From Persephonella sp. (GTDB lineage: Bacteria > Aquificota > Aquificia > Aquificales > Hydrogenothermaceae), in contig NZ_JALVTW010000037.1 of NCBI RefSeq assembly GCF_027023985.1, positions 1-61,318 on the forward strand: a stretch of DNA of 61,318 nt, read 5' to 3'. The notes below the pieces were generated by a model. That model did no database searches. It saw only the letters and a list, made by a program, of their open reading frames with translations, and was not told the DNA's origin. A program made the position numbers and the translations under genes. This document shows, in pieces, positions 1-61,318 of this stretch. Within the stretch, counting starts at the first letter, position 1; every line of letters starts with the position of its first letter.

Positions 1-181
1 AATACTGGCAGTTTTATGCAGAGTTATCAAAACTACCGGAAAGAAAAAGAAGGGACTATTTGAAGAAGTTATTGAATTTATTATCATATAGACCTATGGA
101 GGAGTTAAGAAAGGAGGAAAGGAATATGCCACTTACCATAGATAAAGAGACAATGGAAAAACATCCACTTTATAAGGATGG
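1..181 (+). repeat. Copy A of an inverted duplicated Rpn segment
   Basis: These bases match the reverse complement of 21792-22013 nearly base for base, apart from a 41-base gap after position 18 and scattered substitutions around the internal ATG. The copies are in opposite orientation, about 21.7 kb apart. Confidence 0.8.
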
Positions 182-326
182 GATAGAGAAAGGCAAATTA
201 GAAGCTAAAAAAGAAGATATTTTAAATTTACATAAAGAATTAAATTTAGAACCTGAGAAGATATCCAAAATTTTAAAAGTTCCTCTTAGTTTTGTTAAAG
301 ATGTTTTAAAGAAAGGAGACAAATAA
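126..326 (+). CDS. Intragenic short ORF: stand-alone C-terminal Rpn fragment (66 aa)
   Basis: Inside the broken Rpn gene, an ATG is preceded by AAGGAGG at 111-117 with an 8-base spacer, one of the best ribosome sites in the window. It would yield a 66-residue, Lys/Glu-rich protein beginning MPLTIDKETMEKHPLYKDG and ending with a predicted helix-turn-helix-like segment (EPEKISKILKVPLSFVKDVL). The same internal start exists in the intact copy. In E. coli Rpn genes, an internally translated C-terminal form (RpnS) is known to inhibit the full-length toxin; by analogy this could be an orphan antitoxin that survived loss of its toxin. Translation is inferred from the ribosome site only. Confidence 0.55.
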   Translation: MPLTIDKETMEKHPLYKDGIEKGKLEAKKEDILNLHKELNLEPEKISKILKVPLSFVKDVLKKGDK

Positions 327-431
327 AGTAAGATTATCAAGGATTAACTAAAAAATTCCACGAAGTTGAGATAAGACTCTATAAATCTGCATAGTAACTA
401 TATTGAGGTAGATTTACGGCAGAATTAAAAT

Positions 432-2249
432 TTATAATGGAATTATCTGGTATTTTTTTAGGAATTCATCACTAACATCAATCAGGCCTTTTTCTTTTAG
501 TTTTTCAATAACTTCCGGAGTGCAGAATACATCATCAGGCCACTGGCGATAGTATCCATCTATCTCCCATTTTCTTGTGGCATCTAAGCCCCATATTTCC
601 TTAATCCATACATCTTTTAGGGCATCAATATTGTTTGTTATTCTCCAGATCAGCATATAAGGATTATTCAGGTCGTTGTGCTCATTATCTACAAAAACAA
701 CTATTTTTAAATGTTGTTTAAATTGCTTTAGTTTGTTAAATATTTCCCTGACAGGTTTTGTTTTATTTACCTTTATAACAGTTATTGGATTTGCTGTGTC
801 AGTCATATATTGTTTTAGCTCTACTATATCTTCATCAAGGATTTTTATTTTTTCAAAGAGTTTTTCGTCAGATAAAATCTCTACCTGTTTTTCAACAGGT
901 TTTCCCGTAGCGTCTACTCCAAGTTTCCCACCTACCAATGCTTCATAACTGGAATGGTCAAGCTGGTCAACAATTCCTTCTGTGATTAAAAATGATTTTT
1001 CAGAAAGTCTATTTAATATATATTTTGTAAGTTCAGGATAATCCGTTAAAGGTGGAGCGTCCTCATTTACAAAGATTGCATGTTTTAAGAAACTCATCTG
1101 TCCAACGCCCCAGAAAGCGTGCATAATTTGTTTTGCATGCCCTTTATAAAGAGGATTTATTTTCGCAATCAGTAGATTATGGAAAACTCCATTTTCGGGC
1201 ATGTGGTAATCTATCAGGTCTGGGGTTGTGGTCTTAAGCAGTGGCAGAAATATCCTTTCTGTAGCCCAGCCCATATATTTGTCTTCCACAGGGGGTTTAC
1301 CTACAACTGTTGCATAATATACAGGATTTTTTTTCATTGTTATTGCTTTTACCGTAAGGACAGGAAAGTTTTCAACAGGTGTGTAATAACCGGTATGGTC
1401 GCCGAAGGGCCCCTCAGGTCTGAAATCTGTAGGATCAACTTCTCCTTCTATAACTATATCTGCATCTTCAGGAACATAAATATCGTTAGTGATACATTTT
1501 ACTAAACGGGGATTTTGATTTTTTATAAAGCCGTATAAAAGCAGTTCAAACAGACCATAAGGCAGAGGTGCCTGTCCGCACCATGTATATAAAGGGTCAC
1601 CACCTATTGCAATGGCGACAGGCATTTTTTTCTTTGCTTTATAATACTGATCAAAAAAATGACTGGCGTCTTTATGCACTTGCCAGTGCATTATAAGCTG
1701 GTTTTTGCTTATCTGCTGGATTCTATAAAGTCCAAGATTATTTAATTTTCCGTCCAGACTTTTTGTATAAACCTGTCCTGCGGTTATAAATCTACCTCCG
1801 TCTTTTTCCCATGTCTTGAGGATAGGAAGCTGGTCTAAATCAATCTGGTTTCCTGTGATTACAACTTCCTGTGATTTTCCTCTTTTGTTTGTTCTTTTGG
1901 GAAAAACATTTTTCAGTTTAAATAGCAGACCTAAAGCTGATAATTTTTCTTTTAGACTCTCCGGTGGTTTTATATGGAGGAGTTCCTCAATCTCAGCTGC
2001 AATTTCATCAGGATGTCTGCCGAAAATTTTTTCGGTAATGTCAAATCCTGCAAAGGCATTCATTAAAACAGGAATAGGATATTTTATATTTTTTTCTCTA
2101 TCTATGGGATTTGTAAATAAAAGAACATTAGGTTTTTCTTTTTTTATCTCTATATATGCCAGATGGGGAATTTCCAGATTAACATCAAGAGGTTCATCTA
2201 TTACCTTTAGCCGATTTAAAGAGCGTGCCAGATTTATGAAATTCTCCAT
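432..2249 (-). CDS. UbiD-family decarboxylase, probably menaquinone biosynthesis
   Basis: A 605-residue cytoplasmic decarboxylase of the prenylated-FMN dependent UbiD family. The family signature EGPFGDHTGYYTP is at 279-291, preceded by the cofactor/metal region AIGGDPLYTWCGQAPLPYG (about 214-232) and LGLYRIQ (172-178). At about 600 residues it is longer than E. coli UbiD (about 490) and matches the longer menaquinone decarboxylases of epsilonproteobacteria and Aquificota, which act in the futalosine route; this assignment is by family and lineage, not by a diagnostic residue. It lies 41 bases downstream of gyrB on the same strand, with a hairpin in the gap. The ATG start has only a weak AAGG upstream. 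UbiD needs a UbiX partner, which is not in the window. Confidence 0.85.
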   Translation of the reverse strand: MENFINLARSLNRLKVIDEPLDVNLEIPHLAYIEIKKEKPNVLLFTNPIDREKNIKYPIPVLMNAFAGFDITEKIFGRHPDEIAAEIEELLHIKPPESLKEKLSALGLLFKLKNVFPKRTNKRGKSQEVVITGNQIDLDQLPILKTWEKDGGRFITAGQVYTKSLDGKLNNLGLYRIQQISKNQLIMHWQVHKDASHFFDQYYKAKKKMPVAIAIGGDPLYTWCGQAPLPYGLFELLLYGFIKNQNPRLVKCITNDIYVPEDADIVIEGEVDPTDFRPEGPFGDHTGYYTPVENFPVLTVKAITMKKNPVYYATVVGKPPVEDKYMGWATERIFLPLLKTTTPDLIDYHMPENGVFHNLLIAKINPLYKGHAKQIMHAFWGVGQMSFLKHAIFVNEDAPPLTDYPELTKYILNRLSEKSFLITEGIVDQLDHSSYEALVGGKLGVDATGKPVEKQVEILSDEKLFEKIKILDEDIVELKQYMTDTANPITVIKVNKTKPVREIFNKLKQFKQHLKIVVFVDNEHNDLNNPYMLIWRITNNIDALKDVWIKEIWGLDATRKWEIDGYYRQWPDDVFCTPEVIEKLKEKGLIDVSDEFLKKYQIIPL

Positions 2250-2266
2250 TTTGTCGCCTTTTTAAG

Positions 2267-2286
2267 AAAGGGGCAAAAGCCCCTTT
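2267..2286 (-). terminator. Hairpin between gyrB and ubiD
   Basis: Perfect 8-bp stem (AAAGGGGC / GCCCCTTT) with a 4-base loop, immediately after the gyrB stop on the minus strand and followed by a short interrupted T run. It may be a weak terminator or attenuator, since ubiD begins only 17 bases further on. Confidence 0.55.
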
Positions 2287-2289
2287 TAT

Positions 2290-4719
<2,430 letters not shown>

Positions 4720-4744
4720 TTAATGATTATGACCTGATGGAAAT

Positions 4745-5839
4745 TTATGCAATTTCCATAGGCATTACAATAGCCTTATATTTTTCATTTTCATCTTCCG
4801 GAAGTATAAGGGTCTGGGCATTTGGATTTGTAAATCTGATTATTATTCTGTCTCCATCTATGGCCTCAACAGCTTCTATTAGATACCTTGCATTAAATCC
4901 AATGGCAAATTCTTCTCCTGAATACTCAACATTTATTTCATCTACAGCTTCACCGTATTCTGCAGAGGTTGATTTAAGTTCAAGTAGATTTTCTTTGAGG
5001 GTTAGTTTTATAGGTTTAGGGTCTCCTTCTATAATTGCAGAAACCCTTTTTACTGCATCAAGGAATTCTTTTTTATCTAAATGTATCTCTATTGAAAATT
5101 CTGTAGGAATTACCTTTGTATAATCTGGAAATGCTCCTTCAAGCAGCCTTGACATTAATATCCATTCCGGTGTTCTGAAGAATACCTCCTGTCCTGAAGC
5201 TGCCATTTCAACATCTTCAAGTCCGGTAAGCAGTTTTTTTAGCTCATTTAAGGCTTTTTGTGGAACAATTATGTTTATATCTCCGCTACCATTTCTGTTT
5301 ATTGTGTAAAGGGCAAGCCTGTGTCCGTCTGTTGCAACAACATCAATTGTTCCATCCATTGATTTGAACAAAACACCCTGTAGTGCAAATCTGCTTTCTT
5401 CCTTTGATGTGGCGTAGGCAGTTTTTGCAATGGCTTTCTGTATCTCATCTCCGGATACTATAAATGCATTGTCTTCAGGAAATGGATACATCATAGGGAA
5501 GTCTTCCGGAGATACAGTTGGAAGATTATATTTTGTTTTTCCAGCTTTTATTTTAAGGGTATTGTCCTCAAGTTTTATATAAACCTCATTTCCCGGTAAA
5601 AGACGGGATATGTCTGTCAGTTTTTTTGCGTTTACACAGGCAGTTCCTTCTTGTTCAACTTTTGCAAAAACCGATACGGAAACATGAACCTCAAGGTCTG
5701 TTCCCTGAACTATAAGTTTGCTGTCTTTTGCCTCAAGGAGAAAGTTTGATAGTATTGGAAGGGCTGATTTTTTTTCTGTGGCTGATATGGCTTTCTTTAG
5801 AACATTTTGAAGGTCAGTTTTATCTATTAGTAATTCCAA
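4745..5839 (-). CDS. dnaN: DNA polymerase III sliding clamp (beta subunit)
   Basis: Ring-shaped processivity clamp that tethers DNA polymerase III and other repair enzymes to DNA. The protein of 364 residues contains the three repeated clamp folds and typical landmarks such as KKSALPILSNFLLEA near the N-terminus, ATDGHRLALY in the middle, and a C-terminal strand ending in ALVMP-like KAIVMPMEIA. The start was set at a TTG (reading MELLIDKTDLQ), because GGAGG lies 11 bases upstream; an in-frame GTG at 5857 overlaps that ribosome site and would add six residues unlike the family. dnaN heads a minus-strand group with gyrB, an arrangement common near replication origins, although no dnaA gene or clear DnaA-box cluster is visible here. 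Confidence 0.96.
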   Translation of the reverse strand: MELLIDKTDLQNVLKKAISATEKKSALPILSNFLLEAKDSKLIVQGTDLEVHVSVSVFAKVEQEGTACVNAKKLTDISRLLPGNEVYIKLEDNTLKIKAGKTKYNLPTVSPEDFPMMYPFPEDNAFIVSGDEIQKAIAKTAYATSKEESRFALQGVLFKSMDGTIDVVATDGHRLALYTINRNGSGDINIIVPQKALNELKKLLTGLEDVEMAASGQEVFFRTPEWILMSRLLEGAFPDYTKVIPTEFSIEIHLDKKEFLDAVKRVSAIIEGDPKPIKLTLKENLLELKSTSAEYGEAVDEINVEYSGEEFAIGFNARYLIEAVEAIDGDRIIIRFTNPNAQTLILPEDENEKYKAIVMPMEIA

Positions 5840-5931
5840 TTTTAGAATTACCTCCACATAGTTTATGTATATTTTACCATTTTTGAAAAATTGGTATAAG
5901 TATGACAGAATTAGAAATTAGGAATTATCTA

Positions 5932-6507
5932 CTATCTGGCTCCATAAGATTTTAAAAGTTTAATAAGATTTTCATATCTTTCTCTAAATGAATTGTCTTC
6001 TTTTACATATTCATGCCAGCGTTCTTCAATCCATTGTAAGGGGGTTTTTCCTCTGCAGACAAAATTCGGACTTACTCCCTTTTTTAAGAATTTTTTAATT
6101 CTCTTAAAACAACCCTTATTATTATCATAAAAATACTTATCCATACACTTAAATAATTTTACAGGTGATTTTAGATACTCAACTATTTCTTTGTTAAAAG
6201 GTTTTCTCTTAAAAGCATAAGTCCATGGTTCCCTTATTTTTTTGTTCCTTACACAAACATCTGCTCCTTTTTCTACCAAATATTTAACCAGTTTTATATC
6301 GCCAAAATAGGCCGCATAATGCAATACTGAAAAACCTTTTTTATCTTTGAAGTTTACATCTGCTCCATTTTTTATAAGTTTTTTTACCTGTTGTAAGTCA
6401 TTTTTCTTAACGGCTTCAATTAATTGTTGATTCAAATTGCTATTTGCAAAAGAAAAAGAAAAAATAAATAAAAAAATTAAACCAAGAAAAATTGATGATT
6501 TTTGCAT
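5932..6507 (-). CDS. Exported ankyrin-repeat protein
   Basis: A 191-residue protein with an N-terminal signal peptide (a Lys/Ser start followed by a hydrophobic run ending FSFANS), so probably periplasmic. Residues about 28-90 form at least two ankyrin repeats, with the hallmarks LKKLIKNGADVNFKDKKGFS-like and LHYAAYFGDIKLVKYLVEKG. A later degenerate repeat contains GVSPNFVCRGKTPLQWI. Ankyrin repeats mediate protein-protein contacts; no catalytic motif is seen and the partner is unknown. It lies 27 bases downstream of the small GTPase and 3' of smc, with a strong AGGAGG ribosome site, but the functional link to those genes is unclear. Confidence 0.8.
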   Translation of the reverse strand: MQKSSIFLGLIFLFIFSFSFANSNLNQQLIEAVKKNDLQQVKKLIKNGADVNFKDKKGFSVLHYAAYFGDIKLVKYLVEKGADVCVRNKKIREPWTYAFKRKPFNKEIVEYLKSPVKLFKCMDKYFYDNNKGCFKRIKKFLKKGVSPNFVCRGKTPLQWIEERWHEYVKEDNSFRERYENLIKLLKSYGAR

Positions 6508-6534
6508 AGTATCCTCCTGATTTTAAGTTAAGAT

Positions 6535-7053
6535 TTAAGCTACTTTCTTGTTTAGGATAAACTCATGAAAAAATCCTAATATATTTAAACAGCTATCTTT
6601 ATCCTTTGCAATAAGAGGTTTTACCATATTTGACGGTATTCCAAGTATTTTTGCAATTTCTTCAGGGGATAGGCTACCATCCAAATCTTGTTTATTGCAG
6701 GCAATTACAAAAGGCTTTCCTGTATTTTTTATAAAATCAATAAACTTTTTGCTCTTGTAGATACTTTCAGGATTAGCACTATCTACAATAATCACTGCAC
6801 CGTCTTTATACTGGCTTAAGATATCAAGCATAAAATCAAATCTGTCCTGTCCAGGTGTCCCAAAAAGATGTATATTTGTGCCGTTTATCTCAATTTTTCC
6901 GTAATCCATTGCAACAGTGGTTTTGTCTTTTTGCAGTTTTTCTGTTTTCTGGGACAGTTGAACTTCTGTTTTAACAGCATCCCCAGTAAGCGTATTTATA
7001 AATTGTGTTTTTCCTGCGGCAAAAGCACCGGTAATAAGTAGTTTTAAATTCAT
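6535..7053 (-). CDS. Small Ras-like GTPase (MglA/Srprb-type)
   Basis: A 172-residue single-domain P-loop GTPase. The Walker A motif is GAFAAGKT at 9-16, the switch II/G3 motif is FGTPGQDRF in place of the usual WDTAGQE, and G4 is ACNKQD, giving guanine specificity. No lipidation or membrane signal is visible, so it is probably cytosolic. Family members in bacteria include MglA-like polarity switches and the CvnD-like GTPases that work with Roadblock/LC7 proteins; neither a Roadblock protein nor an MglB-type activator is in the window. It follows smc by 17 bases with a GGAGGGG ribosome site, so the two are likely cotranscribed. Confidence 0.85.
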   Translation of the reverse strand: MNLKLLITGAFAAGKTQFINTLTGDAVKTEVQLSQKTEKLQKDKTTVAMDYGKIEINGTNIHLFGTPGQDRFDFMLDILSQYKDGAVIIVDSANPESIYKSKKFIDFIKNTGKPFVIACNKQDLDGSLSPEEIAKILGIPSNMVKPLIAKDKDSCLNILGFFHEFILNKKVA

Positions 7054-7070
7054 AGCTCCCCTCCGTTTTT

Positions 7071-10000
7071 TTATAATACTTCTGCAAGTTCAAGGCTGTA
7101 TACGTTTGATATTCCTTCCCTTGCAGATACTCCCAGTAATCTATCTGCATAAGATGCCATTGTATCCCTAAGGGTAACAACTATAAACTGGGCTTCCTGA
7201 GAAAGTTCTTTCATCAGCTCTGCTATTTTTCTGGCATTTGCGTCATCAAGGTGTGCATCCACCTCATCAAAGTAATAAAATGGTGCAGGTCTATACTGCT
7301 GAACTGCGAACAGGAATGCAAGTGCCGTTAATGTTTTTTCTCCACCTGACATAATTTCCAGCCTTTTTACATCTTTTCCCCTTGGTCTTGCTTTCAGGAG
7401 TATTCCACCTGAAAGAGGGTCTTCTTCATTTTCAATCTCCAGATAGGCCTTTCCTCCGGGAGATAATCTTTTGAATATCTTTCCAAGATTTTTATTAACT
7501 GCTTCATACACTTCCATAAATGCCTGAATTTTCTTTTGTTCAAGATTTTCTATAAGTTCTTCTATTGATTTTTTCTCGTCTGTTAGAACTTTTAATTTCT
7601 GGCTAAGGTCTTCGTATCTTTCTTTTATTTCTTCGTAATCTTCCAGTGCTTTCTGGTTAACTGCTCCAATCTGTTGTCTTTTTTCTTGGTACTCTCTAAG
7701 CTCTTTTTCCAGTTGTTTTAAATCTCCTTCTATTGCTTCTCCGTCATACTCTTCTTTTAGGAGCATTAATTCTTCTTTCAGGTCTTCAACCTTTTGTTCA
7801 TATTTACCTTTGTCTTCCAGCAGATATGTAATTTCTTTGTTTATATTTTCTTCCTCATATCTGAGGATTTTAAGCTCTTCTTTGAGACTTTCTATCTTTT
7901 CAAGGAGTGTATCCCTTTCTTTTTCTTTTTCTTTCAGGCCTTTCCACAGGTTAGACAATTCATTGCTAAGTTGTTCAATCTGGGATTTTATCTCTTCAAT
8001 CTGTTTTTGTTTAAGTTTTATGCTGTCCTCTGTTTTGAGTTTCTCATTTTCAATCTGGAATATTCTTACCTTCAGGCTGTTTTCCAGTCTGTCTGTTAAT
8101 TTTTCAATCTGATTTTCCAGCTCGTTTTTCTTTTCTCTTAGGGAATAAACTTTTTGGGTTGCTTCTTCCCATTCTTTTCTGAGTTTATGGAGCCCTTCAC
8201 TTTCCATTTTTTCAAGTATTTCCTGCTTTCTTTCTTCCACTGATTTTAGCTGCCTTTCCAGTTCTGTTAGGTGTTTTTGAGCCGTTTCCAGTTTGTTTTC
8301 TATATCAAGCTGTTTTTTCTTCAGGTTCATTATTTCTTCTTCAAGGATGTTTATTCTGGAGGCGTTTTGCTGGATTTTTTCTTCTATTTCCCTGTTTCTC
8401 TCAAGGACATTCTGGCTTTCTGTTTGAAGCTGGTATAACTCTTTTTCTGTTAAAGCTGTTTTCTGGTCTATTCTTTTCAGTTCCTCCTCCATCATTTCTT
8501 CTTCTTTTTTCAGTCTGTCATCTTCTTTTTCCAGTCTGATTTTTTCCTGTTCCAGTGTTCCTCTGCCAAGGGAAGCCCCTTTGTGTTTGTCTGCTCCACC
8601 TGTGATTGTTCCACTTTTTTCAAAGATATCACCTTCGAGGGTTACCATTCTAAAGGTTCCTATGCCAAGTGTTCTTGCAGCATCAAAGCTTTCTACTATA
8701 ACTGTTTCGCCAAAAACGTATTTAATGGCTTTTTCTATATCTTTGCTATACTCAACAAAATCTGCAGCAAGGCCGATAACACCTCTCATTAGAGGTGGCT
8801 TTGTAGCTTGCTGAACTCTAATTCTGTTTAAAGGTATAAATGTGGCTTTCCCTGCTTTGTTTTGCTTTAGTATTCTTATGCACTCTTCTGCAACTTTGTC
8901 ATCCTCAACAACAATATTTTTTAGCCTTCCTCCTGCTGCCGCTTCTATTGCTGTTGTTAGCTCAGGGTCTTTTACTCCTATCAGGTCAGCAACCTGTCCG
9001 TAGACTCCTTTTACGTCTCTGATAAGGGTCATTACTTTATCTTTTCTAATCTGGGAAAGCTGGGCTAAAATTTGGGCAAGTTTCTGGAAATTTTGTTCTA
9101 TTTTTTCCCTGTTTTCTTTTAATTTTTTGGTAAGAGTTTCTTTTCTGATTTTTAATCTCTGGAGTTCACTTTGAAGGCCTTTTATTTTTCTTTCCTGTGA
9201 TTCAACGAAGTTTTTGATATTTCCTTTGGATTTTCTCAGGCCTTCTAATTCTTCTGTAAGCTGATCTATTTCCTGTTTGTAGCTTTCTATTTTTTCCAGT
9301 GTTCTGGTTAGTTCCATCTCAAGATGGAGTTTTTCTTTATGGAGGTATCCCTGTTTTTCTTTAAGCTCTTTTTCTTCTTTTTCTATCTGACCAAGGTCAA
9401 GTTTTGCTTTTGAACCGCCTATTTCAATCTCTTTTAGCTTTTTGTTTTTTTCTTCTAATTCTTTTTCTGCTTCTTCAAGCTCCCTTTTTATTTCTGGAAG
9501 TTTTCTTTTTAGATTTTTTATTTCCTCTTCAAGCTGGATTACTTCTTTTACTTTTTCCTCTTTTTCCTTGGCCAATTCTTTTAATAGTTCTTGAAGTTCC
9601 TGAAGCTGCTGTTCTATTTCTGATTTCTTTTCGTTGAGATGTCTAATCTGAGAAGTTATTGCCCCTTCTTTTTCTTTGACTGGTAAAAGTGATTCCTGAA
9701 GTTCGTTAAGTTTGTTTTCCAGTTCTTTTATCTGGGATATCTTTTCTTTTTGTTTTTCTATAGACTTTTCTTTGTCCAGATATAGCTGGTTTATTCTGTT
9801 TTCTACCTGTCCTAATTCCTGCAGGGCTTTTTCTTGTTCAGTTAGAAGGAAATACAGTTTTACCCCTTTGATTTTTTCCTGAATTTCTTTAATCTTTTCT
9901 TCTAACTGGGAGGCAAGAAGTGCGTTTTCCCTTTCTTCTTCAAGTCTTTTCAGGTTTGATTTAACTTCCTTCAAAATTAGTTTTGCAGATGATATTTTTT

Positions 10001-10559
10001 CCTCTGTTTCTTCAAGGTCTTTAAGGGCTTTTTCTTTTCTTTCTTCATATTCTGTGATACCTGCAATTTCACTGAGAAGGTCTCTTCTTTCGGAAGGGGT
10101 CATTTTGATAAATTTAAAAATATCCCCCTGTGTAACTATGTTGTAGCCCTGCTTTGGTATTCCTGCATAGGAAAGGAGTTCCTCTACTTCATACTGTTTT
10201 GCAGGTCTACCGTTTATCTTATATGTTGATTTTCCGTTGTGTTCTACTTTTCTGTAGATTGATACTTCTTCATCATTTAAAGGGAATGCTCCCTCATTTT
10301 TGAAAATCACTTCAACTTCTGCATATTCTGCTGATTTTCCCCGTGATGAGAAAATCAGGTCAGATAGTTTCAGGGCTCTCATTGATTTTGCAGTTGCAAG
10401 ACCAAGGGCAAAAACTATAGCATCCCCTATATTACTTTTACCAGAACCGTTTGGACCAACTATTCCAACAAAGCCATTACCGATGGGAATAGATAATCTG
10501 CGGTTTCCATAGGATTTGAATCCATAAACATTTATCCTGTCAATATAAGCTCCTGACAT
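7071..10559 (-). CDS. smc: Chromosome segregation protein SMC
   Basis: Structural maintenance of chromosomes ATPase, 1162 residues, which forms dimers that extrude DNA loops and organise the nucleoid. N-terminal Walker A is GPNGSGKSNIGDAI (about 35-48). Two long Glu/Lys-rich coiled coils flank a hinge at about 510-670 containing DLIGVKDPELTTAIEAAAGG and the glycine-rich GGADKHKGASLGRG. The C-terminal head carries the ABC signature LEIMSGGEKTLTALAFLFA and Walker B PFYYFDEVDAHLDD. Full length with no frameshift. The partners ScpA and ScpB are not in this window. It is followed by the small GTPase and ankyrin genes on the same strand. Confidence 0.97.
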   Translation of the reverse strand: MSGAYIDRINVYGFKSYGNRRLSIPIGNGFVGIVGPNGSGKSNIGDAIVFALGLATAKSMRALKLSDLIFSSRGKSAEYAEVEVIFKNEGAFPLNDEEVSIYRKVEHNGKSTYKINGRPAKQYEVEELLSYAGIPKQGYNIVTQGDIFKFIKMTPSERRDLLSEIAGITEYEERKEKALKDLEETEEKISSAKLILKEVKSNLKRLEEERENALLASQLEEKIKEIQEKIKGVKLYFLLTEQEKALQELGQVENRINQLYLDKEKSIEKQKEKISQIKELENKLNELQESLLPVKEKEGAITSQIRHLNEKKSEIEQQLQELQELLKELAKEKEEKVKEVIQLEEEIKNLKRKLPEIKRELEEAEKELEEKNKKLKEIEIGGSKAKLDLGQIEKEEKELKEKQGYLHKEKLHLEMELTRTLEKIESYKQEIDQLTEELEGLRKSKGNIKNFVESQERKIKGLQSELQRLKIRKETLTKKLKENREKIEQNFQKLAQILAQLSQIRKDKVMTLIRDVKGVYGQVADLIGVKDPELTTAIEAAAGGRLKNIVVEDDKVAEECIRILKQNKAGKATFIPLNRIRVQQATKPPLMRGVIGLAADFVEYSKDIEKAIKYVFGETVIVESFDAARTLGIGTFRMVTLEGDIFEKSGTITGGADKHKGASLGRGTLEQEKIRLEKEDDRLKKEEEMMEEELKRIDQKTALTEKELYQLQTESQNVLERNREIEEKIQQNASRINILEEEIMNLKKKQLDIENKLETAQKHLTELERQLKSVEERKQEILEKMESEGLHKLRKEWEEATQKVYSLREKKNELENQIEKLTDRLENSLKVRIFQIENEKLKTEDSIKLKQKQIEEIKSQIEQLSNELSNLWKGLKEKEKERDTLLEKIESLKEELKILRYEEENINKEITYLLEDKGKYEQKVEDLKEELMLLKEEYDGEAIEGDLKQLEKELREYQEKRQQIGAVNQKALEDYEEIKERYEDLSQKLKVLTDEKKSIEELIENLEQKKIQAFMEVYEAVNKNLGKIFKRLSPGGKAYLEIENEEDPLSGGILLKARPRGKDVKRLEIMSGGEKTLTALAFLFAVQQYRPAPFYYFDEVDAHLDDANARKIAELMKELSQEAQFIVVTLRDTMASYADRLLGVSAREGISNVYSLELAEVL

Positions 10560-10614
10560 TTTTATACCCTGATGCAGTTATTTTTTACTTTTTCGTATTA
10601 TTAGTGGAGGAAAA

Positions 10615-12174
10615 TTAATCAAACTCGCCTTTGTTTACTTTTTCCCTTAAAACCCTTTTGAGTATTTTACCTGTGGCATTTCTTGGCATATCTTCCACAA
10701 AGTAAAATAATTTCGGGATTTTGTAATTGGCTAATTTATCTTTTAAGAAATTTCTTATCTCTTTTTCTGTCAGATTTGAATTTTCAGCCAATTTAATAAA
10801 CGCAACAGGAATTTCTCCCTGAGTTTCGTCTTTTTTGCCTACTACGGCAGCTTCCTCAATCTCAGGGTGGGACATCAGAGCCTCTTCTATCTCACGGGGA
10901 TAAATATTGATACCTTTTGAAATTATCAGGTCTTTTTTCCTGTCAACAATATAAATATATCCTTCCTCATCTACATATCCCATATCCCCTGTAAGCAACC
11001 ATCCGTTTATCACTGTTTCTTCTGTAGCTGTAGGGTCTTTGTAATACCCCTTCATTACATTATCACCTTTTACGATAATCTCTCCTATTTCGCCTGTAGG
11101 AAGTTCCATAAGCTCATCATCTACTATTTTTACCTGATAGTCAGGCAGTGGTGGTCCTACCGAAAGGGGTTTTTGTTTTTCAAGTCTGTTTATTGATACC
11201 ACCGGAGAAGCTTCTGAAAGACCGTATCCTTCTAATAAAGGAACTTTAGGGAATTTTTCTCTCATTCTTTTTAATGTGGCTTCAGGTAATGGGGCAGCCC
11301 CTGATATAAAAACCCTTAGTTTGTTAAACCACATAAAATACCAAGGGAGTTTAGCTTTTGATAATGCGTTATAGACTTCCGGAACGCCCATAAAGATGGT
11401 AACCCTTTTAAGCAGTGTCTGTTTCAAGATATTTGAAAATGGCAGTATAGATTTGATGATTACGATTGCCGAACCAACATAGATTGGCAGCATAACAGTT
11501 GCTGTCAATGTAAATGTGTGAAACATAGGAAGATAAACTATAAATCTGTCTTTATGGGTGAGTTTAAATAGTTTTTCTATATTCACCAGATTTGAAAAGA
11601 TATTTCTATAGGTTAGCATTACACCTTTAGGTTTTCCTGTGGTTCCGGAGGTATAAACCATTATGGCAACATCATCAAGCTCTCCCTGTGGCTGGATATG
11701 TTCGTAATCTTCCATTGAAAGTCCTTCATCAAAAGGAAGGTTCCTTTGGTCAAAATTTTTGTAATCTCCAGTCCAGATTATTTTTTGAACTTTTGTATTT
11801 TGAAAAATATGTGCCAGTTCTTTCTGGAATTTATCCTGTGTTATTAGTAGTTTTGAGTCACTATGATCAAGAATATATTCAATCTCATTCTTTTTTAAGA
11901 ATGTATTTACAGGAATTGCAACAGCACCTAATTTGGTAATGGCAAGTAAAGCGATTATAAACTCTTTTGAGTTTTGCATTAATATTGCAACATGGTCTCC
12001 TTTTTGGATACCGGCAGATAATTCCAGATATCTGGCAAATGAATCAACATAATGTTTAAGTTCAGAATGGGTTATCTTGAGCTTGTCTTCAAATAATGCA
12101 GGTTTTTTTCTGTATTTTTTAGTGTTTTTTTCAAGTAACTGGTAGAAATTCTGATAAGGGTATTTCTCTCCCAT
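10615..12174 (-). CDS. AMP-forming acyl-CoA ligase (long-chain fatty acid type)
   Basis: An ANL-superfamily adenylating enzyme of 519 residues that activates a carboxylic acid with ATP and couples it to CoA. The P-loop-like motif is VYTSGTTGKPKGVMLTY, the adenine-binding region is EGYGLSEASPVVS, and the hinge is TGDMGYVDEEGYIYIVDR. The catalytic lysine motif near the end is ATGKILKR. The neighbour upstream, 9 bases away on the same strand, is a FadL-type outer-membrane channel, so uptake and activation of fatty acids or other hydrophobic acids is the likely role. Substrate chain length cannot be told from the sequence. Confidence 0.9.
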   Translation of the reverse strand: MGEKYPYQNFYQLLEKNTKKYRKKPALFEDKLKITHSELKHYVDSFARYLELSAGIQKGDHVAILMQNSKEFIIALLAITKLGAVAIPVNTFLKKNEIEYILDHSDSKLLITQDKFQKELAHIFQNTKVQKIIWTGDYKNFDQRNLPFDEGLSMEDYEHIQPQGELDDVAIMVYTSGTTGKPKGVMLTYRNIFSNLVNIEKLFKLTHKDRFIVYLPMFHTFTLTATVMLPIYVGSAIVIIKSILPFSNILKQTLLKRVTIFMGVPEVYNALSKAKLPWYFMWFNKLRVFISGAAPLPEATLKRMREKFPKVPLLEGYGLSEASPVVSINRLEKQKPLSVGPPLPDYQVKIVDDELMELPTGEIGEIIVKGDNVMKGYYKDPTATEETVINGWLLTGDMGYVDEEGYIYIVDRKKDLIISKGINIYPREIEEALMSHPEIEEAAVVGKKDETQGEIPVAFIKLAENSNLTEKEIRNFLKDKLANYKIPKLFYFVEDMPRNATGKILKRVLREKVNKGEFD

Positions 12175-12183
12175 CTTTCACCT

Positions 12184-13413
12184 CTAAAATTTATATCCAA
12201 CAGAAAGATTCACAAGATGGGCGTCCATATCTGTGAATTTACCTTCTATATTTGTGTTATGGATATTTCTATCTATTTTTGTCACATAAAGGTATGCAAG
12301 CCCTACTTCAAGATTATTTGTTGGTTTCCACAGACCACCTAATGAGAATATCCATCCGTTTGCATCCGGTAGTTCAAAGCCCTGTGTTTTTTCAGGGATC
12401 GGTGTTTCATCATAGGCTATACCTGCCATTCCTGTGAATTTTTCATTAAATTGGTGTCGGACTCCTAACCTTATTGTTTTACTGTCATGCCAGTGTTTGT
12501 CTTTAGGTTGTCCTAATGTATTTTCTGCAACAGGGTCATCAAAATTAAAGTCTAATTTTTTATAGCCTCCCCAGAAAGTAATTTCATAGGTCAGGTCAAA
12601 TGTAGTTGACGGGATTGGAGTATAGGCAAATCCAAGCCTCCATTCTGCAGGCAAAACAACTTTTACACTTCCCTCTGTGGATATAGGATAAAGTGTAGGT
12701 CCCGGAAGTATAACATTACCGGTTGCCTGACCGTTTATTTCAGGCTTTATCTCTGATTTATAAATAGTTGCAACCTTTACTTTATCAAAATTAAGTGCTG
12801 CGGATAGTATATATCCAAAAGAAAGACCACTATCTCCGCTCAAATGTAGTTTGTATCCTGGTTCCCTTACAGCTTTTATTTTTCCGGAAGCATAAACGGT
12901 TCTTAATCCTGCGCCCAGCGAAAAGTTTTCATTTATTTTGTATGCTGCAGTTGTATCAAACTCAAAGACTTTTAGTGTAAATTCTTCTGCTGTCTGTTTT
13001 TGGAGACTTGAAGACCATCTTTTTGACAGTCCAAATGGTGTTGTAAATGAAAAACCGAGTCTAAGATTATCTGTTGAAGGTATTACCAGATGAAAATATG
13101 GAACGACAAACTCTTCTTTTTTGGTTTTTGCGTCAGATATAAAGAAAACATTTGTTATCTGGTCTCTTGCATATCCTTTAAAATGTATTCTTGGCAAATA
13201 AATATATTTAATCCCTAATTCAGTTAAGGTTTTGTTTTCAAGCCAGCTCATTGCTGCAGGGTTATAGTAGGCAGTGTCCGCATGGTCTGCACTTGCAAAA
13301 TAGGCAGCGGCAGTTGCCATTGCCCTTGTGGATTGTTCTGGAATTTTATATGCAGCACCGAAAGCTGTATAACTGATTAAAAGCCCTGCCATAGCTAAGC
13401 TTATTTTTCTCAT
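12184..13413 (-). CDS. FadL/TodX-type outer membrane transporter
   Basis: A 409-residue outer-membrane beta-barrel with a signal peptide (MRKISLAMAGLLISYTAFGA). The mature N-terminus, beginning about AYKIPEQSTRAMATA, is the FadL plug segment with the family feature of AAAYFASADHADTAYYNPAA. Alternating hydrophobic strands continue to a C-terminal aromatic residue (VGYKF), the usual barrel-assembly signal. The family carries long-chain fatty acids and aromatic hydrocarbons across the outer membrane. It has a GAGGAGG ribosome site and forms a two-gene unit with the acyl-CoA ligase. Divergent from hisC. Confidence 0.92.
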   Translation of the reverse strand: MRKISLAMAGLLISYTAFGAAYKIPEQSTRAMATAAAYFASADHADTAYYNPAAMSWLENKTLTELGIKYIYLPRIHFKGYARDQITNVFFISDAKTKKEEFVVPYFHLVIPSTDNLRLGFSFTTPFGLSKRWSSSLQKQTAEEFTLKVFEFDTTAAYKINENFSLGAGLRTVYASGKIKAVREPGYKLHLSGDSGLSFGYILSAALNFDKVKVATIYKSEIKPEINGQATGNVILPGPTLYPISTEGSVKVVLPAEWRLGFAYTPIPSTTFDLTYEITFWGGYKKLDFNFDDPVAENTLGQPKDKHWHDSKTIRLGVRHQFNEKFTGMAGIAYDETPIPEKTQGFELPDANGWIFSLGGLWKPTNNLEVGLAYLYVTKIDRNIHNTNIEGKFTDMDAHLVNLSVGYKF

Positions 13414-13513
13414 AGTAAACCTCCTCAGGAAAAATCTCTTTCCATTCTAAAACATATTATTTGTAAATCTCAATGATTATAATATATCTGATGATTTTTC
13501 TATGGAGGATAGA

Positions 13514-14563
13514 ATGTTTTTAGACAGGCTGAAAAATTTCAAGAGTTATAAAACTGAAACAACACCTTGTAAGATAAAACTTTCTTCCAATGAAATGCCA
13601 TTTGAACTGCCGGAATGGCTCAAAGAAAAAATAGCCGAAAATGTAAAGAAAATTCCATTTAATAGATATCCTGACCCAACATCACAGGAACTAAAGGAAG
13701 TAATAGCTGATTTTTACGGGATAAAACCTGAAAACCTTGTTCTTGGAAATGGTTCAGATGAGTTAATTCATCTACTTGTTACTGTGGTCGGGGATATTAA
13801 ACAGCCTGTTATGTATCCTGTCCCTACATTTCCCATGTATCAGGTGTCAGCTGATATATTAACAAGACCTAAAGTTGAGTTTCCCCTTGATGAGAATTTT
13901 CAGCTTAAAAAGGAAAATATAGACAACGGATTGTCTTACTCTCCAGTGCTTGCTTTTTTTGCTTCTCCCAATAATCCGACAGGAAATAGTTTTGATAAAG
14001 AGCTTATTAAATATGTTGCTAACCAGAATATTTTTACCGCCGTTGATGAGGCTTATATAGACTTTTCCGATAAAGAGGATTTTGTGAAAGAAGCTCTATC
14101 TTCTGGAAATATCGTTGTTCTCAGGACAATGTCAAAAATAGGTCTTGCAGGTATAAGATTAGGTGCTTTAATTGCCAATGAGGAAATTGCTTCATTACTG
14201 GATAGGGCAAGACCACCTTTTAATATTACATATCCTACACAGGTAATAGGGAAAATAGTTTTAAGTGAAGGTAGAGAGGTTATAAAAAATCAGATTCAGA
14301 CCATAAAACAGGAAAGAAAAAAAGTAATGGAAGAGGTTTCTAAGATAGAAAATGTTAAAGTTTACCCTTCAGATGCCAACTTTTTCTTGATAAAAGTTCC
14401 AGATGGAAATCTTGTTCATACAATGCTGATTAAGGAAGGGGTGCTTGTCAGAAATATGTCACATCTGCCCTATATGGAAAATTGTTTGAGGGTTTCTATA
14501 GGTAAACCTGAAGAAAACAAAATATTTGTTGAAAAACTAAAACTGGTTATGGAAAGGCTTTAA
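13514..14563 (+). CDS. hisC: Histidinol-phosphate aminotransferase
   Basis: A PLP-dependent class II aminotransferase of 349 residues, converting imidazole-acetol phosphate to histidinol phosphate in histidine synthesis. Motifs include KLSSNEMPFELP at the N-terminus, RYPDPTSQELK, LGNGSDELIHLL, ASPNNPTGNS, DEAYIDFS, and the PLP-lysine region RTMSKIGLAGIRLG. The start was moved to the ATG at 13514 because GGAGG at 13504-13508 is correctly spaced for it, whereas an in-frame ATG at 13502 overlaps that ribosome site. It begins a plus-strand run with an aldo/keto reductase and an ABC exporter; no other his genes are nearby. A role on other aromatic keto acids cannot be excluded. Confidence 0.94.
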   Translation: MFLDRLKNFKSYKTETTPCKIKLSSNEMPFELPEWLKEKIAENVKKIPFNRYPDPTSQELKEVIADFYGIKPENLVLGNGSDELIHLLVTVVGDIKQPVMYPVPTFPMYQVSADILTRPKVEFPLDENFQLKKENIDNGLSYSPVLAFFASPNNPTGNSFDKELIKYVANQNIFTAVDEAYIDFSDKEDFVKEALSSGNIVVLRTMSKIGLAGIRLGALIANEEIASLLDRARPPFNITYPTQVIGKIVLSEGREVIKNQIQTIKQERKKVMEEVSKIENVKVYPSDANFFLIKVPDGNLVHTMLIKEGVLVRNMSHLPYMENCLRVSIGKPEENKIFVEKLKLVMERL

Positions 14564-14598
14564 AATTTTTAAATGTAATAATTCAAGAAGGAGTAGTT

Positions 14599-15600
14599 AT
14601 GGAATACAGAAATTTAGGTAATACAGGTCTAAAGGTATCTGTTATATGTCTCGGTGCTATGACATTTACAGAAAAAGGCTGGCGTTCTGCAGGAACAATG
14701 TCTTTTTCTGAAATACAAAAGGTCGTTGACTATGCCTTAGATAACGGTGTGAATTTTTTTGATACTGCAGATATATACGCATTTGGAGAAAGTGAAGAAC
14801 TGCTTGGTAAAGCTCTTGGAAACAGGAAAAATGATGTGATTATTGCCACAAAAGTTAGAGGTGTTATGTCAGATGACCCGAATGACAGAGGACTTTCCAG
14901 ATATCATATCTTTAAATCTATAGATACTTCTTTGAGAAGATTAGGTAGAGACTATATAGACCTGTATCAGGTTCACTGGTGGGATAATTCAACACCTATA
15001 GAAGAGACAATAGATGCTTTAAATGACCTTGTTAGGATAGGAAAGGTCAGGTATATAGGAATATCTGATTTTGCAGGCTGGCAGATAGCAAGATCAGTAT
15101 CACTGCAGGAAGCTAAAAACTATGCAAAATTTGTATCAGCCCAGATGTATTATTCTCTACTGGGTAGAGATATTGAATTTGAAGTTGTTCCTGCATGTGA
15201 AACTTTAGGACTGGGAATACTGGCGTGGAGTCCACTGGCCGGCGGTTTTCTTACAGGAAAATACAGCCGTGATAATATTCCTGAAGGTAGCAGATACGCC
15301 AGAATGGAAAGACCATTTTTAAGATTTGATTTTGAAAAAGGATATTTTGTGGTTGATGAACTTAGAAAACTGGCAGAGAAATACAATGCTACAGTTTCAC
15401 AAGTGGCTTTAAACTGGATAAAAGCAAAACCATTTATAAGTTCAATTATTATTGGGGTTAGAAGTCTTGAACAATTAAAGGATAATTTAGGCTGTGTTAA
15501 CTGGGATTTATCAGAAGAAGATATATCTTATCTTGATGAAATTACTGCACCGGAAAGACCTTATCCTCAATGGTTTTTAGATATGTTTGCAGATCTCTAA
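14599..15600 (+). CDS. Aldo/keto reductase
   Basis: NADPH-dependent oxidoreductase of the AKR (TIM-barrel) superfamily, 333 residues. The signature elements are MEYRNLGNTGLKVSVICLG, the catalytic Asp/Tyr in FFDTADIYAFGESEELLG, the lysine in IATKVRG and the histidine in DLYQVHWWD. The C-terminal cofactor-binding part has IIIGVRSLEQLKDNL. It is close to the AKR11/YajO-YghZ type. Substrate unknown; many members detoxify aldehydes. AAGAAGGAG precedes the ATG. The next gene begins 10 bases after its stop. Confidence 0.9.
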   Translation: MEYRNLGNTGLKVSVICLGAMTFTEKGWRSAGTMSFSEIQKVVDYALDNGVNFFDTADIYAFGESEELLGKALGNRKNDVIIATKVRGVMSDDPNDRGLSRYHIFKSIDTSLRRLGRDYIDLYQVHWWDNSTPIEETIDALNDLVRIGKVRYIGISDFAGWQIARSVSLQEAKNYAKFVSAQMYYSLLGRDIEFEVVPACETLGLGILAWSPLAGGFLTGKYSRDNIPEGSRYARMERPFLRFDFEKGYFVVDELRKLAEKYNATVSQVALNWIKAKPFISSIIIGVRSLEQLKDNLGCVNWDLSEEDISYLDEITAPERPYPQWFLDMFADL

Positions 15601-15610
15601 GGAATTGCCA

Positions 15611-17389
15611 ATGTATACCTGGGAAAAGATTTTTTCTGAGATAAAAAAATACAAAAGGGAACTTATCTTGGGGCATATTTTTGCCCTTCTGGCAATTGCT
15701 GTAAGTGTTCCGACTCCTCTGTTTCTACCTTTACTGGTAGATGAAGTATTACTAAACAAACCGGGGATTTTTGTCCATACATACAACATGATTTTTGGGC
15801 AAGGTAATCCTGTAACATATACCCTTGCAGCTCTAATTATTGTTTTAATCATGAGAACCTTGTTTTTTGTGTTTAACGCACTACAGGCAAAGATTTTCAC
15901 AAAAATATCCAAAAGCGTTACATATAAAATTCGGGAAGACCTGCTTAAACATATAAAAGATTTATCAATGGCTGAATTTGAGACGGTAGGAAGCGGGGCT
16001 ATTGCTTCTAAGCTTATTACAGATGTTAACACCATTGATGAGTTTATAGGAAAAACAGTTAGTAGATTGCTTATCTCTGTTTTAACAATTATTGGTGTAG
16101 CTGCTGTTTTGATTATGATTAACTGGAAACTTGGGCTGCTTATAGTTTTCTTAAACCCTGTAGTTATATATTTCACCACCCTTGTTGGACGCAGGATAGG
16201 GAAACTCAAGGCAATTGAAAACAAAGCTGTAGAAAAATTTCAGGAAAAATTAACAGAAACCCTTGATTTATTCTGGCAGATAAGAGCAAGCAATAGAGAA
16301 GAATCATTTATAAATGCAGTTTTAAAAACTGCACAAGAAGTTAGAGATACAGCTATAGAGTTTGGTTGGAAAAGTGATGCAGCAGGGAGACTATCTATGC
16401 TTGTTTTCTTAGCCGGATATGAAATTTTCAGAGCAACAAGTATTCTCTTTGTTGCATACTCAGACCTTACAATCGGTCTTATGCTCGCGATTTTTGGGTA
16501 TTTATGGGTAATGATGACACCTGTTCAGGAACTACTTGGGATACAGTATGCTTTTCACTCAGGGGATGCAGCTCTAAAAAGAATAAATCAGATATTCGAG
16601 ATGAGAAAAGAACCTAAATATCCTCATATACTAAATCCTTTTAAAAATAGAGAAACCACTTCAGTAAAACTGAAAGATGTTTATTTTTCTTATGATGGAG
16701 AAAACTATGTCCTGAAAAATATCAACCTTAAAGCTGAAGAAGGCCAAAAAATAGCCATAGTAGGCGCAAGCGGAAGTGGTAAAACAACACTTGCACATAT
16801 TATTGTTGGATTTTATCCTGTAGATAAAGGAAAGGTTTTATACGGGGATATTCCTGTTGAGGAAATTGGACTTGATGTTGTCCGTGAAAATGTGTCCCTT
16901 GTTTTGCAAATGCCTATGATGTTTAATGACACTGTCAGATTTAACCTGACACTTGGTAGAGACATTCCTGAATATAAAATATGGGAAGCTTTAGAAATAG
17001 CCCAGATGAAAGAGGTAGTAGAGGCATTACCACAAAAGCTGGATACACTTATCGGAAAAAATGGAGTTAGACTTTCGGGTGGTCAAAGACAAAGGCTGGC
17101 TATAGCCAGAATGATTTTGCAAGATCCTAAAATTGTTATTCTTGATGAATCAACATCAGCCCTTGATACCCATACAGAATATAAACTATTTAAAGCATTG
17201 CAAAAATATCTTGAGAAAAAAACAGCAATTATCATCGCCCATAGATTATCCACTGTTCAACAGGCAGATTATATCTATGTCCTTGATAAAGGGGAAATAG
17301 TAGAAGAAGGAACCCATCAGGAGCTTATGGAAAGAGAAGGCCTTTATAACCAATACATGAGGAAATATTTTTCTACAGAAACACTATAA
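15611..17389 (+). CDS. ABC exporter, fused permease-ATPase (MsbA-like)
   Basis: A half-transporter of 592 residues working as a homodimer in the inner membrane. The first about 320 residues contain six membrane helices; the rest is the nucleotide-binding domain with Walker A GASGSGKTT, Q-loop LVLQMPMM, signature LSGGQRQRLAIARM, Walker B IVILDESTSALD and H-loop IIIAHRLSTV. The layout matches lipid A-core flippases and multidrug exporters; cargo cannot be decided here. The ATG at 15611 follows TAAGGA, which overlaps the stop of the preceding gene; an in-frame TTG at 15587 lacks a ribosome site. A short inverted repeat (GGTAATTTACC) follows the gene. Confidence 0.92.
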   Translation: MYTWEKIFSEIKKYKRELILGHIFALLAIAVSVPTPLFLPLLVDEVLLNKPGIFVHTYNMIFGQGNPVTYTLAALIIVLIMRTLFFVFNALQAKIFTKISKSVTYKIREDLLKHIKDLSMAEFETVGSGAIASKLITDVNTIDEFIGKTVSRLLISVLTIIGVAAVLIMINWKLGLLIVFLNPVVIYFTTLVGRRIGKLKAIENKAVEKFQEKLTETLDLFWQIRASNREESFINAVLKTAQEVRDTAIEFGWKSDAAGRLSMLVFLAGYEIFRATSILFVAYSDLTIGLMLAIFGYLWVMMTPVQELLGIQYAFHSGDAALKRINQIFEMRKEPKYPHILNPFKNRETTSVKLKDVYFSYDGENYVLKNINLKAEEGQKIAIVGASGSGKTTLAHIIVGFYPVDKGKVLYGDIPVEEIGLDVVRENVSLVLQMPMMFNDTVRFNLTLGRDIPEYKIWEALEIAQMKEVVEALPQKLDTLIGKNGVRLSGGQRQRLAIARMILQDPKIVILDESTSALDTHTEYKLFKALQKYLEKKTAIIIAHRLSTVQQADYIYVLDKGEIVEEGTHQELMEREGLYNQYMRKYFSTETL

Positions 17390-17449
17390 AAATTTGGTAA
17401 TTTACCGAAAATTATTAGGATAGATAAAAAAATATTAATGGAGGTATGA

Positions 17450-19444
17450 ATGAAATTTTTATCTAACATGACCATTAAAATGAAAGTTTTAATTCTTTCT
17501 GTAATTCCTCTTCTTGCTATTCTAATTTACACCTCCATTTTTTTGTATGACCATTACAAAAGCTATTCCGAATCTCAAATCATTGAAAACAGTGTTCATC
17601 TGGCAACAAAAATATCTGCTGTTGTCCATGAACTTCAAAAAGAAAGAGGACGAACGGCAGGTTATCTTGGAAGTGGTGGAAAAAAGTTCAAATTTGAACT
17701 GCAACAACAAAGACAATTAACAGACCAAAAAATAAATCAGCTCAAAAGTTACCTAAATCAAGTTGATAAAGATGAAATTCCACAATCTACATATACAAAA
17801 CTTCAAACGGCTTTATCTGAATTGAATAGATTAAATCTAATAAGGTCTCAGGTGGATAGTCTAAGTATTCCTGTAGAAGAGGCCATTAATTATTACACAA
17901 ATCTAAATAAACTATTCTTGGAAACAATAGGTTCATTTGCCAAAAATAGTTCTGATGCCACTATAACAAAGGAACTTACAGCATACACAGATTTTCTTTT
18001 TGCTAAAGAAAGGATGGGAATTGAAAGAGCTGTTTTATCTGCAGTTTTTGCAGAAAATAGTTTTACACCTGCGCTTTATACCAAATTCATTTCACTTTTA
18101 AGTGAACAAAAGGCATTCCTAACTGCATTTAAAATAATAGCCCCTGATGATTTTCTCCAAAAATATCAGCAAATTGTTAGCGGCCATGTAGTTGAAGAAG
18201 TCAAAAAAATGGAAAAAATCGCTATTCAAAAAGCAAACGAGGGAAATTTTGGGATAGATCCAGCATATTGGTTTGATACTATCACACAAAAAATAAATCT
18301 GATGAAAAAAGCGGAAGATTATATGTCTGCTAGACTTCTGAAAACTATTGATGACTTACAAGCTAATGTAAAAGAAAAATTTATAGCAGATGTTATAATT
18401 TCCCTGATAGTTATAACAGTGATAGTTATAATTGGTTATCTAATTAACAAATCCATAAATACAACAATTACATTAATCCAAAAAGAACTGAAATACATAG
18501 CAGATACAAAAGATTTCACTAAGAAAGTTAGAGTGAATACAAACGATGAAATGAAAAGTATTGCCGATTCTATTAATTATCTGATAGAAGCGTCAAGAGA
18601 GGCAATAGAACAAGCTAAGATTTCAGCACAGGAGAACACATCTATCGCAGCTGAGCTTTCTGCAACTGCTTCAGAAATAGAAAAACGAGTAGAAGAAGAA
18701 AGTCAAATCGTAAATCAAACCACAACTAAAGCACATTCTATAAGAAAACCTCTTGAAGTTTCTGTGGAAAAACTTGACCAAACAAAAGACAAAATCATCA
18801 AGGCAAGCACAACCCTGGATGAAGCCAGAAACAAAATTACAGGTCTTATTGAAACAGTTAAAACCAGTGCAGCTGAAGAAGTAAAAATAGTTAGTGAACT
18901 TGAGGAACTAAAAGAAGCAACAGAGAAAACAAAAGAAGTTCTAAAACTTATTGAAGATATAGCAAACCAAACAAATCTACTTGCGTTGAACGCTGCAATT
19001 GAGGCTGCAAGGGCAGGTGAGTTTGGAAAAGGATTTGCTGTTGTCGCTGATGAAGTAAGAAATCTTGCAGAGAAATCCAGAGAATATGTTGAAAATATAA
19101 CAAACACAATAATGGAACTGCTGAATCATATCAACAACATTGCCCAGAAAATATCCCAGAACGCCAACACAGTTAATAAACTTGCAGAGGAATCCTCACA
19201 TGTTGAAGAAGATGTAAACACAATTAATATAATAATGAAAGAAACAGCAGATGTTTCAGAAGATGCATCAGAATCAATAAAAGCAATAGTAGAAGAAATC
19301 AAGGGCATAATAGCAGATATAGAACATATAAACGAGATATCCTCAGCAAACACAAGAAGCGTTGAAGAAATTGCCAAGGCCACGGAACACCTCTACACTA
19401 TGACAGAAAATCTCAGCAAAATACTTGAAGAATTTAAAACATAG
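17450..19444 (+). CDS. Methyl-accepting chemotaxis protein with NIT sensor domain
   Basis: A transmembrane chemoreceptor of 664 residues. Helix 1 spans about 12-30; the periplasmic region begins with the NIT (nitrate/nitrite sensing) signature [18 protein letters not shown] and is all-helical to about 305; helix 2 is about 308-330. A HAMP-like segment follows, then the coiled-coil signalling domain with the conserved tip [36 protein letters not shown]. No C-terminal CheR-docking pentapeptide is visible. NIT domains respond to nitrate in some receptors, which would suit a nitrate-respiring Aquificota member, but the ligand is inferred. Strong GGAGGT site before the ATG. A terminator follows directly. 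No che genes lie nearby. Confidence 0.93.
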
Positions 19445-19454
19445 TAAAATATCA

Positions 19455-19479
19455 GGCAGGGCTTCCTCCTTGCCTTTTT
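19455..19479 (+). terminator. Rho-independent terminator after the chemoreceptor gene
   Basis: A 7-bp stem (GGCAGGG / CCTTGCC, one G-U pair) with a 6-base loop, followed by TTTTTCTTTTTT. It begins 11 bases after the stop codon. Confidence 0.85.
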
Positions 19480-19545
19480 CTTTTTTCTTCCCAAATTTTT
19501 CTTCCGTTGTCCTATAATAGATACAGATTTTTTCAGGGAGGAAGT

Positions 19546-21660
19546 ATGGAAATATTAGAAGGTTTAAATCCCCAGCAAAAAGAAGCAGTAGAATATTTCA
19601 GTTCACCGCTTCTTGTTCTTGCAGGGGCAGGTTCAGGAAAAACAAGGGTTATAACACATAAAATAATGTATCTTGTGGAAAAATTTGGTATTCCTGTTAA
19701 TAGAATACTTGCTATAACATTTACAAACAAAGCTGCCAATGAAATGAAAGAAAGGGTGGTCAAAGCCCTTGATTTACAAAATGAACCTGAATGGATAACT
19801 ACATTCCATAGCCTCTCGGCAAAAATTCTTAGGATAGAGGCCCAGCATATAGGATATAAAAATGATTTTGTTATTTATGATGAAGAAGACAGCAAAAAGG
19901 TTTTAAAAGATGTGATAAAAGAGTTAGACCTTGATAGCGAGGTTTATAAACCTGAAAGACTAAAAAATATAATAAGCCAAATAAAGCAAAATCTGGATGA
20001 ATCTATACTTGATTTTTACGCATTTACTATGCCCCACCTTCCAAAAATCTATCAAAAATATCAGGAGCACCTTGCATTTAGTAATGCGATGGATTTTGAT
20101 GATTTGCTACTGAATGTGGTCAAGCTATTTAAAGAAAATCCTGAGATTTTGAAAAAATGGCAGGAAAAGTTTGATTATATTCTGGTAGATGAGTATCAGG
20201 ACACAAACCTTGTTCAGCATGAGATTTTAAAGCTGATTGTTGGCAACAGAGATTGTATTACCGTCGTAGGAGATCCCCAGCAATGCATATACACATGGAG
20301 AGGTGCAAATCCTGAGAACATACTGGATTTTGAAAATGATTTCCCTAATACAAAAATAATAAAACTTGAAAGAAACTACCGCTCCACAGAAAAAATACTA
20401 TCAGTGGCAAACAAAGTAATATCAGATATAAGAGGTCGCTGGAAAGAAAAGGTTCTAAACCTATGGACAGATAAAAAAGGTGGAGAGGATATATATCTGG
20501 TAATTCTGGAAACAGATAAAAAAGAAAGTGATTTTATAGCAAGGAAAATAAAATCAATAGTAAATGAAGAGGGGTATCAATACTCGGATTTTGCAGTGCT
20601 TGTTAGAATGTCTTACCTGTCCCGTAATATAGAAGAAGCGTTTATAAAACATAATATTCCGTATCAGGTTATAGGCGGGGTTAAGTTCTATGAAAGGGCT
20701 GAGGTAAAAGATATCCTTGCATATCTTAGATTTGCCTTAATACCAACAGATACACAGGCATTTAAAAGGATAATTAATCTGCCTTCAAGAGGAATAGGAG
20801 AAAAAACTATCCAAAAAATAAAGCAGTTTTACGAAACAGACTGGCTTCAAGCTTTACATGATGCTTATCCATCTCTATCTAAAAAAATTCAACTTAGACT
20901 TCAAGAATTTCTTGAACTGATTGAATATGTAAGAAACCACGCAAATACCTCTCCTGCAAATACAGCAAAATATGTTGTAGATGTTATCAAGTATGAGGAT
21001 TATCTAATGGATAAATACAAAGACTGGGAAGATAGGATTGCCAATATCCATGAACTATTTAATGCACTAAAAGAAGTGGAAAAAAGTGGAAAAACATTTA
21101 TGGAATTTTTAGAAGAAAGTTCTTTATCACAGGCTCAGGACCATCTGGAAAACTCAAATACGGTTAAAATTATGACAGTTCATGCTGCCAAAGGACTGGA
21201 ATTTCCTGTTGTATTTATCGCAGGTCTGGAAGATGGAATATTCCCAAGCGGAAGGTCTTTTGAAGATATTGAACAGATGGAAGAAGAAAAAAGATTATTC
21301 TATGTGGCAATTACAAGGGCAAAGGAAAAATTATTCATGACTTATGCAAAACAGAGGGCATCTTTTAGCGGTTATCTTAATGAAACTAAGCCATCAAGAT
21401 TTTTAAAAAATATAAAAGACAGTGTAAAAATACTGGCAGATAAAAATATTGTTAAAAAATCTAAAAAATCATCAAAATCTGCTACAAGCTATGGAAATAA
21501 GGCATTTTCTTCATCTTCAGATATAAGAATAGGACAGCTTGTTAAACATGATCTTTTTGGAAAAGGGGTTGTTAAATCTATTTCAGGAAACAAGGCAACG
21601 GTAATCTTTGAAAAGGTAGGAGAAAAACAAATTATGAAAGATTTTCTAAAACCAGTTTAG
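19546..21660 (+). CDS. uvrD: UvrD/PcrA-type superfamily 1 DNA helicase
   Basis: ATP-dependent 3'-5' DNA helicase for repair, recombination and rolling-circle replication; 704 residues. Helicase motifs in order are LAGAGSGKTRVIT (I), FTNKAANEMKER (Ia), VDEYQDTN (II), GDPQQCIYTWRGA (III), LERNYRST (IV), TVHAAKGLEF (V) and RLFYVAITRAKEKL (VI). The C-terminus has the RNA-polymerase-binding Tudor-like region IGQLVKHDLFGKGVV. The ATG at 19546 follows GGGAGGAAGT; an in-frame ATG at 19507 lies upstream of a TATAAT (19513-19518) that looks like the -10 box of this gene's own promoter, so it cannot be the start. Confidence 0.95.
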   Translation: MEILEGLNPQQKEAVEYFSSPLLVLAGAGSGKTRVITHKIMYLVEKFGIPVNRILAITFTNKAANEMKERVVKALDLQNEPEWITTFHSLSAKILRIEAQHIGYKNDFVIYDEEDSKKVLKDVIKELDLDSEVYKPERLKNIISQIKQNLDESILDFYAFTMPHLPKIYQKYQEHLAFSNAMDFDDLLLNVVKLFKENPEILKKWQEKFDYILVDEYQDTNLVQHEILKLIVGNRDCITVVGDPQQCIYTWRGANPENILDFENDFPNTKIIKLERNYRSTEKILSVANKVISDIRGRWKEKVLNLWTDKKGGEDIYLVILETDKKESDFIARKIKSIVNEEGYQYSDFAVLVRMSYLSRNIEEAFIKHNIPYQVIGGVKFYERAEVKDILAYLRFALIPTDTQAFKRIINLPSRGIGEKTIQKIKQFYETDWLQALHDAYPSLSKKIQLRLQEFLELIEYVRNHANTSPANTAKYVVDVIKYEDYLMDKYKDWEDRIANIHELFNALKEVEKSGKTFMEFLEESSLSQAQDHLENSNTVKIMTVHAAKGLEFPVVFIAGLEDGIFPSGRSFEDIEQMEEEKRLFYVAITRAKEKLFMTYAKQRASFSGYLNETKPSRFLKNIKDSVKILADKNIVKKSKKSSKSATSYGNKAFSSSSDIRIGQLVKHDLFGKGVVKSISGNKATVIFEKVGEKQIMKDFLKPV

Positions 21661-21661
21661 A

Positions 21662-21847
21662 TTACTGATTTTCTTTTAGAACTTCTTTAACAAATTCTAC
21701 AGGAAGTTCTAAAACTTCAGCTATTTTATTGGAATCCCATCCAGTTTTTTTATGCAAATTAATTACTGCTTCTTTTTGGGCTTCTAATTTACCATCTTTA
21801 AAAAGTGGATGTTTTTTTATTGTTTCTTTATCTATGGTAAGTGGCAT
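21662..21847 (-). CDS. Intragenic short ORF within the Rpn gene (61 aa)
   Basis: In frame with the larger gene, an ATG is preceded by AGGAGG at 8-base spacing and would give a 61-residue C-terminal protein (start MPLTIDKETIKKHPLFKDG, end with a helical KIAEVLELPVEFVKEVL). The same internal ribosome site and start occur in the copy at the left edge. E. coli Rpn toxins are known to be neutralised by such internally started short forms. Function here is by analogy. Confidence 0.55.
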   Translation of the reverse strand: MPLTIDKETIKKHPLFKDGKLEAQKEAVINLHKKTGWDSNKIAEVLELPVEFVKEVLKENQ

Positions 21848-22423
21848 CTTATTCTCCTCCTTTCTTAACTCCTCCATAGGTCTATATGATAATAAATTCA
21901 ATAACTTCTTCAAATAGTCCCTTCTTTTTCTTTCCGGTAGTTTTGATAACTCTGTAAGTATATCCCTAAAATATTTTGATGGATTTTTGACATCACATAA
22001 AACTGCCAGTATTTTATCTGTTAAATCCTCACTTTCCAAAAGTTCTTCACATTTTATCTCTTTTATATCTTTTAAAATATAGCTAAATTTTAGGTTTTCC
22101 TTTTCAATTTTATTTTCCATTTTTAGAGGTTTTTCTCCCAGATATAAGACCATCTGAAGAATATCCTTTGATGGATATTTTTGGGAAATCAGCGTGTAAT
22201 ATTCCAGCATTCTAAAGGGCATATTTTTATCGTTTGTTGTCTGGAGTTCCAGATGAAAAATCTTTCCATCTTCCAATTCCACAAGGAAATCAACTCTTCT
22301 GTCTTTTACTTCCGGTAGAGATGTATCAAGTAGTTTTGTTGCAGATTTACCTGTTAATATCTGGATAAACTTTGGTGGTATCTCTTGAATTACATCCCTT
22401 AAGGTTATGTCTAATTTGGCTAT
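21662..22423 (-). CDS. Rpn-family recombination-promoting nuclease, non-ATG start
   Basis: A PD-(D/E)XK nuclease-like protein of the Rpn/YhgA-like family. Reading upstream from the GTG at 22282, the frame stays open and encodes AKLDITLRDVIQEIPPKF and LLDTSLPEVKDRRVDFLVEL, the usual N-terminus, so the true gene is about 253 residues. Catalytic candidates are D45 and E59-x-Q61 (numbered from 22423). At the position where the family has its initial Met the codon is ATA, with AAGG upstream; no ATG, and no GTG or TTG before the catalytic Asp, exists. Thus full-length translation is either from a rare ATA start or lost by mutation. Rpn proteins are linked to phage defence and DNA cleavage. The gene ends one base after the helicase stop, in the opposite orientation. 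Confidence 0.7.
   Translation of the reverse strand: MAKLDITLRDVIQEIPPKFIQILTGKSATKLLDTSLPEVKDRRVDFLVELEDGKIFHLELQTTNDKNMPFRMLEYYTLISQKYPSKDILQMVLYLGEKPLKMENKIEKENLKFSYILKDIKEIKCEELLESEDLTDKILAVLCDVKNPSKYFRDILTELSKLPERKRRDYLKKLLNLLSYRPMEELRKEENKMPLTIDKETIKKHPLFKDGKLEAQKEAVINLHKKTGWDSNKIAEVLELPVEFVKEVLKENQ
21792..22013 (-). repeat. Copy B of an inverted duplicated Rpn segment
   Basis: Matches bases 1-181 in opposite orientation; contains the 41 bases that are missing from copy A. High identity stops at the coding region for the last about 40 residues, where the copies diverge. Confidence 0.8.
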
Positions 22424-22523
22424 TTTTTGCCTTGAAAAATTTTTATTTTATTATAACTTATACTGTTGAATGTTTGAGGGAATATAGGATTCTGAGATTA
22501 TTTATCCCTCTATTGATTAAAAG

Positions 22524-22539
22524 AAGGGCAAAAACCCTT
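22524..22539 (-). terminator. Short hairpin at the end of the YqhA gene
   Basis: A 5-bp stem (AAGGG / CCCTT) with a T-rich loop, overlapping the stop codon of the YqhA-like gene and followed on the minus strand by CTTTTAATC. Weak terminator candidate. Confidence 0.45.
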
Positions 22540-23074
22540 AGTGTTCGTTGTGTTCTTCTCCATGTCCTTTATGCATAAAGTAGATTGACACAGCAATTAG
22601 AAAAACACCAATACTCAAAAACAGGAGATTTTTAATATCTTCATACTTAAACTCAATTGCATATTTGAAAAATGTAACTATTAGAACCATAAGAATTACT
22701 TTTGCCAGCTTTTCTTTAAGCTGGTCTAATGTATGAACAACAAGTATTTTAGAGGCTTTTGTATCTTGTTCCATTGCATCTATTTTTGAAATAAATAGTT
22801 CATATAAACCAAGCCCAAATATAAGTAAAACTGTAGATATTAGATAAACGTCAACTGCAGATACTATATGCTTTATAGCTTCTTTATGAAACTCTTGGAA
22901 ATAATCTATAGAAGAAAACATATGAAATGCTTCTTTAGTTACGATAAAAATATCGTAAGTTCCTATTATTACAAGAACAAATGCAGCTAAAACACTGGCA
23001 ACAACAGCCAGAAACACCATAAATCTACTTTCCCATAGTATCCTCTCAACTACTTTTTCTATTACTTTGAACAA
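22538..23074 (-). CDS. YqhA family (UPF0114) inner-membrane protein
   Basis: A 178-residue membrane protein resembling E. coli YqhA/UPF0114. Predicted membrane helices are about 17-42, 75-95 (LISTVLLIFGLGLYELFIS), 120-135 and 150-170; the typical ESRFMVFLAVVASVLAAF segment follows the N-terminus. The C-terminus is His/Glu-rich (HKGHGEEHNEH), which might bind metal. Function is unknown. The start is a TTG preceded by GGGAGGT at good spacing. It is last in a minus-strand group headed by membrane and histone-fold genes, separated from the latter by a hairpin. Confidence 0.8.
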   Translation of the reverse strand: MFKVIEKVVERILWESRFMVFLAVVASVLAAFVLVIIGTYDIFIVTKEAFHMFSSIDYFQEFHKEAIKHIVSAVDVYLISTVLLIFGLGLYELFISKIDAMEQDTKASKILVVHTLDQLKEKLAKVILMVLIVTFFKYAIEFKYEDIKNLLFLSIGVFLIAVSIYFMHKGHGEEHNEH

Positions 23075-23112
23075 TACTTAACCTCCCTTTTTGAAAAATA
23101 TTTTAACAGGAA

Positions 23113-23127
23113 GGGGCATTACGCCCC
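23113..23127 (-). terminator. Hairpin between the DUF1931 and YqhA genes
   Basis: A perfect 5-bp GC stem (GGGGC / GCCCC) with a 5-base loop; the following tract on the minus strand is TTCCTGTT, so termination would be partial. Confidence 0.5.
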
Positions 23128-23137
23128 CTGAAGAATA

Positions 23138-23587
23138 TCACATTGTAAGATCAAGGATTTTTCCGGCTTTTTCTATGTCCTCTGAAGATGGTTTTCTGCT
23201 TTCTGGAGCTACTTCCTTAATAAGCTGAGCAAGAATATAGATAAGGGTTCCAACTATCTCAGGAAGTCTTTTTTCAAGCTCAGCTTCCAGTGGATATTTT
23301 AAAGGTGGCATTGTTGCAAGGAAGTTTAGAACATCTTCAACGGCAATTTCTTCTTCAAGTTTTCTAAATTTTTGCATAGACTCTAAGAAACCTTTTGTAA
23401 GAGGAACATCTGATTCCCAGATAACCTCTCTGGCATTATAACTTGCATTTCTTTCTCCAATTAAAAGCAAGTCATAAAGCTTTTTCTCAACTATGTCTGT
23501 AATTTCTTTAGCCTTGTTTTTGTCGATATCAAGGCCTGCTGCTTTCCTCATGAGTGCTTCCAGCTTGGCTACTCCAACAACTGCCAT
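23138..23587 (-). CDS. DUF1931 histone-fold protein
   Basis: A 149-residue protein of the DUF1931 family, whose Aquifex aeolicus member has a solved structure built from histone-fold elements within one chain. The conserved N-terminus is VVGVAKLEALMRKAAGLDID, followed by KAKEITDIVEKKLYDLL and the second half AVEDVLNFLATMPPLKYPLE. Family members have been discussed as bacterial histones, but DNA binding for this branch is not shown here. The ATG at 23587 is supported by GGAGGT seven bases upstream; the upstream ATG at 23602 overlaps that site. The gene begins directly after the stop of the preceding membrane protein, so the two are coupled. Confidence 0.85.
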   Translation of the reverse strand: MAVVGVAKLEALMRKAAGLDIDKNKAKEITDIVEKKLYDLLLIGERNASYNAREVIWESDVPLTKGFLESMQKFRKLEEEIAVEDVLNFLATMPPLKYPLEAELEKRLPEIVGTLIYILAQLIKEVAPESRKPSSEDIEKAGKILDLTM

Positions 23588-23588
23588 T

Positions 23589-24155
23589 TTACTGACCTCC
23601 ATTTTTATTTTTTTCTTCTAAATTCAGAAGATTATACTCTACAAATGAAACTTTAGCTAATTGTTCAAGTCCCCATACAAAAAATACAGTTGTTGCTGCT
23701 CCCCAAAAAACACCTTCTATGTATTTACCGATGACCATCTCTCCTAATAAATTAAATTTCGCCATCAATGTTATCAACACAAGAAGTAGAAAAATTCCGT
23801 AATAGGCATATCTGTAGTAATCTAAATCTTTAAGTGCCAGAATAAGCAAAGCCTTAAAGGAAAATTCTTTTATCATCTCTTCAGGTTGCTTGTTTTCCAG
23901 CTTTTTTTCTAATTTTTGTCTGTCCGCTGAGGTAATCTGCTTAAAGGAAATAACATGGTCAAGGAGATTTGCAATCCAGCCATATCCAAACAACAATCTA
24001 TTTCCCAGTATCAAAAATGATACAAGACCAAGCAGATATGCAAATTCAACAGATGTTGCTGTTAATACCAGCACAGAAAACCCATAAAAAAGCATTAAGA
24101 TTAAAATGCCGAAGGTAAACCAGAATATAAACCAGGCAATTTTTTCATAATTCAT
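23589..24155 (-). CDS. Multi-pass membrane protein of unknown function
   Basis: 188 residues with four predicted membrane helices: about 7-30, 36-53 (EFAYLLGLVSFLILGNRLLF), 115-132 (YAYYGIFLLLVLITLMA) and 146-166. Between helices 2 and 3 is a charged cytoplasmic or periplasmic stretch rich in Lys/Glu. I do not recognise a family. It overlaps the preceding gene by one base (TAATG) and precedes the histone-fold gene, with strong AAGGAGGG and GGAGGT sites respectively, so these three are probably expressed as a unit. Confidence 0.6.
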   Translation of the reverse strand: MNYEKIAWFIFWFTFGILILMLFYGFSVLVLTATSVEFAYLLGLVSFLILGNRLLFGYGWIANLLDHVISFKQITSADRQKLEKKLENKQPEEMIKEFSFKALLILALKDLDYYRYAYYGIFLLLVLITLMAKFNLLGEMVIGKYIEGVFWGAATTVFFVWGLEQLAKVSFVEYNLLNLEEKNKNGGQ

Positions 24156-24622
24156 TATTTACCCTCCTTTTTGCCTGAAACTCCATATTCATAACCATGC
24201 TTAACAAAATATTCATCCTTAGATAAAGGATGAACATACTTTAAGGTTGTATTAACGATATCTCCTGTTTTTAACTCTGGAGTTCCTTTTTTCAGTTTTA
24301 TTGCCACTGTTGTTATTCCCATAGGAACCAGTGGAATATTTACAGGGATATTCTCAACTTTGTAAGCCTTTTGAGAGGTCTGTTTTCCCGGTTTAAATAT
24401 AAAGGATTCCTGTTTAACTGTTAATGGTAATGTTCCTGGGTTCATAACAGATAGAATTACCGAGTGTGAAGGCTTATCATAAACAGCTCCTATAACAATT
24501 GGAGAAGCCGGAATTTTTCCAACAGCCTCAATGGTATTGTTATAAGTAATATAACTACCTATTCCCCAGCCAAGCATAATAGCAATAATTGAACTGACAA
24601 AAAACAATACTACTCTGTTCAT
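24155..24622 (-). CDS. Membrane-anchored extracytoplasmic protein, unknown
   Basis: 155 residues. One N-terminal hydrophobic helix (VVLFFVSSIIAIMLGWGIGS) followed by a beta-rich domain of about 120 residues with PSHSVILSVMNPGTLPLTVK, a pattern typical of immunoglobulin-like periplasmic domains. No catalytic motif recognised. Strong AAAGGAGG ribosome site; cotranslated with the next membrane protein. Its promoter must lie in the short gap after the YfdX terminator, or transcription reads through. Confidence 0.55.
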   Translation of the reverse strand: MNRVVLFFVSSIIAIMLGWGIGSYITYNNTIEAVGKIPASPIVIGAVYDKPSHSVILSVMNPGTLPLTVKQESFIFKPGKQTSQKAYKVENIPVNIPLVPMGITTVAIKLKKGTPELKTGDIVNTTLKYVHPLSKDEYFVKHGYEYGVSGKKEGK

Positions 24623-24664
24623 ATTTATCCTCCTTTTATTTGATTTAGATTTTTTATAAAAATG

Positions 24665-24683
24665 AGCAGGCCTGAGGCCTGCT
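24665..24683 (-). terminator. Strong hairpin after the YfdX gene
   Basis: Perfect 8-bp stem (AGCAGGCC / GGCCTGCT) with a 3-base loop, followed on the minus strand by CATTTTTATAAAAA. Separates the YfdX gene from the two membrane-protein genes. Confidence 0.8.
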
Positions 24684-24693
24684 TAAGAAAAGT

Positions 24694-25602
24694 TTATTTT
24701 ATGCTTGTTTGTGTAGAGCTTTTTTTGAGTTTCTCTATGTTTTCAAAAAGGGATTTAAACTTCTCTTTAGTTCCTGTTTTTGCTTTAATTTCTTTTTCAA
24801 GTTTTTCAATCTGGTCTATAAGTGGCTTAATATCTTTGTCATTTCTTACATAACCAAGAACTTTTGCCAACTTAATCTGTCTTTTAGCTTCCTCAAGCAG
24901 TTTTAGAGCTTGCTCTGGTTTGTCTTTAAAGCGTTTTGATGCATCTTCTACAAGGAGTGAAGCAATTGCAATAGGTTCTGGAATGATAGTTGTATCAATT
25001 TCTATAGTATTCATAGCTACCTGAAGTTGAGAAATGGCATTTTTAACCTTTCCTTCTTCCAAAAATTTATAAGCAAGATCTATAGCTTGCTTGTAAAGCC
25101 CTATTGGCAGATAAGCTGTTTCAATAACTATTTCATCTCTTAATGCATTTAATAAAATTCTTGCCTGAACAAAATCATTATTTTTGACTGCTTCCTTTAC
25201 CTGCTGTGCAAGTTTTTGTGCTTGTTTTATGTCTGTAATTCCAACTACTTCATTAACTACAGCGTCAATCGGTAATCTGTCCATTTTACCGTGATATTGT
25301 TTTTCTAACTTATCAACCCTTTCTTTGAGAGCCTTTAAAGCCTTTTTAGCTTCATCAACTTTGTTATGGGTAAGTAAAAATAGAACTCTGTTTCCTTCTG
25401 CATATATGCTTGCAGCTTCTTTGATTATTTTTTGCAATTCTTGCTCTCTTACTTTTTGGGTGCTTCTTTTACCGGAACTTTTTATAAGAGAGCTTGCTGT
25501 TTCCTGTTTTTGCTTTATGTTTAATTTTTTATTTTCTTCTTTTGCAAAAACAGGTGAAGCTATAATTGCTGCCGATAAAACAGCGCTTAATAATCTTCTC
25601 AT
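24694..25602 (-). CDS. YfdX family exported protein
   Basis: A 302-residue, mostly alpha-helical protein with a signal peptide (MRRLLSAVLSAAIIASPVFA), so periplasmic. Family features are EAASIYAEGNRVLFLLTHNK, LPIDAVVNEVVGITDIKQA, LNALRDEIVIETAYLPIGLY and AMNTIEIDTTIIPEPIA. In E. coli YfdX is linked to acid and antibiotic stress, and in Salmonella to chaperone-like behaviour; a stress role is therefore plausible but not shown. An AAGGAGGTGAG site precedes the ATG. Strong hairpins on both sides suggest a monocistronic transcript. Confidence 0.85.
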   Translation of the reverse strand: MRRLLSAVLSAAIIASPVFAKEENKKLNIKQKQETASSLIKSSGKRSTQKVREQELQKIIKEAASIYAEGNRVLFLLTHNKVDEAKKALKALKERVDKLEKQYHGKMDRLPIDAVVNEVVGITDIKQAQKLAQQVKEAVKNNDFVQARILLNALRDEIVIETAYLPIGLYKQAIDLAYKFLEEGKVKNAISQLQVAMNTIEIDTTIIPEPIAIASLLVEDASKRFKDKPEQALKLLEEAKRQIKLAKVLGYVRNDKDIKPLIDQIEKLEKEIKAKTGTKEKFKSLFENIEKLKKSSTQTSIK

Positions 25603-25651
25603 GGCTCACCTCCTTTGGTTTAATCAATTTTTTTGTTTTTCAAAAAAAATA

Positions 25652-25672
25652 AAAAGGGCACGCAGCCCTTTT
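25652..25672 (-). terminator. Terminator after the prefoldin genes
   Basis: Perfect 8-bp stem (AAAAGGGC / GCCCTTTT) with a 5-base loop and a run of T on the minus strand (TTATTTTTTTT). It closes the transcript carrying the two prefoldin-like genes. Confidence 0.85.
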
Positions 25673-25675
25673 GTA

Positions 25676-25852
25676 TTAAGTGTTTCCTCTCAGGCCTTCT
25701 AATTCTTTTTTTAGATATTCTTCTGCTTCTTTTTTGCTGACCTCTACCATTAAAACCCCTGTGTTGATAAAAAACCTCCTATTTTCTGGCAGTTGTTTAA
25801 GTAGTTCAAGACTCTTTTTAAGCTGTTCTTCTAATAATTCTTTTTCTTCCAT
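25676..25852 (-). CDS. Mini prefoldin beta-like protein (58 aa)
   Basis: A small reading frame starting at ATG with GAGAGGA upstream, 12 bases after the prefoldin-alpha stop. It encodes a short helix (KELLEEQLKKSLELLKQLPE), a hairpin segment (FFINTGVLMVEVSKKEAEEY) and a second helix ending LEGLRGNT. The order and the pattern LPE..RFF.NTGVLMVEVSKKEA match the centre of archaeal prefoldin beta (LPDDAQIYKTVGTLIVKTTK), but both coiled-coil arms are cut to about 20 residues (the usual subunit is about 120). I infer that it pairs with the adjacent alpha subunit to form a reduced prefoldin. An alternative is a decayed full-length gene, though start, stop and ribosome site are all intact. Confidence 0.65.
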   Translation of the reverse strand: MEEKELLEEQLKKSLELLKQLPENRRFFINTGVLMVEVSKKEAEEYLKKELEGLRGNT

Positions 25853-25864
25853 GACTATCCTCTC

Positions 25865-26308
25865 TTATTTAGAGGATTTGCCCTCTTCCTGCCCTATTTC
25901 CCTTGTTTTTTGGAGCAGTTCTTCTGTTTTTGTATAAGCTTCTGCTATAGCTTCCTCAAGTGTTCTTCTAAGAGCTTGGAGAGAAGCTATTTCTTTTGCT
26001 ATTTGTGTTAAAGCTTCTTCTGCATTAAGTTCTGCAGATATTCCGGAGCCTATGCTGACTACTACCCTGTCTGGATTTTCTATTTTTGCCTCAATCTGTG
26101 CTCCAGCTCCAATCGGAATGAGGATATTCTTACCTTTACCAAGGTCTCTCAGATTGTTTATTGTTTTGATTGCAGTTCTGTAAGTTGCTATATTTTCATC
26201 AATAACTGCAATTTCAGCTCTGAGAGCCTCAATTTGAGCAATATATCCTCTTAGCTCTCTGCTGAGTTCTTCTGTTGTAGGTTGTTTTTTTACCTCTTTT
26301 TTTGCCAT
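25865..26308 (-). CDS. Prefoldin alpha subunit (archaeal type)
   Basis: 147 residues with the prefoldin-alpha layout: an N-terminal coiled coil (LRGYIAQIEALRAEIAVIDE), a central double beta-hairpin body (KNILIPIGAGAQIEAKIEN and RVVVSIGSGISAELNAEEA) and a C-terminal coiled coil (about 100-140). Prefoldin captures unfolded proteins in archaea and eukaryotes; in bacteria it is unusual and probably acquired from archaea. The ATG at 26308 follows AAGGAGGTGA; an in-frame upstream GTG would overlap the ribosome site. It is followed by the mini beta-like gene and preceded by a RAMP-like gene 15 bases away. Confidence 0.82.
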   Translation of the reverse strand: MAKKEVKKQPTTEELSRELRGYIAQIEALRAEIAVIDENIATYRTAIKTINNLRDLGKGKNILIPIGAGAQIEAKIENPDRVVVSIGSGISAELNAEEALTQIAKEIASLQALRRTLEEAIAEAYTKTEELLQKTREIGQEEGKSSK

Positions 26309-26323
26309 GGCTATCACCTCCTT

Positions 26324-27046
26324 TTATTTGATTTTTATTTCTACCCAACCTGTTGTTTGTTTTTCTTGTGGCAGATAAAGGACATAACGGGATCTTATAT
26401 CTACCTTTAATTCTTTTAAAAGCTTTTCACGAACTTCTTTTATCCTCCAGAAAAACAGCAAATCCCCTTTAAACGAAACCTCTGTCCACATACCTATACG
26501 AAGTGGAATATCCCATTTTTTAAGGTCATTAATTAGTGGTTCGTAGAAAATAGAGGCAAGGGGATGGTCTTTTAAAAAGCTATGTTCTATTTTTGCAAGT
26601 GCTTCTGCATAAGAATGTGCTGCCGCTTTGAGCTTTTCAAGATGTGGACTTTTAATCTCAAGGGGAATAATGCCTTTGAAAACTTCTGTTTTAAAGCCTT
26701 TTATATCTTCCCAGTTTTTTAGGTCAAAGACTTCTATATATTTTTCCTGTATATCTTTTTCTGGAAGGTATGTTTTCTCAGGGATATCCAGCTGGTCTAA
26801 AACAGGATATTTGCTCAGGACTATTTCCTTTACCTTGTCAGAAACATCTTCAAATTTAACATCTGAACTTAAAAGATATTTTTTGACTTTGTTTTCTATC
26901 TCTTTGTCTTTTTTTACGTAATAGAAAATAACCGCCGAGGTTATTGCTTCTGTAAAAAGATTTCTTGGGAGGAATGGTTTACCTTCCTCATCCCTTGGAA
27001 ATCCATGACGGTTGAATATAACAGGTGTCCAGCAGATAAGTTCCAT
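26324..27046 (-). CDS. Unknown protein with Csm5/RAMP-like features
   Basis: 240 residues; no certain family. The N-terminal third has GKPFLPRNLFTEAITSAVIF followed by a charged helix ending VKKYLL, resembling the G-x-P-x-(I/L)-P-x(3)-K-G-A-(I/L)-R helix of CRISPR RAMP proteins, though the glycines and arginine are replaced. The C-terminal third has PLRIGMWTEVSF and ends SRYVLY then TTGWVEIKIK, which parallels the Csm5 pattern of an LRLG-type loop and a final LGWVKLE strand. This is pattern recognition, not an alignment. It sits 22 kb from the CRISPR operon, between an unknown gene and prefoldin alpha, in one apparent operon with GGGAAGGGAG as ribosome site. Confidence 0.5.
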   Translation of the reverse strand: MELICWTPVIFNRHGFPRDEEGKPFLPRNLFTEAITSAVIFYYVKKDKEIENKVKKYLLSSDVKFEDVSDKVKEIVLSKYPVLDQLDIPEKTYLPEKDIQEKYIEVFDLKNWEDIKGFKTEVFKGIIPLEIKSPHLEKLKAAAHSYAEALAKIEHSFLKDHPLASIFYEPLINDLKKWDIPLRIGMWTEVSFKGDLLFFWRIKEVREKLLKELKVDIRSRYVLYLPQEKQTTGWVEIKIK

Positions 27047-27060
27047 CTCTCCCTTCCCCT

Positions 27061-27753
27061 CTACTTAAATGCTGCTAGCAGTTTATCTGCTTTTTCTGCT
27101 ATATCAATGTCAAACAGGGCTATAGTTGGTAATAACCATGACACCCTAAATCTTGCATCCCCATCCTTATTCTCTCCCCAGTAAGAGAGAGCTACCCTTC
27201 CAAATCCTGCGTCTTTTTCAAGGTCTTTTGCTCCCCTTAAAAATCTCCTTGCTACGTTTGGAAGCTGCTCATAAGGAACAGGTTTTCCTTCTTGACCTCT
27301 TTGTTTTACAAGTTCAAGAGCTGTTCCTACATTTCTTAATGCCTCAATGAGATTATGGAGTTTGTGTTTTTTGAAATAGGCAAGAAGAATACTACCTGCT
27401 GGAACTCTAAGAATTTCTATATTTTCTTCTCCTTCCCTCAATTCCCCTACCAGATACGCCCTTCCATGCATCATCTCAATATGGGCGAATATCTTTTTGT
27501 TTTTTGGAAGTTCATGGATGATTTCTTCTACTTCGTAATGAACATCTTCTTCTGTGTATTTGTCTCCTGCTTCTCTTTTTCCTGCCTCTGCAGTGAAATA
27601 GGTAGTTTCTCCACCTTTTTTACCGAATAAAAGGTCAAACCCCCATCTTTTGAGAGCTTTTAGTTTAAACTCCCTTTCTTTTTCTGGTTGTCCCAGTGTT
27701 TCAAATACAAGCGTGTTTATTGCCTGTAATTCTCTTAGTTCCACAATGTTCAT
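27061..27753 (-). CDS. Unknown conserved protein, first gene of the prefoldin operon
   Basis: 230 residues, soluble, no signal peptide or membrane helix. I do not recognise it. Visible features are a helical N-terminus ([16 protein letters not shown]), an acidic middle ([19 protein letters not shown]), a strand pair [18 protein letters not shown], a helical stretch ending [20 protein letters not shown] and a beta C-terminal part [27 protein letters not shown] precedes the ATG. A TTGACA-type promoter lies upstream, so this is the head of the unit with the RAMP-like gene and the prefoldins. Confidence 0.55.
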
Positions 27754-27797
27754 CTGGCCTCTCCTAACTATTTATATTTTTTAATGTATATAATTAC

Positions 27798-27825
27798 AAT
27801 TTATTTCTAATAAAAATATTGTCAA
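27798..27825 (-). promoter_or_regulatory. Promoter of the prefoldin operon
   Basis: On the minus strand: TTGACA, 16-base spacer, TAAATT (4 of 6 matches to TATAAT), about 45 bases upstream of the first gene. The -35 box is part of the short palindrome CTTGACAAT, so the divergent tpx gene could share it. The 233-base gap between the two genes holds no other recognisable element. Confidence 0.6.
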
Positions 27826-27986
27826 GTTTTTTTAGTAGAAAAAACTAAAATTTATACTGATATGAGTCATGAGCTTTAAAATCAATAATTAGCCAGTTTC
27901 CACAATTAAGACAAAAATCATAAAAAGCAAATCTTAAGCTATGTAAAATGCTTTGAAACTTAATTAAAAAAGTAGGAGGTAACACT

Positions 27987-28490
27987 ATGGCAGTAACAGT
28001 TAACTTAAAAGGAAATCCAGTTGCTTTAGCAGGGCCTGAAATCAATGTTGGAGACAGAGCCCCAGAAGCAGTTGTTGTTGCTTCTGACCTTTCAGAAAAA
28101 ACAATTGGTGGTGCAAAAGGAAAACCACAACTTATTATCACTGTTCCATCACTTGACACACCTGTATGTGAAACAGAAACTAAAAAGTTCAATGAGCTTG
28201 TTGCAGGACTCGATATTGATGTAACAGTTGTTTCTATGGACTTACCATTTGCAGAAAAAAGATTTTGTGAATCTTACAGCATTGGCAATGTAACAGTTGC
28301 TTCTGACTTTAGATACAGAGATATGGAAAAATACGGTGTTCTTATTGCAGAAGGAGCTCTTAAAGGAATTTTAGCAAGAGCTGTTTTTGTTGTTGATGCT
28401 GAAGGAAAAGTTGTTTATAAGCAACTTGTTCCTGAAATCACAGAAGAGCCTAACTACGACGACGTTTTAGCTTGCGTAAAATCTTTATAA
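27987..28490 (+). CDS. tpx: Thiol peroxidase (Tpx, atypical 2-Cys peroxiredoxin)
   Basis: Reduces hydrogen peroxide and organic peroxides using thioredoxin. At 167 residues it is standard length. The peroxidatic cysteine is C61 in PSLDTPVCETETKKFN, and the resolving cysteine is C94 in KRFCES, the spacing typical of Tpx. The catalytic Thr (T58) is present and an Arg follows in SDFRYRDMEKYGV. GTAGGAGGT precedes the ATG. Divergent from the prefoldin operon and followed by a two-way terminator. Confidence 0.96.
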   Translation: MAVTVNLKGNPVALAGPEINVGDRAPEAVVVASDLSEKTIGGAKGKPQLIITVPSLDTPVCETETKKFNELVAGLDIDVTVVSMDLPFAEKRFCESYSIGNVTVASDFRYRDMEKYGVLIAEGALKGILARAVFVVDAEGKVVYKQLVPEITEEPNYDDVLACVKSL

Positions 28491-28496
28491 ATAAAA

Positions 28497-28513
28497 AGGG
28501 GCTTAATGCCCCT
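28497..28513. terminator. Two-way terminator between tpx and the glycosyltransferase
   Basis: Stem AGGGGC / GCCCCT with loop TTAAT, with A-rich sequence on the left and CTTTCTTTT on the right, so it can act on both convergent genes. The loop contains the stop codon of the glycosyltransferase gene (minus strand). Confidence 0.8.
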
Positions 28514-29321
28514 CTTTCTTTTCTAAAACCTTTCTCCTAAAATCATTTACCTTTTTTAAATCTTCTCCTCTATAGAGATGCAAAGGCGGATAATAGGTAG
28601 AAGCAAAAAGTTCAAATCCTAAGGCTACAGCCCTAACACAAAAATGTCTATCTTCTCCCCAAAGTGATAAGTTATAAAGTGGTTTAAAAGAAACTCCCTT
28701 CTCTAAAGCTTTTTTGCTTATTAAAGTACAGGCACCTAAGCCTCCAACTTTATATATTCCTTTTTTCTTCAGTTTTTTTATAAATTTCAATGCTTTTTTA
28801 GATTTTATTTCTTCTGGAGCATTTACATACTTTACTTCAAAAAGATTATATTGGTCAGATAACCATACCTGTGGATATTCCATAGAATCTGTAGGTTTCC
28901 ATTTAGTCCAGAAAACCTCGGAAATTATATCTTTCCCTGTAGAAATTAGATGTTTTATTGTTTGCGGATATAACAGCAAATCTGAATCAACGAAAAACAG
29001 GTAATCATAATTTTTTTCTCTTGCATAATCAATTATCCTGTCCTTAAAATCAGCTACTTTCCAAATCAGATTATCTGTCCAGTGATGTGTAATATCATCG
29101 CATTTGTATTCATCATTTGAACCATACCAGGATTTTTCTAATATTACCCTATCTGTTTTATTTCTAAAGTTTTCCAACAAATTTTTAGATGCTTCTTCAA
29201 CATTATCATCTATGAAGAAAAAATCTAAGTTCTCAAAATATTCCAGATACGTCAGGAACTCAAGAAAATACTTTAAAATCTCTGGTTTTTGCCTTATCGG
29301 TGAACCAACCAAAACTTTCAT
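28503..29321 (-). CDS. Glycosyltransferase, GT-A fold
   Basis: 272 residues. An N-terminal KVLVGSPIRQKPEIL and the metal-binding motif FFVDSDLLLYPQTIKHLI (a D-x-D variant) mark it as a family 2-like glycosyltransferase using an NDP-sugar; the C-terminal part contains LWGEDRHFCVRAVALGFELF, the usual E-D acceptor-loop pattern. No membrane helix, so cytoplasmic or peripheral. Sugar and acceptor unknown. Ends inside a terminator loop; carB lies 4 bases upstream, so the two may be cotranscribed, without obvious functional relation. Confidence 0.8.
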   Translation of the reverse strand: MKVLVGSPIRQKPEILKYFLEFLTYLEYFENLDFFFIDDNVEEASKNLLENFRNKTDRVILEKSWYGSNDEYKCDDITHHWTDNLIWKVADFKDRIIDYAREKNYDYLFFVDSDLLLYPQTIKHLISTGKDIISEVFWTKWKPTDSMEYPQVWLSDQYNLFEVKYVNAPEEIKSKKALKFIKKLKKKGIYKVGGLGACTLISKKALEKGVSFKPLYNLSLWGEDRHFCVRAVALGFELFASTYYPPLHLYRGEDLKKVNDFRRKVLEKKEGH

Positions 29322-29325
29322 TGCT

Positions 29326-30915
29326 TTACCTAAAAATACTTTGTAAAGGATTAACTGTAAGCTGTTTATTTTTATAAGAATTTATTGCTTCAACAGCAGC
29401 TTTCGCAGCTCTTATTGTTGTAAAATAAGGAACTTTATGTTCTACTGCAGCTCTTCTTATAAAATATGCATCAGACCTTTCCCTTTTACCTGAAGGGGTA
29501 TTAATTATCATTTTGATTTCACTATTTCTAATTCTGTCAACAACGTTTGGTCTTTCTTCTGATAATTTACTTACCCTTATTGAAGGAATTCCTTTTTCAG
29601 TTAAATATTTATGGGTTCCTTCTGTTGCGTATATTGTAAATCCCATATCTACAAGCTTTTTCGCAACATCAACGACCTGAGGCTTATCCCTATCGGCTAC
29701 TGATATAAATACTATCCCTTCCGTTGGAAGTATTGAGCCTGCTGCTGCCTGAGCTTTCCAGAATGCCATTCCAAAATCCTCATCTATTCCCATTACCTCA
29801 CCTGTGGATTTCATCTCAGGTCCCAGTAGTGGGTCAACTTCTGGAAATCTGTTCCATGGAAATACCACTTCTTTGATTGAGTATCTTTTGAAATTTTTAT
29901 CCCTGAAATCTGAGGCTGGATGGGGTTCTTTTATCTCAAACACTTCAGGAACTATTTCTCTAAGTTTTTTACCTATTATGATTTTTGAAGCAATTTTTGC
30001 CAGCGGATAGCCTATTGCTTTACTTACAAATGGAACTGTTCTTGAAGCCCTTGGATTAACCTCAATAACATAAATTTCATTATCTTTTACTGCATACTGA
30101 ACATTCATAAGACCTTTAACATCAAGGGATTTAGCGAGTTCTCTTGTTTGCCTTTTAACTTCATTTATAATCTCATCTGGCAGTGTATATGGAGGAATAC
30201 AGGTTGCACTATCTCCTGAGTGAATTCCTGCTTCTTCTATATGCTCCATAACAGCTCCAACCAGAACATCTTCTCCATCAGAAACAGCATCAACATCAAG
30301 TTCAACAGCATCTTCCAGAAATCTGTCTATCAAGAGAGGTTTATCTTCTGATACATAAACAGCTTCTTCTATATACTCCAGAAGCTCTGCTGTATCATAA
30401 ACAAGTCTCATTGCCCTTCCACCTAAAACATAAGAAGGTCTAACAAGCACCGGATAGCCTATTTTTTCCGCTGTTAGAATTGCTTCTTCCTTTGACCTCG
30501 CTATACCGCTTTCAGGCTGTTTTAGACCAAGTTTTATAATTAGTTCCCTAAATCTTTCCCTGTCTTCTGCAATATCAATACTTTCAGGAGAAGTTCCGAG
30601 GATGTTTATACCTGCATTTTGTAATGGAACTGCCAGTTTTAAAGGTGTTTGTCCACCAAACTGGACAACTACCCCTATTGGTTGTTCACTCTCTATAATA
30701 TTTACAACATCTTCATAAACTATAGGTTCAAAAAATAGTTTGTCCGATGTGTCATAATCAGTTGAAACTGTTTCAGGGTTGCAGTTTACCATTATCGCTT
30801 CATAACCTTCCTCTTTTAAAGCCCATACACAATGGACACAGGCATAATCAAACTCTATACCCTGTCCTATTCTATTTGGACCACTGCCTAATATAATTAC
30901 CTTTCCTTTTTTCAT
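29326..30915 (-). CDS. carB: Carbamoyl-phosphate synthase large subunit, C-terminal half (split CarB)
   Basis: 529 residues corresponding to the second half of CarB: an ATP-grasp domain that phosphorylates carbamate (start KVIILGSGPNRIGQGIEFDY, then VVQFGGQTPLKLA, RPSYVLGGRAM, MEHIEEAGIHSGDS and VIEVNPRASRTVPF), followed by the MGS-type allosteric domain (GFTIYATEGTHKYLTEKGIP, IINTPSGKRERSDAYFIRRA). The normal protein is about 1070 residues; separate genes for the halves are known in Aquifex and some methanogens. The N-terminal half and carA are not in the window. Supplies carbamoyl phosphate for pyrimidines and arginine. Confidence 0.95.
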   Translation of the reverse strand: MKKGKVIILGSGPNRIGQGIEFDYACVHCVWALKEEGYEAIMVNCNPETVSTDYDTSDKLFFEPIVYEDVVNIIESEQPIGVVVQFGGQTPLKLAVPLQNAGINILGTSPESIDIAEDRERFRELIIKLGLKQPESGIARSKEEAILTAEKIGYPVLVRPSYVLGGRAMRLVYDTAELLEYIEEAVYVSEDKPLLIDRFLEDAVELDVDAVSDGEDVLVGAVMEHIEEAGIHSGDSATCIPPYTLPDEIINEVKRQTRELAKSLDVKGLMNVQYAVKDNEIYVIEVNPRASRTVPFVSKAIGYPLAKIASKIIIGKKLREIVPEVFEIKEPHPASDFRDKNFKRYSIKEVVFPWNRFPEVDPLLGPEMKSTGEVMGIDEDFGMAFWKAQAAAGSILPTEGIVFISVADRDKPQVVDVAKKLVDMGFTIYATEGTHKYLTEKGIPSIRVSKLSEERPNVVDRIRNSEIKMIINTPSGKRERSDAYFIRRAAVEHKVPYFTTIRAAKAAVEAINSYKNKQLTVNPLQSIFR

Positions 30916-30924
30916 AAACTCCTC

Positions 30925-31485
30925 CTATTTGATAAAAATTCTTATGCCTGCGATGCCATAGGCTCCTGTTTTTAAAACTTCAGGTATTTTATCTTCTGTA
31001 ATTCCTCCAAGGGCATAAACAGGAATATTAACCTTCTGGACCACTTCTTTTAAAGCTTCTAATCCTTTAGGCTCTCCTTTCCCGGGAGTTTCAAATATCG
31101 GGGAAAATGTTATATAATCTGCCCCTGCCTTTTCTGCTTCAATTGCTTCTTCAACAGAATGACAGGATTTACCAACAATTAACTCCGGAAACTTATGCTT
31201 TATAACCTCAATCGGAACAGACTTTGAAGGCAAATGAACACCATTAGCACCTGTCAAAACAGCTATATCAACTCTATCATTAATAAAAAATGAGGTGTCA
31301 TATCCTTTTAGAAGATTTGATAATTTCTGTGCAAGGTAAAAAAGCTGGTCAGAGGATAAATCCTTTTCCCTTAATTGAAACATTCGGATGCCTGCATCAA
31401 GCATCCTTTTTATCTGGGTTTCAAAGTCATATTTGAACTGTTTTCTGTCAGTTATTGCATAATATTTTTTTAGAAATGCCTGCAT
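30925..31485 (-). CDS. Thiamine phosphate synthase/TenI family protein
   Basis: A TIM-barrel of 186 residues with AITDR, MFQLREKDL, FFINDRVDIA, GANGVHLP, GKSCHSVEEA, ITFSPIFETPGKG and YALGGITEDK. ThiE joins the pyrimidine and thiazole halves of thiamine; TenI is the related thiazole tautomerase. The FETPGKGEPKGLEAL segment and the short length look more like TenI, while NDR and QLREK occur in both, so the exact reaction is undecided. It is coupled (TAATG) to a tiny upstream membrane-protein gene and sits 9 bases before carB. No TPP riboswitch is seen upstream. Confidence 0.85.
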   Translation of the reverse strand: MQAFLKKYYAITDRKQFKYDFETQIKRMLDAGIRMFQLREKDLSSDQLFYLAQKLSNLLKGYDTSFFINDRVDIAVLTGANGVHLPSKSVPIEVIKHKFPELIVGKSCHSVEEAIEAEKAGADYITFSPIFETPGKGEPKGLEALKEVVQKVNIPVYALGGITEDKIPEVLKTGAYGIAGIRIFIK

Positions 31486-31583
31486 TACTCACCTTTATCT
31501 AGATAAACTACCAGACCAAAAACAGCAACAGCAAATATAACCATGCCTATGATTATTGCCGGAAACCAGAAACCTGGATCCAT
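31485..31583 (-). CDS. 32-residue single-helix membrane protein
   Basis: A short reading frame with ATG preceded by GGAGGATAATT. The product begins MDPGFWFP, continues as one uninterrupted hydrophobic helix (AIIIGMVIFAVAVFGLVVYL) and ends DKGE. Start and stop are sound, and its stop overlaps the ATG of the TenI/ThiE gene, which suggests coupled translation. It resembles in shape the tiny subunits of respiratory complexes, but no specific family is recognised. Confidence 0.6.
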   Translation of the reverse strand: MDPGFWFPAIIIGMVIFAVAVFGLVVYLDKGE

Positions 31584-31642
31584 AATTATCCTCCGAAATT
31601 AGTGCTGTATAATATTTTAAAATAAAACTCTGGAGTAAATCT

Positions 31643-31837
31643 ATGATACCTGAAGAACTTATCCAAATACTTGCCTGTCCTGAATGTAAAGGGGAACTTT
31701 TATACCTAAAAGATGTTTTTGTTTGTGAAAATTGTATGCTTAAATTTGAAATTATAGATGATATTCCTGACTTTCTCCCGGATGATGCCCAAAAAATAAC
31801 ACAAGAAGAGCTGGAAAAATTAAAAAATGAAGGATAA
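31643..31837 (+). CDS. Trm112-like (UPF0434/YcaR) zinc-ribbon protein
   Basis: 64 residues, with CPECKGEL and CENCMLKFEI as the two pairs of zinc-binding cysteines and the family ending IPDFLPDDA. Trm112 in eukaryotes and archaea activates methyltransferases; bacterial versions are small stand-alone proteins of unclear role. CTGGAG precedes the ATG and a TATAAT-like box lies at 31608-31613. It overlaps the next gene by 11 bases. Confidence 0.88.
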   Translation: MIPEELIQILACPECKGELLYLKDVFVCENCMLKFEIIDDIPDFLPDDAQKITQEELEKLKNEG

Positions 31838-33575
31838 TATTCTGGCCTTTTTAAAGGCTGTTTTGCTTATTGTTATTCTATTTTTGCCTATATATCTAAT
31901 CTCTCCATCGGAAAAACAAAATTCTGAATACAGTATCAAAAAGGTAAATCCTGACCAGTTCAATGTTGAGATAGGTATTGAAGGGGGGACTCTGAAAAAA
32001 GCCCTTGCCGGTGATGCAAAAACCCTTAATCCTGTAATGGCACAGGAAACAACCTCAACAGCAATGATAGGAATGATGTTTAACGGCCTAACCAAAACCA
32101 ATGTAAAAACCTTACTACCTGAGCCCGACCTTGCAGAGAGCTGGGAAAGGGACAAAACAGGAACCATATGGATTTTTCATCTGAGAAAAAATGCAAAATG
32201 GTTTGATGGAAAACCTGTTACTGCAGATGATGTTGTATTTACCTATAACCAGATTTATTATAACCCTGATATCCCCACCTCAGTTAAGGATATGCTTTAT
32301 ATAGAAGGTAAAAAATTTATTGTAGAAAAAATTGACAAATACACAGTTAGATTTAAAATACCAAAACCATTTGCACCCTTTTTACAGGCTGTCGGGGAAC
32401 CAATACTACCTAAGCATATCTTGGAAAAAAGTGTAAAAGATAAAACCTTCACTTCAACATGGGGAGTAAACACAGACCCTAACAAAATAATAGGCACAGG
32501 TCCATATAAACTTGTTGAGTATGTAATAGGACAGTATGCAATATACGAGAGAAATCCTTACTATTGGGAAAAAGACCAAAAAGAACAGAAACTTCCTTAT
32601 ATAACAAAAATAAAAGCCCAGATAATAGGCGACCCTGACGTTAGGTTAATAAAATTTGTTTCAGGTGAAATAGATTACTACGGAGTCAGACCTTCTGATC
32701 TTCCTGAGCTATTACCAAAGGCTAAGGAAAAAAACTTTACAATTTATAATTTAGGTCCTACACCATCAACAACATTTGTTGTTTTTAATCAGAACCCTAA
32801 AGCCCCTATTCCTAAATACAAGCTAAAATGGTTCAGAAACAAAAAATTCAGACAGGCAATTTCATACGCAGTTGATAGAAAAGGGATAATAAACATAGCT
32901 TATAATGGCCTTGCATATCCGATTTATACAGGAGTTACCCCTGCAAACAGAAGACTATACGATGAAAACTACTATCCTAAATACCCTTTTAACCTAAAAA
33001 AAGCAAAACAGCTTTTAATCGAAGCAGGTTTCCACGAAGGAAAAGATGGATATCTGTATGACGCTGAAGGGCACAAATTACAGTTTACCCTTATAACAAA
33101 CTCAGGAAATAAAGAAAGGGAAATAATCGGAAATATCCTGAAAGACGACCTGAAAAGAATAGGCATTGAAGTTAATTTTCAGGCTATAGATTTTAATAAT
33201 CTTGTAAGCAGGCTGATGTCTAATTACGATTGGGAAGCAGTAATAATCGGTTTGACCGGTAGTATGGATCCTTATTTCGGCCAAAATGTATGGCTTTCTT
33301 CCGGACATCTTCACATGTGGTATCCTGCCCAGAAAAAACCTGCGACAAAATGGGAAGCAGAAATAGACAGATTATTCCAGCAGGCTGCTGTAGAACTTGA
33401 TCCTAAAAAGAGGGATATGCTTTATAAAAAAGCTTTTAGAATAATAGGAGAGGAGCAGCCTATGATATTTATAGCTGCTCCTGAAGAACTTCTTGCAGTT
33501 AAAAATAAACTTAAAAATGTATTTCCAACCGTTTGGGGATGGTATAAAGATGAGTATGTTTATATAAAACCTTAA
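31827..33575 (+). CDS. ABC transporter solute-binding protein, oligopeptide/nickel type
   Basis: 582 residues, family 5 extracellular solute-binding protein (DppA/OppA/NikA-like). An N-terminal hydrophobic helix (FLKAVLLIVILFLPIYLI) without a lipobox Cys anchors or exports it to the periplasm. Family features are GGTLKKALAGDAKTLNPVMA, LAESWERDKTGTIWIFHLRK, WFDGKPVTADDVVFTYNQI, IIGTGPYKLVEY and FRQAISYAVDRKGI. No permease or ATPase genes of the system are beside it, so the ligand is unknown. Translation probably couples to the Trm112-like gene. Confidence 0.9.
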   Translation: MKDNILAFLKAVLLIVILFLPIYLISPSEKQNSEYSIKKVNPDQFNVEIGIEGGTLKKALAGDAKTLNPVMAQETTSTAMIGMMFNGLTKTNVKTLLPEPDLAESWERDKTGTIWIFHLRKNAKWFDGKPVTADDVVFTYNQIYYNPDIPTSVKDMLYIEGKKFIVEKIDKYTVRFKIPKPFAPFLQAVGEPILPKHILEKSVKDKTFTSTWGVNTDPNKIIGTGPYKLVEYVIGQYAIYERNPYYWEKDQKEQKLPYITKIKAQIIGDPDVRLIKFVSGEIDYYGVRPSDLPELLPKAKEKNFTIYNLGPTPSTTFVVFNQNPKAPIPKYKLKWFRNKKFRQAISYAVDRKGIINIAYNGLAYPIYTGVTPANRRLYDENYYPKYPFNLKKAKQLLIEAGFHEGKDGYLYDAEGHKLQFTLITNSGNKEREIIGNILKDDLKRIGIEVNFQAIDFNNLVSRLMSNYDWEAVIIGLTGSMDPYFGQNVWLSSGHLHMWYPAQKKPATKWEAEIDRLFQQAAVELDPKKRDMLYKKAFRIIGEEQPMIFIAAPEELLAVKNKLKNVFPTVWGWYKDEYVYIKP

Positions 33576-33968
33576 TCATTGTTTAACCTTTACACTACTT
33601 GTATCCAAAGATAGAATAAGTTTTAGTAATTTTCTTAATTCATCTGGTGGAATAGACCTTTGTCTCGGCATATAGATAGCCCTTGGTTTCATACCATATT
33701 TTTCAGGACCAATTTTTTGCCATTTTCCAAAGCTTGCAAATTTAACACTCTTAAATAGCTTTTCAACTGCATTAGGCTGTCCTTGATATTCTTTTGCTAT
33801 TACCCTGTAAGGAATAGAGTTTTTAGGCTTATCAATATCATGACAGGCAAGGCATCCATATTTACCGGCAATCTGTCTGATTTCCTTTTCAATTTCTTTC
33901 TGGTCTTTGGCTACAGCAAAGGAACTTAGAACACATAAGCTAACGAGCCCTGCAATTAATTTTTTCAT
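33576..33968 (-). CDS. Exported monoheme cytochrome c-like protein
   Basis: 130 residues with signal peptide (MKKLIAGLVSLCVLSSFAVA). One heme-attachment site CLACH lies shortly after the mature N-terminus, and methionines for the sixth heme ligand are available in KYGMKPRAIYMPRQRS; the ending DELRKLLKLILSL is the usual final helix. It resembles class I cytochromes c of the c551 type but has a longer centre. The ATG at 33968 follows GGAGGG; an in-frame ATG 66 bases upstream lacks a signal peptide context. Likely a periplasmic electron carrier. Convergent with the solute-binding protein gene and ends one base after it. Confidence 0.85.
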   Translation of the reverse strand: MKKLIAGLVSLCVLSSFAVAKDQKEIEKEIRQIAGKYGCLACHDIDKPKNSIPYRVIAKEYQGQPNAVEKLFKSVKFASFGKWQKIGPEKYGMKPRAIYMPRQRSIPPDELRKLLKLILSLDTSSVKVKQ

Positions 33969-34074
33969 AATAATCCCTCCATTTGAGATTATAGTGATAC
34001 TTTTAAGATTAAGGAAATATCGGTTAGTTAGCACTAATCAGAATCAAAGGTTGATAAAAATCAAATATTGATTA

Positions 34075-34629
34075 TCAATGACTTACGAGATTAAACACCT
34101 TTGCACAAAACTCAAGGTCAGATGTTAGCTTCAAAGCATAATTGAGAGAATTATGCACAGCAAAACTGCCATGTGTTTTGATGATAATAATATTGTGAGG
34201 ATTATTTGAGAAAAAATCAGAAACAGCTTCAGCCAGCTCAGGTGAAGCACTGGGATACTCAGGCAATATAGGAACTTCCTTTAAAAATAGCTTTCCTTCA
34301 TTATCAACAGGGACAAACTTTTCCCCTACTTTAAAACTCAAAGCAACAGCATTAACAGGATGTGCATGAATTATAGCTTTATAGTCAGTTTTCTGATAAA
34401 CGGCTCTATGGACTATCAGCTCTGAAGAAGCTATTTTATCTACTTCTGAAGCCTTATATACAGGGACCTTAACAATATCATTTTCCGTTAGATACCCAAG
34501 CATTGCACCTGTTCTTGTGATATAGATTGTGTTTCCATCTCTAACACTGATATTACCTGCATGGGAATTAACAAGGCCTTCTTTATATAAAACCTTCCCT
34601 GTAAATATAATCTCATCTATTATGCTCAT
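34075..34629 (-). CDS. Class II aldolase/adducin family protein
   Basis: 184 residues, zinc-dependent aldolase fold. The family signature LVNSHAGNISVRDGNTIYITRTGAML-type N-terminus is present in part (GLVNSHAGNISVRDG), together with the zinc ligands HAHPVNAVAL and HGSFAVH and a conserved ELIVHRA. Members include fuculose-phosphate aldolase and methylthioribulose-phosphate dehydratase; the substrate is unclear. The ATG at 34629 overlaps the stop of the preceding deacetylase gene (ATGA) and is preceded by GGAGTG. Confidence 0.85.
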   Translation of the reverse strand: MSIIDEIIFTGKVLYKEGLVNSHAGNISVRDGNTIYITRTGAMLGYLTENDIVKVPVYKASEVDKIASSELIVHRAVYQKTDYKAIIHAHPVNAVALSFKVGEKFVPVDNEGKLFLKEVPILPEYPSASPELAEAVSDFFSNNPHNIIIIKTHGSFAVHNSLNYALKLTSDLEFCAKVFNLVSH

Positions 34630-35681
34630 TTTGTATAAACACTCCAAAAAAATGTTGCTCTTTTTCCTGTTTTTTTATTAATACATTTTATACCTATTCT
34701 GTTTTTCCATTTTCTAAGTTTCTGAATTCCATCTATGAAAAGGATATCATCTTTCTTTTTAGCCCTTTTCCAGCCAATTTCAGTTAGATAAATCTGACAG
34801 TTTTTGTATATTTGAGGATTTTTTATTTTGACCTGAATTATTTTAGGAGGATTTTCAGGAAGATACCCAATATCAGGTTTATGGCTTATAACCGGCAAAA
34901 CCTCTGTGTTTAAAACAAGCCTAAAATGTTTCATACTTGCCCAACTACCAACAATTGCCTGCCTCTGTATAAGATACAGGGGAGTGTTTTTATCCACATT
35001 TTGAGGGTCTTGGGAAAGCATTACTTTATATCCCATAGATTTCAGAACTTCTATATATGGTTTCGTATATTCTCCATAAGGATATGCATATATTTTAGGA
35101 ATATATCCCAGTAATTTTTTTAGTTTTTTTTCAGCTTTTTCTGTGTCCTTTTTGATAAATTCTTCATATTTTTCAGGGGACATTTTTACCATTAATCTGG
35201 CAAATCTGGCATGGGAATAGGAATGATTACCAAATGAAACAAGTTTGTCTTTTTTTAGTATTCTTAGCTCTTCCTTGGTCAAAAATGCAGGGTACCTTGC
35301 AATACCTTCCATTCCCAGAAAAATAGTAAACGGAAAACCGTATTTTTTCAGTATTCTGTAAGCCTTCATAGTTGAACGATAACCATCATCTATAGTAATC
35401 ACAACAGTTTTGGGAGGAATTTCTTTTTTATTTTCAAGGTAATTAATTAGCTGCTTTAAAGGAATTACATTGTATCCATTTTCTTTGAGATATCTCATCT
35501 GTTTTTCAAAAACTTTTGTTGATATAGAGGTTGTAGGGTATTTGTTTTCGTCAAACCTATGATAGATTAAAACCGTTGCATATCCGGCATAAGCCTTAAT
35601 GGATGTAAGCAGGAGAAAGACGGCAGTTATCATATTTGGTAAGATGGTTAGTTTTAATAACAATTTTAATCTTTTCAACAT
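34626..35681 (-). CDS. Polysaccharide deacetylase (NodB domain), exported
   Basis: 351 residues. A hydrophobic N-terminal segment (about 15-32) acts as signal or anchor, followed by TVLIYHRFDENKYPTTSIS and the NodB domain with the metal/catalytic motif ITIDDGYRST (D-D) and the His-box FGNHSYSHARF (H-x-x-x-H). The later YPYGEYTKPYIEVLKSMGY is the third motif. It probably removes acetyl or acyl groups from a cell-surface polysaccharide, as PgaB/IcaB-like enzymes do. The first 86 bases overlap the upstream Bax-like gene in another frame; GGGAGAGG before this ATG makes the long overlap credible, though an internal Met (residue 17) is possible. Confidence 0.86.
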   Translation of the reverse strand: MLKRLKLLLKLTILPNMITAVFLLLTSIKAYAGYATVLIYHRFDENKYPTTSISTKVFEKQMRYLKENGYNVIPLKQLINYLENKKEIPPKTVVITIDDGYRSTMKAYRILKKYGFPFTIFLGMEGIARYPAFLTKEELRILKKDKLVSFGNHSYSHARFARLMVKMSPEKYEEFIKKDTEKAEKKLKKLLGYIPKIYAYPYGEYTKPYIEVLKSMGYKVMLSQDPQNVDKNTPLYLIQRQAIVGSWASMKHFRLVLNTEVLPVISHKPDIGYLPENPPKIIQVKIKNPQIYKNCQIYLTEIGWKRAKKKDDILFIDGIQKLRKWKNRIGIKCINKKTGKRATFFWSVYTK

Positions 35682-36507
35682 ACCTCTCCCTTAATATTGA
35701 GTATTTTTCAAGATAGTTAGAAAGTAAAAGGGGATCATCTGTTTTCAGTCTTACCAGTCTAAATTTTTTATAAGCCCAGCTCATATTTATGCTGTAGTAA
35801 TAATCCCATACTGAATCAAGTAAGCTTGGATAAGCTTTGAGATAAACATTTGATTTGCTGGCTTTTATTTTTGAGGCGTATTTTTTATTGAAAGTCCATA
35901 CACCAAAAATATTATTGGCCTCTACAAAAAATCTTGATGTTCCCCATCCACTTTCTATTGCTGCCTGTGCAAGAACAATGCTAACAGGATTGACATTCAT
36001 TTTTTCTAAAAGTTCGTTAAGGGTTTCGGCTTTATATTTTTCCATAAGTTCTTTTATTTTTTCTTCTTCATTAGGTAACAGATATTTCCCGTCTTCTATT
36101 TTTTTCTTAACATATAGGACAAAATCTCTGTTTTGTTTGATATAAAAATTAACAATTAAAATAGAAGGCAAAACCATATCTATGAATTTTTTCTTTCTTT
36201 CAGGAATAGGTAGTCTGCCAAGAGAAATCACCTTTGTATAAGTAACAGGAACTACTGCAGAACAGTTCACCGGGACTATATCAGAATATCTGTGGATGGT
36301 TCTGTATAAGACAATAACTTTCTTGAACTTAAATGCCTTTTCTAATTCTTCTTTCTTAATAATTCTGTAAGTTCTAACATCATGGATAGCCTTCAAAAGC
36401 ACAATAAAAAAAAGAAAAGAAACTAAAAAGATTGTTATTTTTTCCCTACCGGAAAGCCTTTTGTAAAAAATTCTTAATTTCCTATAAAAATTATCAATTC
36501 TATCCAT
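35596..36507 (-). CDS. Membrane-anchored glucosaminidase (Bax-like)
   Basis: 303 residues. A single N-terminal helix (ITIFLVSFLFFIVLLKAI) anchors the protein; the C-terminal half is a glucosaminidase-type domain with AQAAIESGWGTSRFF, containing the likely catalytic Glu, plus NNIFGVW and YPSLLDSVWDYYYSIN. Such enzymes cut the glycan of peptidoglycan. It lies directly upstream of the polysaccharide deacetylase, with overlapping ends, so the pair may act together in wall or capsule remodelling. The ATG at 36507 is preferred over a GTG two codons earlier. Confidence 0.84.
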   Translation of the reverse strand: MDRIDNFYRKLRIFYKRLSGREKITIFLVSFLFFIVLLKAIHDVRTYRIIKKEELEKAFKFKKVIVLYRTIHRYSDIVPVNCSAVVPVTYTKVISLGRLPIPERKKKFIDMVLPSILIVNFYIKQNRDFVLYVKKKIEDGKYLLPNEEEKIKELMEKYKAETLNELLEKMNVNPVSIVLAQAAIESGWGTSRFFVEANNIFGVWTFNKKYASKIKASKSNVYLKAYPSLLDSVWDYYYSINMSWAYKKFRLVRLKTDDPLLLSNYLEKYSILRERYVEKIKIVIKTNHLTKYDNCRLSPAYIH

Positions 36508-36579
36508 AACCACCTAAGTATATAAAAATTTCAAAACATTATAAAATTATTTAAATCATAACCGGCTTTGGAGAGTTGA

Positions 36580-37953
36580 ATGTTCAGAGGAAAAGTAAGA
36601 AGAATACATTTTATTGGCATAGGCGGTTCCGGTATGAATGGAATCGCACAGGTTTTACTAAACCAAGGATTTACCGTCACAGGCTCAGACCTTAAAGAAA
36701 GCCAGACAGTAATATCCCTGAAAGAAATGGGTGCCAAGGTTTTTATAGGCCATGACCCTAAAAATGTAGAAGGTGCTGATGTTGTAGTTTATTCCTCAGC
36801 TGTAAAACCAGACAATCCGGAACTTGTAAGGGCAAAAGAGCTTGGAATTCCAACTATTCCAAGGGGAGAGATGCTTGCTGAACTTATGAGGTTTAAATAT
36901 GGTATAGCGATAGCAGGAAGTCACGGAAAAACAACAACAACCTCTATGGTTGGCTTTATACTGGGAAAAACCGGATATGACCCAACCGTTGTTATTGGTG
37001 GAAAGCTCGAGGCTTACGGTAGTAATGCAAAATTAGGAAGAGGTGAATTTATAGTCACAGAATCAGATGAAAGTGATGGTTCTTTTTTAAGGCTTACTCC
37101 CACAATTGTTTCCATAAATAACATAGATATGGAACACCTTGGATTTTATAAAAATCTTGATGATATAAAACAGGCATTCATCCAGTTTGCAAATAAAGTT
37201 CCATTCTACGGGGCTGTTGCTGTTAATATAGACGACCCAAACATAAGGGATATACTCCCCCAGATAGAAAAAAAGGTCATAAAATTCGGTCTTTCTGAAG
37301 ATGCTGATATCCGTGGATACAACCTTCAGGTTATAGATGGTAGATATAAATTTAAGGTAAATGATTTTGGGGAAATACATCTTTCAATCCCAGGAAAACA
37401 TAATGTTTATAATGCTTTATCAGCTATATCCATTGCATACGAGCTGGGGGTTCCTTTCTGTGTTGTTAAGGAATCCCTTGAAAACTTCAAAAATGCCAAC
37501 AGAAGATTTGAAATTAAACATACAGACGATATCACAATAATAGATGATTATGCCCATCATCCGACGGAAATACAGGCAACTATTAAAGCTGCCAAGGAAA
37601 TGTTTCCAGATAAAAGACTAATAGCAGTGTTCCAGCCCCACAGATACACCCGTGTTTTTTCCCTTTACGACCAGTTTGTTGAATCTTTTGATATTCCTGA
37701 TATAACCGTTATTACTGATATATATCCTGCAGGAGAAAATCCAATAGATAGCGTAAGCGGCGAAAAACTTGCACAGGATATAAGAAGTAAAACAGGTAAA
37801 AATGTTTATTACAGCGGTGATTTACAAAAAACAGCTAATCTTTTAAGTTCTCTTATCAGAAAAAATGATGTGGTTTTAATAATGGGAGCAGGAAGTATAA
37901 CTAAACTTGCAGATATGCTTGCTGAAAAACTGAAAAACAGGAGGCAGGTATGA
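36580..37953 (+). CDS. murC: UDP-N-acetylmuramate--L-alanine ligase
   Basis: Cytoplasmic ATP-dependent ligase adding the first amino acid of the peptidoglycan stem; 457 residues, normal length. It has the N-terminal IHFIGIGGSGMNGIAQ, the ATP loop IAGSHGKTTTTSMVG, ESDESDGSFL, DDYAHHPTEIQATIK and the C-terminal VFQPHRYTR. GGAGAG precedes the ATG. It starts a plus-strand operon with pncB and znuA, overlapping pncB by 4 bases. Confidence 0.97.
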   Translation: MFRGKVRRIHFIGIGGSGMNGIAQVLLNQGFTVTGSDLKESQTVISLKEMGAKVFIGHDPKNVEGADVVVYSSAVKPDNPELVRAKELGIPTIPRGEMLAELMRFKYGIAIAGSHGKTTTTSMVGFILGKTGYDPTVVIGGKLEAYGSNAKLGRGEFIVTESDESDGSFLRLTPTIVSINNIDMEHLGFYKNLDDIKQAFIQFANKVPFYGAVAVNIDDPNIRDILPQIEKKVIKFGLSEDADIRGYNLQVIDGRYKFKVNDFGEIHLSIPGKHNVYNALSAISIAYELGVPFCVVKESLENFKNANRRFEIKHTDDITIIDDYAHHPTEIQATIKAAKEMFPDKRLIAVFQPHRYTRVFSLYDQFVESFDIPDITVITDIYPAGENPIDSVSGEKLAQDIRSKTGKNVYYSGDLQKTANLLSSLIRKNDVVLIMGAGSITKLADMLAEKLKNRRQV

Positions 37954-39305
37954 GATTTGGTTTTGTAAATAAAGATAATATGTCCCTCCTTACTGATCTT
38001 TATGAACTTACTATGGCGCAGGTTTATTTTAAAAAAGGAATGAATAAAACTGCTATTTTTGATTTTTATACAAGGCCTGTAGAAAATAGGTCATATCTTA
38101 TAAATGCCGGACTGGAGCAACTAATTTATTACCTTGAAAATGTTAGATTTACCGAGGAAGATATAGATTATCTCCATTCAACAGGTTTTTTTCAGGAGGA
38201 TTTCCTTAAATATCTAAAAAATTTCCGCTTTACAGGAAATCTATATGCAATTGATGAAGGGGAAGTAATTTTTCCTAACGAGCCTGTTGTTCAGATTGAA
38301 GCACCTATGATTGAAGCCCAGATAATAGAAACATTTCTCATAAATACTTTACAGCATCCTATTCTTGTTGCCACTAAAGCAATGAGATGCTATTCGGTGG
38401 CAAAGGGAACTGTCCTTGTTGATTTTGGTCTCAGGAGAGCCCATGGAACAGATGCCGGAATGAAAGCTGCAAGGGCTTCATATATAGGGGGATTTGCAGG
38501 AACTTCTAATGTTCTTGCAGGTAAGGAATACGGAATTCCGGTTGTTGGGACAATGGCTCACTCATTTATCCTTGCCCATGCCGATGAAGTTCAAGCATTT
38601 AAAGATTTCGCATCTATGTATCCTGAAAACTCAATACTTCTGGTTGATACTTATGACACAATTCAGGGTGTTTACAATGCAGTTAAAGCAATAAGAGAAC
38701 TTGGTTTTAAATGGTTTAAAGGAATAAGATTAGACAGTGGAGATTTATTAACACTTTCAAAACAGGCAAGAGAAATCTTAGACAAGGAAGGATTTAAAGA
38801 TGCAATCATTATTGCCAGCGGAGGCATAAATGAATACAAAATAAAACAGCTTTTAGATGCAGGGGCTCCGATAGATGGATGGGGGGTCGGAACAGAGTTA
38901 GTAGTTTCTGCTGACCTGCCTTATCTGGATTGTGCATATAAACTTGTTGAGTATGATGGAAAAGCTGTTATGAAATTCAGTAAACATAAAAAAACCCTTC
39001 CCCACAAAAAACAGATATATAGATTTTACAAAGACGGCCTATTCCATAAAGATATAATCGCTAAATTTAATGAAAAAATAGAAGGTGGGGAACCTATACT
39101 AAAACAATATATGAAAGATGGAAAACTTATCAGAGAATTACCTTCTCTTACAGAAATCAGAGAGAAAGCAATAAACAATCTGAAAAAACTACCGGAAGAA
39201 CTAAAAGATATAGAAAAAACCGTTCATGTTTTACCGGAAATCAGTCCCCAGATAGAAAAAACAATGAAAGAATTAGAGAAAAAATATTTAGGTGGAGAAA
39301 AATGA
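37950..39305 (+). CDS. pncB: Nicotinate phosphoribosyltransferase
   Basis: NAD salvage enzyme making nicotinate mononucleotide from nicotinate and PRPP; 451 residues. Features are LLTDLYELTMAQVYF at the start, DFGLRRAHGTDAGMKAARAS, GTMAHSFILAHADEVQAF with the phosphorylated-His region, GIRLDSGDLLTLS and IASGGINEYK. AGGAGG precedes the ATG; overlaps murC (ATGA) and the following znuA-like gene. Confidence 0.95.
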   Translation: MRFGFVNKDNMSLLTDLYELTMAQVYFKKGMNKTAIFDFYTRPVENRSYLINAGLEQLIYYLENVRFTEEDIDYLHSTGFFQEDFLKYLKNFRFTGNLYAIDEGEVIFPNEPVVQIEAPMIEAQIIETFLINTLQHPILVATKAMRCYSVAKGTVLVDFGLRRAHGTDAGMKAARASYIGGFAGTSNVLAGKEYGIPVVGTMAHSFILAHADEVQAFKDFASMYPENSILLVDTYDTIQGVYNAVKAIRELGFKWFKGIRLDSGDLLTLSKQAREILDKEGFKDAIIIASGGINEYKIKQLLDAGAPIDGWGVGTELVVSADLPYLDCAYKLVEYDGKAVMKFSKHKKTLPHKKQIYRFYKDGLFHKDIIAKFNEKIEGGEPILKQYMKDGKLIRELPSLTEIREKAINNLKKLPEELKDIEKTVHVLPEISPQIEKTMKELEKKYLGGEK

Positions 39306-40129
39306 GAAAAATCCTTACTTTGTTTTTGCTTTTAATAACATTTTCTTACGGTAAACCCCTTATTGTAACAACAGTAAAACCAATAGCAGATATAATCTCT
39401 GCTGTAGAAGGGAAAAAAGTGGAATACCTTATTCCTCCTGGAGTATCTCCCCATGTTTATGAATTCAGAATATCCCAGCTAAAAAAGGCATACAAAGCAG
39501 ATCTTTTTGTTTTTCTGGGAACAGGGGAGCCAAAACTCACAGGTTTACTGGAAAGCATTCCAAAAAACAAAAAGATAAAAGTAATAAATATCCCTAATCT
39601 AAAACTTTTAAAAGATGAAAATGGAGACATACATCCTGCACTATGGCTTGACCCTGATAATGCAAGAGTAATAGCAAAATACATAACAAATAAACTTTCT
39701 CAAATAGACCCAGTCAACAAAGAGGTTTATCAACAAAATCTTGAAAAATTTTTAAAACAAATAAAAGAAATCAAAGAATACGGGAAAAATAGATTCAGCA
39801 AACTACCTGATAAAAAATTCATCTCATATCATTATGCATGGCCTTATTTTACAAAGGCATTTGGACTTGAGTATATAGGTGTTATAGAAATGGGACATGG
39901 TAGAGAGCCTACTCCACAGCATTTACTGAAAATAATTTATTTGATTAAAAAATACAAAATATCTGCTATATTTGCAGCAAAGCAGTTTTACAATCCAAGA
40001 TATACCAAACTGATTATTGACCAGACAGGTATAAGAGTTGTATTTTTAGATCCGTTCGGAATAGATAAAGATTATATTCAAATGCTCAGATTTAATATTG
40101 ACCAGATATACAAAGCAAAAACTCAGTAA
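39302..40129 (+). CDS. znuA: Periplasmic zinc/manganese-binding protein (ZnuA-like)
   Basis: 275 residues with signal peptide (MRKILTLFLLLITFSYG). Cluster A-1 solute-binding protein: the metal ligands are H in GVSPHVYEFR, H in DIHPALWLDP, H in SYHYAWPYF and a late Asp in VVFLDPFG. It lacks the His-rich loop of many ZnuA proteins. The matching permease and ATPase are not adjacent. It overlaps, tail to tail by 7 bases, a cation-efflux gene, so zinc uptake and export genes face each other. Confidence 0.88.
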   Translation: MRKILTLFLLLITFSYGKPLIVTTVKPIADIISAVEGKKVEYLIPPGVSPHVYEFRISQLKKAYKADLFVFLGTGEPKLTGLLESIPKNKKIKVINIPNLKLLKDENGDIHPALWLDPDNARVIAKYITNKLSQIDPVNKEVYQQNLEKFLKQIKEIKEYGKNRFSKLPDKKFISYHYAWPYFTKAFGLEYIGVIEMGHGREPTPQHLLKIIYLIKKYKISAIFAAKQFYNPRYTKLIIDQTGIRVVFLDPFGIDKDYIQMLRFNIDQIYKAKTQ

Positions 40130-41019
40130 GTATAATCGCATTTAAAATCTTTTATTTCAGGCTGGATGGTAATATGGTTTATGCCATATCTATCCAGTCT
40201 TTCTTTTAGCATTTCCAAAATTTTATTAAAGTCCTCTATTGAGGTTTGATTTTCAAGTAAAATATGGGCTGACAGATATATATCTTTACTGGACAAAGCC
40301 CATACATGAATATCATGAACATCTTTTATCTGAGGGATAGAAAGTATTTCCTTTTTTATATCAGCAACGTTTACATTTGAAGGGGTGGCTTCCATCAAAA
40401 TCATGTAACTTTTCTTAAGGACAGGAATTGTTTCTTTCAGAATATACAAACTAAACAGTATTGATATAAGAGGGTCAACCCAGTAAACCCCGTAAAAATA
40501 CATAATAATTCCACCAATAACCACCCCAAGAGAAATTCCCGCATCGCTAAGTAGATGTAGATAAGCAGCTCTTATATTCAAATCTTCGCGGTGATGGTGG
40601 TCTTCTTCTCCGTGATGATGGTGATGATGAAAACCAAGTAGCCATGCAGAAAATCCATTGATTACAAAGGCTATTCCCCCGATAACTATCAGATATATAC
40701 TCTGAACCTCTTCAGGTTTAAATAGCCTTTCTATAGAGTTAAGGATAATTAGAAATATAGCACCAAGCAAAAATGCGGAGTTTATAAAACCTGCCATTAC
40801 TTCGGAACGGAGATATCCAAAGGTCATCCTTTTAGTTGGCTTTTTTGCCATAAAAACAACGGCTATATATGCAATTATTAGAGAAACGACATCCTGAAAA
40901 TTATGGATAGCATCTGTAAGAAGTGCCAGCGAACCTGAATAAAGTCCTGCGATAATCTGGGCTATCACAATCAGAACATTAAGGGCAATAGCAATAAAAA
41001 GCCTATTTTTATTTTCCAT
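40123..41019 (-). CDS. Cation diffusion facilitator (ZitB/CzcD-like zinc exporter)
   Basis: 298 residues. Six membrane helices; metal-site motifs include LTDAIHNFQD in helix 2 and LLSDAGISLGVVIGG in helix 5. Between helices 4 and 5 lies a histidine-rich loop (GFHHHHHHGEEDHHHRED), typical of zinc transporters. The C-terminal cytoplasmic domain has HDIHVWALS. Exports divalent metal, most likely zinc, from the cytoplasm using proton exchange. The ATG at 41019 follows AAGGTG; an in-frame GTG at 41034 overlaps this site. Confidence 0.94.
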   Translation of the reverse strand: MENKNRLFIAIALNVLIVIAQIIAGLYSGSLALLTDAIHNFQDVVSLIIAYIAVVFMAKKPTKRMTFGYLRSEVMAGFINSAFLLGAIFLIILNSIERLFKPEEVQSIYLIVIGGIAFVINGFSAWLLGFHHHHHHGEEDHHHREDLNIRAAYLHLLSDAGISLGVVIGGIIMYFYGVYWVDPLISILFSLYILKETIPVLKKSYMILMEATPSNVNVADIKKEILSIPQIKDVHDIHVWALSSKDIYLSAHILLENQTSIEDFNKILEMLKERLDRYGINHITIQPEIKDFKCDYTY

Positions 41020-41080
41020 TTCTACACCTTGCACTTAACAGGATACATTATACATTTTAAAGGCTTTTTAACTTTTGACT

Positions 41081-42055
41081 ATGATAAAATTTGATAAAGC
41101 TATGGAACAGGAAGTTTTAACATTCAAAACAGAAGAAAGTGGAAAAAGATTAGACCAGTTTTTAGCCTCGGCATATCCGGAATTTTCAAGGTCTTACTAC
41201 CAAAAATTAATCAAAGACGGTCTGGTTTATATAAACGACAAACAGATTAAAAAACCTTCAACTAAAATAAAAGAAGGACAGGAAGTCAGGTTAATCATTC
41301 CACCACCGGAAAAAATAGAAATAGAACCTGAAAATATCCCTCTTGATATATACTACGAAGACAAGGATATAGCCGTTATATATAAACCGCCACATATGGT
41401 TGTCCATCCCTCTCCGGGACATACTTCCGGAACACTGGTAAATGCACTGCTTTATCATTTTGAAAATGTGTCTGAGTTTGGTGGCAGAGAAAGGGCAGGA
41501 ATTGTTCACAGACTTGACAAAGACACTGCAGGTTTAATGGTTATCGCTAAATCAGAATTTGCCCACAAGGAACTTCAAAAGCAATTCCAAAACAGAGAAG
41601 TGGATAAAAGGTATATAGCAATAATAACCGGTATCCCTGAAAAATCTTACGGACTAATTGATATTCCAATCGGCAGGTCAATTTATAACAGACAAAAGAT
41701 GGGAACAGTAGCAACAAATCTCAGGAATGCACTTACAGAATACTGGGTTAAACAAGTTTGGGAAAAACATAATCTAACAATGGTTGATATAAAACTTCAT
41801 ACAGGAAGAACCCATCAAATAAGGGTTCATTTTTCCACAATAGGACATCCACTACTAAATGATAAAATCTACGGTTTTAAAAAAAGCAAACTGCCAACAC
41901 CGGAGGCACAAAAAGCATCAGATATGCTGGAATACCACGCCCTTGTGGCATATAAATTAGGATTTAAGCATCCAAGAACTGGGGAATGGAAAGAATTTCA
42001 ATTAAAATCCTTACCAGAGCCTTTATCGGAGATAATAGAAATCTTATCAAAATAG
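41081..42055 (+). CDS. Large-subunit rRNA pseudouridine synthase (RluD family)
   Basis: About 324 residues. N-terminal S4 RNA-binding domain (GKRLDQFLASAYPEFSRSYY, LVYINDKQIKKPS), then the RluA/RluD catalytic domain with the active Asp in GIVHRLDKDTAGLMVIAKS and GRTHQIRVHFSTIGHPL. Isomerises uridines in 23S rRNA. The start is uncertain: ATG at 41081 or 41102, neither with a clear ribosome site; a TTG at 41075 is less likely. Overlaps the convergent methyltransferase gene by 9 bases. Confidence 0.92.
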   Translation: MIKFDKAMEQEVLTFKTEESGKRLDQFLASAYPEFSRSYYQKLIKDGLVYINDKQIKKPSTKIKEGQEVRLIIPPPEKIEIEPENIPLDIYYEDKDIAVIYKPPHMVVHPSPGHTSGTLVNALLYHFENVSEFGGRERAGIVHRLDKDTAGLMVIAKSEFAHKELQKQFQNREVDKRYIAIITGIPEKSYGLIDIPIGRSIYNRQKMGTVATNLRNALTEYWVKQVWEKHNLTMVDIKLHTGRTHQIRVHFSTIGHPLLNDKIYGFKKSKLPTPEAQKASDMLEYHALVAYKLGFKHPRTGEWKEFQLKSLPEPLSEIIEILSK

Positions 42056-42679
42056 CTTTTTAGCCTGAAGTGCAACAAATGAACCTTTCCCATAACCTTT
42101 AATTACCTGTTCAGGCTCTTTTATCTGGTCAAGCATTTTAAAAACAGTTTGATAAAAAACAAAATCCCCAAATCCCGTTTCTTTTAGCAATGAAACCACT
42201 TCTTCTGTTGAATAAAATGTTGCATATTTGTAAAAGGGATTTTCCTCTTTATGCTCCAGATAAAACTGACCTAAAGGAGAGTTTTTATCTATATATCCAA
42301 GGACTATATAACCGTTTCTTTTTAATATTCTTGCGGCCTCTTCAAAGGATTTTTTCAGGTTATCAACAAAACATATTGTTGTTACCATAAGGACAAAATC
42401 AAATTGATTATTTTTGATAGGTAGTTTTTCAGCTATTCCTCTAACAATCTGAATTCCCCGATTTTTTGCAATCTGTGCCATCTTTAAAGAAGGTTCAACT
42501 CCGTATTTAATACCAAAAGGAACAGAAAACCTGCCTGTGCCTGTTCCTATCTCTATACCTTTTCCTTCCGGAATAACTTTTTTAAGGGCTTCTATTTCAG
42601 ACAAATAAACAGGATGATGTTTTTCAAACCACTGTTCATATCTTTTATAAAAATGCTCAAATGGTTCAATTTTTGGCAT
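42047..42679 (-). CDS. SAM-dependent methyltransferase, class I
   Basis: 210 residues. The S-adenosylmethionine loop is GIEIGTGTGRFSVPFG, with a following acidic motif after VEPSLKMAQIA and the type-11 pattern EKLPIKNNQFDFVLMVTT. Substrate not identifiable. It shares 14 bases with the preceding small membrane-protein gene on the same strand. Confidence 0.85.
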   Translation of the reverse strand: MPKIEPFEHFYKRYEQWFEKHHPVYLSEIEALKKVIPEGKGIEIGTGTGRFSVPFGIKYGVEPSLKMAQIAKNRGIQIVRGIAEKLPIKNNQFDFVLMVTTICFVDNLKKSFEEAARILKRNGYIVLGYIDKNSPLGQFYLEHKEENPFYKYATFYSTEEVVSLLKETGFGDFVFYQTVFKMLDQIKEPEQVIKGYGKGSFVALQAKKLF

Positions 42680-42920
42680 TTATCTCGATAGGCTCCTTCT
42701 CATAGACATACTTGATTAATACGTAATTAATCATCTTGTTAAATCGAGACCTTTTGTTTTCTGTCTTTACTTTTTTCAAAACTTTAAGGACAAAACTATG
42801 GGGAATAATACCAAACAAAAAGGCAGAAATTAAAAGAAAAGGAATTCCCGGGATAACCGGAAAAACAATTCCAAGCACCCCGAGGAAAAGAAATATAAAG
42901 GCAAATATAATTTTTTTCAT
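42666..42920 (-). CDS. Small membrane protein, DUF454/YbaN-like
   Basis: 84 residues with two hydrophobic helices: FAFIFLFLGVLGIVFPVIPG and PFLLISAFLFGIIPHSFVL, then a basic tail. The FPVIPGIPFLLISAFLFG core matches the DUF454 (YbaN) pattern. Function unknown. Overlaps the ferredoxin-thioredoxin reductase gene by 4 bases. Confidence 0.65.
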   Translation of the reverse strand: MKKIIFAFIFLFLGVLGIVFPVIPGIPFLLISAFLFGIIPHSFVLKVLKKVKTENKRSRFNKMINYVLIKYVYEKEPIEINAKN

Positions 42921-43402
42921 TTTTTCTTAGCTGTTTCTTCAGCAAATTTTCTGATTTCTTCATCTGGAATATCAAGTCCATGTTCTTCTACATACTCTTT
43001 TAATGCCTCATATATTTTTTCAGGCTTTGAAAGAGCTCTTCCTTTATCTGGAGTAGGGTCTTTTACAAGACCGTAAATCTGTCTTCCTTCATGCCATTCT
43101 GGAAGGTATTCTGTAATTGGGAGGCCTTCTTCTGTAGTAAATAGTAAGCAGTGGCAGTATTTGAAAATCTGCATTTCATTACATGCACATATCCATCTTC
43201 TTTTTTTAACTTCTTCCTGTTTATCTGGATAGAAATTACATGGACAGAGTGGTTTCCCAAGTTCATCCACATGGGCTGCAAGCCCCTGTATTACAGCCTC
43301 TGCAGCTTCTTTATTTGGATTTACCACTGTTCCAGATTTTTCGGCAAAATTTTCCGCAAATCTTTTCATCTTCTCCAGTGTTTCCGGTTTGACCTTTATC
43401 AT
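42917..43402 (-). CDS. Ferredoxin-thioredoxin reductase catalytic subunit
   Basis: 161 residues. The cysteine pattern PLCPCNFYPD, then ICACNEM and YCHCLLF is that of the catalytic beta subunit, which holds a 4Fe-4S cluster next to a redox disulfide and passes electrons from ferredoxin to thioredoxin. The fit to the CPC...CPC...CHC pattern is good (ICAC in place of CPC). The variable subunit is not seen, as in other non-photosynthetic bacteria. GAGGG precedes the ATG. Confidence 0.92.
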   Translation of the reverse strand: MIKVKPETLEKMKRFAENFAEKSGTVVNPNKEAAEAVIQGLAAHVDELGKPLCPCNFYPDKQEEVKKRRWICACNEMQIFKYCHCLLFTTEEGLPITEYLPEWHEGRQIYGLVKDPTPDKGRALSKPEKIYEALKEYVEEHGLDIPDEEIRKFAEETAKKK

Positions 43403-43475
43403 TTATGCCCTCCTTTTTTGCATTATCAGTAAATTATAAATTAATACGCTATTTTCAAAAAACAAAAGATAAATA

Positions 43476-44174
43476 TCATAAATTTCGAATATCTACATAA
43501 CTACCAGATGGGATATCTTTAAGTTTATCCATCTTATTCATAATATTTTCAACAGCCTCTTCCGGTGTCATTTTAGGAGCATTTTTTATCCTTTTGACCG
43601 ATGGAAACTTATTTTCATCTGCAGATAAAACAAATTCCTCAAGCATTGGAGTCATTATCAAACCGGGAGCAAGGGCTATTATATGGGTGTTTTCCATTTC
43701 CCGTGAATAAAGTTTTACAAGCATATTCAATGCAGCTTTTGAAATGGAATATCCGTGCCAGCCTCTATTTCCGTTTACGGAAGCCCCTGATGATATCGTT
43801 ATTATCTGTGGAACTTCTATTTTCAAATCCATAACACAATCAAGTATTATTTTATTTGCCCATACGTTAACATCCATCATTTGTTCCATTTCATATATGG
43901 GAGTATCATGTATATCTTTTAGAGGAGTCAAAAGACCTGCATTTAATATCACAAAGTCAAGCCTTTTAACATTTTGAAGAAGTTTTTGTGTAGAAGGATA
44001 TACCGTTTCAAGTGCAAGTAAATCACATTGCTGGAAATGAATTTTTTCCTTAAACTCCTCTGGTAAACGTCTGCTTAAAGCATATACCTCATATCCTTCA
44101 TCAAGAAAATACTTAACAAAAGCATAGCCTAAACCTGAACCTATTCCTGTTATAAATACCCTTTTTTTCTCCAT
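43476..44174 (-). CDS. Short-chain dehydrogenase/reductase
   Basis: 232 residues. The nucleotide loop is ITGIGSGLGYAFVKYF, NAGLLTP is the NNAG-type motif, and the catalytic Ser...Tyr-x-x-x-Lys is ISSGASVN...YSISKAAL. NADP(H)-dependent oxidoreductase of unknown substrate. Diverges from the recombinase-like gene. Confidence 0.9.
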   Translation of the reverse strand: MEKKRVFITGIGSGLGYAFVKYFLDEGYEVYALSRRLPEEFKEKIHFQQCDLLALETVYPSTQKLLQNVKRLDFVILNAGLLTPLKDIHDTPIYEMEQMMDVNVWANKIILDCVMDLKIEVPQIITISSGASVNGNRGWHGYSISKAALNMLVKLYSREMENTHIIALAPGLIMTPMLEEFVLSADENKFPSVKRIKNAPKMTPEEAVENIMNKMDKLKDIPSGSYVDIRNL

Positions 44175-44213
44175 CTCTTTCTTTTCTCCTGTTTTTATAA
44201 TATTATACTTTTA

Positions 44214-45203
44214 ATGGTTAAACTATCTTACAAAGGCAACTTTCTGGTTCACAGTAAGCATAAAGAACTCCTTGAAAAGCATTTTAAGGAGTTTTTATCA
44301 AAAGAAAGGGGATATTTTGTCCTTCCAGGGATTACAAAAGTCTATAATAAAATTCTGTTTTTATTTGATGAGAAAGATATTGACCCTTCCTGTTATCTTT
44401 TTCCGATTATTTCCAGTGAAAATATTTCAGGAAAAACAAAACAACTATATTTTCAGATAAATAAAAATTTCTTAGATTTTGTTAGAAAAAAACCTCAAGA
44501 TATTAAACCAAAGGACATACAGGCATACCTCAATTATCTTAGAAATGAAAATAAAAAACCCAGCACAATAAAAACATCTTATATGGCACTCAGGCTTTTT
44601 TATGAAAAATTACTTAATGTAATTAACTTTTCAGATATAAACCTTCCTCAGTTAAATGAAAACATACCTGAGATTTTAACCAGAACTGAAATCAAAAAAC
44701 TGATTTCCCATATTAAAAACCCAAGACATAGAATTATTATAGGGCTCGGATATTGCTGTGGTATGAAATTAAATGAGATTCTTTCCCTAAAGATAAAAGA
44801 TTTAGATCTGAGTGAAGGAATAATTAATATAACCGGTAAACATTCCAGAAAAATCATATTACCTGGAACAATCTTACAGGAGCTCAAGTTATTCATTGAA
44901 CGTGAAAAACCTAAAGATTTTATATTCTCTTCCAAAAAATCCGATACTCCTATATCACCAAGAAGTGTTGAAATAATGTTCAAAAACAGTCTTAGAAAAG
45001 CTGGGCTTCCCTCACGATATACCTTTTCTATATTGAGGGATACTTTCGTTGTTCATATGCTGGAAAAGGGAGTATGTTTGAATCATATTGCAGATATTTT
45101 AGGAATTAAGAAAACACATCTCCAGCAAAGATACAGCTTTTATATTGAAAATAAGAAATTTTATAAAATTCCTGACATGCTTGATTTTTCAGATGTTGCC
45201 TGA
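44214..45203 (+). CDS. Degenerate tyrosine recombinase (XerC/D-like fold)
   Basis: 329 residues with the N-terminal core-binding domain (LYFQINKNFLDFVRKK to LNYLRN) and a C-terminal catalytic-type domain. Compared with the six active-site residues of the family, Arg I is Lys (GMKLNEILSLK, K185), the hairpin Lys is kept (K209), the His of HxLRH is Ser (SILRDTF, S272), Arg II is kept (R275), the His of LGH is Ile (I298), and a Tyr remains (QQRYSFY). Three of six are changed, so strand cleavage is doubtful; a DNA-binding role or a chromosome-dimer-like factor that has diverged is possible. About 75 extra residues precede the core-binding domain. A TATAAT lies 12 bases before the ATG. Confidence 0.7.
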   Translation: MVKLSYKGNFLVHSKHKELLEKHFKEFLSKERGYFVLPGITKVYNKILFLFDEKDIDPSCYLFPIISSENISGKTKQLYFQINKNFLDFVRKKPQDIKPKDIQAYLNYLRNENKKPSTIKTSYMALRLFYEKLLNVINFSDINLPQLNENIPEILTRTEIKKLISHIKNPRHRIIIGLGYCCGMKLNEILSLKIKDLDLSEGIINITGKHSRKIILPGTILQELKLFIEREKPKDFIFSSKKSDTPISPRSVEIMFKNSLRKAGLPSRYTFSILRDTFVVHMLEKGVCLNHIADILGIKKTHLQQRYSFYIENKKFYKIPDMLDFSDVA

Positions 45204-45584
45204 TTAAACTGGACAATTACCTCTATCTGTAAAAATCAGCTGGTCAACAAATTCAACAAGCCATCTTTCAAAGTTTGCTTTATCCGGAGATTTAGATTCA
45301 ATCCATTGTTTATCATACATTATAGTAGTATCAAGATGTTTCTGTATTTCCTCATCTCCAAAATCTATAGCCACTGTTTCATCAATTACCAGTAGCTTTA
45401 TATCCTTTTCATTAAGAGATTTAATTAATTCATCATTGGATTTATCAAATTCATCATAGGTAAGTATAAAATACTTGTGTTTTAAAACTTCTTTCCCTTC
45501 TTTTTCCACTACATAATGGATATCTACTAACTTTTCAACTACCGGCTTTTTGAATTTTATATTTCCGACAACTAATTTCTCCAT
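45204..45584 (-). CDS. Unknown small acidic protein
   Basis: 126 residues, soluble, no recognised family. It starts with a beta segment (LVVGNIKFKKPVVEKLVDIH), has LLVIDETVAIDFGDEE in the centre, and ends with a helix (FERWLVEFVDQLIF) and DRGNCPV. GGAGGA stands before the ATG. Ends one base after the convergent recombinase-like gene. Confidence 0.5.
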   Translation of the reverse strand: MEKLVVGNIKFKKPVVEKLVDIHYVVEKEGKEVLKHKYFILTYDEFDKSNDELIKSLNEKDIKLLVIDETVAIDFGDEEIQKHLDTTIMYDKQWIESKSPDKANFERWLVEFVDQLIFTDRGNCPV

Positions 45585-45698
45585 TTTCCTCCTCCCAGGC
45601 CTTTTATAAAAAATTATTCCTCATAAAGAATTTAACAATATTTGAAGCAAATAACAGTCTAAATCTATTAATAAGTAAAAACTACCGATTAAAAATAG

Positions 45699-46709
45699 TT
45701 ATTTAGGCATAATAGGAACTGTCATGATATCTTGTGATAGTTTTCCTGTTAAAGATTTTAAAAATGCTTCTATATCTTCAACCTGAGTTTTTGATAAATC
45801 TTTTCCCAGCTGGACTTTCCCCATTATCCAGATTGCTCTTTTTAGACTTTTTACCGAACCATCGTGGAAATAAGGAGCTGTCATCTCAACATTTCTTAAA
45901 GGTGGAACCTTAAAAACATATCTGTCTTCTTCCTTTTTAGTAACAATATACCTTCCTAAATCTATCTTTTTACTTTTTGTATACTTCCAGTAAGGCTCAA
46001 CTATACCAAATTTTTGATACATAGTTCCCCCTAAAAGTGCTCCTGAGTGGCATGCTACACAACCAACGGAGATAAACGTTTTTAATCCTCTTTTCTCTTT
46101 TTCTGTTAATACATTTTCATTTCCTCTTAAAAACTCATCAAATCTTGAAGGAGTAGAAAGTGTCCTTTCCCATGCTCCAATCGCTTTTGCATAATTGTCA
46201 ACAGTTATTGGATTTTTATCGTGAGGAAATGCTTTTTTAAATAGCTCTTGGTATCCCTTTATTTCTTTTAGTTTTTCTTCTACCCACTGGTAAGAAGGAG
46301 CGCCAAATGATCCTTTACCAAGTAATGCCCTTTTTGCCTGATCTTCAACGTCTTTTCTATCTCCTCTCCAGTGCTCTGATATCTGTCCTGCTGCATTAAA
46401 AACAGTAGGGGCATTCCTTGGATTTTCCTTTGAAAAATTCCCCCGTGATTTTGGAAGTTTATCTGTTCCGTAATATTCAATTGGATGGCACTTTGCACAA
46501 CTTGTTGTGCCGTCTATTGATATTCTTTTTTCATAAAATAGGATTTTCCCAAGCTTTATTTTTTCCGGAGTTAAAGGATTTTCCTTAGAAGGAAAGATTT
46601 TTGGAAGAGGTTTAAAATACTGCTTTGCTGTTTTTAATAAATCGCTTTCAGCAAAAGAAAAATTAAAAGTTAGGGCAAGCCCTAATATAGAAAATATTGT
46701 TTTTTTCAT
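45699..46709 (-). CDS. Di-heme cytochrome c peroxidase (CcpA/MauG family)
   Basis: 336 residues with signal peptide (MKKTIFSILGLALTFNFSFA). Two heme sites, SCAKCHPIEYYG (C71-H75) and GCVACHSGALLGG in the second half, plus PLRNVEMTAPYFHDGSV, the calcium/heme region near the end. Located in the periplasm; reduces hydrogen peroxide with electrons from cytochrome c. The ATG at 46709 follows AAAGGAATT; upstream in-frame start codons overlap guaA and lack a signal sequence. The terminal genes are guaA and a KamA-like gene on the same strand. Confidence 0.93.
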   Translation of the reverse strand: MKKTIFSILGLALTFNFSFAESDLLKTAKQYFKPLPKIFPSKENPLTPEKIKLGKILFYEKRISIDGTTSCAKCHPIEYYGTDKLPKSRGNFSKENPRNAPTVFNAAGQISEHWRGDRKDVEDQAKRALLGKGSFGAPSYQWVEEKLKEIKGYQELFKKAFPHDKNPITVDNYAKAIGAWERTLSTPSRFDEFLRGNENVLTEKEKRGLKTFISVGCVACHSGALLGGTMYQKFGIVEPYWKYTKSKKIDLGRYIVTKKEEDRYVFKVPPLRNVEMTAPYFHDGSVKSLKRAIWIMGKVQLGKDLSKTQVEDIEAFLKSLTGKLSQDIMTVPIMPK

Positions 46710-46722
46710 ATCTAATTCCTTT

Positions 46723-48261
46723 TTATTCCCATTCAATTGTGCCAGGAGGTTTTGAGGTTATATCATAAACTACCCTGTTAACCCCCTGAACTTCATTTAT
46801 TATTCTCCTCATTATCCTGTCTAACAGGTCATAAGGAAGTCTTGCCCAGTCTGCTGTCATTCCGTCTGTTGACTCAACAGCTCTAACGGCTATTACCTTT
46901 TCATATGTTCTGTAATCTCCCATAACTCCTACGGTATGGATAGGCAGTAAAACAGCAAAAGACTGCCATAAATCCCTGTATAAGCCTGCTTTTTTAACTT
47001 CTTCTACAACTATAGCATCTGCTTCCCTGAGGATATTCAGGTCTTGTTCATTAACTTCACCAATTATTCTTATTGCAAGACCCGGTCCCGGGAATGGCTG
47101 TCTGTATATAATCTCGTCCGGAAGACCAAGCTCTTTTCCAAGCTCTCTAACTTCGTCTTTGAATAACTCTCTTAACGGTTCAATCAGTTTTAGGTTCATT
47201 CTTTCAGGCAATCCACCGACGTTATGGTGAGTTTTAATAACGGCTGAGGGGCCCTTTACAGAAACACTTTCTATAACATCCGGATAAAGAGTCCCTTGAA
47301 CAAGAAACTCAACATCTGGGATTTTTTTGGCTTCCTCTTCAAATATCTCTATAAAAAGATTTCCTATTATCTTTCTTTTTTGCTCTGGGTCTGTAATACC
47401 TTTTAGTGCATTTAAAAATCTTTCCCTTGCGTCAACTACTATAAGCGGAATATGGAAATGGTCTCTAAATGTTTTCTCAACCTGTTCCCTTTCTCCTTTT
47501 CTGAGAAGACCATTATCAACAAATATACAGGTAAGATTATCTCCAATAGCATTATGGACTAAAACAGCTGCTACAGATGAATCAACACCACCGGACAGAG
47601 CACATATTGCTTTTTTATTTCCAACCATTTCTCTAATTTCCACTTCCTTTTCCATAAGGAAACTGCCCATTGTCCAGTCCTGTTTGCAACCGCAAATCTC
47701 AACGGCAAAGTTTTTAAGAATATCTTTTCCCATATATGTATGGGACACTTCCGGATGAAACTGAACTCCCCAGATTTTCTTTTCTTTATTTCTTATAGCT
47801 GCAAATGGTGCGTTATATGTTCTTGCTATAGGCTCAAATCCTTCAGGAAGTTTTGTTACCCTGTCCCCGTGGGACATCCAGACATGTATCTCATTTGGAA
47901 TATTTTTAAATAAATCCTCATGGTTTAGTATCTCAAGCTCTGCTCTACCATACTCGTGTCTTTCTGCTTTTACAACTTCACCACCGAAATGTTGTGTTAT
48001 TACCTGAAGTCCATAGCATATTCCAAGTATTGGAAGACCAAGCTCATATACCTTTTCATCAGGCTTAGGTGCTCCCGGTTCATAAACAGATGCAGGACCT
48101 CCTGAGAATATAATTCCTTTTGGATTGTGTTTCTTTATCTCTTCAATGGAAGCGTTATAAGGCAAAATTTCACTGTAAACATGAATCTCTCTTATTCTCC
48201 TTGCTATAAGCTGTGTATACTGTGAACCAAAATCAAGAATAACTATTCCCTGATGTTCCAA
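46723..48261 (-). CDS. guaA: GMP synthase (glutamine-hydrolysing)
   Basis: 512 residues, normal length. The glutaminase domain has [25 protein letters not shown] with the catalytic Cys, and FHPEVSHT; the ATP-pyrophosphatase domain has [14 protein letters not shown], and the dimerisation part ends [17 protein letters not shown]. Makes GMP from XMP. The start is a TTG at 48261 with AAGGAGG, correct spacing; an earlier in-frame TTG would add six residues outside the family. Its ribosome site overlaps the stop of the KamA-like gene. Confidence 0.97.
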
Positions 48262-48271
48262 GTTTGCCTCC

Positions 48272-49588
48272 TTAGACAAAAATCTCTTCTAATTTTAACA
48301 TCTCATCAAGTTCATCTTCATAGAAAAATCTATCTGAACCATAAGGCTCTAACTCATCTAACCACATAGCCTCAGGGTTATATTTTGCAAAGAATGGCTT
48401 TCCTACCCATTCAGGATTTCTTCCTTGCAGAAAATCCAGAACCATAACTTTTTCATTATTAAATTCGGCTACACCTAACATTCTGACTTTTCCGGGTGTT
48501 GCAGACATTGATGGCCCTTTTACTGTTCTGGCTATTCCACTTATAGAGCTATAAGCCTTTCTAAATATTTCCCAAGCTCTTACCAGTGGAACTCCGAAAT
48601 AATGCTGGGCTCCTGTATCCCTTGCCATAAACATATAATAAGGAATCATATTCATTTGAACCTGCTTTTTCCACATAGTTGCCCAAGTTTCTGCACTATC
48701 ATTTATATGTCTAAGAATAGGAGATTGTGTTCTGATAATAGCTCCTGTTGAGAGAATCCTGTCAACTGCTTCTTTTACTTCTTCTGTTTCAAGCTCTTGA
48801 TAATGATTAAAATGAGCCATATATGCAAGATGATATCCGGCTTCTCTAATTTCTCTGAAAAGTTTTATAAGGTCATCTGCATCATCATCGGTTGTGAATC
48901 TATATGGCCAAAATGCAAGTGCTTTTGAACCGATTCTTATTGTTTTTAAATGAGGAATTCTTGCTTCAAGAATAGGCTCTATATATTGTCTTAAAATTTT
49001 TGTTTTCATAATAAGAGGGTCACCACCGGTAAATAACAGGTCTGTGATTTCAGGGTGAGCCTTTATATACTCAATCAGTAGTTCAACCTCTTTCATTGCA
49101 AACTTAAGCTCATCTATTCCAACAAACTGAGGCCATCTAAAGCAAAAAGAACAATATGCGTGGCAGGTTTGCCCCTGTTTTGGAAAAAATAGAATTGTTT
49201 CTCTGTATTTGTGCTGCGCTCCGTGAAGTTTTTTTCCATTTATTTGAGGAACATTATATTTCTGCCCTGCAGGGTGAGGATTAAGTTTCATACGAATCTC
49301 ATTTGCCTTCTCCCTGATAACTTCTTTTGGTGCATTTTGTTTTAATAAATTTGCTATTGCTTCATAATCTTCATCAAGAAGCATTCCTCTCTGGGGAAAT
49401 GTTAATCTAAAAATAGGGTCTTCTAGGGGATTATCCCAATTAATAAGCTTTTCAACGACATAATTATTCGTTTTAAACGGAAAAACCTGTGCCACAACTT
49501 CGATATCAAACTGCTGTTCAGGGGTAAGTTTTTCTCTTACCTGTGGTATTTCCCTGAAATTGTGCACAGTATAACTTCTATATTTCAT
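48272..49588 (-). CDS. KamA-family radical SAM protein
   Basis: 438 residues. The cluster motif is [16 protein letters not shown] (C142, C146, C149), a CxxxCxxC-type radical SAM site with the family sequence [11 protein letters not shown]. It resembles lysine 2,3-aminomutase, but the PLP-lysine motif PGGGGK is replaced by ATPGKV in [13 protein letters not shown], so reaction and cofactor are uncertain. It is the first gene of an operon with guaA and the cytochrome peroxidase. Confidence 0.85.
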
Positions 49589-49642
49589 TCTATAACCTCC
49601 AAAGTATTATAAAATATGAAATTTTAATAATGCGGGATGGTT

Positions 49643-49671
49643 ATTATATATAAATGATATTTTTGTTTCAA
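49643..49671 (-). promoter_or_regulatory. Promoter of the KamA-guaA operon
   Basis: On the minus strand: TTGAAA, exactly 17 bases, TATAAT, about 54 bases before the ATG of the KamA-like gene. A strong housekeeping-type promoter. Confidence 0.75.
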
Positions 49672-49740
49672 ATGAGATAAAGCATATTTTTTAAAAGCCT
49701 CGTTTTAAATAGATTTAATGGAACAATAGGGAGAAAAATT

Positions 49741-49947
49741 ATGGAAAAAAATTGTTTTGAAACAGAAATTTTTAAAATTCATGGAAATGAGGAGAAATTG
49801 ACCAATCCTAGAATATATTGCGCAAACTGGCTTAAAATAGGTTATAAAATTGAAGACTTATTTCCTGAGGACTGGAGCTGGTGTATTGTTGTTCGTTATA
49901 AACCTTTTTTTCTATGTGTAGCTCGCAATGGTAAAAAAACCGGATAA
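49741..49947 (+). CDS. Truncated unknown protein at the left flank of the CRISPR operon
   Basis: 68 residues with GGGAG seven bases before the ATG. The pattern NPRIYCANWL and PEDWSWCIVV-YKPF resembles the first half of a conserved hypothetical family, in which the text continues with a W-x-G-C-G-N-like region; here a TAA ends the frame directly after ARNGKKTG. That would make it a broken relic, perhaps left at the insertion point of the CRISPR locus, but the family was recalled by pattern only. Confidence 0.35.
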   Translation: MEKNCFETEIFKIHGNEEKLTNPRIYCANWLKIGYKIEDLFPEDWSWCIVVRYKPFFLCVARNGKKTG

Positions 49948-50001
49948 TATAGGGTTGTTATATTGATTCAAAAAGACCATTTTTTACAATTTTACCTATA
50001 A

Positions 50002-50030
50002 TTGAAAACTTTATGAAAAATTTCTATAAT
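50002..50030 (+). promoter_or_regulatory. Promoter of the Cas operon
   Basis: TTGAAA (50002-50007), exactly 17 bases, TATAAT (50025-50030). The expected transcript start is near 50037, just upstream of a GGGAGGG ribosome site and the TTG start of cas6, giving an untranslated leader of only about 12 bases. An in-frame ATG at 50013 lies inside this promoter and is therefore not the start. Confidence 0.8.
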
Positions 50031-50048
50031 TTGAGAGGGAGGGATAAA

Positions 50049-50786
50049 TTGAGATTAAAATTATCTTTTAGCTCAGATTTAGAATATATATCTCTGCCAC
50101 TGCATCATAACTACGCACTTCAAGTTATGTTATACAAAAATTTACCAAAAGTTCTTTCGGATTTCTTGCATGACATGGGATTTTTTTATAAAGGAAGACC
50201 TTTTAAACTATTTACTTTTTCCAAAATCCAGTCAGAACATTTTGTTCCTCTAAAAAAATTTAAAAAAATAAAATACAAAACACCTATTACTTTATTCGTA
50301 TCCTCTTCTATATCAGACATTACCAAAAATCTGGGAGAAACATTTATAAAAAAGGACAAAGTAATTTTAGGTAAAAATATCCTTTTCTTAGAATCTATAG
50401 AAATACAACCTTTGCCGGAATTTGAAGAAGAGTTTTATATAAAAACTTTATCCCCTATCACAGTTTATAGAACATTTGAAAACGAAAAGAAGTATTATAG
50501 ATACTACTCCCCACAGGAAAAAGAATTTAATGAGCTGATAAGAAAAAATCTAGCAAAAAAATACAATATCATCACTGGGGAAGAAATTGAAAATTTCCCT
50601 ATAGAAATAAAGCCTGAAAATATTAAAAAAGTTCTTTTCAAATATAAAGATTTTCCAATAGAGGCTTATGAAGGAATTTTCAAAATAAAAACAAAACCAG
50701 AAATGTTTAAAGTTATTTACGACGCAGGACTTGGAGCAAAAAACTCCCAAGGCTTTGGGATGATAGAGATAATGTCAGAAGATTAG
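50049..50786 (+). CDS. cas6: CRISPR endoribonuclease Cas6
   Basis: 245 residues. Cuts CRISPR precursor RNA within the repeat. The TTG start gives MRLKLSFSSDLEYI, the usual family N-terminus, and is preceded by GGGAGGG. His residues for catalysis are available in LPLHHNYALQ. The family's C-terminal glycine-rich loop is DAGLGAKNSQGFGMIEI. It is first in the operon and is the only Cas6 seen, so it probably serves both the III-B and I-B modules. Confidence 0.93.
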   Translation: MRLKLSFSSDLEYISLPLHHNYALQVMLYKNLPKVLSDFLHDMGFFYKGRPFKLFTFSKIQSEHFVPLKKFKKIKYKTPITLFVSSSISDITKNLGETFIKKDKVILGKNILFLESIEIQPLPEFEEEFYIKTLSPITVYRTFENEKKYYRYYSPQEKEFNELIRKNLAKKYNIITGEEIENFPIEIKPENIKKVLFKYKDFPIEAYEGIFKIKTKPEMFKVIYDAGLGAKNSQGFGMIEIMSED

Positions 50787-50828
50787 AATAAAAGGTGTTA
50801 ATAGTAGTAAAGAAAAAAAGGAGCTACT

Positions 50829-51680
50829 ATGGAAAAAATTACATTTGAATGTGAAATTATAACTCCGATGTTTATGTATGGTGGAGATGGGAAAACCTTA
50901 GAACTTAGGCCTTCCGAATTTAAAGGAATGCTTCGTTTCTGGTTTAGAGCTTTACATCCAGAATTGCCTATTCCAGAATTAAAAAGAAAAGAAAATGAAA
51001 TCTTTGGAAGTACTGATAGAAAGGGTAGTTTTAGGATAAAAGTAGAACAAATTACATCGATTTGTAGATATCACTTATTACCACATAAAAATAGAGCAAA
51101 CATACCTGCTTATGCCCCACATCAAAAGTTCAATATAGAGTTTTTATTTCAAAATCTAAAAAATAAAGAAACTATAAAAAATTTATTCATTTTATCAACA
51201 ATTATAGGTGGTTTTGGGAGAAGAAGCCGAAGAGGATTTGGAAGTATAAGAATATCAAGAATTAATAATACAGAGTTTGATTATGCAAATCTTCAATTTA
51301 TAGAAGGAATTCAAGAGTTAATAAAATCTATAAATCCAAATTTTAAATTTAACTTTAGAAAAGAGAAAAAGGAAGAAAATTATCCTTTTATTAGGAACGT
51401 AGAAATTGGAAATATAGCCTATAGTTCTTATGATGAAATCTTAAAACACATAGGGCAAATGACACATGATTGTAGATGTGGGAAAGCAAAAGTTTTTAGT
51501 AACATAGACCGATTTGTTTCTCCTTGTTATGTGTCAGTAATAAAGAAAGATAAAGAATATTATCCAATAATCACCTCATTGAATATAGCTCTACCAGACA
51601 ATCAAAAAGTATCGAAAGAACAATTGAATACAATTACAAATTTTAAAAATTCTATTCTTCAAAAGAAAAATCTATGCTAA
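50829..51680 (+). CDS. cmr1: Type III-B RAMP protein Cmr1
   Basis: 283 residues. Cas7-like RAMP subunit capping the 3' end of the crRNA in the Cmr complex. N-terminal TPMFMYGGDGKTLELRPSEF leads to the K-G-x-L-R-F-W motif FKGMLRFWFRAL and EIFGSTDRKGSFRI; a glycine-rich loop GGFGRRSRRGFGSIRISR is typical. Strong AAAGGAG before the ATG. Confidence 0.9.
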   Translation: MEKITFECEIITPMFMYGGDGKTLELRPSEFKGMLRFWFRALHPELPIPELKRKENEIFGSTDRKGSFRIKVEQITSICRYHLLPHKNRANIPAYAPHQKFNIEFLFQNLKNKETIKNLFILSTIIGGFGRRSRRGFGSIRISRINNTEFDYANLQFIEGIQELIKSINPNFKFNFRKEKKEENYPFIRNVEIGNIAYSSYDEILKHIGQMTHDCRCGKAKVFSNIDRFVSPCYVSVIKKDKEYYPIITSLNIALPDNQKVSKEQLNTITNFKNSILQKKNLC

Positions 51681-51695
51681 GCAGGGAGTAATTAA

Positions 51696-53540
51696 ATGGG
51701 TAAAGAATACATTTTCACATTCACTATCACACCTGTTCAAAGTTTTATATCGCAAGCGAGAAAAACAAGAGATTTATTTGCAGGAAGTCAAATTTTATCG
51801 GAATTAACGAAAGAAGCTGTAAAATTAGCAAAGAAAAAAGGTGCCGAAATTATAATGCCAAGTGGAGATTTAGAAAAAGCCCATTCGATTTCAAATAAAT
51901 TTGTTGTAGTATTTAAAAATGTGGTAGAAGAAAATTTAGAAATAATTGGCAGAGATATTGAATTTAGAACCCTACTCTACTGGAAAAACAAGATAGCCAA
52001 TGAAACCTTAAAAAATATAAAAGGAAAATATAAATCTATATCTAAAAATGAAAAAGAATTTTCATTAAAATTCAATGATCACATAACAAAATACTTCAAT
52101 ATCTATTGGCTTTTTTATCCGATAGAAAACAATTCTTACCAAAGCGCATATAAAGAAGCTGAAAAATATTTAGGAGCTATAAAAAACGTTCGATGTTTTG
52201 AACAGTTTGATACAGAAGAAAATCATAGAAAATGTTCAATATGTGGAGAAAGAGATGCAATTGTTTATAGAGATATTAAATTCAAAAAAAATGAGGGAAC
52301 AGAACCAGCATTTGTATGTAAAAACTCTTTACTACTTCCAGATAGCTATCTTATAGAAAACAATGAAGGTCTTTGTGGAATTTGCTTTGTAAAAAGGTTT
52401 TATAACAAGAACAAATCAGGAGAATTTCCATCTACAGCAAAAATTTCTTTTCTCAATGTCAAGAATAGGGCTTCAGATATACTAAAAAACAAATTAGAAG
52501 AATATGAAAAAGACTTAAAACAAGGGGAACTTTTCAACGAACAACTCTATTATGAGGAAAATTTAACTAAAAAATATTTCGAAGACTACGGTTTAAATAA
52601 AAATAAATTATCTGAAGCAAAGAATAAACTTCAAGAAATTTATCAATTAGCAAAAAAAGACAAAATACCAATAACCAGATACTATGCTCTTATAAAATTT
52701 GATGGTGATAATATGGGCAAATGGCTAAGTGGAGAGTATTTGAAAGATATGAGTAAATTAAAAGATTTTCATAAAGCTTTATCTTATAACTTGTTAAAAT
52801 TTGCGGAACATTCTAGAAAACACTTAGATGGCGAATTAGATGGAATACAAAGAGGCAAAACCGTTTACGCTGGTGGAGATGATTTTTTAGGTTTTATAAA
52901 TCTAAAATACTTGTTTGAGGTTTTAGAATATTTTAGAAAAGCATTTGATGATTTAGTAAATTGTCCATTAGTTTGCTATAAAAAGGAAAACAAAAACCTA
53001 ACCTTCTCAGCAGGAATAGTCATAGCTCACTACAAAGACCCATTAAGCCTTGTTTTAGATTGGGTTAATAAATTAGAAGAAGAAGCGAAAAGCTTAGATG
53101 ACAAAAACGCTTTTGGAATAGCCGTTCTAAAACGCTCAGGAGAAATTAGAAAAGCTATATACAAATGGGATAAGCTTAAGTATATACAAAATATATATGA
53201 AAGTATAGTTGTAAGTGAAGAATTCAATAGCTCATTTATAACAAAATTAGAAGAAAGTTTTAGGAAAATTTTTATTGATTTTTATTTATATGAAGAAAAA
53301 AATTTAGAGAAAGTAAAAGAACAAATAGAACTAGAAGAAAAACAAAATTTTATTCTTGCTGAAAGTAAAAGAGTTTTAGAAAGAAGCTGTAATATTTCTG
53401 ATAAAAAAGAAAAGAAAAAAGCAATAGGTTTAATGAATAATCATTTAAATCAATTAATAGATTACGAAAATTATAATCTTCAAAACTTTTTTGGAATGTT
53501 AAACATAATTAAGTTTTTAGAGAGGGAGATTTTAGTATGA
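51696..53540 (+). CDS. cmr2: Type III-B Cas10 (Cmr2) without HD domain
   Basis: 614 residues. Large subunit of the Cmr complex that senses target RNA and makes cyclic oligoadenylate. It begins directly with the first palm-side segment ITPVQSFISQARKTRDLFAG; the N-terminal HD nuclease domain found in longer Cas10 proteins (about 800-1000 residues) is absent. A zinc site is formed by C180/C183 (KCSICGERD) and C227/C230 (LCGIC). The second palm domain holds IKFDGDNMGKWLSG and the catalytic VYAGGDDFLGF (GGDD 393-396), so nucleotide cyclase activity should be kept while ssDNA cleavage is lost. Overlaps cmr3 by 4 bases. Confidence 0.93.
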   Translation: MGKEYIFTFTITPVQSFISQARKTRDLFAGSQILSELTKEAVKLAKKKGAEIIMPSGDLEKAHSISNKFVVVFKNVVEENLEIIGRDIEFRTLLYWKNKIANETLKNIKGKYKSISKNEKEFSLKFNDHITKYFNIYWLFYPIENNSYQSAYKEAEKYLGAIKNVRCFEQFDTEENHRKCSICGERDAIVYRDIKFKKNEGTEPAFVCKNSLLLPDSYLIENNEGLCGICFVKRFYNKNKSGEFPSTAKISFLNVKNRASDILKNKLEEYEKDLKQGELFNEQLYYEENLTKKYFEDYGLNKNKLSEAKNKLQEIYQLAKKDKIPITRYYALIKFDGDNMGKWLSGEYLKDMSKLKDFHKALSYNLLKFAEHSRKHLDGELDGIQRGKTVYAGGDDFLGFINLKYLFEVLEYFRKAFDDLVNCPLVCYKKENKNLTFSAGIVIAHYKDPLSLVLDWVNKLEEEAKSLDDKNAFGIAVLKRSGEIRKAIYKWDKLKYIQNIYESIVVSEEFNSSFITKLEESFRKIFIDFYLYEEKNLEKVKEQIELEEKQNFILAESKRVLERSCNISDKKEKKKAIGLMNNHLNQLIDYENYNLQNFFGMLNIIKFLEREILV

Positions 53541-54640
53541 AAATTCTAATAAACCCTTTTGATACACTGTTTTTTAGAGATGGCAAGCCCTTCTCTTTAG
53601 GAGAAGAAACCATAGCAAATACTTTATCATTACCTTACCCATCTACAATATATGGAGCGATATTATCTGCATATATCGCTCAAAACAACATACCTTTAAC
53701 TCAGGAAACTTTAAATGAGCTAAGGGAAAATTTAAAAATATTAAATATAGCGTTATACGACGAAATTACTAAAAATCTTCTATATCCCGCCCCATATGAT
53801 TTAGTTTCTAAAAGAGAAGAAAGTTATTCTAACTTATATCCTTTGTATCTGAATGATAGCACCCTATCTAATGTTAACTTACCTAAAATTCCAATGTTCA
53901 AAAATGGTAATGTAGAGAACTTTAAAGGATATATATATCAGCAAGACTTTAAAAATTATTTATCAAAAAATTCTGATGTAACAGATAAAGTTTCGACAAA
54001 TGAAATTATTACTTCTGAATACAAAATAGGTATTGGGATAAATCAAACTACCAATTCTGTGGAAGAAAGCAAACTATATAGAGTTCAATTAACAAGACTA
54101 AAAAATGAAGAAGACATAAAAATAAAAATTTTCGTTGAATTTGATGGATTAGACCTGAATGATGAAGGATATTTAAAGTTAGGTGGGGAAAATAAAGTAG
54201 TTTACTACCAACGTTTAAATGAAAATATCGATGAAGAAATTAAAGCTATAAATATAGACGGAAACTCTTCTATTTTTAAACTTTACTTGCTTACACCAGC
54301 GGTGTTTAAGAATGGATACTTAGCAGAATGGATGAATTCAAAAGAATTTCAAAAATTTAAACCTGATTGGTGTGATGAAGAGATCGAATTAAAACTTTTA
54401 TCAATATCCACAGGGAAGTATTTATCAATCGGAGGGTTTGATTTAAAAGAAAAAAGACTAAAACCCATGAATAGAGCTGTTCCTAGAGGAAGTGTATATT
54501 ATTTTGAGACTACAGAAACAGATTTCAGCAAAATTATAAGATGCTTTCATTTTAGAAGTATTAGTGAATTCAAAGAATTAAGGAAGCAAGGATTTGGAAT
54601 CACACTTGTGGGAAATTATATAGATAGGAGAGATAACTAA
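53537..54640 (+). CDS. cmr3: Type III-B RAMP protein Cmr3
   Basis: 367 residues. Cas5-like subunit that holds the 5' handle of the crRNA. The N-terminal motif NPFDTLFFRDGKPFSLGEE and LPYPSTIYGAILSAYIAQN are diagnostic, and the C-terminal part has MNRAVPRGSVYYFETTE. It overlaps cmr2 (ATGA) and the CARF gene (TAATG), with GAGAGGGAG before its start. Confidence 0.93.
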   Translation: MKILINPFDTLFFRDGKPFSLGEETIANTLSLPYPSTIYGAILSAYIAQNNIPLTQETLNELRENLKILNIALYDEITKNLLYPAPYDLVSKREESYSNLYPLYLNDSTLSNVNLPKIPMFKNGNVENFKGYIYQQDFKNYLSKNSDVTDKVSTNEIITSEYKIGIGINQTTNSVEESKLYRVQLTRLKNEEDIKIKIFVEFDGLDLNDEGYLKLGGENKVVYYQRLNENIDEEIKAINIDGNSSIFKLYLLTPAVFKNGYLAEWMNSKEFQKFKPDWCDEEIELKLLSISTGKYLSIGGFDLKEKRLKPMNRAVPRGSVYYFETTETDFSKIIRCFHFRSISEFKELRKQGFGITLVGNYIDRRDN

Positions 54641-56100
54641 TGATCGTAATAACAACAGTAGGTTCATCTTTAGTAGAAAATTTGTCTAGATTTTTAAACG
54701 ATAAAGAATTTGAAAAAAAGTTTACTAAAATTGAGAAATGTAAGAAAGAAGAGTTTACAAAAATACGAAGATTTTTAGAATACTTTAGGAAAGATAAAAA
54801 TTTAAAAGAAAAATATAGTAAAAATTGGATGGAAGACATTAAAAAGAAAGATATATATCGATATCTAAAAGATTTCTCTACACATTGTTTTCCAAATGCA
54901 AGTGCCGAACTTACAAGTCTTCACAAATTGAGAGAAAATTTAGATAAAGAAAACAAAAAAGATGAAGAATTAGATATCTATCTAATAATATCTGATACGA
55001 ATGAAGGTTATTTTGTTGGAGAAATTTTAAAAGAAGCTTTAGAAAGTGAAGGTATAAAAGAAGAATTAAAGATAAATAAAGTTGAACTTAAATATATTGA
55101 AGATTTAAGAATAGACAGCACAGAAACTTTTAAAAATGGACTTAACAATTTAATTGACACAATATATGAAGTTGTTGCAAAGGATAAAAACAATCAAACT
55201 GTATATGGAAGCGATGAAGTAATCTTTAATATCACAGGTGGATACAAAGGTGTTATACCGTATATATCTACAATAGCTCAGATTTTTTGTTATGAAGTAG
55301 TTTATACATTTGAAAGCATAGAAAAAGAAAATGATTTAATTTCTGTAGAACCTTTACCAATAGAATTAGAGAAAAGTTTATTAGATTTATATTATCCATT
55401 TCTAAAAAATTTAGATAAATTATCGGATGAAGAAAAAGGGTTTCTAATAAAAAAAGGTCTATTAGATGGAAATAAATTAACTCCTTTAGGGAAAATTTTA
55501 TTATTAACTTCTGAAAAAACTGTCTTTAAAGAAGATGCTTTTGGACAATTTGTAGAATATTTAGTCTATGAGTATTTTGTCAATCAATTTTTTAATAAAA
55601 AGTTTACGGAAAATAACTGTTTAGAAAATTTTACTTTTGAGAAAGTTGAAACCGGAAAATCTTTAGATATAGAAAAAACAGATATCGATATATATCTTGA
55701 AAATAGCGAAGAATTTGTCTGGATAGAAATTAAACCCATTACTTATCTATTAAAAGGAAAAAACTTTAAAAGTCTGATCAAACAAATCAAAAATAAACAA
55801 CTGATCGAATTAAATTTTCTAAAGAAAAAAATCCATAAATACATATTGACTTTGTATTCATTCAGTATTGATGAAAAATCCTGTAAAAATAAATTCAAAC
55901 TCATTAATGAAAATAAAATCTTACAGTTAGAGAAACTTTTTGAAAATAAAAAGGTAAAATTTGAAATTTGCTATTTCTGCCTATCACTTGCACCTAAAGA
56001 TATAAAAGAGGGAAAAATAACATCGAGAACTTATCAAAAACTTTTTAAAAATTTCAAATTAAAAAACTTACAGAATCTCAAAAACATTTTGGAGGAATAG
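54640..56100 (+). CDS. CARF-domain effector with PD-(D/E)XK nuclease (Can2/Card1-like)
   Basis: 486 residues. The N-terminal CARF domain starts MIVITTVGSSLVENLSRF and carries the ligand-loop motif FNITGGYKGVIPYIST (196-211), as in APE2256/Csm6-type sensors of cyclic oligoadenylate. A short winged-helix-like link (about 260-290, LTPLGKILLL) precedes a restriction-like domain with E306 (VEYLVYEYF), D348/D350 (KTDIDIYLEN) and E363-x-K365 (WIEIKP), i.e. a complete PD-(D/E)XK site. It is longer than the usual Can2/Card1 (about 370). It should be activated by the product of Cas10 and cut nucleic acid non-specifically. Placement between cmr3 and cmr4 is unusual for an ancillary gene. Confidence 0.85.
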   Translation: MIVITTVGSSLVENLSRFLNDKEFEKKFTKIEKCKKEEFTKIRRFLEYFRKDKNLKEKYSKNWMEDIKKKDIYRYLKDFSTHCFPNASAELTSLHKLRENLDKENKKDEELDIYLIISDTNEGYFVGEILKEALESEGIKEELKINKVELKYIEDLRIDSTETFKNGLNNLIDTIYEVVAKDKNNQTVYGSDEVIFNITGGYKGVIPYISTIAQIFCYEVVYTFESIEKENDLISVEPLPIELEKSLLDLYYPFLKNLDKLSDEEKGFLIKKGLLDGNKLTPLGKILLLTSEKTVFKEDAFGQFVEYLVYEYFVNQFFNKKFTENNCLENFTFEKVETGKSLDIEKTDIDIYLENSEEFVWIEIKPITYLLKGKNFKSLIKQIKNKQLIELNFLKKKIHKYILTLYSFSIDEKSCKNKFKLINENKILQLEKLFENKKVKFEICYFCLSLAPKDIKEGKITSRTYQKLFKNFKLKNLQNLKNILEE

Positions 56101-56103
56101 ATT

Positions 56104-57264
56104 ATGTTCAAAACAGCAATACCATTTTTTATAAGGGCAATAACTCCTGTCCATGCTGGGAGTGGGAATGATTTGGGAATTGTTGATTTACCTATACAAA
56201 GAGAAGGACATACAGGGTTTCCTAAGATAGAAGCTTCAACGCTAAAAGGAAGTATAAGAGATGCTTTTGAATTAGAAGCTAAAAGCAAAGAGAATGAAGA
56301 GGAAAAAATAAAAGAAGAAATAAAAATACACCTTATTTTTGGATATGATGGAACAAATGCAAGTAAAAGTATAAAAAAGTTTTTTGAGGAAGATTTAGAC
56401 TTCATCCAATTTTCAAGTTCAATAGCCTTTGCAGATGCAAGGATTTTGTTATTTCCTGTTAAATCTTTAAAAGGTGTTTTTGCTTATGCAACCTGTCCTG
56501 CTGTTCTAAAAAGATTAGAATCTGATTTAAAGATGGCTTTATTAACAAATGAAATAAAAATAGATGACAGAGAATTTAAGGCTGAAATCTATAAAGTTGA
56601 AGACGAAGGAAAAGCTCTTGTTTCCAACGAAAGTAAATTAATTGTCAAAGGAAATCAAGTTGTTTTAGAAGAATATTTATTTGAAGTTGAGAAAAAACAG
56701 GAAGTCTCTGAATTAGCTCAAACTCTATCAAAACTTACAGGAATAGAAGAAGATAGCTTAAAAGAAAGATTAATAGTTCTATCCGACGATGATTTTACAG
56801 ATTTTGTAAAGCTTTCAACAGAAGTTATAACAAGAATAAAAATAAATAACGAAACAGGAACAGTTGACCAAGGAGCCTTATTTACAGAAGAATACCTTCC
56901 AGCTGAAACTGTAATGTATTCAATAGTGTTTTTTTCTCCATTGTTTTTAGATAGGAGTAAGGATATAGAAGTAGAATCTGATAATAACTCCCAAAATTGC
57001 GAAGGTATAAAGAAAATTAAAAAAGACAATAAAACTTGTTTAACAGGAAAATTAGAAGATTTTATTAAGTGTAAAACAGATTTAAAAAATTTTGATGAAA
57101 ATGAAGTAAAAGATTTCTTTGAGAAAAATTTTGAAAAAGATGGAGATAATCTTAAAATCCTCCAAATCGGTGGAAATGAAACTATAGGAAAAGGATTTAT
57201 AGAAGTGAATTTGTTTAATAGTGAAGGAGGTCAACAAAAATGGCAACTGAATTATCAAATATGA
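56104..57264 (+). CDS. cmr4: Type III-B RAMP protein Cmr4 (Cas7-like backbone RNase)
   Basis: 386 residues. Backbone subunit of the Cmr complex that cuts target RNA at 6-base steps. RAMP motif ITPVHAGSGNDLGIVDLPIQ, followed by GFPKIEASTLKGSIRD; the catalytic Asp is expected at D28 in GIVDLP (D26 in Pyrococcus Cmr4). Later family features are LLFPVKSLKGVFAYATCPAVL and GGNETIGKGFIEV. TTTGGAGGA precedes the ATG. The last 25 bases overlap cmr5. Confidence 0.93.
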   Translation: MFKTAIPFFIRAITPVHAGSGNDLGIVDLPIQREGHTGFPKIEASTLKGSIRDAFELEAKSKENEEEKIKEEIKIHLIFGYDGTNASKSIKKFFEEDLDFIQFSSSIAFADARILLFPVKSLKGVFAYATCPAVLKRLESDLKMALLTNEIKIDDREFKAEIYKVEDEGKALVSNESKLIVKGNQVVLEEYLFEVEKKQEVSELAQTLSKLTGIEEDSLKERLIVLSDDDFTDFVKLSTEVITRIKINNETGTVDQGALFTEEYLPAETVMYSIVFFSPLFLDRSKDIEVESDNNSQNCEGIKKIKKDNKTCLTGKLEDFIKCKTDLKNFDENEVKDFFEKNFEKDGDNLKILQIGGNETIGKGFIEVNLFNSEGGQQKWQLNYQI

Positions 57265-57656
57265 AACAGAGTGAATTAAATAGAGCTAAGTTTGCTTATG
57301 ATTGTGTAAATAGTGTTTTAGAAAATAGTTCAGAAATACAAGAAAAGTATCAGTCTTATGTAAAGAAAATACCTACTTATGTTCAAGTTAATGGCTTAGC
57401 AGGAACCTTTGCCTTTATTTTTTCTAAAAAAGGTAAGGGGAGTGCTTCAAAAGAAGCCTACAAAATCATATATGAACAAGTAAATGACTGGCTTCGGCAA
57501 AACTATAAAAAAAATAATGATAGTGAACTTATGGAATGGATTATAAATCAAGATCCGAAATTATACAAAGCAATAACCATTGAAATTTTGGCTCTCTTTT
57601 CATGGCTCAAAAGATTCGCAGAAGGAATGATTGAAGGAGAAGAAAGCAATGAGTAA
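57240..57656 (+). CDS. cmr5: Type III-B small subunit Cmr5
   Basis: 138 residues, all-helical. Small filament subunit (Cas11-like) of the Cmr complex. Start chosen at the ATG after GAAGGAGGTCAAC, inside the end of cmr4. Typical segments are RAKFAYDCVNSVLEN, KIPTYVQVNGLAGTFAFI and the helix ending LALFSWLKRFAEGMIEG. Its stop overlaps the cmr6 start. Confidence 0.9.
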   Translation: MATELSNMKQSELNRAKFAYDCVNSVLENSSEIQEKYQSYVKKIPTYVQVNGLAGTFAFIFSKKGKGSASKEAYKIIYEQVNDWLRQNYKKNNDSELMEWIINQDPKLYKAITIEILALFSWLKRFAEGMIEGEESNE

Positions 57657-58827
57657 AGATAAAAAGATGGAAGGGATAATAAAAAAATTACTAAAAGAGA
57701 AAAAAATTGGATTTATAAAAGCGAAAGATATAAATCAGGACATATTCTTTCATTTCAATGATGTTAAAAATAAAGAATTTCTAAAAGAAGGTGCCAAGAT
57801 TTCCTTTAAATTAGAAGAAAATAAGAGAGGATATACGGCCAAAGAAATTTTTATTTTGGAACAAGAAAAGTACGTCAAAAGCAATCTAAATAATATTCTA
57901 AAAAATGAAGAGATTTCAAATTTTAATCTGAAGTTGAATAAATATTCTTATGCCAAGTTTATAATGAAAGATGAAAATACTATAAAAGATATTGAACTAA
58001 AATTGGATAGGATACCAAACCTCAACAAATTCTTGTCTGAAGATTTATACCATAAATTTATAAGTAGATATGTATCTGCGATAAAAAATTTAGAAAACAA
58101 TACACACATAGTAAGAGAAAAAAGATTTAAACCAGAATACAAACTAATCATAGGTTTAGGAAGTCCTTCTATTTACGAAGTTTCGATGACCCTTCACCAT
58201 ATATATGGTATTCCTTATATTCCTGGACAAGCGATAAAAGGAGTTTTAAGAAATTATGTAATAAATGCTTTTAAGTGTTTTAATTTGAATGAGGAAGAAA
58301 GATTAGAAATTGCAAAGAAAATTTCAAATAATAAAGAATTAAAAAATTTTGAAGAGTTAGGAAAAGAAGAAAGACAAAAAGTTTATAAAGAGACTTCTAA
58401 AGAAAAGGAAAACAAAGCATTAAAAGACGAGCTTTTTAAATTCGTTTTTGGTTCACAGGATAATCAAGGAAACATTGTATTTTTTGATGCTTTTCCAGAT
58501 GGAGAAATAACCATTGATATAGATATAATGAACAATCATTTCCCAGAATATTATGATAAAGGAAACCCACCAACAGACTGGCAAAAATTAAATCCAGTAA
58601 AGTTTTTAGTCGTAAAAAATACCCCTTTCAGATTTTTTATTGGAATGAAAAAAGGAATAAATATGCCACCTGATCTTAAAAAATTTGGTAGCGAGGAACT
58701 AATAACAACAAAAGATGAATTAATAAATTATATTTTTGAACTTTTAAAAGAAGCTTTAGAATTTAACGGTATAGGAGCGAGAACTTCTATAGGATATGGA
58801 TATTTAAGTTCTAATCAAGGAAGATAA
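57649..58827 (+). CDS. cmr6: Cmr6 with an N-terminal cold-shock domain
   Basis: 392 residues from the ATG at 57649 (AAGGAG nine bases upstream; overlaps the cmr5 stop). Residues about 6-70 form a cold-shock-type RNA-binding domain: RNP1-like KKIGFIKA (18-25), RNP2-like DIFFHF (31-36), then FLKEGAKISFKLEENKRGYT and AKEIFIL. A linker (about 75-160) leads to the Cmr6 RAMP domain with IPYIPGQAIKGVLRNYVI and the terminal glycine-rich GIGARTSIGYGYL. Cmr6 sits at the tip of the Cmr filament beside Cmr1, where the target RNA 5' side enters; an extra single-strand RNA binder there could help target capture. Fusion is seen directly; role is inferred. Confidence 0.88.
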   Translation: MSKDKKMEGIIKKLLKEKKIGFIKAKDINQDIFFHFNDVKNKEFLKEGAKISFKLEENKRGYTAKEIFILEQEKYVKSNLNNILKNEEISNFNLKLNKYSYAKFIMKDENTIKDIELKLDRIPNLNKFLSEDLYHKFISRYVSAIKNLENNTHIVREKRFKPEYKLIIGLGSPSIYEVSMTLHHIYGIPYIPGQAIKGVLRNYVINAFKCFNLNEEERLEIAKKISNNKELKNFEELGKEERQKVYKETSKEKENKALKDELFKFVFGSQDNQGNIVFFDAFPDGEITIDIDIMNNHFPEYYDKGNPPTDWQKLNPVKFLVVKNTPFRFFIGMKKGINMPPDLKKFGSEELITTKDELINYIFELLKEALEFNGIGARTSIGYGYLSSNQGR

Positions 58828-58829
58828 CA

Positions 58830-60524
58830 ATGCTAACAGCACTTAAAGACATTGGGCAGCTACTTTTAAATAGGGAAAATAAATCAGAGATAGATATTCT
58901 CCTTGAAAATCCTGATAGCAATGGAACATACAAAATAGTCTGGGCTTTAGAGTTTGATAAAAATTTTAACTTTAAAGGAATTTCTGTTGAAGAGTTTAAA
59001 GGAGAAAGCCCTTACCTCTATCTATATAAAAGAGCCTCTGGCTCAAATGCTCCAGATTTTTCTCCAACTTCAAGAGTTACAGAGGTAGAAAAAACATTTA
59101 CAAAGAAGCTTTTAAGATGGCTTAAAAATCATAAAAAATTTCCAGAAATTCAGAAAATCTATGAAGAGCTTACTAAAAACAAAGAAGAGATAGTAAAACA
59201 GCTTAAAGAATTAGACTCACAAACAAAAGATGGAAAAATTTTAACCCTGAAAATAGATGGAAAATATCTTTATGAGATAGAAAACCCAGATTTCAAAAAA
59301 ATCCTATTAGAAGATTATTTAGCAAAAATCAAAGAAATTTCTAAAAAAGACGCCATTTGTAGTGTTTGCGATGAGAAAAAGGAAGAAGTCTTTACTACTT
59401 CTTTGATTTATAAGTTTTATACACTTGATAAAGAATGCTACATAACATCAGGTTTTAGCAAAAAGAATGCATGGAAAAACTTCCCTATATGCCAGGACTG
59501 CTTTTTGAAAATAGATTACGGCAAAAAGTATGTTGAAAATAATCTCAAATTTAAATTCTATGGAAAACAGTATTATCTAATCCCAAAACTTATTCTAGAC
59601 ACACCAGGAGCCCTAGAAGAAATAAACGAAATCTTATCAATGGAAGCAGGAAAACTAACACTCTCAAAAGAAAAAAGAACAACCCTAACAGATGACAAAG
59701 ATGAGATTTTAGATATTTTGAAGGACTACAAAGATGTAATTAGCTTTTATTTCTTGTTTTTGAAAAAAGACAACGCAGCAGAAAGGATACTTCTTTTAAT
59801 AGAAGATGTTCTACCTTCCAGAATTCACAAAATCTTTGACGTTAAAGCTAAAGTTGATAAACTCTTTGGGCAAGATTATAACTTTGGAAGATTAGTAAAG
59901 TTCCTAAATGAATTTGATAAAACGCTTCTTGAAGTAGTTGATAAAATCTTTAGAGAAGGAAAGATTGATTTCAAAAACTTACTACAAATCTTTAACAGAA
60001 AATTAAGAGATGAGTTTTTAAATGGAAATAACTTTTCCTATACAGTGATAGACGCACTTATGAATGTCAGATTTTTAGAAGAACTTAGGTTAATAAATAT
60101 AGAGGTAAAAACTATGGAAGAATCAAAATTTGAAAAAGTTTATGAAAAAGTAGGCAATTCTTTAAACACACCAGCAAAAAGAGGAATATTCTTACTTGGA
60201 GCATTGACACAGATGCTTTTAAATATTCAAGGACAAGAGAGAGGAAATACGCCATTTTTCAAAAACCTAAAAGGCTTAAAAATGAACGAAGAAGATATAA
60301 AAGGATTGCTCCCAAAGGTTATAAATAAGCTAATGGAATATGGCAGATTTGACAGCGGTAAAAGAGAACTTGCAGAAGAAATTGCAAAAAACCTCTTATC
60401 TCAAGATAAATTTGGTTTAAGTATTGATGAGATAAACTTTTATTTTGCCAGCGGAATGGCTTTATCAAAAGAAGTTGCTGATATGGTTTATGAAAATGAA
60501 AAAGAAAATCAAACTAATCAATAG
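58830..60524 (+). CDS. cas8b: Type I-B large subunit Cas8b (Csh1)
   Basis: 564 residues. Large Cascade subunit for PAM recognition. The protein begins LTALKDIGQLLLNRENKSE and contains a zinc-ribbon pair ICSVCDEKKEE (C177/C180) and PICQDCFLKIDYGKKYVE (C221/C224), with a helical C-terminal part (VDKIFREGKIDF, FFKNLKGLKMNEED). AAGGAAG precedes the ATG. It starts only two bases after cmr6, so the two systems share a transcript. Confidence 0.85.
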   Translation: MLTALKDIGQLLLNRENKSEIDILLENPDSNGTYKIVWALEFDKNFNFKGISVEEFKGESPYLYLYKRASGSNAPDFSPTSRVTEVEKTFTKKLLRWLKNHKKFPEIQKIYEELTKNKEEIVKQLKELDSQTKDGKILTLKIDGKYLYEIENPDFKKILLEDYLAKIKEISKKDAICSVCDEKKEEVFTTSLIYKFYTLDKECYITSGFSKKNAWKNFPICQDCFLKIDYGKKYVENNLKFKFYGKQYYLIPKLILDTPGALEEINEILSMEAGKLTLSKEKRTTLTDDKDEILDILKDYKDVISFYFLFLKKDNAAERILLLIEDVLPSRIHKIFDVKAKVDKLFGQDYNFGRLVKFLNEFDKTLLEVVDKIFREGKIDFKNLLQIFNRKLRDEFLNGNNFSYTVIDALMNVRFLEELRLINIEVKTMEESKFEKVYEKVGNSLNTPAKRGIFLLGALTQMLLNIQGQERGNTPFFKNLKGLKMNEEDIKGLLPKVINKLMEYGRFDSGKRELAEEIAKNLLSQDKFGLSIDEINFYFASGMALSKEVADMVYENEKENQTNQ

Positions 60525-60548
60525 AAAAATTTTTAAGAGGTGATAAAG

Positions 60549-61318
60549 ATGAGTGAAACAATTAAAAACAGAAGGGAGTATTTATTTCTTTACGACGTAT
60601 CTTTTGCAAATCCTAACGGTGACCCAAATGACGAAAACAAACCACGAATAGACGAGGAAACGGGAAGGAATATTGTCACAGATGTTAGGCTTAAAAGAAC
60701 AATTAGAGATTATTTAAAAGATTTTGAAGGACAGGAAATATTCGTCAGGGAAATTTCAGATGAAGAAGGTAAAATTCAAGATGCAAAAGCAAGAGCAAAA
60801 GATTTTGACAATAATCCTGAAAGGATATTGAGTGAATGTATAGATGTTCGCCTTTTTGGTGGAACTATCCCAATTGAAACAGGTAAAAAGAAAGACAGTT
60901 CTATTACTTACACAGGACCAGTCCAGTTTAACATGGGGCAATCTCTTCATAGAGTAAAACTTGAGTTTATAAAAGGAACAGGTGCTTTTGCTTCAGGTTC
61001 AGGAAAAGAACAGAAAACTTTCAGAGAAGAATGGATACTTCCTTACTCATTCATAGCTTTCCATGGGGTCGCAAACGAAAACGCCGCAAAAGATACGGGA
61101 TTAACAGATGAAGATTTAGCATATCTTAGAAAAGCCTTGTGGGAAGGAACAAAAAATCTGATAACCCGCTCTAAAAATGAGCAAATGCCAAGGCTATTGA
61201 TAGAAGTTATTTATAAAGATGGCGTTCACTCACACATCGGGGAACTTCATAGATACATAAAAATAGAAAGCGATAAAAACGATGAAGAGCTAAGAAGCAC
61301 CGATGATTTTGTTTTAAA
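60549..61318 (+). CDS. cas7: Type I-B Cascade backbone Cas7 (Csh2), cut by the window edge
   Basis: The 256 residues visible begin MSETIKNRREYLFLYDVSFA and contain the family hallmarks ANPNGDPNDENKPRID, TDVRLKRTIRDYL, ECIDVRLFGG and TGPVQFNMGQSLHRV, typical of the Cas7 group of type I-B. AGAGGTGATAAAG precedes the ATG. The frame is still open at the right edge. cas5, cas3 and the adaptation genes would be expected further right. Confidence 0.92.
   Translation, partial: MSETIKNRREYLFLYDVSFANPNGDPNDENKPRIDEETGRNIVTDVRLKRTIRDYLKDFEGQEIFVREISDEEGKIQDAKARAKDFDNNPERILSECIDVRLFGGTIPIETGKKKDSSITYTGPVQFNMGQSLHRVKLEFIKGTGAFASGSGKEQKTFREEWILPYSFIAFHGVANENAAKDTGLTDEDLAYLRKALWEGTKNLITRSKNEQMPRLLIEVIYKDGVHSHIGELHRYIKIESDKNDEELRSTDDFVL

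Follow-up and report, generated by a model that had tools for sequence, protein, structure and literature searches.

A cold-shock domain ahead of Cmr6 in a type III-B CRISPR operon of Persephonella sp.

The Cmr6 protein of a Persephonella species carries a genuine cold-shock domain (CSD) on a tether, predicted to be flexible, before an ordinary Cmr6 core, all in one protein. The gene lies in a contig (NZ_JALVTW010000037.1, positions 1 to 61,318, forward strand; "the window" below, meaning the whole 61,318-nucleotide stretch that was analyzed) of a 1.9-Mb draft genome (38 contigs) of the phylum Aquificota, placed in the family Hydrogenothermaceae by its kinship to a named relative. Our leading reading, which we put somewhat short of an even chance, is that the CSD acts as an accessory module, tethered at the Cmr6/Cmr1 end of the complex, and aids RNA capture; both type III immunity and III-B diagnostics begin with capture of the target RNA. 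Of the new points, the most useful is a Cmr6 N-terminus that appears modular and repeatedly exchanged; no description of such repeated exchange was found in the open papers searched.

The fused gene and its operon

The cmr6 gene (57649-58827, +, stop codon included) is an open frame with no internal stop and encodes a single protein of 392 aa. Its ATG, at 57649, stands ahead of the cmr5 stop codon (TAA, 57654-57656), so that the two genes overlap by 8 bases, and a ribosome-binding site (GAAGGAG, 57633-57639, +) lies 9 nt before the ATG, inside the end of cmr5. Residues 7 to 67 (57667-57849, +) matched the Pfam CSD family (PF00313) with an E value of 2.1e-12 and 47.2 bits (cut-off, 27) when the full protein was searched, and residues 1 to 78 alone gave an E value of 1.2e-13, a match far above chance. 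A CSD search across the whole genome returned no more than two hits: a stand-alone Csp and the same stretch of the cmr6 N-terminus.

Both RNA-binding motifs of the family can be read in the translation. RNP1 (KKIGFIKA, residues 18 to 25; 57700-57723, +) has Ile in place of CspB Phe15, a site that holds Phe or Tyr in Csps, and keeps Phe17; RNP2 (DIFFHF, residues 31 to 36; 57739-57756, +) is intact and keeps Phe27, His29, and Phe30 of CspB, with Val28 replaced by Phe. Elsewhere on the CspB binding face, Trp8 and Phe38 are both Lys, and the domain therefore lacks the full aromatic set (Trp8, Phe15, Phe17, Phe27, His29, Phe30, and Phe38), which membership of the fold family does not require. Residues 1 to 75 are basic (pI 9.5; charge, +5.6). 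An AlphaFold model built with 32 relatives predicts five strands (residues 6 to 15, 20 to 25, 31 to 35, 50 to 58, and 61 to 69) with pLDDT values of 91 to 97 over residues 11 to 70, and Foldseek superposed the predicted barrel on CspA (PDB 2L15) at 1.7 Å with a TM score of 0.86 over the target. The sequence-only reading had proposed a CSD with these two motifs, joined in one frame to Cmr6; the profile match, the predicted five-strand OB barrel, the ribosome-binding site, and the overlap with cmr5 all agree with it.

A linker (residues 76 to 99; 57874-57945, +) with pLDDT values below 50 at residues 77 to 91 and 93 to 99 joins the CSD to the Cmr6 core. The core matched the Cmr6 equivalog TIGR01898 over residues 160 to 386 (E value, 1.9e-48; 165.2 bits; cut-off, 51.1) and contains a RAMP (Cas7-like) domain at residues 163 to 386 (58135-58806, +; PF03787, 4.2e-20); in Foldseek, this remainder of the model matched Cmr6 of Archaeoglobus fulgidus and Pyrococcus furiosus.

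The III-B operon is intact and occupies 50013-58827, with all genes on the + strand. Its members ahead of cmr6 are cas6 (50013-50786; TIGR01877, 2.2e-41), cmr1 (283 aa; 50829-51680; TIGR01894, 2.2e-18; PDB 9Z7Q Cmr1-MntA, over residues 2 to 178 only), cmr2/cas10 (614 aa, GGDD present; 51696-53540; TIGR02577, 3.9e-45; PDB 9ARW chain A, full length, 6.7e-90), cmr3 (53537-54640; PF09700, 2e-58; 9ARW chain B, 4.7e-56), a CARF-domain effector gene (54640-56100; PF09651, 7.2e-26), cmr4 (56104-57264; TIGR02580, 2.1e-69; 9ARW chain C, 4.7e-66), and cmr5 (57240-57656; PF09701, 3.9e-34). The genes cmr1 to cmr5, which adjoin cmr6, span 50829-57656. A profile search matched no HD domain in the Cas10 of the window. 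By eye, the C terminus of the CARF effector, which lies between cmr3 and cmr4, contains a PD-(D/E)xK nuclease-like motif (IDIYL...EFVWIEIKP); PADLOC matched this protein to CARF/Csm6 models only. Type I-B genes cas8b and cas7b directly follow the III-B operon, giving a block at 50013-61318 (+) with a single cas6 upstream, and the contig ends within cas7b. A simple scan saw no CRISPR array in the window.

An artefact of assembly or of the reading frame is a vanishingly improbable source of the fusion, and we reject it. Only the draft state of the genome speaks for it; the frame is open, the start is clean and preceded by a ribosome-binding site, the GC content of the CSD part (0.25) matches that of the rest of cmr6 (0.27), and the same CSD-Cmr6 architecture is found in independent genomes and in a homologue of solved structure in the PDB.

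Distribution and descent of the fused domain

Genome contigs were scanned, and 73 related loci of Cmr6 were recovered. A canonical CSD precedes the Cmr6 core in "Candidatus Loosdrechtia" (L040), Pelotomaculum (L062), bacterium UASB270 (L053), and a Bacteroidetes MAG (L052). A Bernardetiaceae MAG (L058) has a weaker CSD there, which scores under the Pfam cut-off. Further searches by phylum added one locus from the phylum of Pelotomaculum (L130) and two from that of "Ca. Loosdrechtia" (L172 and L168), all above the Pfam cut-off; in L168 (Planctomycetota), CSD, Cmr6, and Cmr1 follow one another in one frame. Judged from these sequence matches, the CSD-Cmr6 architecture has arisen or persisted in several groups, among them Planctomycetota, Bacillota, and Bacteroidota. 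Its share within the sampled phyla is small: counting genomes other than the seed genome of each search, it was found in none of the 19 genomes with Cmr6 in the Bacteroidota sample, in 2 of 15 of the Planctomycetota sample, and, within a Bacillota sample of 39 (about ten not read), once above the Pfam cut-off (L130) and twice in diverged form (L131 and L132). No viral carrier of CSD-Cmr6 was found in IMG/VR. Seven loci (L123 to L126, L164, L166, and L168) have Cmr6 frames of 750 to 870 aa, and the two that were profiled (L123 and L168) are Cmr6-Cmr1 fusions.

Aquificota are a largely thermophilic phylum, and "Ca. Loosdrechtia" is an anammox bacterium, generally taken to live at moderate temperature. 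The suggestion that the CSD tunes binding at high temperature is not favored, because the fusion also occurs in such organisms and nearly all Aquificota Cmr6 proteins are without a CSD.

On a tree of 164 Cmr6 cores, explaining the CSD label of the 11 fused rows takes 11 changes, seven of them forced by well-supported branches, and an 80-row tree under a mixture model gave the same count. A single clade of canonical CSD-Cmr6 cores was rejected (AU test, P = 8e-118; rows were picked by domain only, before the tree, which is limited by long branches and a small number of columns). A single early origin followed by many losses could also have produced the distribution seen in these sequences.

The fused CSDs themselves resemble one another. 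By alignment score, 8 of the 10 are closest to another Cmr6 CSD, with a small margin in other comparisons, and 9 score better with another Cmr6 CSD than with any of 12 stand-alone Csps, host Csps included, the exception being L058; the comparison took in Cmr6 CSDs and these 12 Csps, and the signature may extend to CSDs fused to other proteins. FFH within RNP2 is common to the fused CSDs (FLH in L058), Phe38 is gone in all of them, and Trp8 is gone in 9 of the 10 tabulated (exception, the diverged L042). These sequence comparisons point to a Cmr6-type CSD that probably moved from one Cmr6 gene to another, or was retained and often lost, more than to host Csps having been captured many times. 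A recent copy of the host's own Csp (L001) was considered and rejected (29% identity to L001 versus 41% to a CSD from a different Cmr6).

We judge it quite improbable that the CSD is a dispensable passenger, gained, decaying, and lost with little effect. Its scattered distribution, with as many changes as fused rows, would suit a passenger, as would a Cmr6 from the same genus as the window (L006) that has no N-terminal domain and one from the same family (L033) that has a degenerate module without RNP motifs. The fused CSDs share a signature, and most resemble one another more than they resemble any stand-alone Csp sampled, which would be unexpected for random captures, and recurrence across phyla with retained RNP cores speaks against mere decay.

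Other modules at the Cmr6 N-terminus

The CSD is one of several occupants of this position. A module of ~65 aa precedes 22 of the 164 cores, in bacteria and an archaeon, with the consensus KGKLxIxKxKxGK...GKxxxxP...LNGxxCExE...KIxVDGxEL (Pfam-less carriers: L037, L039, L044, L056, L063, L078, L085, L087, L091-L094, L100, L106, L112, L116, L133, L134, and L136). Three examples lacked a significant match in Pfam, and the examples searched against NCBIfam and PHROGs matched nothing there. The module of L094 is predicted to be mostly beta (strands at residues 2 to 11, 17 to 22, 46 to 52, and 55 to 61). Profile comparisons with the CSD were suggestive only, both for the Pfam-less module (P = 0.0025; probability, 12%) and for the degenerate module of L033 (P = 0.018; probability, 2.5%). 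In L059 ("Ca. Brocadia"), whose core is the closest to that of 9ARW, remnants of the Pfam-less module lie in a frame that is broken upstream. A short, helix-like N-terminal motif resembling SFxELAKxMGI stands alone in L006, L035, L043, and L065 and before the CSD in L053 and L052; it could be a docking peptide.

We regard the Cmr6 N-terminus as modular because close relatives have no domain there, a degenerate one, or an unrelated-looking module. It is conceivable, though we hold the chance to be clearly below even, that this N-terminus is a socket for small beta-rich modules, repeatedly swapped across bacteria and archaea, that would tune III-B target-RNA capture at the crRNA 3' seed. The swapped modules would then comprise a Cmr6-type CSD that lacks the customary Trp8 and one or more families absent from Pfam, NCBIfam, and PHROGs. 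Cas10 is HD-less in 21 of 22 loci with an N-terminal module, against 12 of 20 loci without one; independent pairs gave this link no support beyond ancestry, and we rejected it. The available Cmr6 proteins carry a CSD, a degenerate CSD, another module, or nothing, some of them within one genus or family, and the effect of an added RNA-binding module at the seed end can be tested on this set directly.

Proposed role and comparison with known systems

At the end of the complex that holds the crRNA 3' end, Cmr6 and Cmr1 form the cap (PMC5965380; PMC7192623). In the Cmr complex of Thermus thermophilus, this 3' end is exposed at Cmr1/Cmr6 and forms the seed for target RNA, and both subunits are required for target binding (PMC8376896). 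The architecture of L168, CSD-Cmr6-Cmr1 in one chain, places the CSD at the Cmr1/Cmr6 end. The sequence-only reading had offered, as one role for the domain, extra affinity for single-stranded RNA where the filament meets the 5' region of the target, and this possibility fits the known place of Cmr6 (PMC8376896; PMC5965380). Under the proposed mechanism, the tethered barrel would make a weak, sequence-unspecific contact with single-stranded RNA beside the seed, mainly with the incoming target, would raise local RNA concentration or affinity there, and might keep the target unpaired while the seed pairs. The CSD would be an accessory part, exchangeable in evolution and dispensable for some Cmr complexes.

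We count in favor of RNA capture the retained RNP2 and Phe17, the basic character of the CSD, and the full-length match to the 9ARW Cmr6, CSD included. Against it we count the lost aromatics and the relatives with no domain (L006) or with a module free of RNP motifs (L033). Affinity of the CSD may be low because Trp8, Phe15, and Phe38 are altered, and RNP-based binding seems not to be required at the Cmr6 N-terminus, since other Cmr6 proteins carry a module without RNP motifs there.

A serious rival, which we nevertheless consider unlikely, is that the N-terminal barrel is a protein-docking module, packing on Cmr1, on Cmr4/Cmr5, or on an effector bound to the complex head, with its RNA face secondary. 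The same place is filled by a canonical CSD, a degenerate CSD-like domain, the ~65-aa module, or the SFxELAKxMGI-like helix, and the binding face has lost Trp8 in nearly all fused CSDs and Phe38 in all, as docking would allow; conservation of RNP2 and Phe17 and the basic charge weigh the other way, and the predicted flexibility of the linker is more in keeping with a tether than with rigid docking. That the CSD holds the crRNA 3' end is improbable: a conserved groove of Cmr1 already serves this end (PMC5965380), and both the window and most CSD loci contain Cmr1. Aid to target capture by a tethered CSD remains our preferred reading.

The sequence-only reading knew of no characterized Cmr complex with such a domain, and here the PDB corrects it. 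A sequence search returned a protein named "CSD domain-containing protein Cmr6" (9ARW, chain H; deposited also under 9Z7Q, 9Z7V, and 9Z7X; E value, 4e-50), which matched the query end to end in two stretches (residues 8 to 206 and 252 to 387), CSD and core alike; 9ARW was not among the best 50 Foldseek matches of the Cmr6 model. The kind of fusion found in the window is present in deposited structures, and its discovery value is limited for that reason. No paper on the 9ARW-family complex or on a CSD-Cmr6 fusion was found in the open literature searched. In chain I of 9Z7Q, a Cmr1-MntA protein, a part resembling a nucleotidyltransferase antitoxin is joined to the Cmr6/Cmr1 end of that complex.

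The window protein shares with CspA and CspB the fold, length, RNP2, and part of RNP1 of its CSD; unlike CspB, which stands alone, it has Trp8, Phe15, and Phe38 replaced and FFH for FVH. Cmr6 of P. furiosus and A. fulgidus has the same RAMP core and the same end-cap place (PMC5965380), but the matched PDB chains are without the CSD of the window protein. The 9ARW complex resembles the window system most fully: CSD and Cmr6 form one chain in both, the Cas10 proteins are of similar length (612 aa in 9ARW), and Cas10, Cmr3, and Cmr4 of 9ARW are the best PDB matches of the window proteins. The two Cmr6 proteins are ~39% identical, and the core of the 9ARW protein groups most closely with a "Ca. 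Brocadia" sequence rather than with Aquificota. In 9Z7Q, 9Z7V, and 9Z7X, Cmr1 is a Cmr1-MntA fusion (438-aa chain), whereas Cmr1 of the window (283 aa) matches residues 2 to 178 alone of that chain and has a RAMP domain only.
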